45,532 nucleotides of DNA from Candidatus Ozemibacteraceae bacterium (GTDB lineage Bacteria; Muiribacteriota; Ozemobacteria; Ozemobacterales; Ozemobacteraceae). Positions 1-45,532 of the stretch are shown in pieces. Position numbers and translations under genes: made by a program. Location: assembly GCA_937998695.1 (NCBI GenBank), contig CALLCO010000153.1:1-45532 (forward strand), written 5' to 3'. Numbering within the stretch: the first letter of the stretch is position 1; every line of letters starts with the position of its first letter. A model generated the notes under the pieces. The model did no database searches. It was not told the DNA's origin and worked only from the letters and a program-made list of their open reading frames with translations.

Positions 1-7
1 GCGTGAG

Positions 8-116
8 GTCCGGCCCCCCCCTCGAGTAAGCGAGGATTGAAACAATACCGCGCCGGGCGTCGGCGAGGATTGCCTCCTCGGTCCGGCCCCCCCCTCGAGT
101 AAGCGAGGATTGAAAC
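8..116 (+). CRISPR. Distal end of a CRISPR array (2 repeats, 1 spacer)
   Basis: Two identical 36-nt repeats lie at 8-43 and 81-116 and flank a 37-nt spacer at 44-80. Each repeat carries a run of eight C, then a CCTCG-AGTAAG-CGAGG hairpin, and ends in ATTGAAAC, the 8-nt crRNA 5' handle usual for type I and III systems. That handle puts crRNA transcription on the plus strand, so the leader and most of the array should lie left of the window and this is the trailing end. No third repeat follows; 117-141 holds only a vaguely similar C-rich stretch. No cas gene is present here, so the subtype cannot be named. The spacer itself contains ten bases identical to part of the repeat (63-72). Confidence 0.93.
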
Positions 117-403
117 AGGATTTCGAGGGCCGACCCCCCGAACTCCTCTAATCGCCCGATCCCCTAAATGACGGTCGGTGATGGGCGCAGCCCCGCTCCG
201 AGGTGCCCGCCTTGCCCAGCCCCAGACCCGCCGCTGAATAAAGTTCTCGGGCAGAAAGTCCCCGCCGTGTGGTCCTTGAGGGCGGCGGCAGTCGGTTTCT
301 CAGGAGGCCCACAAGACCCTTCCCGCGCAAATGGCCCGATTTGGGTAAACCTCACAGATTGGCCGGATAACGGCCTCAGAACTATCAAGCCAGGGAGGGA
401 GTC
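117..403. other. Intergenic stretch between CRISPR array and small ORF
   Basis: I see no convincing gene here. An open frame at 168-449 reads as proline- and glycine-rich shadow sequence with no ribosome site. A short GGCCG-gataa-CGGCC hairpin sits at 361-375, just upstream of the small ORF. No clear sigma70 promoter is visible. Confidence 0.5.
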
Positions 404-517
404 ATGGACGAGTGGCTCGGAAGCGGGAGTCTCGATCTCTTGGAAATGATCCTGGGTTTTCTGCAGTGGATCGTTCTGGTCGATCTGGTCCACCTGTGGG
501 TGCGGTTCGGCTTTTGA
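404..517 (+). CDS. Small single-pass membrane peptide (37 aa), unknown
   Basis: This ORF encodes 37 residues beginning MDEWLGSGSLDLLEM and ending LWVRFGF. It is preceded by a strong ribosome site (GGGAGGGAG two bases before ATG), and an intrinsic terminator starts 10 bases after its stop. Residues of about 13-34 are hydrophobic enough for one membrane-spanning helix. A short hydrophobic peptide with its own terminator resembles the layout of type I toxin peptides or small membrane regulators, but I recognise no family. It lies between the CRISPR array and the fused RNA polymerase gene. The alternative is that the transcript is a non-coding RNA and the ORF is fortuitous. Confidence 0.5.
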   Translation: MDEWLGSGSLDLLEMILGFLQWIVLVDLVHLWVRFGF

Positions 518-526
518 TCGGCGCCT

Positions 527-564
527 GGGGCCGGCGGTCGCTCGCCGCCGCGCCCCTTTTTTTT
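527..564 (+). terminator. Rho-independent terminator upstream of the RNAP gene
   Basis: GGGGC-CGGCGG pairs with CCGCCG-CGCCCC (one small bulge) around a short loop, and eight T follow at 557-564. It should end the transcript of the 37-codon ORF. Since the polymerase gene starts only 47 bases later, it either isolates that gene or attenuates read-through into it. A TTGGTTAGAAT sequence at 575-585, resembling an extended -10, could start transcription just after it. Confidence 0.8.
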
Positions 565-611
565 CTCCCTGCAGTTGGTTAGAATGGCCCTACCGAGAGG
601 AGGCCAGGCCA

Positions 612-3600
612 ATGGGGTTGATCAACACCGAGGACCAGAAAGCGACATTCTTGCGGGTCATTCAAAAGGTCTGGCAATCCTTTTTGAACGAAACTTGCCC
701 CGCCTCCTTGCGAACACAGTGGCAAGGTGTGCAGGTGACCTTCGTTGACACCCCTGGCGGCGGAGCTTTCGCCCAGATCACCATTGCCCAGGCGAAGAAG
801 AAATGCCTCCAGGTGCGCCTTCCTTGGCCGGTCGAGGGCGCCTTCGTGCGGCGATCCCGCCGACACGGCGGGATCATCCGGTTGGTTCCCCGACTGGTCC
901 TCGAACCCCATCCAGACGACCTGCGACAGTTTTCGCCCGCCTTCGACCCCCTCGACCTGGCCTACTATCATGTGGTGACCTGGCCGTGGCGGTTGGGCCA
1001 GGTGTTTGACCGCTGGCTGCGGCGGCCGGTGCGGCACTTGGCGGTTGACGGCAAGCTCAGCTCATCGCCCGAGGTGTGGCAGAGGTTCCTTGACCGGAGG
1101 GCTTTCCCGACCACCAACCGTTCCAAGCTCCTCATTCCTGAGATTGGCTTCGGCCATCTCTTCGGGTGGTGCAGCCTCCTGGATGAAACCAATCCATTGG
1201 CCCGACTCACCCAGATCTATACCGTTTTCCGGTCCAGGATCATCGATTGGGGAAGGCCCACGGCCGACCACCCGGAGGGCGAGGCGTGCTGGAAGCGGCT
1301 GCGGGCCGTGTCGCCGCTGCCGGAGGTGCGGGATATCCATCCCTCCTACCGGGGACGGCTCTGCCCGATCGAAAGCCCCGAGTCTTCCCTGGTTGGTCTG
1401 ACCCTGCAAAAAGCCGTCGGGGCAACCATCGAGCCCGATACCGGTCGCTTGTCCCCTGCCGATGATCCGCGCCCCGAAACCGTCTGCTCCATCGGAACCC
1501 TCCAGGTCCCCTTCCTCAGCCATAATCACAGCCCCCGGCTGATGATGGGCGCCAAGAACCTGAAGCAGGCCTTGCCGCCAGTTCAGGCCGAGACCCCCGA
1601 CATCGCTACTGGCTGGGAGCGTGAAGTGGCTTGCCTGCTGACACGCGAGACCGGAGCCGAGCCCATCATTCGTGCGCCCCATGCCGGGCGCATCGAGATC
1701 GACGCGGCCAGCAGCCTTCTACGCATTGTCGGAACAGGCAACGGCATTACGACCACCATCCCCCTCTGGGAAGAGCCTGGAACGCCCAAACCCGTGGCGG
1801 CGTTCGGTCATCTGCTGGTGGCCTCGGGCCAGGACGTGGCTGAGGGGGATCCCCTGCTGATGAAGGCCGGGTTTCGACCTGCTCCGGCCGGCGGAGCATC
1901 CTCGCCAGAGCCGATGTTGGCTCTCGGCCGGCACCTGACCGTCCTCTACCTCCCCTGGTTCGGGTGGAATTTCGAAGACGCCATCGTGGCCCATGAAAGG
2001 GTCCGGGAGGCCCTGGCCTGTCGATTGGCCGTGCCGCTCACCTGGGAATGCCCTGCCCACGCGGCAGCCGGCTACGATGCGCGGCAGCTGCTCGGCCGGG
2101 AGTTCCGGGCGGGCCAGCCCCTGGTGCCGAACATCAAGGCCTCCCAGATGCCATTTTGGGTGACGACCGCCCGGGTGATCAAGGTCTATACCCCAGTACG
2201 GGGGCCGGTCCGCCTGGAGAAGATCCGACAGCCTGACGGTTCCCTGGCGACACGGCAGGTTCCCACCTTACGATTCCGCGTCCTTCTCGAGACCGTTCAG
2301 CCGCTGGGGGTGGGCGACAAGCTGATGGGTCGCTATGGCAACAAAGGGGTGGTTTCGCGATTCCTGCCGGAGGATCAACTGCCGTCCCTGAAGGTCAAAG
2401 ATAAGGACTTGGGTAAGCCCGACCTCATCCTGAATCCGATGGGGGTGTTGTCGCGCAAGAACCCCGGACAGATTCTCGAAACCCAGGCAGGACTGGTCAA
2501 ACTGCTCGATGAGCGGCGATTCACGGAGTTGGCCCATCTGGGCCGGCCCTTCGCCTGTCTCGAAAAGGGCAAGGGGAATGCGGACCTGGCGCTCCAGATT
2601 TTGCGCACCCTCGAAGAGCTGGGGGCGGAACGTGGGGAGGTGGAGGTTATCTTCCCCAAGAACGGTCATTCGGTGCGGGCAGTGGCGGGCCGGCAGTACA
2701 TCGTGCGCCTCGATCATTTGCCCCAGGCCAAGCTGGCCATTCGGGGACGACCGCCAGCCCCGGCTCTGGATGAGGGGCTCACCGGAGGTCGGTCCCCCCA
2801 GACCGGGCAACCGCTGCCTGGCATCCGCTCGCATGGGGTGAAGGACGGGCGTGACGGCGGCCAGCGGCTCGGGGAAATGGAAATCTGGGCGTTGCTGGCC
2901 CACGGGCTGACGGAGAATCTGGCGGAGATCCTGGAAAAGCGAAGCCAACCCCCGTCCCCCCCCTCCCACGAGGCGGCCAGGCCGTCTGCGCAGACCCCGG
3001 TGCCAACCGGTCGCGACCGCTCCTGGCGGACCTTCCAAGCGTTGCTGCGGGCTCTCGATCTTGGGATCGACGACGATGGCCAGAGGCTCTTTCGTCTCGC
3101 CGAGCCCACGGCGGGAGCCGCCACCGATGAAGAAGGCTGGCAGCTGATCTGGGTGAACGTCGGCCCATTGGCCGGCCGGGTTCGACATCCTCTCGATGGG
3201 AAACCGCTCGCGGTGGTGCGCCGCTTGCCCGATGAGTTCCTGCCCCGGTCTCCGCGTCGCGAGAAGCCGTGGCTGGCCTGCCAGTATGACGAGGTGGCTC
3301 AGTCCGTACAAGCCCTGTCTGCCCCGGATCGCCCCGGGCGGAACCAGGCGGATGATCCGGCGCGAACCGAGGCGGCGATCGCGGCGGTGCAGGGACTGAT
3401 CGACCGGTTGTTCGGCTGCACCCGCGGGAACGATCGGCCGGTGGCCCTGGCCCGGCGAGCGCCCCGCCGCCATCCGGACAGCGCCGAACGACCTGGCCTG
3501 CCCGACCGCCTGAAGGCGCTGACCCTGCTTGGCATGCTGGACCGCAAGGCTGGATTCCTGCGACGCTATCTGATCGGCCGCCGGGTCGATCTGTCGGGAC

Positions 3601-5504
3601 GGGCCGTGATCGTGCCCGATCCGCGGTTGCGGCCCGATCAGGTGACCTTGCCCGGGCTGGCTCGTCGGCCCCTCGAACGCGCCGTGAAGCGCGCCCGGGC
3701 TGGGCAGCCACCGGGCTGGGCCCTGCTCAATCGCAATCCGACCTTGCATCGCTACAACCTGCTGGCCTGCCAGGTGAAGCAGTGGCGGCCCGATGCGGTC
3801 ATCGGCCTCCCTCCTTTGCTGTGCGGGATGTTCGGCGCCGATTTCGACGGCGACACCATGGCTTTCCATATTCCCTTTTCCCGGGAAGCCGAGGTCGAGG
3901 CGGCCGGGCAGGCCTCGTTCGGCGCGCACGCCTTCTCGGTGGCCACGGGCAAGCCGCTGGCCCACTTCGTCCAGGATGTGAAACTGGGGTGGTGGGTGCT
4001 GACGAAAAGCTCGATTCCAGCAGGATGTGAGGCGGCTCGCGCCGGTCTGATCAAGGCTTTGCAGGCATTCCCTGAAGTGCGTCGCTTCGACCCCGAAACC
4101 GACCTGGCGTCGCTCAAGAACCTGGAGGAGGCCATTACCGACCTGACTCGACGTCTGCCCCGCGAAAAACGGGCGCGATTCTTGTGGAAAGTGAGTCGAC
4201 GGGCGTTCGAGGCGGCCACCCTTGCCGGTGTCTCGGTCGGGGTGGCTGACCTGCTCGGATTGCAACCTTCCGAGGAGGAAATCGGGAGACTGCATCTGGA
4301 TTGGCGGCATGACGCGGATGGCGCTTGCCGACTTCTGGAGAAGTTCCTCCAGGAAAGGGCCAAATCCTGGCGAGAGGCACGGGGCAGGCCTGGGTTCTGG
4401 GACATTCCCTTGAGCGGGGCGCGCGACGGGAAGTTTTCCGATACCCGCCAACTGGTCGCGGCCGGTGGCGCGGTGCCGTGTCTGTTCGATGCCCTGGAAA
4501 GGGAGATGCGGCGCCGTCGGTTCTCTGCCCTGCCGGGAGGAAGCGGACGGTTTCAAGCGATGTTCGATGCCCTGGCGGAGCCGCCGCCCGTGCTGGGGAG
4601 ATTTCTGGCGGGCCTTGGCCCCCACGAATTCTGGCAGGCCACCAGGGATGGCCGGCGAGGGATGGCGGAAAAAAAACTGGGCACCCCTCCGGCGGGGTAC
4701 TTCACCCGATTGCTGGCCGAGGCGGCATTTCCGTGGCGGGTGAGCCGGTGCGAAGATTGCGGGAGCACCGAAGGATTGCGTCTTTCGGCCGAGTCGATCA
4801 GGGTTGATGGTGGCCTTACCCCCGAACTCTCGAGGCTGGTCGATCAGCTGGCCATCGGCCGACCAATGTTGCCGCAGGGGGACGGGTGGCGGTCACCCCT
4901 GTATTGTGCGTTGCCTGAGCAGGGTCATCCTTTCGAAATCTGTCGAACCTGCCTGGGGGACGACCCCAGCACCCGTTCCCCCTTCCGCCCCGGAGAATGG
5001 ATCGGCCTCATCGCTGCCGAATCGGTGGGCGAGCGGGGGACCCAGGAGGCTATGAAGCAGTTCCACAAAGGGGCGGGAGGGAAGGGGCAGGCCGCCGGGT
5101 GGCCGCCCCCTGGATTGCCGGCGGGCCTGGCAGCGTGGGGGGAACCGGGAGCCCGGGTGATCACGCTTTTCCGCCGGGCCTACAAGCTGTCGGATTTCCC
5201 GGTGTTGCTGGCGTTGCTCTACCATCCGGACGGTCCGTTCCAGGAAGTCTACAAGGACGTGCGGCCGGTGCATTTCGAGATCCTGGCCCGGACCCGGCGC
5301 GTTGGCAAGAAGATTCGCGGGTTGATCAAGGCGGGCCAGGCGACCGGGCTGGCGGGAGGGGCATTGTCGGCGCTCGGTTTCGTCCGGCTCGCGGAAACGC
5401 TGGCCGGCTTGCTGGCTTCGCCGCCGGCAGGGACCGTCTTCCACCCCAAGACCTGGGTGATGCGGGGTCGGAGGCCCGAAGTATTGGTTGGGGACGAATC
5501 ATGA
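612..5504 (+). CDS. Compact single-chain RNA polymerase, fused RpoB-RpoC-like
   Basis: The 1,630-residue protein carries beta hallmarks and then beta-prime hallmarks in one chain. Beta part: GRLCPIESPE (248-257), LYLPWFGWNFEDAI (445-458), GDKLMGRYGNKG (568-579, with the two conserved active-site lysines) and GGQRLGEMEIWAL (749-761). Beta-prime part: GRRVDLSGRAVIV (989-1001), LLNRNPTLHR (1038-1047), the catalytic metal loop GADFDGD (1075-1081), a CxxC...CxxC zinc site near 1425-1455 and the bridge-helix/trigger-loop signature GEWIGLIAAESVGERGTQ near 1460-1477. A normal beta plus beta-prime pair is over 2,500 residues, so the lobes, the beta-prime N-terminal zinc ribbon and the C-terminal jaw/clamp are reduced or missing. 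The start follows AGAGGAGG by nine bases. The gene overlaps the next by ATGA. The catalytic residues argue for an active enzyme. It is too divergent to be the housekeeping polymerase, which must lie elsewhere. A phage or plasmid origin is possible. Confidence 0.92.
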   Translation: MGLINTEDQKATFLRVIQKVWQSFLNETCPASLRTQWQGVQVTFVDTPGGGAFAQITIAQAKKKCLQVRLPWPVEGAFVRRSRRHGGIIRLVPRLVLEPHPDDLRQFSPAFDPLDLAYYHVVTWPWRLGQVFDRWLRRPVRHLAVDGKLSSSPEVWQRFLDRRAFPTTNRSKLLIPEIGFGHLFGWCSLLDETNPLARLTQIYTVFRSRIIDWGRPTADHPEGEACWKRLRAVSPLPEVRDIHPSYRGRLCPIESPESSLVGLTLQKAVGATIEPDTGRLSPADDPRPETVCSIGTLQVPFLSHNHSPRLMMGAKNLKQALPPVQAETPDIATGWEREVACLLTRETGAEPIIRAPHAGRIEIDAASSLLRIVGTGNGITTTIPLWEEPGTPKPVAAFGHLLVASGQDVAEGDPLLMKAGFRPAPAGGASSPEPMLALGRHLTVLYLPWFGWNFEDAIVAHERVREALACRLAVPLTWECPAHAAAGYDARQLLGREFRAGQPLVPNIKASQMPFWVTTARVIKVYTPVRGPVRLEKIRQPDGSLATRQVPTLRFRVLLETVQPLGVGDKLMGRYGNKGVVSRFLPEDQLPSLKVKDKDLGKPDLILNPMGVLSRKNPGQILETQAGLVKLLDERRFTELAHLGRPFACLEKGKGNADLALQILRTLEELGAERGEVEVIFPKNGHSVRAVAGRQYIVRLDHLPQAKLAIRGRPPAPALDEGLTGGRSPQTGQPLPGIRSHGVKDGRDGGQRLGEMEIWALLAHGLTENLAEILEKRSQPPSPPSHEAARPSAQTPVPTGRDRSWRTFQALLRALDLGIDDDGQRLFRLAEPTAGAATDEEGWQLIWVNVGPLAGRVRHPLDGKPLAVVRRLPDEFLPRSPRREKPWLACQYDEVAQSVQALSAPDRPGRNQADDPARTEAAIAAVQGLIDRLFGCTRGNDRPVALARRAPRRHPDSAERPGLPDRLKALTLLGMLDRKAGFLRRYLIGRRVDLSGRAVIVPDPRLRPDQVTLPGLARRPLERAVKRARAGQPPGWALLNRNPTLHRYNLLACQVKQWRPDAVIGLPPLLCGMFGADFDGDTMAFHIPFSREAEVEAAGQASFGAHAFSVATGKPLAHFVQDVKLGWWVLTKSSIPAGCEAARAGLIKALQAFPEVRRFDPETDLASLKNLEEAITDLTRRLPREKRARFLWKVSRRAFEAATLAGVSVGVADLLGLQPSEEEIGRLHLDWRHDADGACRLLEKFLQERAKSWREARGRPGFWDIPLSGARDGKFSDTRQLVAAGGAVPCLFDALEREMRRRRFSALPGGSGRFQAMFDALAEPPPVLGRFLAGLGPHEFWQATRDGRRGMAEKKLGTPPAGYFTRLLAEAAFPWRVSRCEDCGSTEGLRLSAESIRVDGGLTPELSRLVDQLAIGRPMLPQGDGWRSPLYCALPEQGHPFEICRTCLGDDPSTRSPFRPGEWIGLIAAESVGERGTQEAMKQFHKGAGGKGQAAGWPPPGLPAGLAAWGEPGARVITLFRRAYKLSDFPVLLALLYHPDGPFQEVYKDVRPVHFEILARTRRVGKKIRGLIKAGQATGLAGGALSALGFVRLAETLAGLLASPPAGTVFHPKTWVMRGRRPEVLVGDES

Positions 5505-8500
5505 CCCCAGGGGGGGGAAGGCTTCTCCCCAAGAGGGAGAGCGAGGCCCACAAAGTTCCGCTCAAGACGAAACTGGGCCGACTCGCCGGGCTGCTGCGTG
5601 GGACTGTTAAAGTCTGCCAGAGACTGGAACAGCTGCGGCGACTGTCACCCCCCGGGCGTCAGACTGCCGGGGGTGGGTGGGGGAGGGCCCGCGACCAGAA
5701 CGGGGCCGATATTCCTTGCGTCGATGACGGGGAAGGCAGCGGCGGATCGGGGCGAGGGATGTACGATCACCCGGGGCCGCCGGCGGCAGGCGTTGTCCTT
5801 CCCCAAGAGAGCATCTGGATCATGCCGGATGGCCTGGGCGGATTCCAGGCACAGTGGAACGACAAGGTGCCCGAAGTCCTCGACCCTTCCTGCTATGTGG
5901 AGGAAGACCGGTACAAGATTGACGAATTGCTCAGGCAACGGCAGGTTCTGGTCTGGGGGCGGGACATGCTCTTGCAGGCGGTCAATGTCTGGTGCCGGTT
6001 GCAGACTCCTTTCCTGCTGGCTCTGCTCCGGCAAGGGAAGACCGGGTTGTGCCGTCGTCGCATGGTTACGCTGCGATTGTTGGGCAGGGCATGGCAAGCT
6101 CAGTATGAGCGGGGGCGCGCTCCCACCCTGCCAGATGGTGAGGAATGGTCTGGCGAGCCGTTCCGCCTTGACGAAAGCCCTGCCGAATCGGGCTCGCCCG
6201 GCGGGCCGAACGACCGAATTTCCTCTGACTCCTTCTACCAGCTGTCCTTTACCTTACTGGATCGGAAGGGGCGTTTTGGCCACGTCCCCGTCCATCTGAG
6301 CCCCGATGTGACCTGGCCGGTCGGTCAGTTGTGTGAAAAAGGGAAGCATCTGGCCAACGTGGAAGAGCCGGTCCCTTCCCTGGCCGAGCTCAAGACGTTG
6401 TGGCAGGCGGCCCTGGCGGAAGGGTTTTCCGAACGACATCCGCGGCGGTTGTATCTGCAATTCATGCGGCCCCGGCTGCTGGAAGCCGGGTGGCCGGAGG
6501 CCGAACTCCTGACCTGGGAACAGCGGCCGGCAGGAAACGTGCCCATCCCACATGGGTTCATCGATAAGTTGAAAAATTGGTGCGGGGGAGCGGGGGCTGA
6601 CGTGGCTGAGTCTCACCTGCCGATGCCCTCTTCCCATCGCAAGCACGCCCATGGCAGAACATTTGACGTGGAGGCCCATGCCTCAGAAGAGGGTGGGAGC
6701 CCTGCGACCGTGGTGGGAGTTCCCGCCATCCACCTTGAACCCGAAAGGCGAGTTGCCATGAAATGGACGCTTATCCTCGTCACTCCCCGATTTGAGCACC
6801 TGACCAAACTGCTTCGCCCTGGTCTGCCCCCTGAGATCGAGGGGGTTCCCATCGCTATGGAGAAGGTGGAAACCCCGGAGGAACTGGCCGCTGCCTTGGC
6901 AGGAACGGAGGGAACCACGATCTGGGTGTTCGATTGGGAGCGCGGCCAGGCGCATCATCACCTGCTCGAACGCTTCCAGGAAATCGTGGCGGAAAGAGGG
7001 ACGGCGCCGCGTCCAGGGGCCGGCGCTTCCCCGGCTGGGCAGGACGGCACGGCCGGCCTTTGGCGCGGCGATCCGATTCCCCCTCTGGCGGTGATCGTGA
7101 TGGGGAAACCCGGAGAAAGCGCCGTGGTGAAAGCCTGGCGGGTGGGCTATCCCCGCCTGAAGCACATGTTTTTCGAGCGGATGCTGCAAAACCCCTTGAC
7201 CTTCAAAATGCCCGAACGGTGGACCCACCTGTTCATCGAAGAGCGCCAACTGCGCGAGCGCGTCCATCGTCTGGAAACCCGGCCGGATCTCGTTGCGATC
7301 ACGGGCGAAGCGCTGACGGAAGAAGCCGAGCACGGGTTCGTCACTCTCGGCCATGGCCGGATGGCCGGGTTCGTGGGCGATCTGCGCCGACTGGTGGCCG
7401 CGATGCGCAATGATTGGATCAACGACTGGCAGCCCCCGGCCATGGATATGGCCGACCGGCTGCAGCAGTTCCTGAAGAGCGACAACCCCGATTGGAGCGA
7501 GGTGTTCAAGATCGACCATCGTTCGTCGGGGAAGCGTGATTCCCGCGCCGGAACCAGCCTGATCCCCCTGCCCTCGCCGCCACCAGGTTTCAAACCGCGC
7601 CATCTGTTGATCGAGGGCCCTTCAGGGGCAGGCAAAACCCTGGTCGCCAGGTTGCTGAAAGACCTGCTGGCGTTGCCGGAAGGAGCGCCCCTCTGCCCGG
7701 TGAATGCCAGCGGTTTGTCGCCGACCCTGCTCGAGAATGAGCTGTTCGGGACGATGAAAGGGCAGGCGACCGAAATCAAAGCCAACATCGGGCTGGCGAT
7801 GAGTGCCATCGGTGGCATCCTGTTCTTCGACGAGATCGGCGACGTGCCGTTGGAACTGCAACCACGGCTGCTCACCTTCCTCGATGATCTTCGCGTGATG
7901 CCGGGAGGTATGCACGAACCTTCCCCCCCGTTGCCGATGTATGTGGTGGCAGCCACCAATCGCCACCTCGAGGAGCTGATCGCCCAGGGGCGATTCCGGC
8001 ATGACCTGTACCATCGCTTCCGCCTTCGGATCAAGATCCCTGGGATGGAGGAGCGGAAAGAGGACATTCCCGAGTTGATCGATTTCGTTCTGGGTCGCCC
8101 GGAAGTCAACTTCACCCTGCAAGAAACCCCTTATGGCCGGCGGATTACCCACGTGACCCCTGAATTCGTGACGCGGATGCAGGCGATGGATTATTCGCAG
8201 GGACATTTCCGCCAGTTCGAGACCCTGCTCATCGAAGCGGTGGCCAAGGCGGCCGAGGAATATTCCCCGGTGCTGGATGTCACGCATCTGGGCCCCGCAT
8301 CGGCCAAGGGCGAGACGCAAAATCCGGTCGCGGCGTCCCCGAACGAACCCTTGACCGTCGCTCTGGACCTTCGGGTTGGGACGAAGCGGTTCTCCCTGCC
8401 GCTTTCTTCGTCACTTCCGGAACAGTTCGAGGACGCTGATGGCCGGTCGATTGTTCGGGATCGGCGACCCTTCGCCCGCCGTCATCCATCGGAGCCGCCA

Positions 8501-9121
8501 CCAGAGCAGACTCCTTCTGTGCTCCCGGGGAAGCGGGACTCGGAGGCCTCGAAAGCCGGTCGCCGGCATTCTGAGCGGCAGATGAGCGACCGTTCGAGGT
8601 CGCCGGGCCCCAAAGAGTCTTCTGGGAAGCATCGCAAGGCTGTCCCCCGGCAAGGTGCCGGGGCGAAGGGGAAGAAGACGGATCGGGAGCAGCCCGGGAT
8701 GAGTGCTCGAGAGAGCAGGAAACCCCCAGTCGTTCGCCCACGGAAACAAGCAGAGCGGGCCAGGCCGGGAGGACCACGGAAGGAAACGGCGGTAGCCCGG
8801 GCGACGGCGGACTCCGAATTCTTCGCGTTCACCGAGGCTCAGTGGCAAGCTCTCGCGCCGCTGTTGCCCAAGCGTGAGGGGCGGGGCCATTCGGAGGCCG
8901 ACAATCGTCGAACCCTGGCGGCCATTTTCTGGAAGCTGCGCAGCGGGCGCGGCTGGAAAGCTTTGCCGGCCCGCTATGGGCATTTCTTGAAGCCGTATCG
9001 GGAGTTCTGCACGTGGCGGCCCCGGGAGTGGCAAGCCATCCGAGCGACCTTTCTGCGATCACTTGCACCGGAAGAGCGCAAGAGGTGGGAACGGTGCCTG
9101 CCTACCAGGGCGGGGCGGTGA
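5501..9121 (+). CDS. AAA+ sigma54-activator-like ATPase with transposase-type HTH tail
   Basis: The start ATG overlaps the polymerase stop (ATGA), so translation is probably coupled; product 1,206 aa. Residues 1-419 match no family I know. From M420 (a possible second start behind AAAGGCGAG) comes an alpha/beta region of about 140 residues that looks receiver-like. The AAA+ core has Walker A GPSGAGKT (about 704-711), Walker B GGILFFDEIGD (about 770-780), sensor AATN (about 817-820) and arginine-finger segment GRFRHDLYHR, all typical of sigma54 enhancer-binding ATPases. The GAFTGA loop that contacts sigma54 is absent: ELFGTMKGQATEIKANIG stands in its place. A basic, proline-rich linker (about 950-1100) leads to a C-terminal region (about 1104-1206) with TEAQWQALAPLLP, RRTLAAIFWKLRSGRGWKAL and ARYG, resembling the N-terminal HTH (DUF4096) of IS5-type transposases. 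I infer that it remodels or recruits the adjacent fused polymerase at specific DNA sites. Confidence 0.85.
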   Translation: MTPGGGRLLPKRESEAHKVPLKTKLGRLAGLLRGTVKVCQRLEQLRRLSPPGRQTAGGGWGRARDQNGADIPCVDDGEGSGGSGRGMYDHPGPPAAGVVLPQESIWIMPDGLGGFQAQWNDKVPEVLDPSCYVEEDRYKIDELLRQRQVLVWGRDMLLQAVNVWCRLQTPFLLALLRQGKTGLCRRRMVTLRLLGRAWQAQYERGRAPTLPDGEEWSGEPFRLDESPAESGSPGGPNDRISSDSFYQLSFTLLDRKGRFGHVPVHLSPDVTWPVGQLCEKGKHLANVEEPVPSLAELKTLWQAALAEGFSERHPRRLYLQFMRPRLLEAGWPEAELLTWEQRPAGNVPIPHGFIDKLKNWCGGAGADVAESHLPMPSSHRKHAHGRTFDVEAHASEEGGSPATVVGVPAIHLEPERRVAMKWTLILVTPRFEHLTKLLRPGLPPEIEGVPIAMEKVETPEELAAALAGTEGTTIWVFDWERGQAHHHLLERFQEIVAERGTAPRPGAGASPAGQDGTAGLWRGDPIPPLAVIVMGKPGESAVVKAWRVGYPRLKHMFFERMLQNPLTFKMPERWTHLFIEERQLRERVHRLETRPDLVAITGEALTEEAEHGFVTLGHGRMAGFVGDLRRLVAAMRNDWINDWQPPAMDMADRLQQFLKSDNPDWSEVFKIDHRSSGKRDSRAGTSLIPLPSPPPGFKPRHLLIEGPSGAGKTLVARLLKDLLALPEGAPLCPVNASGLSPTLLENELFGTMKGQATEIKANIGLAMSAIGGILFFDEIGDVPLELQPRLLTFLDDLRVMPGGMHEPSPPLPMYVVAATNRHLEELIAQGRFRHDLYHRFRLRIKIPGMEERKEDIPELIDFVLGRPEVNFTLQETPYGRRITHVTPEFVTRMQAMDYSQGHFRQFETLLIEAVAKAAEEYSPVLDVTHLGPASAKGETQNPVAASPNEPLTVALDLRVGTKRFSLPLSSSLPEQFEDADGRSIVRDRRPFARRHPSEPPPEQTPSVLPGKRDSEASKAGRRHSERQMSDRSRSPGPKESSGKHRKAVPRQGAGAKGKKTDREQPGMSARESRKPPVVRPRKQAERARPGGPRKETAVARATADSEFFAFTEAQWQALAPLLPKREGRGHSEADNRRTLAAIFWKLRSGRGWKALPARYGHFLKPYREFCTWRPREWQAIRATFLRSLAPEERKRWERCLPTRAGR

Positions 9122-9284
9122 CCCGTATCGGGGGAGGCGCATCAGGGGCTGGGATCCCTTTACTTACCTTCCCTTCCCCACCGCATCGCAGAAACAAATC
9201 TTTCCCCGGGCCTGGGGTCACGGTGACTCTCCAGTGGCGTCGGCTGCCCGTCGAGGTGGCCGCTCCGCTGGAGGAACCGACCCG

Positions 9285-10295
9285 ATGGCTGAAGCCCGCA
9301 CCCGGATTTTCACCTTCACGGACGATTTCGTCTTCAAGTACATCTTCGGGCGTGAGCATCAAGAGCGACTGTTGATGCGGCTGCTGAATGCCCTGCTGCA
9401 TCGCGAGGGCCGTGGCCAGATCGTCGACCTGGAGATTCTCAACCCCTTCAACCCCAAGGAAACCGCCACGGCTAAAGCCTCGGTGGTCGATGTGAAGGCT
9501 CGCGATGGGCATGGCCGCCGATACCTCATCGAAGTGCAGGTGAAGAGTCGCCCCGATCAGGTGGCGCGGTCCTTGTTCTACCTGGCCCGGCTGTTCGCTG
9601 ACCAGCTGGGCGACGGCGAGGGCTATGAAGATCTCTGCCCCGCCACGGCCATCACGCTGACCGGGTTCCGCCTGTTTCGCCACCATCACCGGGTGCAGAG
9701 CCGGTTTCGCCTGCTCGAGGCGGAGCAGGGCTTTGAACTGTCAGATCTGCTTGAAGTGCACTACATCGAGCTGCCGAAGGTGGCTGACTTTCTTGTGCGG
9801 CACCACCCGCCGTCTCACGCATCGGGCTGGCCTCCCGATGACCCGCATGCCCTGCCGTGGGGCACCTTGACCCGCTTCGAGAAGTGGCTCTATACTCTTC
9901 GCTACGGGAAGCGTCTGGCGGGAAGCGGCCCGGTCCCACCCGCTCTTACCCAGGAGGAAGGCATCGCCATGGCCATCGATGAACTGCAGAAGATCAACGC
10001 TGATCGCGAACTACGGCAATTGCTCGAGCAGCAAGAGAAAGAACGCCGTGAACTCAACTCTTCCCGGTTCAACCCACGCAAGGCCTACCAGGTCGGGAAG
10101 CGCGAAGGCCTGCAACAAGGCCTGCAACAAGGCCTGCAGCAAGGTTTGCAGCAAGGTCTGCAACAAGGTCTGCAACAAGGTTTGGCCCAGATCATTCGCC
10201 AACTGGTTGCCTCAGGCATGCCCCCAGTCGAAGTCGCGGAGCGTCTGAGCCTCCCTTTGGACAAGGTTCTGGGGTCTCTCGAGTCGCCACCTTGA
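9285..10295 (+). CDS. Rpn-like PD-(D/E)XK nuclease / transposase family protein
   Basis: The 336-residue protein opens with FTFTDDFVFKYIFG and has the Rpn-type nuclease core: D69 in SVVDVKARD and E83-V-Q85 in YLIEVQVKS replace the textbook D...(E)xK. Rpn-family proteins are DNA endonucleases linked to recombination-promoting activity and are common near mobile DNA. The start at 9285 follows GGAGGA; an in-frame extension upstream to 9063 overlaps the AAA+ gene and looks non-native. The C-terminal part has KINADRELRQLLEQQEKERREL (given here as key segments around residues 240-262, probably helical), then a 6-fold GLQQ repeat and a final helical segment, a tail typical of this family. It lies 163 bases after the AAA+ gene on the same strand and may share its transcript, although accidental proximity is equally possible. 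Confidence 0.85.
   Translation: MAEARTRIFTFTDDFVFKYIFGREHQERLLMRLLNALLHREGRGQIVDLEILNPFNPKETATAKASVVDVKARDGHGRRYLIEVQVKSRPDQVARSLFYLARLFADQLGDGEGYEDLCPATAITLTGFRLFRHHHRVQSRFRLLEAEQGFELSDLLEVHYIELPKVADFLVRHHPPSHASGWPPDDPHALPWGTLTRFEKWLYTLRYGKRLAGSGPVPPALTQEEGIAMAIDELQKINADRELRQLLEQQEKERRELNSSRFNPRKAYQVGKREGLQQGLQQGLQQGLQQGLQQGLQQGLAQIIRQLVASGMPPVEVAERLSLPLDKVLGSLESPP
10107..10178 (+). repeat. Six 12-bp tandem repeats encoding GLQQ
   Basis: The unit ggcctgcaacaa occurs six times with third-position variation and encodes (GLQQ)6 followed by GLAQ. Because the unit is 12 bp, gain or loss of copies would change protein length without shifting the frame. Confidence 0.95.
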
Positions 10296-10597
10296 CCAGC
10301 AGGTAGACCACCCGACAGATGGCGATGGTGCCGCGCCTTTGTTCGGATCGGTGGCCTCGGGTTCGGCTCGATTCGTCGTCCGAACCTCGCAGAATCGCCA
10401 ACCATGGCGATCCGCGAGGCGCGTGGCCATCCAAGCCTCGCGAGACGTCGAATCGGCCTCTCCCTCCGACCGATCCGGCCTGATCCATTGGTGTCTTCCG
10501 GCGAATCTGGCGGAAGGACCCCTGGGGCCATCGATCGGACGCGACTACGCCAGGCTCCAGTCTCGGCGAGCCCTCCCTGTTGGCAAGGGACCCTAGA
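10296..10597. other. Convergent intergenic region with inverted repeats
   Basis: No gene is seen between the convergent Rpn and ADP-ribosylglycohydrolase genes. The stretch holds nested inverted repeats: CGCGAGGC/GCCTCGCG at 10413-10442, GTTCGGA/TCCGAAC around 10340-10385, and CTTCCG/CGGAAG near 10496-10517. None is followed by a T-run. They could be folded mRNA ends or REP-like sequence. Confidence 0.5.
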
Positions 10598-11386
10598 TCA
10601 ATCGATCAATCGCGATCGTGACAGGTCGTAGGCCAATTCGAGGGTGGGGTGGAGCTCGCGGGGAAGGGTGGCCCGGGCGATGGCGAGACAGGTGGCGGCG
10701 AGGGAGCGGGGCAGTCCGAAGCGGGCTTCGGCGAGGGCGCCGGTCACGCAGGCGATGGTATCACTGTCACCGCCCAGCGAGATGGCCAGGCGGAGGGCGG
10801 CTTCGAAGCCGTCGGCCGTCAAAGCGGCCCAGACCGCCTGAGGGACGCTCCCGGCGCAGGTGGCATCGAACGGCCGGCGCCGAACTTCCTGCGGGTCGAT
10901 CGCGAACTCATATCCGGTCACTAGGGTTAGGCGGCGAGCAACTGCCGCGGGGGCCATCCCCTGTCGCAGGAGGATGATGCCCGCCACCACGGCGCGGGCT
11001 CCCGCGACGGCATCGGGGTGCTGGTGGGAGACGAGGGTCGCGGTGTCGGCCTCCCGCAGGGCCGCATCGAAATCATCGATCAGCCAGCCGATCGGAGCGG
11101 CCCGCATGGCGGAGCCGTTGCCGCAACTGTCGTTGGCGGGTGCCCCGTCCTGGCTGGCCCACCGCGCGAACCTCGGCCCGAACCCAATGTCAGGGGACAA
11201 GCGCCAGAACCGGCGGTAGGACGTGGCGTAGTCGCGGTTGCCAGTCAAGGCTTCCAGGGTGGCCAGGGTCATCACCGTGTCGTCGGTGGCTTGGCACCCC
11301 TGGTCTCCCAGCGGTACCGCCGGATCATGCGTGTTGCGCCACTCGTACTTCGACCCGCAGGTGTCTCCGATGATGGCTCCGAACAT
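10598..11386 (-). CDS. ADP-ribosylglycohydrolase family protein
   Basis: The 262-residue product starts MFGAIIGDTCGSKYEW, has the metal-binding ATDDTVMT segment near residue 31, and carries LGGDSDTIACVTGAL near its C-terminus, the second dinuclear Mg site of the DraG/ARH family. These enzymes remove ADP-ribose from proteins or nucleic acids. I chose the start at 11386 because it follows GGAGAAACGACG and opens directly on the conserved GAIIGD motif; a 20-codon upstream extension (to 11446) has no ribosome site. The gene stands alone. Its upstream flank is a repeat-rich region with no clear promoter. Some members act with toxin or defence ADP-ribosyltransferases, but none is visible beside it. 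Confidence 0.9.
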   Translation of the reverse strand: MFGAIIGDTCGSKYEWRNTHDPAVPLGDQGCQATDDTVMTLATLEALTGNRDYATSYRRFWRLSPDIGFGPRFARWASQDGAPANDSCGNGSAMRAAPIGWLIDDFDAALREADTATLVSHQHPDAVAGARAVVAGIILLRQGMAPAAVARRLTLVTGYEFAIDPQEVRRRPFDATCAGSVPQAVWAALTADGFEAALRLAISLGGDSDTIACVTGALAEARFGLPRSLAATCLAIARATLPRELHPTLELAYDLSRSRLID

Positions 11387-11521
11387 CGTCGTTTCTCCTT
11401 CCGATTTTTCTTTCGGAGAAAAGGGGACACCTCGAGCTGGGTTCAAAATCGGAAACCACCGGAGGCTGACTTATTAAAAAGGCAGGATCTCGCTCGTTTT
11501 TCAAGTCCCACCCGAATCTAC

Positions 11522-11687
11522 GGGGCAATCGCACTAAACCGTACATCTCTGAAAGTGGGGCTGCTCAAAAACCGCGCGCACACTGCCGTACCCAGCCCTC
11601 GTTGGAAACCCGCATCAATTTTTCAATCGTACAGAGAGGGAGACTGGGAAACGGGCTTCCACCGCGAAATATTTAATGCGATTGCCC
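11522..11687. repeat. Short inverted-repeat element, about 166 bp
   Basis: The left end GGGGCAATCGCACTAAA (11522-11538) is matched by the inverted right end TTTAATGCGATTGCCC (11672-11687). The interior is more AT-rich than its surroundings and has no ORF of note. The layout resembles a decayed miniature transposable element or a long hairpin. No second copy was noticed in the window. Confidence 0.5.
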
Positions 11688-11797
11688 TGCCCGAAGCTTT
11701 GGTGCCGATCGATGGCTGGCCCCCTTCAGTCGGAAAACTGGAAGCTCGACTTCCGCGTGCCGGTGGTAACCTGAAACACGCAAGAACTTTTGGTTGA

Positions 11798-11913
11798 GCC
11801 TGTTGCGCGAACACGCAAAACGGCCACCTTCGCTGTGCCGTCCATTCGGGAGTGTTGACCAGATCACGACCCGTGTGTACCGGCCCACCTGAACATCGAT
11901 TCGTGCAACAGGC
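11798..11913. mobile_element. Dispersed palindromic-end element, copy A (116 bp)
   Basis: This copy begins GCCTGTTGCG and ends TGCAACAGGC, so its ends are inverted repeats. Its core aligns with the reverse complement of the copy at 14970-15080 over the stretch CCGTCCATTCGG...TGTACC and with the copy at 25641-25790. It has no coding capacity and lies in the intergenic space upstream of the DUF1848 gene. I see no obvious target-site duplication. It is best described as a MITE-like or REP/BIME-like family. Confidence 0.75.
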
Positions 11914-11997
11914 CCGGTTGGGAGGGACAGGCGGGAGATTTCAAGGAAGCTTGACAGGGCAGGCCAGGCGCACCCATTGTGAAAGGAACCTACCGCC

Positions 11998-12960
11998 ATG
12001 CCGACCTGGGAACGCCTGACGATCGAGACTCCCGACGGGCCGCGGGAGGCGGTGGCGCCGGTCATCGTCTCGGCGAGCCGGGCCACCGATCTGCCGGCTT
12101 TTCATCTCGACTGGTTCGAGGAGCGATTGCGCGCGGGTTTCACGAGCTGGCGCAATCCCTTCAACGGGCGAGAGTCGTTCGTCGCGTTCGCGCGGGCCCG
12201 GGCGATCGTCTTCTGGACGAAGAACGGGCGGCCCCTGCTCGACCGGCTGGCCGCTTTTGCTCCCTGGAGCTTCTATGTGACGTGCACCGTCAACGACTAC
12301 GAGGCGGAAGGGCTCGAACCGGGCGTGCCGCCCCTGGCTGGGCGGCTCGCCACCTTCGTCGAACTGGCCCGGCAGCTTGGCCGGGCGCGGGTGGTCTGGC
12401 GGTTCGACCCGTTGCTGCGGCTGCCCCATCTGGGCGTGCCCGAGCTGCTGGCGCGGGTCGAGCGGATCGGGGAGCAGCTGCACCCGTGGACGGAAAAACT
12501 CGTCTTCAGTCTCGCCGATATCGAGCCGTATCCGGCCGTGGCGCGGCGGCTGGCCCGGGCGGGGGTGGCCGTCTGTCCCTGGTCGGAAGGGGAGCTCGGG
12601 ACGCTGGCGGCAGGCCTGGCCGCGCTGGGCCGCCGGTGGGGCCTGGCGGTGGCCGCCTGCGGGGAGGCGTATGATTTCACCCCGTTCGGCATCGCCCGCA
12701 ACCGATGCATCGATGACGATCTGCTGCATCGGGCTTTCCCCGACGACACACCGTTGCAGGAGTTCCTGGGCTATGGGCCGAGCCAGGGAACGCTCTGCAA
12801 GGCGCCCGGCGCCCCTCTGGCCACGGCGCCGTCGGCGTCGCGCCCTTCCCTCAAGGACAAAGGCCAGCGCAAAACCTGCGGCTGCATCAGGAGCAAGGAC
12901 ATCGGCCGCTACAACACCTGTTCCCACGGGTGTCTGTACTGCTACGCCACCACGCGCTGA
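11998..12960 (+). CDS. DUF1848 family protein with C-terminal cysteine cluster
   Basis: The 320-residue protein matches the DUF1848 family from its N-terminus (VIVSASRATDLPAFH) through SWRNPFNGRE and IVFWTKN to its signature tail CGCIRSKDIG-YNTCSHGCLYCYA. The tail cysteines (CGC, C, CLYC) resemble an iron-sulfur or radical-SAM-like site, and the family is generally treated as related to SPL/radical-SAM photoproduct proteins; its reaction is not established. The start follows AAAGGAACC by seven bases. The gene is monocistronic, with repeat copy A upstream and a decayed ORF downstream. Confidence 0.9.
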   Translation: MPTWERLTIETPDGPREAVAPVIVSASRATDLPAFHLDWFEERLRAGFTSWRNPFNGRESFVAFARARAIVFWTKNGRPLLDRLAAFAPWSFYVTCTVNDYEAEGLEPGVPPLAGRLATFVELARQLGRARVVWRFDPLLRLPHLGVPELLARVERIGEQLHPWTEKLVFSLADIEPYPAVARRLARAGVAVCPWSEGELGTLAAGLAALGRRWGLAVAACGEAYDFTPFGIARNRCIDDDLLHRAFPDDTPLQEFLGYGPSQGTLCKAPGAPLATAPSASRPSLKDKGQRKTCGCIRSKDIGRYNTCSHGCLYCYATTR

Positions 12961-13084
12961 ATCTTTGAGGTGGGGGCGATCGCCGGTGGCTCAGTTTCCT
13001 GCTGAGAGAACCTTCCCGGATTCATTTGAACCAGGGATAATGGACCGCCTGTTCCGTTCGAGGCCCCGAAAGGAGCAAGCTACC

Positions 13085-13300
13085 ATGGCCGAACGCAAGA
13101 ACCCCCGCGGAAGAGAAGGATGGCCCGAGAGCGGAAGCGCACCAGGACCACCGCCTGCCGGCCGATCCGGTTGGCGATCCGGAGGCGCGCCTGGATGAGA
13201 AACCCGCGCAGCCCGCCCTGGAACTCATTGTGCGAGAAGTGGACGTGGACGATCTTGCCGTCTGGCCCTTCGGGGCGGGTGGCGGGATGGGAAAAGCGTC
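13085..13300 (+). pseudogene. Frameshifted remnant ORF, possibly acetyltransferase N-terminus
   Basis: A good ribosome site (AAAGGAG eight bases before ATG) opens MAERKNPR. The frame then turns into low-complexity sequence. One base out of phase, from about 13108 to 13260, a protein-like stretch appears: EEKDGPRAEAHQDH, then PVGDPEARLDEKPAQPALE, then LIVREVDVDDLAVWP. LIVREVDVDDL resembles the start of GNAT acetyltransferase domains, but the rest of that fold is missing. A TTCCCG-17-GATAAT promoter-like pair lies at about 13014-13042. I read it as a broken gene. The identity is a guess from a short match. Confidence 0.35.
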
Positions 13301-13508
13301 AGCCCTCGGGTGCCGCGTCTCTGCCTCCCTCAGCCGGGCGGAACCACGGCCGAGGGTCACCAGCAACGAAGAGCGGTTCCGGTTTCAGGGGAGAGGGTCT
13401 GCCTCGGCCTGTCAACTTCCCCCCGGGCGTCCCCAGGGTCATTTGATTCGCGGCGCTTGAAAGGGTGAGAGACGGGGAAAGGTATCCCGGAGCCTTGGGC
13501 CGGTTTTG

Positions 13509-13558
13509 CCGGAAGAGGGGCGTCCCTCTTCCGGGGTGGGGCGAAGGTCTGGTATACT
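13509..13558 (+). promoter_or_regulatory. Hairpin plus extended -10 promoter before the 123-aa gene
   Basis: CCGGAAGAGGG-gcgt-CCCTCTTCCGG (13509-13534) is a perfect 11-bp inverted repeat. Sixteen bases after it is an extended -10 box, TGGTATACT (13550-13558), about 40 bases before the next start codon. The palindrome overlaps where the -35 should be, so it could be an operator. It could instead be a factor-independent hairpin ending an upstream transcript, although no T-run follows. Confidence 0.5.
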
Positions 13559-13599
13559 GGCCGGGGGCCGGAAACCGGCCCGACGGAGGAACCCAAGAC

Positions 13600-13971
13600 A
13601 TGGAGCGGACCAGATTGCGCCTGCGCGCGCGCGTCTCCCCCGATCGCGTGAAGGAACTGCTCGGCGGCATCGGCCACCGTCGCTTCCGGCCACTGCAGAA
13701 GCTGCTGATCAAAGATCTCGACGGGGCGGACTTTCGCACGATCGCCCTCGAGCTCTACCTGCGCCTGGGGGGCTGGTCGCACACCGGCGGCACCTACGTC
13801 AACGCTATGGCCGAGGTGCAGGCCCTCTGCCGCGAACTGTTCGGTTACGAGCTGCCCGAACGCATCGGGGCCGTCCGCCTGAAGGATGTCCGCTATCGCA
13901 CCGCCGCTGGGCTGGCGAAAGTCGCCCCCGCCCTGGTCCGGTTCCACGAAGGGAAACTTGGGAAGGGCTGA
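13600..13971 (+). CDS. Conserved-looking hypothetical protein (123 aa)
   Basis: The product begins MERTRLRLRARVSPDRVKELL and is rich in Arg and Leu, with predicted helices and no membrane segment. Segments such as RFRPLQKLLIKDLDGADFRTIALELYLRLGGWS-TGGTY-NAMAEV read as a compact soluble domain. I do not recognise the family. The start follows GGAGG by about nine bases and lies behind an extended -10 promoter; an upstream in-frame ATG at 13465 would run through the palindrome and is unlikely. Its last codons (LGKG-stop) sit inside a 24-bp sequence that recurs 89 bases downstream. Confidence 0.65.
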   Translation: MERTRLRLRARVSPDRVKELLGGIGHRRFRPLQKLLIKDLDGADFRTIALELYLRLGGWSHTGGTYVNAMAEVQALCRELFGYELPERIGAVRLKDVRYRTAAGLAKVAPALVRFHEGKLGKG

Positions 13972-14137
13972 TCGGGTTGGTTTGACCGGGGAGTTTGCCC
14001 GGGGACAGAGGCCTTCATGGCCGGCCTCGCCAGGAAGTGACGGAACTCGGGAAGGGCTGATCGGGGTGGTGGTACTGGGTCGGTTTGCCCGGGTCGGTTT
14101 GCCTGGGTTGGTTTGATCGCGACGGTTTGATCGGGGC
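13953..14137. repeat. Direct and tandem G-rich repeats in a gene-free stretch
   Basis: GGGAAGGGCTGATCGGG occurs at 13960-13976 and 14049-14065, with about seven further similar bases upstream of each copy; the first copy overlaps the end of the 123-aa gene. From about 14078 to 14137 a unit like GGGTCGGTTTGCC recurs four or five times imperfectly. No gene is seen in 13972-14356; the rest is plain GC-rich sequence. Confidence 0.7.
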
Positions 14138-14356
14138 CGGCGGCATAATCCCGGTGGCACCTCCGGATTCACTCGCTGCCTGGTCTGCTTGCCCGGTGGG
14201 GCCCCCATCGCCATCGCCAACGCCACCACCAGGCAGCACACCCAGACGCCCCACGCGAAGCAGATGGGGCAGGCACCGGCAACGCCGCCGATGCCGGCGA
14301 GGCAGGGCAGGCGGAGCAACCGGCGCCACGCCTCCGGGCAGGGACCGATCTGCGAG

Positions 14357-14761
14357 TCAGACCGGCAGCACCACCCGGATGAGCGTGTTGAGGCCAGCCA
14401 GCAACAGCGCGGCGATGACGGCCGTGCCGGTCGAGTCCATCTCGAAATCGTCGAGGAACTTGTCGATGGCGATCAGCAGGATCACCGACAGGCCGAAGGT
14501 GAGCAGGAAGATGGTGACGAAGATGCCGGCGCCCGCCAACAGGGGCCCGATGACCGGGATGAAGGCCAGCAGCGACAGGAAGATGGTGCCGATGATGATG
14601 AACGGCGTTGCCAGCATGCCGGCGAGAAAGCCGAGGATGCTGTAGGCAACCGCGACGATGGCGGCGGTCTTCTCGTCCTTGATCCGGAAGCCGGGCAGGA
14701 TTTTCGAGATGCCGTAGAATACCGCAGTGTTGATGAGGATGGCCAGCAGGGTTCCAATCAT
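14357..14761 (-). CDS. Four-helix membrane protein, phage holin family (PF04020-like)
   Basis: The 134-residue protein is almost wholly hydrophobic with four predicted transmembrane helices: residues of about 3-22, 33-55, 60-85 and 88-105. Motifs AVFYGISKILPGFRI and GFLAGMLATPFIIIGT fit the small 4-TM phage holin superfamily IV proteins that are widespread on bacterial chromosomes. Their role there is not established; lysis is not implied. The start follows AAGGAGTATCCCA on the minus strand. The leader contains a hairpin with a T-run and a tetranucleotide repeat. Confidence 0.8.
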   Translation of the reverse strand: MIGTLLAILINTAVFYGISKILPGFRIKDEKTAAIVAVAYSILGFLAGMLATPFIIIGTIFLSLLAFIPVIGPLLAGAGIFVTIFLLTFGLSVILLIAIDKFLDDFEMDSTGTAVIAALLLAGLNTLIRVVLPV

Positions 14762-14793
14762 TGGGATACTCCTTGTCGTGGGGAGCGAATGGG

Positions 14794-14852
14794 AAAAAAA
14801 GCGCCGAGGCGCGATTCACCTCTAGCATACCTCATTCATTCATTCATTTATA
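14794..14852 (-). promoter_or_regulatory. Leader with GCGC hairpin/T-run and CATT repeats
   Basis: Read on the minus strand, a weak TATAAA (-35 place), 17 bases that include four ATGA-type tetranucleotide repeats, and a TATGCT -10 box (14829-14824) are followed by GCGCCTCGGCGC and seven T (14812-14794), then the holin-like gene. The hairpin plus T-run could attenuate transcription or end an incoming transcript. The promoter assignment is tentative because the -35 is poor. Confidence 0.4.
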
Positions 14853-14969
14853 CTTCAGACGCATCGCTTGGTCGCCCCCCCCCTTGCGATAATGTGACTC
14901 CCGTATTTGAACCTTCACCCCAGGGTCAGATCCCTTCCATGGGACGTCAGGAGATAGGCCAGCATGAGC

Positions 14970-15080
14970 GCCTGTTGCATGCCTCGGTTTTTGCGCGCCG
15001 GGTACATAGTGCCCTGATCCGGTCGGCATCTCCGAATGGACGGTACATGACAGCGGGTGGTTGGGGGGCGTGCAACAGGC
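14970..15080. mobile_element. Dispersed palindromic-end element, copy B (111 bp)
   Basis: Perfect 10-bp inverted ends GCCTGTTGCA (14970-14979) and TGCAACAGGC (15071-15080). In reverse complement its core (TGTACCGTCCATTCGGAGATG...GATCAGGGCACTATGTACC, shown here in parts) aligns with copy A and more weakly with copy C. It contains no gene. The flanks from 14853 to 15182 are otherwise featureless. Confidence 0.8.
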
Positions 15081-15182
15081 TCCTTTGTGCCGGGATCGTG
15101 GGCTGGGGTAGAATGAAGCCGACGGTCGGGGGGCGACCGCGGGCCGGCCCGAGATTGTGCCTGGCCGCTGGAGACCTTCCGC

Positions 15183-16095
15183 ATGCGACGCTCCACCGTC
15201 CTGTCCATCCTGCCCATCCTGGCCGTGCTGGTCACCCTGCTGTGCCTGACGCTGCCCCTGGGGGCGGCCGAGTCCTGGAAGAGCCTGCACGTGGCCGGCT
15301 CCTTCAACGCCTGGAATCCGGCGGCCGAGACGGGTCGCATGAATCGGAACGGCGACGACTGGGAGGCGCCCGCCTCGCTGCAGACCAAGCACATGGCCGG
15401 CGACTGCCTCGATCTCGCCACCGAGTGGGCCAACGTGCGGCAATACCTGAACGACGCGATCTGTCACTGGCTCGACCTCGGCGTCGATGCGATCCGGCTC
15501 GACACGGTCAAGCACGTCGAGCGCGGCGACCTGCTCAGCTACGTCAACACCTGGAAGAAGCACAAGCCCGGCCTGTTCGTCTTCGGCGAGAACCTGGTCA
15601 AAGGCCATGGCTGGGGAGACCTGGGCGGGAACAACGGGCCGTCGAGCATCCGGCCCTGGTGGTACACGCGGCTCGGCGACGACCCGCGCAACCCCAACAG
15701 CGGCCCCGATTCCTGGTTCTCGGTGCTCGATTTCTCGCTGTTCTCGACCTTCCGCGACAATCTCAGCCACGGCTGTTTCAACGGCATCGAGGGTGTGCTG
15801 GCCATGGACTGGATCTACGGCGACGCCACCCGGCTGGTGACCTTCCTGCAGAACCACGACGTCGGCCCCGACAACGACTTCAAATACCGCTTCAAGGGCG
15901 ACGACTGGATGGCGGCCATCGCCTACAACCTGCTCTGGACCATCCGTGGCATCCCCTGCCTGTACTACGGCGAGGAGATCAGGAAAGGAAACCCGCCGTC
16001 GCGGCAGAAGAAGGCCCCGGCGGGAGACACCGCCAGGACGAGCGCGCGCCAGCCGCGACGTCGACCTGGTCGAGCCCCGTCTGAACTGGCGCTGA
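15183..16095 (+). pseudogene. Secreted alpha-amylase (GH13) with internal deletion and broken end
   Basis: The ORF opens with a signal peptide (hydrophobic residues of about 8-28, then AAES) and the start of a starch-binding-type beta domain (LHVAGSFNAWNPA). It then jumps in frame to the middle of the GH13 barrel: LGVDAIRLDTVKHV (nucleophile region II), LFVFGEN (acid/base, region III) and FLQNHDV (region IV). The whole front of the barrel, including region I (DxxxNH), is missing, so catalysis is unlikely. After YYGEEI the frame is lost; a different frame ends plausibly in SRDVDLVEPRLNWR and a stop at 16095, suggesting a second deletion. The track-frame continuation to 16196 is meaningless sequence. 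An assembly collapse would look the same. Confidence 0.8.
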
Positions 16096-16133
16096 GTCAG
16101 GCCGGCACGGTCCGGATCACCCGGCCGTCATCC

Positions 16134-16168
16134 GCGAGAGCCCGGTTCTTCCCGGGTCGGGCTCTCGC
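16134..16168. terminator. Perfect 11-bp hairpin between amylase remnant and hsp20
   Basis: GCGAGAGCCCG and CGGGCTCTCGC pair perfectly around a 13-base loop. There is no T-run after it on either strand, so it is a weak terminator candidate or a structured end of the old amylase transcript. Confidence 0.4.
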
Positions 16169-16258
16169 CGCGTTCCGGTCGCCCTCTGGCCCATGACCGG
16201 CGGGACGTGCTATCATGGGGACGGCAGGGCCGGATACCGGTCGCCGCAGGAGAGAGGC

Positions 16259-16738
16259 ATGCAGAAGTTCATCCCTACATCCATCCCCGAGGTGAAGTCT
16301 TCCCTCGAGACCCTGAAGAACGCCTTCACCAGCTCCCTGCACCAGCTGGTCGTCAAGGGCAACGAGTTGCAACAGGTGGCCGAACACCTGATGACGGGTG
16401 CGGTGGCCCGCGATTTTCCTCGCTGCGACATGGTCGAGGGCAGCGGCGAGCTCTTCATTCTGTTCGAGCTGCCCGGCCTCGCGCGCGAGGATTTCCAGCT
16501 GGAGATCGGCGGTGGCCTGCTGACCGTGCGGGGCGAGAAGAAGAGCCGGGTCCAGGGGCGGGGGGCCGTCATCCACCTGGGTGAGTGTCTCTACGGGGCG
16601 TTCGAACGCACTGTCTCCCTGCCGCTGCGCGTGGCCGAAGACAAGGCGGCGGCCGAGTTCTCCGCCGGGGTGCTGATCGTCACCATTCCCAAGGCCGAAA
16701 GCGGCGACCGCCCCCGCCACGCCGTCCCCATCCGCTGA
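16259..16738 (+). CDS. Small heat-shock protein, Hsp20/alpha-crystallin family
   Basis: The 159-residue protein has an N-terminal helical arm of about 60 residues and then the alpha-crystallin beta-sandwich: GELFILFELPGLAREDFQLEI, GGLLTVRGEKK, GAFERTVSLPLRV and a GVLIVTIPK segment near residue 140 (A-x-x-x-n-G-v-L pattern with AEFSAGVLIVTIPK). Such proteins are ATP-independent holdases that form oligomers in the cytoplasm. The C-terminal IxI/V anchor is weak (AVPIR). The start follows AGGAGAGAGGC. No CIRCE element is visible upstream; a TATCAT box at 16211-16216 lacks a good -35. It is convergent with the spoIID-like gene, 47 bases away. Confidence 0.9.
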   Translation: MQKFIPTSIPEVKSSLETLKNAFTSSLHQLVVKGNELQQVAEHLMTGAVARDFPRCDMVEGSGELFILFELPGLAREDFQLEIGGGLLTVRGEKKSRVQGRGAVIHLGECLYGAFERTVSLPLRVAEDKAAAEFSAGVLIVTIPKAESGDRPRHAVPIR

Positions 16739-16785
16739 TCGCCCACCCTCCGCCCGGTCGCCCGGCCGCTTGGTTCCGCCGCGGC

Positions 16786-18426
16786 TCAGTACCAGGCTTT
16801 CAACAGGCTCCCGGGGTAGTAATGGGCGAGGATACGCTCGAAGGACCAGCCCCGCTTGGCCTGGGCCTGAGCCCCGGTCTGGCACATGCCCACCCCGTGG
16901 CCGAACCCGGCGCCGCGCAGTTCGACGCCGGTGATAAAGCCGGTAGCGTCCTTTTTCCAGTCGGCGATGAAGCAGGAACTGCGCAGGCTGCCCAGCAGTT
17001 GCCGGATGGTCAGTTCCTTTTTCACCGTCGTGCTGCCCCTCTCACCGACGAAGGTCATCTGGTAGAGGCGGCCGGAGAAGCCGCGCGCCAGATCGGTGAC
17101 CCGCTTGATGCGGCCGACGCCCAGCTTGTCTTCGACGGCCTTCCAGTCGGTGCCGGTGATCGTCTTCGTCCAGCGGAATTTGTCGCCGCCCTCGACGGTG
17201 GGGTCATTACAGAAGCAGGTGGTGGGCGGTTGCCGGAGGTAGACGCCGACCTGTTCCTCTTCGGAGAGGTCGAGGGACAGGGCGGAAGGGGCATCCCAGA
17301 CGCCTGCCAGGATGGGGTCGGGGGTGGTCGTCCAGACCAGGTGGTTGGCTTCGCTGTGGCCGCCGCAGTTCGAGGAATAGACTGCATTGAGCACCGCCCC
17401 GGAGGGCTTGACCAACACCAAGCCGCGGGTAGGCTCGATCTTCGGGGCGATCGAGGCCACATAGACGGTCTCGCCGTTGTAGACCTGGCAGTGCTGCTCG
17501 GAGCAGGTGTCGAAGCCCTCGCCGGCGTGCCGGATGCCGATGGAGGCCATGATCTCGCCGCGGGCGGCGACGGCCTGGGCCTGCAAGGCGCCAGTCTCGG
17601 CCTTGGCCGAGATCTCGGAGGGGACGATCCCGGCGAGGACTCGGTCGAGATCCTGTTGCAGGATGCAGTCGAGGGCATTGTGGGCGCCCCAGCGCACCAG
17701 CAGCCGGCCCCGATAATCACGGTCGGCGAACCCGTGCCAGGGATACCCGACGGCGTATTCGACGTTGTACAAGCGCAGCAACCCTGCTGCCTGTAGGCTC
17801 AGTTCCTGGCCGGTGGCGAGGGTTTCTCCCCCGACCTTCAAGGTGACCTGGCCCTGCGCGAGGTGGATGACCTCGTCGTGGACGGTGGCCGTCTCGCCGG
17901 CCGCGGTCAGGGAGGCGACCAGGTCACGGGCGGGGCCGGCCTCGTCGAACACGGCGATGGCGGCCAGGAGGCGCCGGCCGTCGGCGACGGGGCCGCCGTC
18001 GGGACCGGTGAACGTTTGGCCGAGGGGCAGGCGGTGGACCGGCCAGCCGGCGGCCTTCCAGGGGAGGGTCAAGGCGTCGAGCTTCGTGGGTTCGGCGAGG
18101 GGCACGTCGGCGATGACCACGTGGTGGCGGAGGACTGCCCGGGCGGACAACACCCCGGTGATCTGCCCCTTCACGCCCGGGGCGATCTTCCCGGACCGGC
18201 CGCCCAGAGCCCAGTCGGCTCCATCAAGACAAAGGAATTCGAGCGAGCGGGGGTACTGGGCCACCTTGATCAGGATCTGGCGCTCGCCGGCATCCACATG
18301 ACAGGGGACGACGGCCATCAGGGCCAGCGCCAGGGTGAGCGTGGTGGCCAGACGCCACGTCACCAAGCCACGAATGATACGTTTCCCGGGCGGAGACCAC
18401 TGGGTGATGCCGGAGACAGGTATCAT
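16786..18426 (-). CDS. SpoIID/LytB domain secreted protein
   Basis: The 546-residue protein has an N-terminal hydrophobic signal (LATTLTLALALMAVVPCHVDA) and a SpoIID/LytB domain: LQQDLDRVLAGIVPSEI, then ETGALQAQAVAARGE, a GGHSEANHLVW segment, and the C-terminal hallmark GFGHGVGMCQTGAQAQAKRG with YYPGS. SpoIID-type enzymes are lytic transglycosylases acting on peptidoglycan; non-sporulating bacteria use relatives in wall remodelling. The N-terminal half (about 30-230) carries a SPOR-like or amidase-enhancer-type region I cannot place. The start at 18426 follows GAGGAAGGGAACCC; a longer open frame extends upstream into the phosphatase gene. It is third in a minus-strand run after the two SpoIIE-type proteins, 31 bases from the nearer one. 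Confidence 0.85.
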   Translation of the reverse strand: MIPVSGITQWSPPGKRIIRGLVTWRLATTLTLALALMAVVPCHVDAGERQILIKVAQYPRSLEFLCLDGADWALGGRSGKIAPGVKGQITGVLSARAVLRHHVVIADVPLAEPTKLDALTLPWKAAGWPVHRLPLGQTFTGPDGGPVADGRRLLAAIAVFDEAGPARDLVASLTAAGETATVHDEVIHLAQGQVTLKVGGETLATGQELSLQAAGLLRLYNVEYAVGYPWHGFADRDYRGRLLVRWGAHNALDCILQQDLDRVLAGIVPSEISAKAETGALQAQAVAARGEIMASIGIRHAGEGFDTCSEQHCQVYNGETVYVASIAPKIEPTRGLVLVKPSGAVLNAVYSSNCGGHSEANHLVWTTTPDPILAGVWDAPSALSLDLSEEEQVGVYLRQPPTTCFCNDPTVEGGDKFRWTKTITGTDWKAVEDKLGVGRIKRVTDLARGFSGRLYQMTFVGERGSTTVKKELTIRQLLGSLRSSCFIADWKKDATGFITGVELRGAGFGHGVGMCQTGAQAQAKRGWSFERILAHYYPGSLLKAWY

Positions 18427-18457
18427 GGGTTCCCTTCCTCGACGGACGTTTTTTCCT

Positions 18458-21400
18458 TCAAGATACCACATCGAGGGCCTGGATGACCAGCACCGAGGCG
18501 TCGTCCGCCCAGGGCACGGGATCGGAAAACCGTCGGACGGCCGCGAAGATGGCCAGCCCGGGATCGCCCCCTCCCTCGAGGGCGGTGGTGACGGCGGCGG
18601 CGAATCTCGTGTAGCCGAAGGGGGTGTTGGACCGATCGGTGGCTTCCACCAGGCCGTCGGTGTAGAACACGATGGCGGCAGGGCCCTCGGGGGTTCCCAG
18701 GGTGAGATCAACCGCCTGGGGCAGGCTGCGGCGGGCGAACCCCAGCGGATAGCTGGTCGGGGTTTCCAGCAGGGTGGCGGGCTGCCCAGGCCGCCAGACG
18801 AGGGGAAACGATTGTCCGGCATTGGCGATCCGCAGGTGACCCGAAGCGGGCGTGAAGATGCCCAGCACGCAGGTCATGCCCAGGGCCCGCTCGAGCACCT
18901 CGCGGAACAGGCGGTTGATCCCGTCGAGGATCAGCTCGGGCTGATCGGGGAACCGCGGCCCCAGCTCGCGTACCGCCTCCTTGGCCATGGCGGTGACCAG
19001 GGCCGAGCCGATGCCGTGGCCGGTGACGTCCCCCAGTACGACCAGCACCCGCCCGTCGGGCAGGTCGCAGTGGTCGAGAAAATCGCCCCCCGTGGCCTGG
19101 GTCATCTGGTTGTGAGCGACGATGCGGAATCGTCCACAGCGGCGCTCGGTCGGGGGCATCAACCGGGCCTGCACGGCCGCGGCCAGCTGCATCTCGGCGA
19201 GGTGGGCCATGGCGCGATTGAACGCGGCGAACAGCCGGCCCAGTTCGTCGGCCCGGTCGGTGGCCAGGCGTAGCTCGAACCGGCCTTCCCGCATGGCCTG
19301 CACGCCGTTCGCCAGGTCACGCACCGGGGGCAGCAGGCGCGAGAGCGTGACCAGGGTCAGCAGGAGGCAGAAAGCCAGGGCGAGCGCCATCCGCTGGAAG
19401 GCGGCCGCGACTACCTCCCCTAAGGCGGCCCGCAGGCGGTCCAGCGGGGTGATCGCCAGCAGGACGGAGACGGGCAAGCGTCGCCCGGTCCGCCCCACGA
19501 CGTCGAAGGCTTCGCTGCCGATCTGGGCTTCGGTGTGCAAGACGGCGTCGGGTTGCAGGCGGATCTTCTCCTGGAGCGGCCGCCAGAGCACTCCATCCTC
19601 GAGGGTCGGGTAGGAATACACCATGTCTCTGGGCTGGGGCAGAGCAACCAAACCGGAGCCGGCGGTGGCCACCTGCCGGCCGCAGGCTTCCTGCAAAAAG
19701 TCGGCGACGATCGTGCCATACTCGAAGACGAGCAGCAGCAGCCCATCTCCCCGGCGGTCGGCCTGCGGCATGACCCCGAAGAACAGGTAGACGTTTCCGA
19801 TGACCCCGCTGATTTCGCGGAGCTGGTTCAACGCGGCGATTCCCAGCTGGGCGAAATCGCCCAGCTCGTCTTGGAACATTCCCGATACCACCAGTCCCGC
19901 CGCTGGCGTCGGATTGGGAGGGAAGCCTCGCCGGAGGTTGTAGGCATTGACCGCCTCCCGACTCAGCCACTCCAGGAGCTTGCGCAGGTGCGTCTTCTTG
20001 CCGGCGCGGGGAATAGACGGGAACCGCTCTTGCCAGGGACGAGGGTCACGGATCATGTGCCAATCGCGGAGCGTCGGCTGCCGGCCGCGCGCGACCAGCA
20101 GCCGATACTGCCGTTCGCGTTCCGGCGGCGGGAGACGCAGCAGGCGGATGGCGTCGCCGGGGTATTTGTCGTCGAGGGACTGCCAGGCCACCACCTGGGA
20201 TCCGGATGAGACGTAATAATATTGATCGAGCTGGCCGGCCTCTAGGGCATGGGCCAGGTGCTGGACGGTCGAGGCGGGGTCGAAGCCCACCGGCTCGAAC
20301 TCCCCGACCCAGCGGCGCAGGCGCAGCTCGGTGTCACGCAGATGGCCCTCGAACCCGGCCTCGAGGCGGTCGAGCCGGCTGGCCGCTCGCTCGCGACTCG
20401 TGGCGGTGATTTCCTCTCTCGCTTCTTCGGTGTGGAGCCACGCCAGGGCCCCTGCCACCCCGAGGGGAAAACCGAAGCCCAGCAGCAACAACCCTCCCAG
20501 GCGGGCCGGCAGAGACCAGCCCCGGATGGCTGCTGCCTCTGGCCGGGGGTCGTCGGCCGGGACCGCCGTTCTCCGCCGGCTGCGGGCCAGCCCGCTCAGG
20601 AGCAACCCCAGGTGCCCCGCCGCCAAAAGCCACAGCCAGGGTCGGTGGGGAAGAGGGCGGGGCAAGATGCCGATCAATTCCGCGCCCCGGCCGCGTCGGG
20701 AGAGGGCCAGCCAGCCTCCGGCCTCCGCCAGTCCCGAGGGCTGCCGGGCCAGGGCCTCCCGGCAGGCCTGGAAGACGTCGGTGGCGAGACCGGCCGTCAG
20801 GCTGATCGGGCCCCGATCCGAGACCAGAGCCAGGTAAAGGGACCGGGGGCGCCAGGTGGGGAAGAGGATTTCCTCGTGCAACCCCTCATCTTCAGGCAAG
20901 CAGGCCCCTGCCATCAACACGAGCAGACCGGCGACGGCGCCGGGCTCCTCTCCGGGGCGCCAGGAGAAGAAGCCGTGATCCGGCCAGCGGTCCCGTTGTC
21001 CAGGGAAGAACCGAAGCTGGTCGACCTGACCCTGCATCATGTCGATTGCCGTTCGGGGGTGGTCGAGGAGCGTGCCCAACCGGTCGATCGTGCCTTGGTC
21101 GAGGTCGGTGGCAGCAGTGGCGGGACGGCGCAGGAGGTCGAACAGGAGTTCGGCGCCTTCTTTTTCGGCGGGTGAAGCAGGAGTGAGCAGAAGGCCCTGC
21201 CGATCGAACAAGAAGATTCGCAGGGCCTGCGGGGGAAATTCCGCCTCGCAGGCCGCTACGGCGCTGGCCAACCGGGGAAGGGGGAGAGCGCTCCCCAGGA
21301 ATCGCCGCTGGATCTCAGGCAAGCGCCGATGCAAGAGCCGGGACGGCCAAGATTCGGCGATGATGCGGTCTAGAGAGGCTCCCGCCTGTTCGAGCTGGCG

Positions 21401-21628
21401 GTCGGTCTGCCGCTGGTCATCGAGGAGGATCCAGGCGCCGACCAGCCACCACAGGATGACCGACGGGATTCCCCAAGCCAGCACCGGCAGCGCCGCGCCG
21501 CGGCGGAACCTGAATCGGCCACCCCGGCCTGGCAGGGAATCCGCAGGGGTTTGGCGCAACGCCGAAACGCTCCGAGCAGGCCGGCACAAGCTGCCGGTGG
21601 TCTTCTCTGGCAAGAGCCCGGGGTTCAT
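18458..21628 (-). CDS. Membrane sensor PP2C/SpoIIE-type serine phosphatase with HAMP
   Basis: The 1,056-residue protein has a first transmembrane helix near 50-72, an extracytoplasmic sensor region, further helices near 330 and 370-395, a second extracytoplasmic region, a last helix (LALAFCLLLTLVTLSRL) and a HAMP segment, then a complete C-terminal phosphatase domain. Metal and catalytic motifs are intact: ATGGDFLDHCDL, LVVLGDVTGHGIGSA, NAGQSFPL, VFYTDGLVEATD and DDASVLVIQ. Such enzymes dephosphorylate anti-sigma-factor antagonists (STAS proteins) in partner-switching pathways. A STAS gene lies 17 kb away at 38911 and could be a substrate, but no anti-sigma kinase is present. The start at 21628 overlaps the preceding gene's stop (ATGA) and follows GGAGGGATGGG, so the two are coupled. 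Confidence 0.92.
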   Translation of the reverse strand: MNPGLLPEKTTGSLCRPARSVSALRQTPADSLPGRGGRFRFRRGAALPVLAWGIPSVILWWLVGAWILLDDQRQTDRQLEQAGASLDRIIAESWPSRLLHRRLPEIQRRFLGSALPLPRLASAVAACEAEFPPQALRIFLFDRQGLLLTPASPAEKEGAELLFDLLRRPATAATDLDQGTIDRLGTLLDHPRTAIDMMQGQVDQLRFFPGQRDRWPDHGFFSWRPGEEPGAVAGLLVLMAGACLPEDEGLHEEILFPTWRPRSLYLALVSDRGPISLTAGLATDVFQACREALARQPSGLAEAGGWLALSRRGRGAELIGILPRPLPHRPWLWLLAAGHLGLLLSGLARSRRRTAVPADDPRPEAAAIRGWSLPARLGGLLLLGFGFPLGVAGALAWLHTEEAREEITATSRERAASRLDRLEAGFEGHLRDTELRLRRWVGEFEPVGFDPASTVQHLAHALEAGQLDQYYYVSSGSQVVAWQSLDDKYPGDAIRLLRLPPPERERQYRLLVARGRQPTLRDWHMIRDPRPWQERFPSIPRAGKKTHLRKLLEWLSREAVNAYNLRRGFPPNPTPAAGLVVSGMFQDELGDFAQLGIAALNQLREISGVIGNVYLFFGVMPQADRRGDGLLLLVFEYGTIVADFLQEACGRQVATAGSGLVALPQPRDMVYSYPTLEDGVLWRPLQEKIRLQPDAVLHTEAQIGSEAFDVVGRTGRRLPVSVLLAITPLDRLRAALGEVVAAAFQRMALALAFCLLLTLVTLSRLLPPVRDLANGVQAMREGRFELRLATDRADELGRLFAAFNRAMAHLAEMQLAAAVQARLMPPTERRCGRFRIVAHNQMTQATGGDFLDHCDLPDGRVLVVLGDVTGHGIGSALVTAMAKEAVRELGPRFPDQPELILDGINRLFREVLERALGMTCVLGIFTPASGHLRIANAGQSFPLVWRPGQPATLLETPTSYPLGFARRSLPQAVDLTLGTPEGPAAIVFYTDGLVEATDRSNTPFGYTRFAAAVTTALEGGGDPGLAIFAAVRRFSDPVPWADDASVLVIQALDVVS

Positions 21629-24453
21629 CCCATCCCTCCGGTGCGGCGGTCCAGGCGGATCAGACTGACCGGGTGGGCGGCCAGTCCGGGGCGCCAGCCT
21701 TCCAGGATGGGCCAGGCGTCGGCCGCCAGCCGGTCGGCGGGAACCTCCCAGAGGGCTGGAGGCACGGGCGGGAGTGTGGCCGCATCGCTCCCCATGGCCC
21801 CGCCCAGGCTGGCCGCCGGGGCCAGCAGCAGGGAATCGGCGGCAAGAGGCAGCCGCGCCGACCCGGCGGCCGAGCCATCGTCCAGCACCTGCGGCGGCTG
21901 GCCGGGGCGGGTCAGGAGAAACCGTCCGCGCCAGGCCAGTTCCAACGCCTCCTGGCCCGGCGGGCAGTGTCCCACCAACAGGTCGGCCCCCCCCTCCGTT
22001 GCAGTCTTCCCGTCTTCCGCCCCCGAGCCGAACCGTTGGTCGAGAGCGGCTACGAGGGCGGTGAGATCGTTTTCCCCGCAAGCAACCCTAATGCGGAACA
22101 AGGTCTTGGCCCCCGCCAGCCCGAGGGCGGCCCCGATCGTGCGGTCGGTCTGACGGAGCAGGCAGAGGGCCAGCCCACCGGCGGCGGTTGGGCAGACGTC
22201 TGCCAGGTCGCTGCCGATCTGTCCCGGGGTACGAGCGAACACGGAGGCGGTCAGGTCCCCGGCGGTCAGCGGCCGGCGCGGGATCATCTGGCGATGCACC
22301 TTTTCGGCGGCGGTCACCTGCTCCATCTCTTCGAGCAGGGTGTTGATGCCGCGGGCGATCCCCTCGATCTCGTCACCGGTCTGCACCTGCACCCGTCGGG
22401 CGAAGCGGGAGGCGGCGAGGTGGTCGAGACCCTCCAGAACTTGTTGGAGCGGGGTGAGGACGAGATCGATGAATAGGCTGCCCAAGGTCAGGGCGAAGAC
22501 CAGCATGAGGACCGCCAGCAACCGGAACCAGCCCGCCAGCCGCCGCGATTCCTTCTGAATGGGCGCCAGCGGCAGGGCCATCACCAGGTTGAAACCATGG
22601 AGTCGTGACCCCGGCCGTCCGACCAGGAGCCAGTCCTGGCCTTCGAATCGGCTGCGTTGCTCCACGATGGTCTGGGTCAGGTTCACGCGATCGTGCAGGC
22701 GCAGAAACTCGCGGATCTTCGGGTTGCTGTACCGTGCGACCGCGCCGGGGTGCTCGTGGACCGGCAGGCCATAGATCTGGAAGGAGAAGGAGGCGGGAAA
22801 GGAAATACTTCGCCATCGCCGATGGATCCCTTTGAGGAAGACTCGTTTGTCGCAGTCTCCCTCGAGGTAGATGCTCAACGCCAGACGCGGGCCATTGGCG
22901 ATCTCGATGAACTCGCTGTAGCGGTCCAAGACGTTGCGGCCGATGCGGGTGGACTTGAGCTGCCGGGGATAACTGAGAAAATCCTTGGCTCCGTACCGGA
23001 CCGGTGGAGCTTCGCGCTCGACCTCAGGCGGCAGGAAGTTGCTGAACCCGCCGAACTGGGCATCCTTGGCCACCCAGGCGCTGCGGGCGATCCGCCCGAC
23101 CAGGTTCAGGCCCTCCCGGCCGAAGGCCAGGTCGATGGTGGAGGGAACCCGCGAGTGGCTGACCGCCCGTGGGCGGCCGGCGTCGTCGAACAGCAGGATG
23201 GTCAACCAATGGCGCCAGTGCGGGGAGACCGCGTCGATGACCTGCTGGAAGCCAGCGTCGGTGCGGCGGGTGGCCACGCGCCGGCCGAGCTCGCGGCAGC
23301 GGGTGGCCAGCCTGGCGCGGAAGGCGGCATATTCCAGGTCGAGGCGGGCGAGCATGGTGTCGGCGGCCTGGCGGCGGGCCCGGATGACGCCGGCTTCGCG
23401 GCTGGCGAGCCAGGCGTCGGCGAAGCCCAGCACGGCGGCGATGCCGCCGCTGCCGGCCAAGCCGACCAGCAGAAGGATCTGCCAGCGCAAGGGCAGACCG
23501 CCGCGCAGCAGGCCCAGCCAGGTTCCCGCCAGGAGGGTAAAACCGGCCAGGCTGGCGACCACCGCTGCGCCGCCGTGGGTGGCCAGCCAAGAAACAGGCA
23601 CCGGGCAGGGGGCCGCCACCCCGATCAGATACTGACGGGCCAGCACGGTGCCGACGACCAGCCACCCCTGGCTTTCCACCTCGGCCTCACGGCGGAGGCG
23701 GTCGTGCAGGTGGCGCGGATAGCCGGGATCGAACCAGGCACTGGCCACCCCGGCCAGATCGGTCAGGGCGTAGGTCTGGGCCCCCGCCGCCCGCCGCGAG
23801 AACCGGCCGATGATCTCGCGGGCCAGGGGCTGCAGCGGAATGCGGTCGCGGTCGACCACGGCCAGCACGTAGCGAAGGGCCCCGTGTGGATCGGCGGCCG
23901 GGAAGAATCCGGCGAAGCGGCGTTGGCCGAGGGTTTCCAGGTCGAGCAGACGGCCGGGGGCCTGGGCCAGCATCGGAACGGCTCGGGCATCGCCGACCAG
24001 CGTCTTGATCATCCGCTCCTCGCGCAGCCCGGGGGGGCGCCCGCCCGCCCGGCTGTCCAGGATCATCCGCAGGGCGGTCTCCGAGACCCGGGTGAGCCCG
24101 CCGGTGGTACCGGGCATCGGCATCTGGCGCCCTTCGCCGTCGAAGAGGAAGAGCTGGGTGTGGGAGCCCAGCCCGCGGGCCGCCCGACGGGCCGCCCCGC
24201 GCCCGAACCGCAGGGCCCGGACGAACCGGTCGAGGCGGTCTTGGCAGTGTGACAACGGGTGGGCGATTCGCTGCAGGTGGGCGGCGATCTCCTGCAGGTC
24301 GTCGCGCACGGTCTGGCGGGCCGCGGCGATCCGGCGGGCATGGGCCTGGTCCAGGGCCCACAGGCCGAGGCCCCAGGGGATGGCGAACAGCACGGCGGCC
24401 ACGCCCAGGGTGGCCAGCATGGCGATCGTGGTGCCGCCGACCCTGCCCTGCAT
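21625..24453 (-). CDS. Degenerate paralogue of the SpoIIE-type membrane phosphatase
   Basis: This 942-residue protein has the same plan as its downstream neighbour: transmembrane helices near 10-30, 290-320, 325-350 and 635-660, two sensor regions, and a HAMP segment (LTPLQQVLEGLDHLAASRFARRV...DEIEGIARGINTLLEEM). The phosphatase domain is decayed. The first motif survives as IGSDLADV, keeping both aspartates, but the GDVSGHG motif is replaced by LLRQTDRTIGAA, and the TDGLxE and DD-x-S motifs are missing. It probably cannot hydrolyse phosphoserine and may act as a sensor or regulatory partner of the active paralogue, to which it is joined by an ATGA overlap. The ribosome site before the chosen ATG is weak; an internal start is possible. 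Confidence 0.8.
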   Translation of the reverse strand: MQGRVGGTTIAMLATLGVAAVLFAIPWGLGLWALDQAHARRIAAARQTVRDDLQEIAAHLQRIAHPLSHCQDRLDRFVRALRFGRGAARRAARGLGSHTQLFLFDGEGRQMPMPGTTGGLTRVSETALRMILDSRAGGRPPGLREERMIKTLVGDARAVPMLAQAPGRLLDLETLGQRRFAGFFPAADPHGALRYVLAVVDRDRIPLQPLAREIIGRFSRRAAGAQTYALTDLAGVASAWFDPGYPRHLHDRLRREAEVESQGWLVVGTVLARQYLIGVAAPCPVPVSWLATHGGAAVVASLAGFTLLAGTWLGLLRGGLPLRWQILLLVGLAGSGGIAAVLGFADAWLASREAGVIRARRQAADTMLARLDLEYAAFRARLATRCRELGRRVATRRTDAGFQQVIDAVSPHWRHWLTILLFDDAGRPRAVSHSRVPSTIDLAFGREGLNLVGRIARSAWVAKDAQFGGFSNFLPPEVEREAPPVRYGAKDFLSYPRQLKSTRIGRNVLDRYSEFIEIANGPRLALSIYLEGDCDKRVFLKGIHRRWRSISFPASFSFQIYGLPVHEHPGAVARYSNPKIREFLRLHDRVNLTQTIVEQRSRFEGQDWLLVGRPGSRLHGFNLVMALPLAPIQKESRRLAGWFRLLAVLMLVFALTLGSLFIDLVLTPLQQVLEGLDHLAASRFARRVQVQTGDEIEGIARGINTLLEEMEQVTAAEKVHRQMIPRRPLTAGDLTASVFARTPGQIGSDLADVCPTAAGGLALCLLRQTDRTIGAALGLAGAKTLFRIRVACGENDLTALVAALDQRFGSGAEDGKTATEGGADLLVGHCPPGQEALELAWRGRFLLTRPGQPPQVLDDGSAAGSARLPLAADSLLLAPAASLGGAMGSDAATLPPVPPALWEVPADRLAADAWPILEGWRPGLAAHPVSLIRLDRRTGGMG

Positions 24454-24470
24454 CGTGCGGTGGCGGCCGG

Positions 24471-24971
24471 TCAGTGGCCCGGGGCCGGGACGATCTTGCC
24501 GGGGTTAAGGATCAGGTGCGGGTCGAGCGCCAGCTTGATAGTGCGCATCATCTCCAGGTGGGCGGGGGAGCAGAACAGGTGCATCCAGGCCAGGCGCTTG
24601 TGTCCGATGCCGTGCTCGCCCGACAGGGTGCCGCCGAGGGCGGCGTCGAGCGCACCCGCCAGGCGGCGTCCGAGACCGACGTTCTCCCCTTTCTTGATAC
24701 CGCGGCCGAGACAGACGATGCGCGGGGCCTCGGCGATGGCGTTCTCGGCGGCGGCGGGGTGGAAGCCCCGGCGGCGGACCCGGCTGGCCAGGGCTTCGGC
24801 CGGGGCGCGTCGCACGACGATCTCGCGCAGCCGCAGGCCCAGCTCGAGGGCATACAGGTCGAAAGGGTTGACGATGGCATCGACGCCTTCCCGGATCATG
24901 GTGCCGGTGGCCTCGTCCATGCGGACGGCGTTTGTCTCGGGAACTTGCTTGATGGGGATCAGGATCTTCAT
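24471..24971 (-). pseudogene. In-frame EtfB/EtfA/GlcD collapse remnant (166 codons)
   Basis: One uninterrupted frame reads like pieces of three neighbouring genes. Codons 1-50 match the start of electron-transfer flavoprotein beta (MKILIPIKQVPETNAVRMD, NPFDLYALELGLRLRE). Codons of about 80-115 match an EtfA-type segment (PRIVCLGRGIKKGENVGLG, then RLAGALDAALGG). Codons 116-166 match the C-terminus of an FAD-linked oxidase of the GlcD type (LSGEHGIGHKRLAWM, LDPHLILNPGKIV). An ancestral etfB-etfA-glcD operon shortened by two or more deletions explains this. None of the three folds is complete, so I call it non-functional. It ends 17 bases before the degenerate phosphatase gene. An assembly error is the main alternative. 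Confidence 0.75.
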
Positions 24972-25060
24972 GCGGCGCGGTTCATTCCTCTCCATCGTCG
25001 GGTGGGGTGTCACCGCAGCATGCAGTACTTCCGAGCGAAAATCAACCGTTCGGCCCGGCC

Positions 25061-25640
25061 CTATTCGGTGCGCAGGGCGTCGATGGGGTCGAGACGGGAG
25101 GCCTTCCAGGCGGGGGAGAGGCCGAAGAAGACGCCGACCGCCGCCGAGAAGCCGACCGCGCCCAGCACGGCGGGCACCGAGATCACCACCTGCCAGCCGG
25201 TCAGCCAGCGGTTGACCAACGCCGTCAGACCGATGCCGCCCGCCAGGCCGACCGCTCCCCCCAGGGCGGCCAGCACCACCGCCTCGGCCAGAAACTGGGC
25301 CAGGATGTCCCGCCGGCGCGCCCTCACCGCCATGCGGATGCCGATCTCGCGCGTGCGCTCGGTGACCGCCACCAGCATGACGTTCATGACGTTGATGCCC
25401 CCGACCAGCAGCGACACCGAGGCGATGGCCCCCAGCAGCATCTGCACGATGCCGAGGGTGGTGGCGGCCATGTCGGCCAGGTCCTCCTGGGTGTTCAGGA
25501 AGAAATCGTCGTCCTCGCCGGGGTCCAAGCCGTGGCGGCCCCGCAGCAGGTCGGCGATCTCCTCCTTGGCCTGGGGCAGCAGCCCGTCCGACCAGGCCGC
25601 GACCATGATCATCTGGACGTGGGTGATGCCGAGCATCCGC
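25061..25640 (-). pseudogene. C-terminal part of a MacB/FtsX-type ABC permease, 5' end lost
   Basis: The frame carries the last quarter-to-half of a MacB-like permease: periplasmic tail (DDDFFLNTQEDLADMAATT), three transmembrane helices with the FtsX signature GGINVMNVMLVAVTERTREIGIRMAVRARRRDI, and the end FGLSPAWKASRLDPIDALRTE. Homologous sequence starts at ARMLGITHVQMI. Everything upstream is lost exactly where the 150-bp palindromic-end element (25641-25790) begins. The open frame continues into that element and would add about 45 unrelated residues beginning MSFLYCTEP. The ATP-binding partner is absent too. Confidence 0.85.
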
Positions 25641-25790
25641 GCCTGTTGCACCAATGCCAAAAACGGCCAGGGTTTCCGTACGGTCCACCAGCAAACATGC
25701 TTCAGATCAAGGGCGCTTTGTGCGAAGCCCGACAAACGGATGCGTGCCACAGGCTCTGTACAATACAAAAATGACATTCATGCAACAGGC
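25641..25790. mobile_element. Dispersed palindromic-end element, copy C (150 bp)
   Basis: Perfect 10-bp inverted ends GCCTGTTGCA (25641-25650) and TGCAACAGGC (25781-25790). The interior keeps a recognisable but diverged version of the core shared with copies A and B (GTACGGTCCA...ATGC...GATCAAGGGCGCTTTGTGC) and is longer towards its right end. It abuts the truncated MacB-type permease and lies just before the promoter of the DUF4143 gene. Confidence 0.75.
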
Positions 25791-25841
25791 ACTGCTGTAT
25801 TCGCCAGAAGAAAGGCTTTCCTGCCAATGAATAGATTGTGG

Positions 25842-25870
25842 TATACTGCAATTTACTCTACGGTAAATTG
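25842..25870 (+). promoter_or_regulatory. -10 box with overlapping palindromic operator candidate
   Basis: TATACT (25842-25847) is followed after one base by the perfect inverted repeat CAATTTAC-tctacg-GTAAATTG (25849-25870), located at the expected transcription start. A TTCCTG 18 bases upstream of the -10 could serve as -35. The position suggests a repressor site controlling the DUF4143 gene 46 bases further on; autoregulation is only a guess. Confidence 0.55.
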
Positions 25871-25915
25871 TCGTTTGATGCAAATTCAAGGATTACGGCA
25901 GGAGGGAGAAGAACC

Positions 25916-27058
25916 GTGCCCACTGGTTCAGCCATGAAGCGCTACCTCTACGACGCGATCGACGAGTTCCTTGGCCGGAAGATGGTGTTCGTCGGCGGCC
26001 CGCGGCAGGTCGGCAAGACAACGCTGTGCTTGCAGTTCCTCGATCCGCCGCGTCCTTCCAACCGCAATTATCTGACCTGGGACGATCTGACCGATCAGAA
26101 GAACCTCCGCCGCGGCCAGCTGCCCGGGGGGCCCCTGGTCGTCCTCGATGAGATCCACAAGTTCAAAAACTGGCGCAATCTGGTGAAGGGCTTCTACGAC
26201 AAGAAGAAGGAGGTCCAGAAGTTCCTGGTCACCGGGTCGGCGCGACTGGATTACGATCGGCGTGGGGGAGACTCTCTCCTCGGGCGGTATCGGTATCTCC
26301 GGCTGCATCCGTTCTCTGCTCCGGAGCTGTCGATCCACACCCCCGCCGGGGTCGAACGATTGTTGAGATTCGGGGGCTTCCCGGAACCGTACTTCGCGGC
26401 TGACGAGCGTGAATGGAAACTCTGGACCAGGGAGCGCCTGTATCGGATCATCCGCGATGACCTTCGGGACCTGGAACTGGTGAGGGATCTTTCGAACATC
26501 GAGATCATGGCCGAGTCATTGGGTGAGCGGGTCGGGGCCCCGCTGTCGGTGAACAACCTGGCCCAGGAGCTCCAGGTCAATTTCCGGACGGCAGAATCCT
26601 GGCTTTCCATCCTGGAGCGAATCTATTTCTGCTATCGACTTCTGCCCTTCGGCTCTCCCAAAATCAAAGCGGTGAAGAAAGAAAAAAAACTCTATCTCTG
26701 GGACTGGAGCATGGTCGAAGATGCCGGGGCCCGCTTCGAAAACATGGTGGCCGGGCACCTGTTGAAATACTGCCATTTCCTTGAGGATACCCAGGGTGAT
26801 CGGATGGAACTCCGATTTCTGCGTGATATCGAGAAGCGCGAGATCGATTTCGTAATGTTGAAGAACCGCCGGCCGATCTTCGCCGTCGAATGCAAGACCG
26901 GGGAAAGAAGCCTCTCGCCCCACATTCTCTATTATCAGGCCAGGACCGATATCCCGCTTTTTTACCAGGTTCATCTCGGGAAGAAAACCTATGAGCCGGC
27001 CGCCGGAGTGAAAGTCCTGCCCTTCCTCGACTTCTGCCAGGACGCCGGGCTGGTGTGA
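25916..27058 (+). CDS. AAA ATPase with C-terminal DUF4143 nuclease-like domain
   Basis: The 380-residue protein has Walker A GGPRQVGKTTL (about 27-37), Walker B PLVVLDEIHK, the sensor VTGSARLD, and a C-terminal DUF4143 domain with a PD-(D/E)XK-like core: REIDFVMLKNRRPIFAVECKTGE. These ATPases are abundant in bacteria and archaea, travel with mobile DNA, and have no settled function. I chose the GTG at 25916 (behind AGGAGGGAG by about eight bases); the ATG six codons later is an alternative. It occupies a hotspot between the truncated permease/element C and an integrase stub beside tRNA-Leu, so it looks horizontally acquired. An inverted repeat overlaps its likely promoter. Confidence 0.9.
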   Translation: MPTGSAMKRYLYDAIDEFLGRKMVFVGGPRQVGKTTLCLQFLDPPRPSNRNYLTWDDLTDQKNLRRGQLPGGPLVVLDEIHKFKNWRNLVKGFYDKKKEVQKFLVTGSARLDYDRRGGDSLLGRYRYLRLHPFSAPELSIHTPAGVERLLRFGGFPEPYFAADEREWKLWTRERLYRIIRDDLRDLELVRDLSNIEIMAESLGERVGAPLSVNNLAQELQVNFRTAESWLSILERIYFCYRLLPFGSPKIKAVKKEKKLYLWDWSMVEDAGARFENMVAGHLLKYCHFLEDTQGDRMELRFLRDIEKREIDFVMLKNRRPIFAVECKTGERSLSPHILYYQARTDIPLFYQVHLGKKTYEPAAGVKVLPFLDFCQDAGLV

Positions 27059-27065
27059 GGGCCAG

Positions 27066-27187
27066 CCCTTGGTCCCTTTCTGGGTCACCAGGAGGGAGAG
27101 GCCCTTCCCGTCAAAAAGCGAGGAGGGCTTCGGGCGCGCCTTGGCGTTCCGGCATTTGGCGTCGGTGAGCGGTGTGATCGGCTTCAT
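27066..27187 (-). pseudogene. N-terminal stub of a tyrosine integrase (DUF4102-like)
   Basis: A strong ribosome site (GAGGAGGGA) precedes MKPITPLTDAKCRNAKARP, then LFDGKGLSLLVTQKGTKGW, the N-terminal arm-binding domain typical of P4-type integrases. After about 40 codons homology ends and the frame runs antisense into the 3' end of the DUF4143 gene, so the core-binding and catalytic domains are gone. It lies 184 bases downstream of the 3' end of tRNA-Leu, where such elements integrate. Confidence 0.8.
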
Positions 27188-27299
27188 ATTCCCTCCTCGG
27201 CGTAGGTATAGCGATTCCGACTTGGGTATATCCACCCTGCCCCAAGAATAGCCTAAAATAGCGGATGTGGGCGGCCAACCTCGAACCAGGCAGAACGCC

Positions 27300-27336
27300 A
27301 AAAAGGCGAAAGACCCGCATGGATAGCGGGTCTTTC
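27300..27336 (-). terminator. Intrinsic terminator of tRNA-Leu
   Basis: GAAAGACCCGC and GCGGGTCTTTC form a perfect 11-bp stem with a 7-base loop (27308-27336). On the minus strand it is followed by GCCTTTTTGG. It lies 35 bases beyond the tRNA 3' end. Confidence 0.85.
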
Positions 27337-27370
27337 GAGTGATCCGGGTCATCCCCGGCTTGCTGGTCAT

Positions 27371-27454
27371 TGCCCGGAGGGGGACTTGAACCCCCACGCG
27401 CGTGGCGCATACGCCCCTCAAACGTATGTGTCTACCAAATTCCACCATCCGGGC
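27371..27454 (-). tRNA. tRNA-Leu (anticodon GAG)
   Basis: The 84-nt minus-strand sequence starts GCCCGGATGGTGGAATTTGG and closes with TCCGGGC plus discriminator A, giving a complete 7-bp acceptor stem. The anticodon arm reads TACGT-TTGAGGG-GCGTA with GAG at the anticodon position, the long variable arm (GCCACGCGCGTGG region) marks a class II tRNA, and the T loop is GTTCAAGTC. CCA is not encoded. A good promoter lies upstream and a terminator downstream. The gene adjoins an integrase stub and probably served as an attachment site. Confidence 0.96.
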
Positions 27455-27465
27455 GGGCAAGCTCT

Positions 27466-27494
27466 AGTATAGCCTATCTCGGGGGAAAAATCAA
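27466..27494 (-). promoter_or_regulatory. Sigma70-type promoter of tRNA-Leu
   Basis: On the minus strand TTGATT (27494-27489), a 17-base spacer and TATACT (27471-27466) stand 12 bases before the mature tRNA 5' end. This is the best promoter match in the window. Confidence 0.85.
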
Positions 27495-27825
27495 GACCTG
27501 GGCCGCTACACCTGCCGGCGGGTCGGGGAACGCTCTGGCGATGCGGGTGGACCTCTGGGGGAAAGGTGGGAGGTCGGGTACCCCGGTCGGCCGTTCGGGG
27601 CGAACGGCTGTGGGTCTGCCAGTTGGCCCATGGGTGTCCCCGCGTGGGGCCTTTCGGGCCTCGGCCAACGTGGGCGTTGGCTCTCGGGTGAGGGAGACCG
27701 ACTTCTGCCTGGAGTTGTCGCGGTTGGCCGGCGAGGAGCCCTCCTCCGGACATCCTCCGGACATCTGCCCGGGGGCGTCGGAAAATCTGGCATGATATGA
27801 TAGGAGCGACGGAGGTACCCCCCCC
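27495..27825. other. Gene-free spacer between tRNA-Leu and the coiled-coil operon
   Basis: I see no gene. An 11-bp sequence TCCTCCGGACA is repeated head to tail at 27742-27763. A TATGAT at about 27797-27802 could be the -10 of the operon that begins at 27826, but no matching -35 is evident. Confidence 0.5.
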
Positions 27826-28713
27826 ATGGACAAGACCGACCTGCAGGCCCTGCTGGACGATTTCGCCAGGATCGAAGAGGCCTCGTGCCACATCGATACC
27901 CTCCTGCGCACGCGCAGGAAGGTGCTGGCCTTCCCCGATGCCGACAGTCTGGGGGCCTTCTTCCAGCCGTTGTTCAGGTTGCCCGATCTCGTCCGGCACC
28001 TGATCGATCAGCAGACCCGCCTGGCGGCCCTCGAGAACCGCGTGGCGGCTGCCGAGGCCGAACGCCAGGCCTTGCAGGCGCGGCTGGCCGAGGCTGACCG
28101 GCGCGCCGCCGCCGCCGAACAGCGGGTCACCGCCGAGGCCAGCCGGGTACAGGCCCTGATCGATGAGCGGGCCGCCCTGGTCGTGACCATCCAGGCTGTC
28201 ATCGCCACCCTGCGGGCCCTCGATCGCGCCTTCAACCACCTCGAGACGCACAAATTCAAGTTCTCCATCTACGACCTGCTCGAGAAGATCAATGCCGTCA
28301 TCCGGCCCGACGATCGGGCCTCGTTCGAGATCGAGGGGGTCGGCATCTTCGAATCGGTCCGGCACACCGCCGCCCGCTCGGCCGAACCGCACCTGTCGGT
28401 CAAACGCCTGCAGGAGGCCGCCCAGGGGCGCCTGCCGCCCTCGTTGGCCGCCGATCCGCAGCACGGGCCCGCCCTGCAGCAACTGTTCCAGGAACTGGTC
28501 GACCTTGCCGAACAGAACCTCGAACGCACGAAAACCGCCCAGAAGTTCGGCCTGCGGCTCAAGGTGGTCAACCGCGCCGGCCGCGCCCCCGGTGCTGAAA
28601 ACGACCCCGCGGCTTCGCCGGCCGGCGGTGGTCCGGGGGTCGAGGCCACCGGCGGTGAGGGTGGCTCCGCCAAGCCGCCCACCCCGCCGCGCCATGGGCG
28701 GAAGGGCGCCTGA
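27826..28713 (+). CDS. Coiled-coil protein of unknown function (295 aa)
   Basis: The product has an N-terminal helical part (MDKTDLQALLDDFARIEE), then a long alanine-, glutamate- and arginine-rich heptad region (about 65-130) that should form a coiled coil, a central globular part (about 130-245) and a disordered Gly/Pro/Ala-rich tail ending in basic residues. There is no signal peptide or membrane segment. It follows GGAGG and is the first gene of an operon with the TtcA-like, DUF362 and HAD genes. I recognise no family. The dimer-forming coiled coil suggests a scaffold or a GrpE-like shape, but there is no specific similarity. Confidence 0.75.
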   Translation: MDKTDLQALLDDFARIEEASCHIDTLLRTRRKVLAFPDADSLGAFFQPLFRLPDLVRHLIDQQTRLAALENRVAAAEAERQALQARLAEADRRAAAAEQRVTAEASRVQALIDERAALVVTIQAVIATLRALDRAFNHLETHKFKFSIYDLLEKINAVIRPDDRASFEIEGVGIFESVRHTAARSAEPHLSVKRLQEAAQGRLPPSLAADPQHGPALQQLFQELVDLAEQNLERTKTAQKFGLRLKVVNRAGRAPGAENDPAASPAGGGPGVEATGGEGGSAKPPTPPRHGRKGA

Positions 28714-28752
28714 ACCGGGAGGCGCCCGCCGGCTTCCCCCGCCGGGCCACGC

Positions 28753-29649
28753 ATGGAGCTGCGCTACGACCGGAACCATGGCCGATGGTTCGTCAACGAC
28801 GTCCTGCGTGTCATCAGACGCTACGGACTGATCGACTCCGGCGACCGGGTGGCGGTGGCTCTGTCGGGCGGCAAGGACAGCGCCCTGTTGCTCTACGTGC
28901 TGCGCTACCTGCAACGCTATTCCCCTCTGCGATTCGAGCTTGTCGCGATCCACATCCGGGCCTTCGTCGACGACGATCCGGCACTGCTGCGCGCCTTCTG
29001 CCACGACCTGCGCGTCGAGTATCTGGAGGAGACCCTCGACTGGGATCCTGCCCGCGACGCCTTCCCCCTGGCTGTTTCTCCCACGAAAGATGGGGCGAGC
29101 GCCTTGGCGGGGAGTGGGGCTGGCCATGACCCCGCTGGCGGAGAGGCTCATCCCGGTGGCCCCAGCCCCCAGCCTGACCGGGCCATCTGCTCGCTCTGCT
29201 CCCGCCTCAAGCGGGGCGCCATGGCGGCCCTTTGCGCCACCCGCGGGATCACCCGCCTCGCCTACGGCCATCATGCCACCGATGCCGCCGAGACCCTGCT
29301 GATGAACCTGCTCGAAACGCGCCGCCTCGGCTGCTTCGCGCCGCGCGTCGAGGTGGCGGGCCGGCCGGTGCAGATCATCCGGCCCCTGATCGCCCTCGAC
29401 GAACGCACCGTGGCGGCCGTCCACCGGCGGCTCGGGTTGCCGGTCACCGGCTTCCGGTGCCGGTATGCACCGGTCAATCGCCGCGCTGCCTACAAGTCCC
29501 TGCTGACCGTGATGGCGGGCCACCTCGGCCTGCGCGACCTGCCCCGCCGCATCGTCGATGCCCTCGCCCAGGCCGACCCCGCCGCCCTCTGGACGAATCT
29601 GCGAAAGGACCGGGGCCTCCGCCCGGACCACCCCCATGGAACGCCATGA
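28753..29649 (+). CDS. TtcA/TilS-type ATP pyrophosphatase (tRNA thiolation family)
   Basis: The 298-residue protein has the PP-loop SGGKDS (38-43), the CSLC motif (146-149) after RAI, and YGHHATDAAETLLMNL, the segment typical of TtcA-like enzymes that make 2-thiocytidine in tRNA using an iron-sulfur cluster. TtcA binds its cluster with three cysteines; beyond CSLC only a single candidate, GFRCRYAPVNRR, is seen, so cluster binding is uncertain. A glycine- and proline-rich insert at about 100-137 is not part of the usual fold. It lies 39 bases after the coiled-coil gene and overlaps the DUF362 gene by 14 bases. Confidence 0.85.
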   Translation: MELRYDRNHGRWFVNDVLRVIRRYGLIDSGDRVAVALSGGKDSALLLYVLRYLQRYSPLRFELVAIHIRAFVDDDPALLRAFCHDLRVEYLEETLDWDPARDAFPLAVSPTKDGASALAGSGAGHDPAGGEAHPGGPSPQPDRAICSLCSRLKRGAMAALCATRGITRLAYGHHATDAAETLLMNLLETRRLGCFAPRVEVAGRPVQIIRPLIALDERTVAAVHRRLGLPVTGFRCRYAPVNRRAAYKSLLTVMAGHLGLRDLPRRIVDALAQADPAALWTNLRKDRGLRPDHPHGTP

Positions 29650-30736
29650 ACTGCTGATCGCCTACGGTGACGATCCCGACAGCCTGCTGCCGCGCCTGTT
29701 GGCGGCGGCCGACCTGCCCGGCTGGCTGCCCCGCGACGTTCGCATCGGGATCAAGCCCAACCTCGTGGTGGCCCGGCCCAGTTCCAGTGGGGCGACCACC
29801 GATCCGCGCTTGACGCGGGCCCTGGTCGCCTGGCTGCGCGCCCTGGGATGCCGCGACCTCGTCATGCTCGAAGGATCCTGGCTTGGCGAAGCCACCCCGC
29901 GCGCCTTTCGGGAATGCGGCTATGACGAGATCTCCCGTGAGTTCGACGTTCCCCTCATCGACCTCAAGCACGATGCGACCGAGGCGTGCACCGCCCACGA
30001 CCTGCATCTCGAGGTCTGCTGCCAGGCCCGTCAGATCGGCTTCCTGATCAATCTGCCGGTCCTCAAGGCACATTGCCAGGCGCGAATGACCTGCGCCCTC
30101 AAGAATCTCAAAGGCTGTATCCCTGATGCCGAGAAACGGCGGTTTCATACCCTGGGTCTGCATCGGCCCATCGCTGTTCTCAACACCCTGGTGCGCACCG
30201 ACCTTGTCATCGTCGATGGCATTGTCGGCGATCTCACCTTCGAGGAAGGCGGCACCCCGGTGCAGATGGACCGCCTCATCGTCGGGCGCGACCCCGTGCT
30301 GGTCGATGCCTATGTGGCCTCGTTGATGGGGTTCGCGCCCGGGGACATTCCCTACATCGATCTGGCGGCCGGGTTTGGGGTTGGGTCCAACGATTTGACC
30401 GCCGCCCGCATCCGGCAGATCAACGAACCGTCGGTGGCGCCCCATTCCCTGAAGGCGTCGCCCGCGCCCCTGCCCGCTGGCATGGAAGCCGACCAGGCCT
30501 GCTCGGCCTGCCTGGGGAGCTTGCGGTTCGCCCTCCAACGGCTGGCCGAAGAAGGCCGGCCGTGGGTGCCAGGGAAGGAGCCCGTCTGCCTGGGCCAGGG
30601 GTTCCGTGGCAAGCCCCGCAAAGGCTTCGGACTCGGCGCCTGCACCGCCGGGTTCGCCCACCACCTGCCGGGGTGTCCGCCGCCAGCCACCGAGATCGTT
30701 GAATTCCTGCGGCGCAAGCCGACCAAGAGGGTCTGA
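29636..30736 (+). CDS. DUF362 domain protein
   Basis: The 366-residue protein matches DUF362: IGIKPNLVV near the N-terminus, the core INLPVLKAHCQARMTCALKNLKGC, then VDGIVGDLTFEEGGTPVQM and GRDPVLVDAYVASLMGF. DUF362 proteins often carry ferredoxin-type clusters; here the C-terminus has only scattered cysteines (CSACLGSLR, CLGQG, GACTAG, PGCPP), possibly a modified metal site. The role is unknown. The start at 29636 lies inside the end of the preceding gene (14-base overlap); a longer frame begins at 29558 but would replace the TtcA-like C-terminus. Confidence 0.85.
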   Translation: MERHELLIAYGDDPDSLLPRLLAAADLPGWLPRDVRIGIKPNLVVARPSSSGATTDPRLTRALVAWLRALGCRDLVMLEGSWLGEATPRAFRECGYDEISREFDVPLIDLKHDATEACTAHDLHLEVCCQARQIGFLINLPVLKAHCQARMTCALKNLKGCIPDAEKRRFHTLGLHRPIAVLNTLVRTDLVIVDGIVGDLTFEEGGTPVQMDRLIVGRDPVLVDAYVASLMGFAPGDIPYIDLAAGFGVGSNDLTAARIRQINEPSVAPHSLKASPAPLPAGMEADQACSACLGSLRFALQRLAEEGRPWVPGKEPVCLGQGFRGKPRKGFGLGACTAGFAHHLPGCPPPATEIVEFLRRKPTKRV

Positions 30737-30745
30737 GCCCCTCGT

Positions 30746-31396
30746 ATGACCACCTACGCCTTCTTCGATTTCGACGGGACCCTGACCCGCCAGGACAGTT
30801 TTTTCCGGTTCCTCGTCGAGGCGGTTGGTTGGCCACGGTTGGTCACCGGGGCGGTGCGGCGGTGGCCCTGGATCGTCGGGTATGGCGCCGGCTTGATCCA
30901 CCATGACCCCGCCAAGCGCGCAATCTTCCGCGAATTCTTCGAGGGCTGGCGGGCCGACGACCTCCGCGAACTGGGGCGCGACTTCGCGCGGCGGGTGCTG
31001 CCGGGGTTGGTCCGGCCAGCGGGGCGCCGCCGCCTGGTCTGGCACCTGTCCCGGGGCCATGTCGTTGCCGTCGTCTCGGCCTCGTTCGAGTTTTACCTCG
31101 AGGAATGGTGTCGCGCGGAAGGTCTCCATCTGATCGGCACCCGCTTCGAGGTTCGCGACGGACGCGTGACCGGCGAGTTTCTTTCGCCCAACTGCGCCGG
31201 CCCCGAGAAGGTGGTGCGCATCCGGGAACGGTTCGACCTGCGGGACGGCGATTACATCTATGCCTACGGCGACAGTCGGGGGGACCGCGAGATGCTGGCC
31301 CTGGCCGACGAGGCTTTTTTCAAGCCCTTCCGGCGCCGGCGGGGGGCGCCTCCTGCGGAACTCGTGCCCACGCCGGGAATGGGCAGGGTTCGCTGA
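30746..31396 (+). CDS. HAD-IB family phosphatase (SerB-like)
   Basis: The 216-residue protein has all HAD motifs: FFDFDGTLT (nucleophile D8, general acid D10), VVSASFEFYLEEW (motif II serine), a lysine in CAGPEKVVRI, and YGDSRGDREML (metal-binding motif). The helical cap and RFEVRDGRVTGEF segment fit the IB subfamily that includes phosphoserine phosphatase and lipid-phosphate phosphatases. The substrate cannot be told. It starts nine bases after the DUF362 stop and closes the operon. A GGCCGC/GCGGCC hairpin (31426-31444) follows between it and the convergent zupT, without a T-run. Confidence 0.9.
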   Translation: MTTYAFFDFDGTLTRQDSFFRFLVEAVGWPRLVTGAVRRWPWIVGYGAGLIHHDPAKRAIFREFFEGWRADDLRELGRDFARRVLPGLVRPAGRRRLVWHLSRGHVVAVVSASFEFYLEEWCRAEGLHLIGTRFEVRDGRVTGEFLSPNCAGPEKVVRIRERFDLRDGDYIYAYGDSRGDREMLALADEAFFKPFRRRRGAPPAELVPTPGMGRVR

Positions 31397-31451
31397 GGGG
31401 AGCGGGCGACGGGGGTTCGGGGCCTGGCCGCGCCCGATGCGGCCGCCGGGG

Positions 31452-32279
31452 TCAGGCGAACAGGAGCAGGCTGAGGGCCATCACCACCATGCCTCCCACC
31501 ACGCCGAACATGGCGAGGTGGTGCTCGCCGTATTTCTCGGCGGTCGGCAGCAGTTCGTCGAGCGAGATGTAGACCATAATACCGGCCACTCCCGCGAAAA
31601 CGAGGCCGAACACCCGGTCATCGAGGAAGGGCGCCAGCACCAGGTAGCCCACGAGCGCCCCGACGGGTTCGGCGAGCCCCGACAGGAACGACAGGCCGAA
31701 CGCCTTGCGGCGGCTGCCGGTGGCGAAGTAGAGAGGCACCGACACGGCGATCCCCTCGGGGATGTTGTGGATGGCGATGGCGACGGCGATGCCGATGCCG
31801 AGGTGGGGATCCTTGAGGGCCGCGGTGAAGGTGGCCAGGCCCTCGGGGAAGTTGTGGACGGCGATGGCCAGGGCGGAAAACCACCCCATGCGCAACAGAC
31901 GCTGCGCCTGGTCGTCGCCCGGGGGGGCCACGGCGGGTTGATCGTCCATTTCCGCGATATCGCGCATCTCGTGCGGGTTTTCAAAGGACGGCACCAGCAG
32001 GTCGATGACGGCGATCACGGCCATTCCCGCAAAAAAGCCCAGCGTCGTGTACCAGGAGGCGCGGGGCTCGCCGACCGCCCCCTCGAGGGCGTGCCGTGCC
32101 TTGGGAAAGATCTCGATCATCGAGACATACAGCATCACCCCCGCCGAGAACCCCAGCGCTCCCGACAGGAAGCGGGCGTTTGTGCGGCGGGTGACCAGAG
32201 CCAGCAGACTGCCGATGCCGGTGGACAGACCGGCGAACAGGGTGACGCCAAAGGCGAACAAGACCTCGGGGGGGAACAT
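31452..32279 (-). CDS. zupT: ZIP-family metal transporter, ZupT-like
   Basis: The 275-residue membrane protein has eight predicted helices and the two ZIP metal-site motifs: HNFPEGLATF in helix 4 and HNIPEGIAVS in helix 5. It also shows LSGALGFSAGVMLYVSMIEI and GLSFLSGLAEPVGALVGY, as in ZupT. The expected job is uptake of zinc and other divalent metals across the inner membrane. The loop before helix 4 holds an acidic, metal-binding-like stretch (ENPHEMRDIAEMDD). I place the start at 32279 (behind GAGGT); the 21-codon extension to 32342 has no ribosome site. It is convergent with the HAD gene. Confidence 0.92.
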   Translation of the reverse strand: MFPPEVLFAFGVTLFAGLSTGIGSLLALVTRRTNARFLSGALGFSAGVMLYVSMIEIFPKARHALEGAVGEPRASWYTTLGFFAGMAVIAVIDLLVPSFENPHEMRDIAEMDDQPAVAPPGDDQAQRLLRMGWFSALAIAVHNFPEGLATFTAALKDPHLGIGIAVAIAIHNIPEGIAVSVPLYFATGSRRKAFGLSFLSGLAEPVGALVGYLVLAPFLDDRVFGLVFAGVAGIMVYISLDELLPTAEKYGEHHLAMFGVVGGMVVMALSLLLFA

Positions 32280-32358
32280 GTCGGTGACCTCGTGACGGAT
32301 CTCGCACCCGGCGGCGGGCGCCCCCAACCCTACCTCTGCCATCCGTGGCCGTCAAGTT

Positions 32359-32552
32359 CCGTTCCACAAACCTCATTCTTTGTGAAATCAATGTGTCCCC
32401 GCCCAACGCCTCGTCCTGAAATGGCCGCGAAGAAAAACGGCCGACCTCCGCGAAAGAGGCCCGCCGGGCAAATTACCCTCGCAATCTGCTTTCTAAGCGA
32501 CTTTGCCGGAGGGACACAGAGATTGTGAAAGGAAATCAGGTTTGTGGAACGG
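32359..32552. repeat. 194-bp inverted-repeat element
   Basis: The ends are a perfect 15-bp inverted pair, CCGTTCCACAAACCT (32359-32373) and AGGTTTGTGGAACGG (32538-32552), with further inward matches such as TGTGTCCC/GGGACACA. The interior has no ORF. It separates zupT from the end of the giant gene and looks like a miniature transposable element or a large bidirectional hairpin. Confidence 0.7.
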
Positions 32553-32566
32553 ACGGTAACGGACGG

Positions 32567-35500
32567 TCAGCGGGGTGGGGGGGCGGCCTCGCGCACCAGG
32601 GAGCCGTGTTTGTCGCTCATGATCAGGATGGCGAAGCGGTCGGTCTGGTCGAGCTGGTTGGTGCTGAGCGAGGCGTAGTCGAACTTACCGCGCAGGTCGG
32701 TATAGCCGTCCTTGTAGAAGGTGACCTGGCCGTCCTTGAGGCGGGCGTAGACCTTGACGTAGACCTTGGCCAGCGGCTCGCCCGTGGTGGCGTGGGTCAC
32801 CCGCACCTGGCCATAGGTCTCGATGGTCTGCACCGACAGCGAGTGCGGGTAGTAGGCCTGCGAGCGCACCAGTGGGCCGGCGGTCGCCTCGACCATCATG
32901 TTGCTGTCGCGCAGGGCTTCGGGCAGGTCGATGACCACGGTGGAGCTGCCGGCCGGCAGCGGCACGGCCATGGTGGCGTTGGGATGGATGATCGCGAACT
33001 GGCTTCCCACCTCCTTGACGAAGGGGTTGCGGGAGAACAGCAGTTCGAGATCCATCTGGTAGAACCGGATGGTACAATCCGTCAGATTCTGGTAGCGCAG
33101 GGTGATCTTGCGGTTCTCGACGGCCATCTCGAGGGCCGGCTCGGTCGTGGCCAACTGGTTCTGCTTCTGGTCGCGGCTTTCCTGGTCGGTGACGACCGGG
33201 CCTTTGCCCTTGATCTCCTCGGCCTGGGCCAGGATGTCGCGGAATAGGTTCCGCCAGCGGTCGACCGGCTCGTCGGCCCGGGCCTTGGCGATGGCCACCG
33301 CCTCCTCGATGTTCTCGAAAGAGAAGGCCAGGTAGGCCTGGAAATACGCGTACTGCAAGGTCGAGGTCACCGCCTCGTCCTTGATTTCGGCGAAGAAGCG
33401 GGCAGCCTCCTCGACGCGGTCTTGCAGGAGCAGGTAGTAGACGACGGCCATGCGGTCGGCGTCGGTCAGATCCTTGCGGTAGCGCAGGTCGGCGAGCAGG
33501 GCGTGGTATTGGGCGGAGAACTGCTCGTTGAGGATCTTCCGCTTCTGGCCCAACTGGTAGACGCGGGCGTTGACCAACGGCCAGTATTCACGATGCTGGT
33601 AGACGTGCCGGGCCACCGGGTCGAGGACGAGGGGAGGGCTGACCAGGGTGGTACCGCACTGGGTGGCGAACGTCGTGTGGGGAAGATACTCGCGCAGGGT
33701 CGGCAGGTGGCCGTGGTACACGCTGTATGACCAGGTGGTGTCGTGGTAGACGTGGCGGGCCCGCAGCAGGTCGGTGACCTTGACGAACATCGCCTTGTCC
33801 TGCAATCGGAAGGCCAGCAGGTTCAGGTCGAGCCGGGAGATGTTGGTGGTCTCGAGGAACTTCAGCACCTCGTCGTCGGTGCCGTTCTGGGAGACATACT
33901 CCCAGGAGGTGGTGTCGAAGCGGGTCGGCTCATCGACCACGGTGAAGGTGAAGGGGTCGTTGGCGGCGATCAGCTTGCCGTTCTCGGCGACGTGCACGGG
34001 GTAATGCGTGTAGGTGCCGGGTTGCGGGAAGTAGAAGGCATACTCGACGGTCTGCGTCGAGAACGGCTCGATCGCGAGGTGGGTGCTCCGGGTGAAGAAC
34101 CCGTCGAGCACGGGAAGGGCCCCGTCAGGGATCTGCAGCAACACATCGACCTTGCGTCGGGTCGAGGTCGGGTTGGTCAGCACCACCTGGCACCCGTAGA
34201 CACGGTGGATCTGAAACTCCTCGGTGACGAATTTGTCGAACCGCTCGTTGTTCTCGAAGCGATAGCGGTCGTGGTGCGCGTAGAAGTTCTGCCCGGTCAG
34301 GATGGTCTGGGTCTTCTCGATCTCGGTGACCGGCTTGATCTCCTTGTGGAAGACGATGACGTCGGTGGAGGGGGTCAGGCGCATCCGCGGCCCTTCGAAG
34401 ACCGTGGTGTGATCGGCCGCCGAGAAGGGCAGGTCGAGCACGGCCAGCACGAACATCATCTCGGTGAAGTTGCCGGCGGCCTCGGGGAAGCGGGTCGACA
34501 GGAAGGGCCGGTCGGCGGGGGCGGCGGCAAAGTCGTTCCAGAAGCCGTTGACCTTGACCAGGTCGGCATTCTGGCGCTCGATCGGCAGGTTCCGGTAGTT
34601 GTTCTCGACCCATTCCTCGGTCTTCTCGAGCTGCCGGAACAGCTGGCGGGCCCGTTCGCGCCGGGACAGATCGGCCGACCACTCATCGCGGTCGAAATCG
34701 TCGACGAGGGATTCCTCCATCTTCATGGGAGCCATGGACTTGTCTTCCTTGAAGACTTCACTCTTGCGGGCGCTCTTCTTCAGACCCAACATGGCCCGGG
34801 CTTTCTGGGGCATCGGGGCCCCGGCGGCGAAGCCCTCGTCGGCCAAGGCAGACGGGGCCATCATGCGGCCTCCCACGGGCGCCATCGAGGGGGCGGGCGG
34901 CGGTGGCGGAGCAGTCGGTCGAAGCGTAGCCTTGGCGAGGGGTCTGGCTGCCTCCTGCGCCTTGGTGAAGCCGAGCCGGTCGTCGGTTTCCAGGGCGCTG
35001 CCCTTGACCGCCGTATCGAACAGGCGGTTGAAGCGCTCGGGGTCGGGGGGGAGCAGGTCGAACAGGTCTTTGACGTGCCGGGCGGTGGCGGCTTCTTCGG
35101 CTTTGCCCAGCCGCCGGGCCAGCAGGATCCGCTCGACGATGTTGAGGCGTCCGTAGGCCCAGGGGTGGAGGAAGGGCTGCAGATCATCCTCCAGCAGCCA
35201 GTGGTCGAGGAAGGTCTTGTCCTTCTTGTTCTTCAGGTAGGGCTTGATGACTCCCGCGAAGAACTCGGGATCTTTCTTGGAGAGGAAGAAGCTCAGTTCG
35301 TGGCAGGCATGCTTCGAATAGAGGCTTCGCTTTTCGGTGGGGCTGAGTTTGGGCCAGTTCAGGATGAACCCGAACTCGACGAGCCCCGGATCGTTGTTGA
35401 GTGTGGTCAGCAGGCGGTAGACGGCGGCCAGCGAGTCGTAGACCTCGAGCTTGGTGGTGCTGACATCCTCGATCGTGAACGCCTGCCCCTTGGTGACCAG

Positions 35501-38500
35501 CGAGATGGACCGCTGTTCCGAGAAGTGCCGGGTGGGGTCGAGGGCGCGGGCCATGCGCAGGTCTTTGTAGGCGTCGGCGGTGGCCGGCAGGGACACTTCC
35601 CGGAAGACCGCGCCGCGCTGATCGACGGCCACCACCTGCACCTGTTGCCGGGCTCCCAGCTTGTCGAGAGGAATCTCGACGTTCCCGTCGGCGTCGGGGC
35701 GCAGGTTGGCCAGCAGCAGCGACGGCTCGGGCAGGAAGTCGACCTGCGGGAAGTCGTCCTCGCCGGGGGTCGCCTGCTGGGGCCGGCCGCCGCCTCCTCC
35801 GCCGAGGCCCGCCTCCGGCACCGGTTCGGGCATGCGGCTCCAGACATCACCGCCCTGGGCCTCCTGGGTGCCGGTCTCGGTCTTGCGCAGGCTCCAGGGG
35901 TTGAGCAGCAGGCTGGGCCGGGTTAGCATGTTCCCAGGGAAGATGCGGGCGAACTTGCGTTCGAGAATGTAGCGGTATTCGTCGCCGATGGCCCGGCCCG
36001 ACAGGTAGCGGCTCAGGGGGCGGGTCAGGCGGGTGAGGGCCAGTGACGGCTGGTCGCAGAAGCCGAGCGACTGCCAGAGGGTGGGCGGGTTCAGGAAGCG
36101 GGTGCCCAGCACGTGGACCCGGGTGTCGGCCGTGGCATTGGCCACCCGCACCCGCAGGGTTCCCTTGTCTTTCTCGAGGGCGCTGATGTGCAGGGGCTGG
36201 CCGGGGCGGGTCTGCAGGAAGCGGTCCCGCGAGACCAGCCACGAGCCGATCTGGGAACCTTTCGTCAGCCGGATGGGAATGACGACCGGCCCGGGATAGA
36301 GCACCAGTTCGAAATCGCCGGCCGGCAGATCGTCGAGCACGAGGAACCCGTCGGCCACCTTCAGCCGCTCGGTGAAGGAATGGGCATAGACCCCGTTGCG
36401 GATCTCGAAGAGCGCGGCCAGTGGCCGCCCGTTGGCCACGGCCTCAGGGAAGACGGGGACGCGCACCGGCGTGCCGGCCAGGGCATGGATGACCGGCGGA
36501 TAGGCGCAGGCATCCTGCACCGGGTACCAGGTGCGGGAGGTGCCTTCGGGGCCGGTCATCTTGACCCACTCGACGCCGGGCAGCGCGCCCAGCCGCACGC
36601 GGCCGGTGGCGTCGGTCTGCAGGGTGAAGGCGACGGTGCGGGTGAATTCGCGGTGCTTGACCTCGAAGGTGATCGGGCGGTCGGCCTTGGGTTCCCCGGT
36701 CTTGCCGTTTAGTTCGATCAGGTATTCCCCATCGATGTGCCGGACCATCAGGTCCTCGATCTTGTCGGTGCGGTGGATGCCGTTGAGATCGATGGTGCGG
36801 CTGGTCGCGAAATCCTCTTTCTTGCCGCGGCTGAGGTTCTCGACCTTGCCGCGCAACGTGAAGGTGATCTGGGTGAGCTTCTCGGGGACCTTGAACTCGT
36901 AGGGGGTTTCGCGGTCATTGGCCAGGGCGAAATCCCGGATCTCTTTGGCGGCGGCCACCCCGTCCCGATCGACGGTGGAGATGACGAGCGCGGGTTCCTG
37001 CAGGAGCTTGAGGTCGATGGGCACGCCATTGACGGTGAGCCAGGGGCGCACGAGAACAGTGGCCTTGGCGCCCTCGACGAGGGCCTCCCGGTCGAGGAAG
37101 AAGCCGGCACTTAGGTCATAGTTCTCGCCAGCGTGCTCGAACTGATGGAGGGAAGCGAATTCCCCGCGGGTCAGGACGAACTTGACGGTGCCGGGGGCGG
37201 TCGAGAAGGGAACGGTGATCTCACCGCGGTCGTCGGGCCGGTATTCCTGGCCCCCCAGCCACAGCGCCACGTCGGTGACCTGCGCGTTGTTCTCGTCGAA
37301 CACGGTGAAGACGTGGCCGGCCGCACCCAGCCGCTGCATGAAGCCGAGCCGTCCTTTGCGGATGAGGGCCCGGCTGCTGCGCCCGTTGCCGATCAACTCG
37401 ATGACGTAGACGCCGGGCTGCTCGAGCTGGGGAAAGGCGAAGCGCTCGACGTGCCGGATGTATTCGGGGTGATCGTAGGTGTAGACCTTCTCCTCGTTGG
37501 CGACCAGGCCGTCGAGGTCGAGGTCGGTGCCGATCTCCTGCAGGCGGTCGCGGTACCAGGCGCGGGTGTTGATGCGGTAGATCTTGACGATCAGCTGCTT
37601 GACGTTCTTGAGGGCGACGTCGAACCCGATGGGATCCTGCCCGGCGATGACCTCGCGGCAGGTGGGCAGGAAGTCGAGCTCAATGCGTTCCTTGATCTCC
37701 TTGACCCGCTGCGGCGACAGCAGCGAGAACCAGCGCTCGAGGTTGCCGATCCCGCCGACGATCTTGGTCTCGGCGAGCAGGTCCTTCAGCCACTCCGACT
37801 CGATCCATTCGGCGAACTCGCGGGCGTCCTCGGCGGGCCGCAGGAACTCGCGCAGGAAGTCGCGGACGAGGGGCTCGTCGTCGCCGATGACGGGAAGCTG
37901 GGTGAGGTGGTGGAAGTTGGCATGCAGGTCGACCGGCCAGTCGCGCATCTCCCGGCGCTCGAGGTAGTTCTGGTTCATGTACCCGGTCGGACGGGGCAGC
38001 TTCAGGTAGGACAGGAAGCGGGCCTTGTCGTAGACCCCCTGGCTGCGCTCGTGGGCCAGCCAGTGGTAGAGGACGTGCGCCTTCAGGGAATTGTGGGCGG
38101 GCGGCAGGTCGGCCACAAACTTCCAGAGGCGGCCCAGGTAGGCCTCCTTCTCGGACCGGTCATGGCGCCAGTCGACGTCGGCGCTGGGCTGAAGTTTGCG
38201 CACTACCGCCTCGATGAAGGTGGAATCGTTGATCAGTTCGGGCATCAGCCGACGGCACTCTTCGAGCTGCGAGAGCAGGAGGTTGCCGTGGATGGTGTGG
38301 CACCCGAAGCCGCCGCTGTTCGGGTGCTTGAGATCGGCGACGACGAGCTGGGCCAGCTGGTCGCCCTCGGGGCGGGTCATCCGGGCCAGCAGGTGGCGCC
38401 GGCGTTCGGGGTCGAGGTTTTCCCGCAGGAGGCCGGGCCAGGCGGCGGGGGTGAACCCGCTGAGGTCTCGGTATTCGGTGAAGGCGCGTTTCTTGAGGGT

Positions 38501-38920
38501 CTCCCAGGCCAACAGGTCGGGGGGCAGGGCGGTGGGGTGCTTGCTGACCGGCTTCAGCAGCTTCTTCTGGTGGTTGAACAGGAGGTTGAGCTTGTTCTGC
38601 AGATGGGCGCGTCCGCCGTCGGGGTCGGCCTCCCACCCCAACATGCGCTGCCGGTTCTCAACCTCCTGGGCGCGGCTGGTATAACCCGAGCGGTTGACCC
38701 ACTGGTCGAGCAGTTCCTGCGCCTTGGCCAGATCGCCCTGGTTCTGCGCATGCAGGCAGGAATAGTAGTAGTAGTCCTCGGTGCCGGGAATCAACTGCCG
38801 GAGCGGCACCTGGCGGTCCGGCGCCAGGCTGAACGCCTCGTCGAACCCGATCTCGGCGGCTCGCGAGGCAAGCAGGGGCAGCAGGACAAAGCAGATCACG
38901 AACAGGGTTTTCATGCGCAT
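32567..38920 (-). CDS. Giant secreted protein (2,117 aa), alpha-2-macroglobulin-like architecture suspected
   Basis: An N-terminal signal peptide (MRMKTLFVICFVLLPLLASRAA) sends the product out of the cytoplasm. Residues of about 40-450 are helical, repeat-like and rich in aromatic residues. From about 480 to 1000 successive beta-sandwich-like units appear (such as PGVYVIELIGNG, GRGEITVPF-type and VKFVLTRGEF segments), like the macroglobulin domains of large secreted protease-trap or envelope proteins. A glycine run near 1043 and a proline run near 1341 mark flexible linkers, and the region up to about 1500 is lysine- and charge-rich. More beta units and a helical tail follow. The thioester motif CxEQ of true alpha-2-macroglobulins is absent. 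The start follows AGGAGG and overlaps the STAS gene by ten bases, so it ends a four-gene operon. Function unknown. Confidence 0.85.
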   Translation of the reverse strand: MRMKTLFVICFVLLPLLASRAAEIGFDEAFSLAPDRQVPLRQLIPGTEDYYYYSCLHAQNQGDLAKAQELLDQWVNRSGYTSRAQEVENRQRMLGWEADPDGGRAHLQNKLNLLFNHQKKLLKPVSKHPTALPPDLLAWETLKKRAFTEYRDLSGFTPAAWPGLLRENLDPERRRHLLARMTRPEGDQLAQLVVADLKHPNSGGFGCHTIHGNLLLSQLEECRRLMPELINDSTFIEAVVRKLQPSADVDWRHDRSEKEAYLGRLWKFVADLPPAHNSLKAHVLYHWLAHERSQGVYDKARFLSYLKLPRPTGYMNQNYLERREMRDWPVDLHANFHHLTQLPVIGDDEPLVRDFLREFLRPAEDAREFAEWIESEWLKDLLAETKIVGGIGNLERWFSLLSPQRVKEIKERIELDFLPTCREVIAGQDPIGFDVALKNVKQLIVKIYRINTRAWYRDRLQEIGTDLDLDGLVANEEKVYTYDHPEYIRHVERFAFPQLEQPGVYVIELIGNGRSSRALIRKGRLGFMQRLGAAGHVFTVFDENNAQVTDVALWLGGQEYRPDDRGEITVPFSTAPGTVKFVLTRGEFASLHQFEHAGENYDLSAGFFLDREALVEGAKATVLVRPWLTVNGVPIDLKLLQEPALVISTVDRDGVAAAKEIRDFALANDRETPYEFKVPEKLTQITFTLRGKVENLSRGKKEDFATSRTIDLNGIHRTDKIEDLMVRHIDGEYLIELNGKTGEPKADRPITFEVKHREFTRTVAFTLQTDATGRVRLGALPGVEWVKMTGPEGTSRTWYPVQDACAYPPVIHALAGTPVRVPVFPEAVANGRPLAALFEIRNGVYAHSFTERLKVADGFLVLDDLPAGDFELVLYPGPVVIPIRLTKGSQIGSWLVSRDRFLQTRPGQPLHISALEKDKGTLRVRVANATADTRVHVLGTRFLNPPTLWQSLGFCDQPSLALTRLTRPLSRYLSGRAIGDEYRYILERKFARIFPGNMLTRPSLLLNPWSLRKTETGTQEAQGGDVWSRMPEPVPEAGLGGGGGGRPQQATPGEDDFPQVDFLPEPSLLLANLRPDADGNVEIPLDKLGARQQVQVVAVDQRGAVFREVSLPATADAYKDLRMARALDPTRHFSEQRSISLVTKGQAFTIEDVSTTKLEVYDSLAAVYRLLTTLNNDPGLVEFGFILNWPKLSPTEKRSLYSKHACHELSFFLSKKDPEFFAGVIKPYLKNKKDKTFLDHWLLEDDLQPFLHPWAYGRLNIVERILLARRLGKAEEAATARHVKDLFDLLPPDPERFNRLFDTAVKGSALETDDRLGFTKAQEAARPLAKATLRPTAPPPPPAPSMAPVGGRMMAPSALADEGFAAGAPMPQKARAMLGLKKSARKSEVFKEDKSMAPMKMEESLVDDFDRDEWSADLSRRERARQLFRQLEKTEEWVENNYRNLPIERQNADLVKVNGFWNDFAAAPADRPFLSTRFPEAAGNFTEMMFVLAVLDLPFSAADHTTVFEGPRMRLTPSTDVIVFHKEIKPVTEIEKTQTILTGQNFYAHHDRYRFENNERFDKFVTEEFQIHRVYGCQVVLTNPTSTRRKVDVLLQIPDGALPVLDGFFTRSTHLAIEPFSTQTVEYAFYFPQPGTYTHYPVHVAENGKLIAANDPFTFTVVDEPTRFDTTSWEYVSQNGTDDEVLKFLETTNISRLDLNLLAFRLQDKAMFVKVTDLLRARHVYHDTTWSYSVYHGHLPTLREYLPHTTFATQCGTTLVSPPLVLDPVARHVYQHREYWPLVNARVYQLGQKRKILNEQFSAQYHALLADLRYRKDLTDADRMAVVYYLLLQDRVEEAARFFAEIKDEAVTSTLQYAYFQAYLAFSFENIEEAVAIAKARADEPVDRWRNLFRDILAQAEEIKGKGPVVTDQESRDQKQNQLATTEPALEMAVENRKITLRYQNLTDCTIRFYQMDLELLFSRNPFVKEVGSQFAIIHPNATMAVPLPAGSSTVVIDLPEALRDSNMMVEATAGPLVRSQAYYPHSLSVQTIETYGQVRVTHATTGEPLAKVYVKVYARLKDGQVTFYKDGYTDLRGKFDYASLSTNQLDQTDRFAILIMSDKHGSLVREAAPPPR

Positions 38921-39288
38921 ACGTCCTCCTCGTTCTGGGGGGGCGGTCGGTCGGGCCGCAGGGTGGCCAGGGCCTCTTCGATGGTCGAATACATTCGCAG
39001 GTGATGATGGAAGCCCACCATCTGGAGCAGGTTGTCGATTGGGGGGACGATCCCGGCCAGGATGAGGCCGCCCCCGCGGGATTTCAGGTCACGGTGCAGA
39101 CGGGCGATGACGCCGAGCCCGGAGCTGTCGAGATGGCGCGCCCGGCTCAGGTCGAGGACGCCGTGGACCACCTCGGGGGCCAGGGCCTGGCGGATCTGTT
39201 CGTCGAACTCCATGAACCAGTCGAAGGTGAGATCGGCGAGCAGGGAAACGAGCAGCACCCCGTCGCGGATTTCCACCGTGAAGTGCAT
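38911..39288 (-). CDS. STAS-domain anti-sigma-factor antagonist
   Basis: The 125-residue protein is a lone STAS domain: VEIRDGVLLVSLLADLTFD, GVLDLSRARHLDSSGLGVIARLH with the phosphorylatable serine in DSSG, and GGGLILAG. Such proteins bind an anti-sigma kinase when unphosphorylated and are reset by SpoIIE-type phosphatases, which exist in this window at 18458. No kinase gene is adjacent, so its partner is unknown. The tail is acidic (PPPQNEEDVCA). The start follows AAAGGAAAGACC. It overlaps the giant-protein gene. Confidence 0.92.
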   Translation of the reverse strand: MHFTVEIRDGVLLVSLLADLTFDWFMEFDEQIRQALAPEVVHGVLDLSRARHLDSSGLGVIARLHRDLKSRGGGLILAGIVPPIDNLLQMVGFHHHLRMYSTIEEALATLRPDRPPPQNEEDVCA

Positions 39289-39319
39289 GGGCGGTCTTTC
39301 CTTTCGAAGCGGTAGCCGG

Positions 39320-40198
39320 TCAGGCGGCCGGTTGCGGGGCGGTGTCCCGGGTGCGGGCGAGACGGTTGTGGTAGACGAAGGTGCGGCCGGCCACCTCGAA
39401 GACGTCGCCGTCGACCAGCAGGCGGCACCGGAACCGGCCGCCGGTCACCTTGATCGGGGCTTCGTCGAGCGATTCCAGGATGTGGCCTTCGTCCTTTTCG
39501 GTGATGGAGAACGCCTGGGCCGGGGCTTCGGGCAGGATCAGGTCGCAATCCTCGTCACTGCCGGCCACGAACTCCTCGGCGTCGAGGAGGTACTGCGGCC
39601 GCCAGAGGCCCCCGCGGCCGAGGTCCTCCAGCCAGGCTTCCTTCAGCAGGTCGAGGGCGAGGGCCAGGCAGGCCCCGGTCACCGCCCCGAAGAACAGCGA
39701 ACCGGCGAGCCAGAGGCCGCGCGGCACGAAGAACAGGTCGAGCAGCAGGCCAGCGGCCACCAGGCCGGGCAGCAGGCCGGCCATCGTCGAGGCGGCGGTG
39801 CGGAGGTTGCCGGTGACGAATCCCCGGCAGGCTCCGAGGGCGGCGGTCAACAACGACCACCACAAAGTGCGCACGACGAGGACGGGGGCCAGGCGGGGCA
39901 GCCCGGTCGAACCGGCCAGCAGGGCGAACAAGACGGCTGTCGGCATGGCGAACGCCAGCGCGGGGAGGGCGTTGGCGAAGAACAGGTGCCCCGCCTTGCG
40001 GGCTTGCCAGTCGTCGAAGAGGGGCGGCAGGGCCGCCCCCAGCCCGAGCAGGACGGCGCCGAAGATGCCGGTGGTGAAGAGGGTGGTCAGGAATCCGTCC
40101 CCGAATGTCCAGGGGTCGGAGTCGCGGAAGGTGAACCACGCGGCATATCCCGCGAACAGGCCGCTGACCGTGTGTTGCAGCAGGAACCGCGGATTCAT
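39320..40198 (-). CDS. Multi-pass membrane protein with C-terminal FHA-like domain
   Basis: The 292-residue protein has about six hydrophobic helices in its first 190 residues and a C-terminal region (about 205-285) with an FHA-like beta pattern: EFVAGSDEDCDLILPE, SITEKDEGHILESL, APIKVTGGRFRC-LLVDGDVFEVAGRTFVYH. The phosphothreonine-binding residues of true FHA domains (GR, SxxH) are not seen, so peptide binding is doubtful. It lies between the AAA+ ATPase and the STAS protein and may anchor that module to the inner membrane. There is no strong ribosome site, and the 79-base gap upstream is GC-rich and foldable. Confidence 0.75.
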   Translation of the reverse strand: MNPRFLLQHTVSGLFAGYAAWFTFRDSDPWTFGDGFLTTLFTTGIFGAVLLGLGAALPPLFDDWQARKAGHLFFANALPALAFAMPTAVLFALLAGSTGLPRLAPVLVVRTLWWSLLTAALGACRGFVTGNLRTAASTMAGLLPGLVAAGLLLDLFFVPRGLWLAGSLFFGAVTGACLALALDLLKEAWLEDLGRGGLWRPQYLLDAEEFVAGSDEDCDLILPEAPAQAFSITEKDEGHILESLDEAPIKVTGGRFRCRLLVDGDVFEVAGRTFVYHNRLARTRDTAPQPAA

Positions 40199-40277
40199 GC
40201 GCGGGCGCCGGGACGGCCGCCCCGGCCCCGGCGAAGACCGGACCCGGAGCCGGGGCGGGCGTCCGCGGGGAGGGGCA

Positions 40278-41564
40278 TCACTCGATGGTTTCGATGAGGG
40301 TCAGGCCGGAGACGAAGTAGATCTTGTAGGCGTCCTCGATCTCGGTTTGCGTGATGGTGGTGTCGCCCACCTCCATGAAGCGCTTGCGGTCGTAGATGAT
40401 GTTGAGGAGGTCGCGGGGATGGACCGCCCGCAGCCCGCGCCGGTCTTTCTTGTACAGGCGGAACAGGTGGTCCATGACCGACTGGTCGTACTTGAGGCCG
40501 AGCTTGGCGGCACAGGCCTTCCAGATTTCGAGGAACTCCTCGCGGAACGGGTTGCGGACATTGATCTTGTAGGGCAGGCGGCGCAGGAAGGCGTCGTCGA
40601 CGATCTTCATGGGGTCGAGGTTGGTGCTGAACAAAACGATCTCGTCGGTGGGCACCTCCATGCGCTGGCCGCCCAGGACGAGGAAGTCGACCTTGTTCTC
40701 GAGCGGGATGATGAACCGGTTGAACAGTTCCTCGACCGAGCAACGCTGGCGGCCCAGGTCGTCGATGAGTAGGACGCCGCCGGTGGCCTTGACCTGCGGT
40801 GGGGCGTCGAAACAACCGTATTTCTTGTTGTAGACGACTTCCAGGTCTTCCAGGGTCAGTTCGCCGCCGGCGGTGATCAGGGGCGGTTGCACCACGATCC
40901 AGCGCTCGTCGAGCCCGTCCATGTCGAAGTTCTCGAGGGGGATGTGACAGCTGGGGTCGTAGATGCGGACGAGCTGGCCGCCAATGTTGACGGCGTATGG
41001 CACGACCATGGGGGGGAGCAGGCGCACGACCGAGCTGCACAGGAAGGTCTTGCCGTTTCCGGGGAAGCCGAAGACGAAGGCGGGCTTGCGGGCGCAGACC
41101 GCCTGCCCGATCTGCATCAGGACGTCTTTATAGCCGAGGGCGTGGGCGAACTTCTCCTGCAGGATCTTCATGTTGATGGAGAAGCCCTTCTTGTTGGCCT
41201 CGAGCACCGCCTTGGTGACGCGGATGTATTCCTCGAAGCCGACGGGCGAGGGTCCGAGGTAGGCGTCGCGCTCGAGGATGGCCTTGGCCCGCTCGGTGCC
41301 TTTCGGGTAGAGACCGTACTGGTAATCGGAACCAATGCCGGAGCCGCCGACCATGCCGACCAGTTCGCCCTGCTTGAGCTCGTTGATGATCTTCTGGATG
41401 ATGTCGACATGCACCTTCAGGCTCTTGCTGAGGTGGCGCGGCACCTTCTTGCCGTGGACGTAGAGTTCCTTCATGACCTGATTGGTGATGATCTCGAGAT
41501 CGACCTTCAGATCGATGGGTTGATCGGGTTGCCTGGGGATGAATTGTTTCAGATCGACGCCCAT
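40278..41564 (-). CDS. MoxR-like AAA+ ATPase with N-terminal winged-helix-like region
   Basis: The 428-residue protein has a helical region at about 20-110 (DLEIITNQVMKELYVHGKK onward) that looks like a winged helix, then an AAA+ core with Walker A GFPGNGKT (166-173), Walker B GGVLLIDDLGRQ (about 262-273), sensor LFSTNLDP and a basic arginine-finger stretch DDAFLRRLPYKI. The C-terminal lid ends near LTLIETIE. MoxR-type ATPases act as chaperones that activate or assemble partner complexes, which fits its place at the head of the membrane/STAS/giant-protein operon. The start follows AGGAGAGCAGAC. A good promoter sits 69 bases upstream of the start. Confidence 0.88.
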   Translation of the reverse strand: MGVDLKQFIPRQPDQPIDLKVDLEIITNQVMKELYVHGKKVPRHLSKSLKVHVDIIQKIINELKQGELVGMVGGSGIGSDYQYGLYPKGTERAKAILERDAYLGPSPVGFEEYIRVTKAVLEANKKGFSINMKILQEKFAHALGYKDVLMQIGQAVCARKPAFVFGFPGNGKTFLCSSVVRLLPPMVVPYAVNIGGQLVRIYDPSCHIPLENFDMDGLDERWIVVQPPLITAGGELTLEDLEVVYNKKYGCFDAPPQVKATGGVLLIDDLGRQRCSVEELFNRFIIPLENKVDFLVLGGQRMEVPTDEIVLFSTNLDPMKIVDDAFLRRLPYKINVRNPFREEFLEIWKACAAKLGLKYDQSVMDHLFRLYKKDRRGLRAVHPRDLLNIIYDRKRFMEVGDTTITQTEIEDAYKIYFVSGLTLIETIE

Positions 41565-41588
41565 GTCTGCTCTCCTCTGGCTGGAGTT

Positions 41589-41661
41589 GGCCGGGGCGGG
41601 AAGAGCCGCCCCGCCGGCCTGGTATCTGCCGCATGGTACCCAATTTCCCCGACCATTTCAA
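41589..41661 (-). promoter_or_regulatory. Promoter and leader hairpin of the AAA+/STAS operon
   Basis: On the minus strand TTGAAA (41661-41656), a 17-base spacer and TACCAT (41638-41633) form a good sigma70-type promoter. The leader then contains a strong GC hairpin (GGGGCGG/CCGCCCC plus flanking GGCC pairs, 41589-41619) just before the ribosome site, which could affect translation. Confidence 0.65.
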
Positions 41662-41829
41662 GGGAAGCCGCCGGCGCCGTGGCGGTGGAGATGGCCGGCC
41701 ATGGAGCGAGGAAAGACCCGAGGTGAGCGGTTTGGGAAACCCTGGACATTGGGGGCGTGCCAGAGGTGAAAGTGGATCCGGTGCGGGGGAAGAGTGGAAT
41801 TACGAGGGGAGAAGGGATATGCTGGGCGG

Positions 41830-42468
41830 GTGACGAACGAATCGACCTCGGCCTGGTCGGCGGTGATCCTGTTGGCCGGGCGCAGCAGCCGGATGGGCCG
41901 CCCCAAGCAACATGCGACGGTGGGGGGGAAAACCTTTCTCGAGCATGTGCTGCTCGGGCTGGGCATGGTGCGGGGAAGGGTGACCCCACCGTGGCTGTTC
42001 GTCGGCCAGGAAGCGGACGACGCCGGGCGGGAGCGGGTGGCGGCCGCGGGCGGCGTCTGGGTGGTGAACCCCCGCCCGGAAGACGGCCCCCTCAGTTCGA
42101 TCCGGCGGGCGCTCGACCATCTGCCGGCGGGGCGGGGCTTCCTGCTGTGGCCGATCGATCACCCGCTGGTCCGGCCGGCCACGCTCGCCGCCCTGATGGC
42201 GGCCGCGGCGCGGCAGCCCGAGGCGTTGACGGTGCCGTCGGTCGACCGGCGGCGCGGACATCCGGTGGTGTTCCCGGCGTGGGCGGGGGCCGAGTTGCGG
42301 CTGGCCCCGCTCGAGGAAGGGGCGAGGTGGGTCTTCCAGCGGTATCCCGAGCGGATCGTGCATGTCGAGGTCGACGACCCCTGGGTGCGCACCAACCTCA
42401 ACACCCCCGAGCTCCTGGCCGCAGCGGAACGCTGGCTCCAGGCGGAAGGGGACAGACCCCACGACTGA
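41830..42468 (+). CDS. MobA-like nucleotidyltransferase (MocA family)
   Basis: The 212-residue protein begins with the nucleotide-binding loop SAVILLAGRSSRMGRPKQ of the MobA/MocA family, followed by DGPLSSIRRAL, FLLWPIDHPLVRPATL with the metal-binding aspartate, and a C-terminal DDPWVRTNLNTPE. Relatives transfer CMP or GMP to molybdopterin or related small molecules; the acceptor is unknown. I place the start at GTG 41830; an upstream in-frame GTG at 41794 would add 12 residues. The gene is divergent from the AAA+ operon, with a gap of some 265 bases. Confidence 0.85.
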   Translation: MTNESTSAWSAVILLAGRSSRMGRPKQHATVGGKTFLEHVLLGLGMVRGRVTPPWLFVGQEADDAGRERVAAAGGVWVVNPRPEDGPLSSIRRALDHLPAGRGFLLWPIDHPLVRPATLAALMAAAARQPEALTVPSVDRRRGHPVVFPAWAGAELRLAPLEEGARWVFQRYPERIVHVEVDDPWVRTNLNTPELLAAAERWLQAEGDRPHD

Positions 42469-42973
42469 CCCCGGCGGTCGTCCAGAGCGGCAGGGAGGGG
42501 GTCCAACCGCCCTTCGCCTGCCCGGGGCCGCCTTCCTTCGCGGTGGGGAAACCTTCTCGCTCGTCTGCGGAGCGTCGTGCATCCGTCGCGGGCTCCCTTC
42601 ACTCGCCGGCGTCGGCGGCCGGATGAGGGGGCGGAAGGCTTCGCCGGCCGAGGAACCTGGCGGAGGTGCCCTGACCTGTTCTGTCTGGAGAAAGTGCTCT
42701 ACGAGTGCCTCAACGAAATCGACCATCGCCCCGACTGGCTCGAGGTCCCGGTGGCGGGTCTGATGCGCCTGTTGGCGAAGATTCGATGACGGTTCACCGA
42801 TTGGCCTGGGCGCCCGAAAGCTGTCAAAGCAGGTGGGCTTCGTCGGGTGGGTTGTCGTCGCCTGGGGAAAGCGGGTGGCGTCCCTGGAAACCCATGTCTG
42901 GCACTTCCCCTAGAAGGGGGATCTGGTGTATAGTAGGCGGCCAGAGACTGCCCCACGATCCGGGCCTTCGTCC
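42469..42973 (+). other. Mostly gene-free stretch with a C-terminal gene fragment
   Basis: Between the nucleotidyltransferase and the 9-bp repeat there is no intact gene. At about 42676-42789 a protein-like end reads PDLFCLEKVLYECLNEID then HRPDWLEVPVAGLMRLLAKIR and a stop; it has no start or ribosome site and its upstream frame is low-complexity, so it looks like the tail of a lost gene that I cannot name. A CCCCTAGAAGGGG hairpin lies at 42907-42919 and a TATAGT box at 42929-42934, possibly the promoter of the next gene. Confidence 0.45.
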
Positions 42974-43045
42974 GACCGAACTGACCGAACTGACCGAATT
43001 GACCGCATTGACCGAATTGACCGAATTGCCCGAATTGCCCGAAAT
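42974..43045 (+). repeat. Eight 9-bp tandem repeats (GACCGAAyT)
   Basis: Eight head-to-tail units of nine bases, GACCGAACT shading into GACCGAATT and then GCCCGAATT, end 26 bases before the start of the small cysteine protein. The units lie in its presumed 5' leader or promoter region. Copy number changes would alter leader length by nine bases. Confidence 0.95.
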
Positions 43046-43071
43046 CACGCACCCAGACAGGAGAAACCACC

Positions 43072-43269
43072 ATGTCCCTTCCCAATGTTCCGCCTTCCAT
43101 GCCCAAATGTTTCGGCACCGACTACTACGGCAAATGGGCCACCACGGGCATGACCTTCGAATCGATGAAGATCGACCGGCCGGACCAGCAGCAGAAATGC
43201 TTCGACTGCCCGGCCCACGAGAAATGCTATATGGTCAACACCATCCGGATCGCTCGCATCAAGCGTTGA
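43072..43269 (+). CDS. Small cysteine-containing protein (65 aa), unknown
   Basis: The product is soluble and begins MSLPNVPPSMPKCFGTDYYG; its second half has CFDCPAHEKC, a CxxCx5C cluster that with the earlier C13 could hold a zinc ion or iron-sulfur cluster. The ribosome site is AGGAGAAACC and the next gene starts 30 bases later, which suggests co-transcription with pyrimidine-nucleoside phosphorylase and dGTPase. I know no family for it. Its intact frame, good ribosome site and protein-like composition favour a real gene. Confidence 0.75.
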   Translation: MSLPNVPPSMPKCFGTDYYGKWATTGMTFESMKIDRPDQQQKCFDCPAHEKCYMVNTIRIARIKR

Positions 43270-43299
43270 TCCAAGTTCCAACCGGCGGGAGGTGGGTCG

Positions 43300-44604
43300 A
43301 TGCGGGCGTATGACATCCTCAAGCGGAAACGCGACGGCCTGAAACTGGAGGAGGCGGAGGTCCGCTTCGTCATCGATTCCTTCGTAGCGGGCTCCCTGCC
43401 CGATTACCAGATGGCGGCCTTCCTGATGGCCGTCTACCTGAAAGGAATGGACGAGCAGGAAACCTTCTGGCTGACGGATGCCATGCGCCTCAGCGGCGAT
43501 CAGGTCGAGTTGCGCGGCATCGAGGGGTTCACCGTCGACAAGCACTCGACCGGCGGGGTGGGTGACAAGACCAGCCTCGTGCTGGGGCCAGTCCTGGCAG
43601 CGCTCGGTCTCAAGGTGGCCAAATTGTCCGGCCGGGGACTCGGGCACACCGGCGGCACCATCGACAAACTCGAGAGCATCGCCGGATTCTCGTGCGACCT
43701 GACCCCCGCCGCCTTTGTCGATGCCGTCAACCGCATCGGCGTTGCCATCATCGGCCAGACTCCGACCCTCGTTCCCGCCGACAAAAAGATCTATGCCCTG
43801 CGCGATGTGACCGCCACCGTCGATTCGATCCCTCTGATCGCGGCCTCGATCTTGTCCAAGAAGCTGGCGGTCCAGAACAAGGCGCTCGTTCTCGACGTCA
43901 AGGTGGGCTCGGGGGCGTTCATGAAGACGCTGGCCGAAGCCCGCGAACTGGCCCGCCTGATGGTCAAGATCGGGAAACAGGCCGGTCGCCAGGCGGCCGC
44001 CGTCCTCTCCAACATGGACGAACCCCTCGGCCGCATGATCGGCAACGCCCTCGAGGTCAAGGAGGCCATCGCCACGTTGCGCGGGGAAGGACCTGCCGAC
44101 CTGATCGCCCTCGTCAAGGCCCTGGCCCAGGAAGCCCTCCTCGCCCAGGACCGCCGCCTGCCGCAAGCCGAAGCCGCCGACCGGGTCGAGCAGGTGATCC
44201 GCAATGGGAAGGCCTGGGAAACCTTCCTTGCCATGGTGCGCACCCAAGGCGGCGACCCTGCCCTGGTCGAGGAGCCCGCCCGGCTCCCCACCGCGACCGT
44301 CGTGCTGCCCCTGATTGCCGACCGGTCGGGCTACGTGGCTCGCATCGAGTGCGAAGAGGTGGGATTGGCTGCCATGATGTTAGGGGCGGGCCGCGAGACC
44401 AAGGACTCGGCCATCGACCCCGCCGTCGGGTTCCACCTGCTCAAGAAGGTCGGTGATCCCGTCCAGGCCGGGGATGTCCTGGCCGAAGTCCATGTCAACC
44501 CCCGCCGGGACAACACCCCGGCCATGCGTCGGCTCAAGGAGGCCTACCGGTTGTCAGACCAACCGGTGGCGGCCCAACCGCTGATCCTCGATATCGTTTC
44601 GTGA
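43300..44604 (+). CDS. pdp: Pyrimidine-nucleoside (thymidine) phosphorylase
   Basis: The 434-residue protein is full length for the family and has the signature VDKHSTGGVGDKTSLVLGP (K81-H82-S-T-G-G phosphate site), SGRGLGHTGGTIDKLE, YALRDVTATVDSIPLIAASILSKK and VLDVKVGSGAFM. It splits thymidine, deoxyuridine or uridine with phosphate to base and (deoxy)ribose-1-phosphate. Distinguishing pdp from deoA by sequence reading alone is not secure; the symbol is my preference. The start follows GGGAGGTG. Its stop overlaps the GTG start of the next gene, so nucleoside salvage and dNTP breakdown are coupled. Confidence 0.94.
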   Translation: MRAYDILKRKRDGLKLEEAEVRFVIDSFVAGSLPDYQMAAFLMAVYLKGMDEQETFWLTDAMRLSGDQVELRGIEGFTVDKHSTGGVGDKTSLVLGPVLAALGLKVAKLSGRGLGHTGGTIDKLESIAGFSCDLTPAAFVDAVNRIGVAIIGQTPTLVPADKKIYALRDVTATVDSIPLIAASILSKKLAVQNKALVLDVKVGSGAFMKTLAEARELARLMVKIGKQAGRQAAAVLSNMDEPLGRMIGNALEVKEAIATLRGEGPADLIALVKALAQEALLAQDRRLPQAEAADRVEQVIRNGKAWETFLAMVRTQGGDPALVEEPARLPTATVVLPLIADRSGYVARIECEEVGLAAMMLGAGRETKDSAIDPAVGFHLLKKVGDPVQAGDVLAEVHVNPRRDNTPAMRRLKEAYRLSDQPVAAQPLILDIVS

Positions 44605-45532
44605 CACATCCTGCCCACCAGTCCATCACCGACGCCACCCTCCGGATGACTTTCGAGGCCGAGGAGGACCGCCTCCTCAGCCCGCGGGCCTGCCGGGCCA
44701 GCCGCAGTCGCGGCCGAGCCGTTCCCGAGCAGGAGTGCTTCATTCGGACGTGCTTCCAGCGCGACATGGACCGGATCCTCCACAGCGAGGCCTTCCGACG
44801 GCTCAAGCACAAGACCCAGGTCTTCCTCTCCCCGACCAACGATCACTTCCGCACCCGCCTCACCCACACCCTCGAAGTGGTCGGAATCGCGCGCAGTATC
44901 GCCCGCTGCCTGCGGCTCAACGAGAACCTGACCGAGGCCATCGCGCTCGGCCATGACCTGGGTCACACCCCCTTCGGACATGCCGGCGAAGAAGTCCTGG
45001 CGGAAATCGGCGAGGAAGGATTCCACCATGCGTTGCACAGCGTCCGCGTCGTGACCTGCCTCGAAAAGGGGGGGGCGGGCCTGAACCTGACCGCCGAGGT
45101 CATCGACGGCATCGCCCGCCACAGCAAGGGGCGGAAGGGGGCGGCCACGGGAGGCCCCCAGGCCCCTGCCACCCTCGAGGGGCAGATCGTCCGGTTGGCT
45201 GACCTCGTGGCCTACATCAACCACGACATCGACGACGCCGTCCGGGCCGGGGTCATCGCCCTCGCCGACTTGCCGCCCGCGCCGGTGCGGTTGCTGGGGG
45301 AGCGCCATTCGCAGCGCATCCACCACATGGTCATGGACATCGTGAGCGCCAGTGCCGATGCCCCCGGCATCGTGATGAGCCCTCCCGTCCAGGCCGCCAC
45401 CGAAGAACTGCGCGATTTTCTCTACGGGCAGGTTTACCCCCGAGCCGAAGGGGACGGGGCGACCGGCAAGGCGAAAGCCTTGCTTCGTCAGCTGGCCCGA
45501 TGGTTCCTCGATCACCCCGACGACCTGCTGGC
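44601..45532 (+). CDS. dgt: Deoxyguanosinetriphosphate triphosphohydrolase-family protein (partial)
   Basis: The gene starts with GTG inside the GTGA overlap with the phosphorylase stop and runs off the right end of the window; about 310 residues are visible. The HD-domain motifs are RRLKHKTQVFLSP, RLTHTLEVVGIARSIAR (first metal histidine), ALGHDLGHTPFGHAGE (HD pair and further histidines) and a downstream LVAYINHDIDDA. Members hydrolyse dNTPs to deoxynucleosides and triphosphate, which fits its coupling to the phosphorylase. A short insert (GRKGAATGGPQAP) follows ARHSK. Which dNTP is preferred cannot be told. Confidence 0.93.
   Translation, partial: MTHPAHQSITDATLRMTFEAEEDRLLSPRACRASRSRGRAVPEQECFIRTCFQRDMDRILHSEAFRRLKHKTQVFLSPTNDHFRTRLTHTLEVVGIARSIARCLRLNENLTEAIALGHDLGHTPFGHAGEEVLAEIGEEGFHHALHSVRVVTCLEKGGAGLNLTAEVIDGIARHSKGRKGAATGGPQAPATLEGQIVRLADLVAYINHDIDDAVRAGVIALADLPPAPVRLLGERHSQRIHHMVMDIVSASADAPGIVMSPPVQAATEELRDFLYGQVYPRAEGDGATGKAKALLRQLARWFLDHPDDLL

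Follow-up and report, generated by a model that had tools for sequence, protein, structure and literature searches.

The general description of bacteria gives them a single core RNA polymerase (RNAP). Why would a bacterium carry a further RNAP of cellular type, fused into a single chain, directly after a CRISPR array, and what would start it? The locus belongs to Candidatus Ozemibacteraceae bacterium (assembly GCA_937998695.1; 4.5 Mb in 324 contigs, completeness 91.8%) and lies on contig CALLCO010000153.1. Positions 1–45,532 of the forward strand constitute the whole stretch of DNA that was analyzed, referred to as the window. The features on which the argument depends are:

8–43, + strand: CRISPR repeat of 36 nt, ending in GGATTGAAAC (repeat search)
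81–116, + strand: second, identical CRISPR repeat after a 37-nt spacer; no further repeat was found between it and the RNAP gene (repeat search)
534–551, + strand: terminator-like hairpin with a T run, 50–60 bases before the RNAP start (consensus match)
612–5504, + strand: fused, shortened β/β′ RNAP of 1,630 aa, with β at about residues 1–800 and β′ at about 850–1630
3834–3854, + strand: GADFDGD, motif within the RNAP translation
5028–5066, + strand: GERGTQEAMKQFH, motif within the RNAP translation
5501–6757, + strand: X, the N-terminal part of the partner ORF, a proposed divergent sigma-54-like factor (trimmed hhalign, position)
6758–8560, + strand: AAA+ ATPase region of the NtrC type, which includes an N-terminal domain and continues the frame of X
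8831–9025, + strand: piece of a DUF4096 transposase (IS4/5 type), joined in frame near the end of the partner ORF, which ends at 9121

The RNAP frame starts with an ATG, preceded by AGGAGG at 598–603, and runs through 1,630 codons with no internal stops. A homologue in another genome of the same genus (G012) is 52% identical over 1,538 aligned codons and its frame stays open; the differences between the two at codon positions 1, 2 and 3 amount to 0.38, 0.33 and 0.56. The ORF is therefore not a chance frame. Pfam matches comprise Rpb2_6 (4.8e-24), Rpb1_2 (2.3e-18), Rpb1_5 (5.8e-13) and Rpb2_3 (6.3e-7), together with Rpb2_7 (1.8e-7), which at 31.9 bits falls slightly below its cut-off of 32.1. 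The catalytic motifs of β are followed by those of β′, the order of a multisubunit-type core. Among them are GADFDGD, which we take to be the catalytic metal-binding motif, and GERGTQEAMKQFH, presumably the trigger-loop segment. The usual NADFDGD reads GADFDGD in both the window RNAP and its G012 homologue; both chains retain the DFDGD aspartates, two β lysine motifs and the trigger-loop histidine, and the roles assigned to these residues are our assumption. A predicted model of residues 184–1383 (mean pLDDT 56.7, pTM 0.45) is weak in the β′ half and does not by itself demonstrate a pair of complete barrels around one active-site cleft. Foldseek matched this model to 778 chains at E ≤ 0.001, and the 50 matches listed are all RNAP entries, aligned mainly over the β half with TM-scores of 0.22–0.34 and rmsd above 12.

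Separate rpoB and rpoC frames are present on another contig (C4) of the same genome, so the fused chain is a second polymerase and its identification as the housekeeping enzyme was rejected. The NCBIfam rpoB models give it 187 bits against a cut-off of 896 and 170 against 801, and the rpoC model gives 148 against 963.5; the genome's own RpoB scores 1,591–1,609 on the rpoB models. The chain is also shortened. The DQTNPLA-type motif is preceded by 190 residues, whereas 558 precede it in the genome's own RpoB, and the β′ half contains no CxxC before GRRVD, while a later CRTC is kept; the housekeeping RpoC has a CxxC at residue 75. Part of the β N-terminal region and the first β′ zinc site, domain names that we supply from general knowledge, thus appear to be absent. 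Changed residues in DETNPLARLTQIYTVFRSRI suggest resistance to rifampicin, on the residue roles that we assume for this segment.

In a β tree with long branches, odd-composition warnings and one row that covers 11% of the columns, the fused polymerases of the window, of G012 and of two Poribacteria contigs form one clade (100/99), within which one Poribacteria chain (contig C922) joins the Riflebacteria pair with 84/64. Riflebacteria is the phylum name that we assume for the window genome and G012. In the β tree, the housekeeping chains from these two genomes end in branches of 0.021 and 0.027, the accessory ones in branches of 1.15 and 1.09. A β′ tree, likewise with long branches and composition warnings, which omits the second Poribacteria chain (contig C739) because it has no DFDGD segment, separates the window, G012 and C922 chains from housekeeping and phage chains (96/96). 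The original prediction was of a compact, accessory, single-chain polymerase with intact active-site motifs. Its coordinates and all of its quoted motifs were right, the fused chain is much shorter than the RpoB and RpoC pair, and the alternative it had named, a genome without other rpoB and rpoC genes, was checked and does not apply. The profile comparison it proposed recovered the Pfam Rpb1 and Rpb2 families at scores far below the NCBIfam housekeeping cut-offs, and the proposed phylogeny placed the accessory chains apart from the housekeeping ones. It overlooked the CRISPR array upstream and the partner ORF downstream.

The RNAP stop codon overlaps the ATG of this partner ORF (ATGA, 5501–5504), which encodes 1,206 aa: X at the N-terminus, an NtrC-type AAA+ domain (3.9e-31) and, near the end, the DUF4096 piece (1.1e-14). 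In G012, X and the AAA+ protein are encoded in separate overlapping frames. The G012 AAA+ frame ends before the end of the domain, near the contig start, and the window AAA+ frame runs into the transposase piece; the AAA+ genes of both Riflebacteria have damaged or altered ends. A profile of the three AAA+ proteins (window, G012 and Poribacteria) matches solved NtrC-family activators, and the three share Walker-type motifs and FRxDLYxRFR, while GAFTGA is replaced in all three aligned proteins; these motifs are read with the meanings that we presume for them. PADLOC matches them best to RtcR, in an alignment confined to the AAA+ part (1.3e-34), and Pfam lists no CARF family for them. Behind the DUF4096 piece (frame 8831–9121), an ORF of the PD-(D/E)XK transposase family occupies positions 9063–10295 and bears repeated glutamine-glycine-leucine units near its end. 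Further along, the window contains tRNA-Gly (acc) at 19204–19298 and tRNA-Leu (gag) at 27371–27454, both listed on the – strand.

The nature of X is clearest in Poribacteria genome G039. On contig C922 (L110), the terminal part of a fused polymerase is followed by an X of 358 codons and next by an AAA+ gene, which starts (ATG at 4114) within the end of X (4123). The gene order RNAP, X, AAA+ is thereby shown in two lineages. The contig begins after the β lysine motifs; its polymerase carries NADFDGD and GERGTQEAMRAFHG, keeps DFDGD and the trigger-loop histidine, and has two early CxxC motifs. The Poribacteria X matches Sigma54_DBD (PF04552) at 3.3e-14 with 53.4 bits (cut-off 22.8) and the RpoN of 5ui5 at 1e-9. 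Among the three families listed for it up to E 10, with filters that drop most matches above about 0.1, the activator-interacting and core-binding Pfam models are absent. The same genome contains a second fused polymerase on contig C739 (L030 6642–11729, +), which has β motifs and a β′ tail with a trigger loop but not the GRRVD, PTLHR and DFDGD motifs. Two receiver-AAA+ genes and a gene for a subtilisin-like protease are close to it, and the 308-codon ORF that follows it has no sigma-54 match. Neither CRISPR repeats nor cas genes were seen on the Poribacteria contig of 13.3 kb (the other is 7.5 kb). A related observation comes from genome G041, where a single 2,246-codon frame (L108 11859–18596, +) combines, by eye, an alpha-like N-terminal part with β and β′, keeps NADFDGD and has an altered trigger-loop segment. 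An ECF-sigma-like ORF (10809–11369, –) lies upstream of it, and another rpoB-like frame is found on C235.

For the X proteins of the window and G012, hmmscan and untrimmed hhalign gave no significant sigma-54 match, and neither did hmmsearch with 162 ORF decoys and 2,000 shuffled sequences as controls. In the reverse search the best rpoN (E 2.1) ranks behind a decoy ORF (0.55). Trimmed hhalign of the two proteins against 29 rpoN proteins scored 26.0, at a long helix, versus 19.0 for the best of 100 column shuffles, a lenient control because column shuffles also break helix periodicity. The margin shrinks to 22.7 versus 22.1 when the Poribacteria X is added to the template, and in global mode 46 of the 100 shuffles score as well. 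A low-confidence model of X (mean pLDDT 50.5) shows a hairpin, a long helix, helices, a hairpin and helices, an order that we take to resemble RpoN; no fold match was obtained for it at E ≤ 0.001. The position of the window X between RNAP and AAA+ was also counted in favor of this identity. The putative sigma-54-like identity of X is thus statistically significant in Poribacteria only, and the window X is likely to be sigma-54-derived. An ordinary rpoN is present on contig C142 of the window genome. Three scans for sigma-54-type –24/–12 sites returned 5, 6 and 12 matches against shuffle means of 2.2, 6.8 and 15.9, which is not in excess.

The window begins inside a CRISPR array, and the RNAP gene starts 495 bp after it. 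Between them, a short frame (404–517, +) encodes a 37-residue peptide, hydrophobic by eye, with no match among the G012 frames of at least 50 codons. The G012 RNAP (L009 2632–7467, –) also lies downstream of an array, here of 17 repeats, in the same orientation as in the window and 1,966 bp apart. Beyond the 17-repeat array follow Cas1 (1.1e-75), a TPR protein whose primase domain is of the TOTE type (5.3e-33; PADLOC PrimPol 3.7e-58), a TPR/DUF7017 protein and a 21-repeat array. On the other strand there are then an SMC-like gene, a HerA-like gene, Cas10/Cmr2, Cmr3 and RAMP genes. The RNAP of G012 accordingly shares one contig with Cas1, CRISPR arrays, type III-B genes and a primase-polymerase of the CAPP type. 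The SMC-like gene (SMC/RecF-like) and the HerA-like gene after it adjoin the cmr genes (L031 5435–8952, +), and four 54-nt tandem units (L009 12501–12716) lie within a 457-codon ORF, without Pfam match, between Cas1 and the array.

In the window genome, a primase-polymerase and Cas1 (69% and 67% identical to those of G012) are located on contig C12. An array with an almost identical repeat forms the end of C12, and C12 and the window have the repeat type in common. C12 may run into the window, but contig C98 has the same repeat core and overlaps too. C118 (L109), at its end, and C98 (L153), at the end of its reversed sequence, each overlap the start of C12 (L052) by 21 bases, a hint that the primase-polymerase and Cas1 stretch may occur twice in this genome. 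CRISPR linkage is seen in both members of the genus that carry the RNAP, that is, in two genomes of one genus. Among 39 genomes of the phylum, the primase-polymerase has a match in 16, the Cas10 palm in 18 (15 of them over the cut-off) and the RNAP, at E ≤ 1e-40, in two, the window genome and G012; the RNAP is therefore an optional neighbor of the CRISPR locus. In the third genome of the genus the RNAP search gave housekeeping matches only, and a primase-polymerase match is present. A scan of the genome contig collection with two peptide patterns returned two loci. Another search covered 84 genomes around that of Poribacteria; with the C739 paralogue, which has no DFDGD, as query and an E limit of 1e-60, it would miss genes like that of C922.

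Sigma-70-type sites precede two of the arrays. The C12 leader contains TTGACG-17-TAAAAT (one found, shuffle mean 0.5) and the leader of the second G012 array TTGACA-17-TAGATT (one found, shuffle mean 0.3); each has 10 of 12 matches and lies 85 bases before the first repeat. No sigma-70-type promoter was found near the first G012 array. The host polymerase thus probably reads at least the C12 array and the second G012 array, and the accessory RNAP is probably not their reader. Terminator-like sites in window positions 1–700, counted on both strands, number three against a shuffle mean of 0.8. Since hairpins with T runs precede both RNAP genes, the RNAP operon is probably its own transcription unit; the G012 sites are not above the shuffle mean.

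A plasmid or phage origin was considered and rejected. With query P0001, none of 65 matching plasmid records and none of 50 matching phage records reached 80% query coverage in one place. With query P0009, this coverage occurred in five of 69 matching plasmid records and none of 45 phage records; the five are 28–34% identical and one of them is annotated rpoC/rpoB. One scan of viral contigs yielded six phage polymerases, all with split genes, a second returned nothing, and a third kept 80 of 124 loci, with 23–35% identity. The gene may be mobile, as the original prediction had considered probable; transposase-family pieces lie downstream of the RNAP.

The explanation that we favor, at roughly even chances, is a second, cellular-type, single-chain RNAP in an operon with its own initiation apparatus, formed by a divergent sigma-54-like X and an NtrC-type AAA+ ATPase. 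RNAP, X and AAA+ would act together as a dedicated, activator-gated transcription machine. The AAA+ protein would respond to the state of the cell and, by analogy with sigma-54 systems, spend ATP to remodel the complex of polymerase and X, which could then fire at a small set of dedicated promoters, possibly even once a virus has seized the host polymerase. The location of the module at a type III-B/CAPP CRISPR locus in two Riflebacteria suggests that there it would be defence-linked and signal-gated. That the window X and the Poribacteria X are proteins of one kind is our inference, as are the joint action, activity, promoters, sensing and defence role. The original prediction had proposed an own template or promoter; own promoter specificity gains indirect support from the activator-type AAA+ domain and the sigma-54-like gene of the Poribacteria relative. 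A bolder version is tentative and rather unlikely: a CRISPR-linked cellular RNAP, first of its kind, in which the single-chain core, sigma-54-derived factor and AAA+ activator form a complete orthogonal machine wired into the type III locus, with sigma-54 activation rebuilt without region I and GAFTGA.

The CRISPR setting could instead be incidental, with an independent, perhaps horizontally moving polymerase module merely adjoining the locus in a defence-rich region. The transposase-family ORFs directly downstream, the 13.3-kb Poribacteria contig on which no CRISPR was seen, the rarity of the RNAP relative to the primase-polymerase and Cas10, and the terminator-like sites between array and RNAP are all consistent with such a module. 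It is nevertheless unlikely, as place and orientation relative to the array are the same in both genus members although their RNAPs are only 52% identical. Transcription of the arrays by the accessory RNAP, which would provide guide RNA even with the host polymerase shut off, is suggested by its position beside an array in two genomes and is improbable given the sigma-70-type promoters in two leaders (none at the first G012 array).

A role in spacer acquisition, in which the RNAP makes nucleic acid for the Cas1/primase-polymerase machinery found beyond the same array in G012, is very improbable: of the 16 phylum genomes in which the primase-polymerase has a match, 14 have no RNAP at the threshold used, and the partner genes resemble initiation factors. 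Least probable of all is a chain that no longer makes RNA and serves as a binding or regulatory protein, the role suggested for the Beggiatoaceae alternate β′ proteins (PMC4679880). The GADFDGD replacement in the window and G012 and the loss of the DFDGD segment in C739 would fit that role, but the DFDGD aspartates, β lysine motifs and trigger-loop histidine persist in the two Riflebacteria, as do DFDGD and the histidine in C922.

The pieces of the module belong to known families; their combination and the CRISPR setting appear to be new. A literature search, with most subscription journals and bioRxiv outside its scope, found no description of such an RNAP-X-AAA+ module. If correct, a second polymerase encoded in the chromosome together with start-up proteins of its own would offer a minimal natural enzyme for the study of sigma-54 activation and its evolution, as well as a compact tool for orthogonal transcription. 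Should the link to CRISPR prove functional, the polymerase would also be a new means of countering viruses that shut down transcription in the host.

The window RNAP shares the β and β′ core motifs, in the same order, with housekeeping RpoB and RpoC, but is one chain with a shorter N-terminal part and no early β′ CxxC. The multisubunit RNAPs of jumbo phages are likewise extra cellular-type enzymes beyond the housekeeping pair; however, their β′ and β are separate ORFs in the six contigs examined, identity in the best segments is 21–25%, and they form a clade apart from the accessory fused chains in both trees. The Beggiatoaceae alternate β′ proteins, as described in PMC4679880, are also additional large subunits of RNAP that are encoded next to signalling genes; they comprise β′ only and lie beside sensor kinases. 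In CAPP-containing type III CRISPR loci, as presented in PMC8211822, a TPR-primase-polymerase stands beside Cas1, arrays and type III genes as in G012; here an RNAP module follows the array, whereas the text of that paper names 'RNA polymerase' once, in a reference title. Compared with sigma-54 (RpoN) and its NtrC-type enhancer-binding proteins, GAFTGA is not kept in the three AAA+ proteins and the X proteins have no match to the activator-interacting or core-binding models. Nonetheless, the window module contains an AAA+ ATPase of the same type, and the Poribacteria module resembles sigma-54 systems in that the protein encoded between RNAP and AAA+ has the DNA-binding domain of sigma-54.
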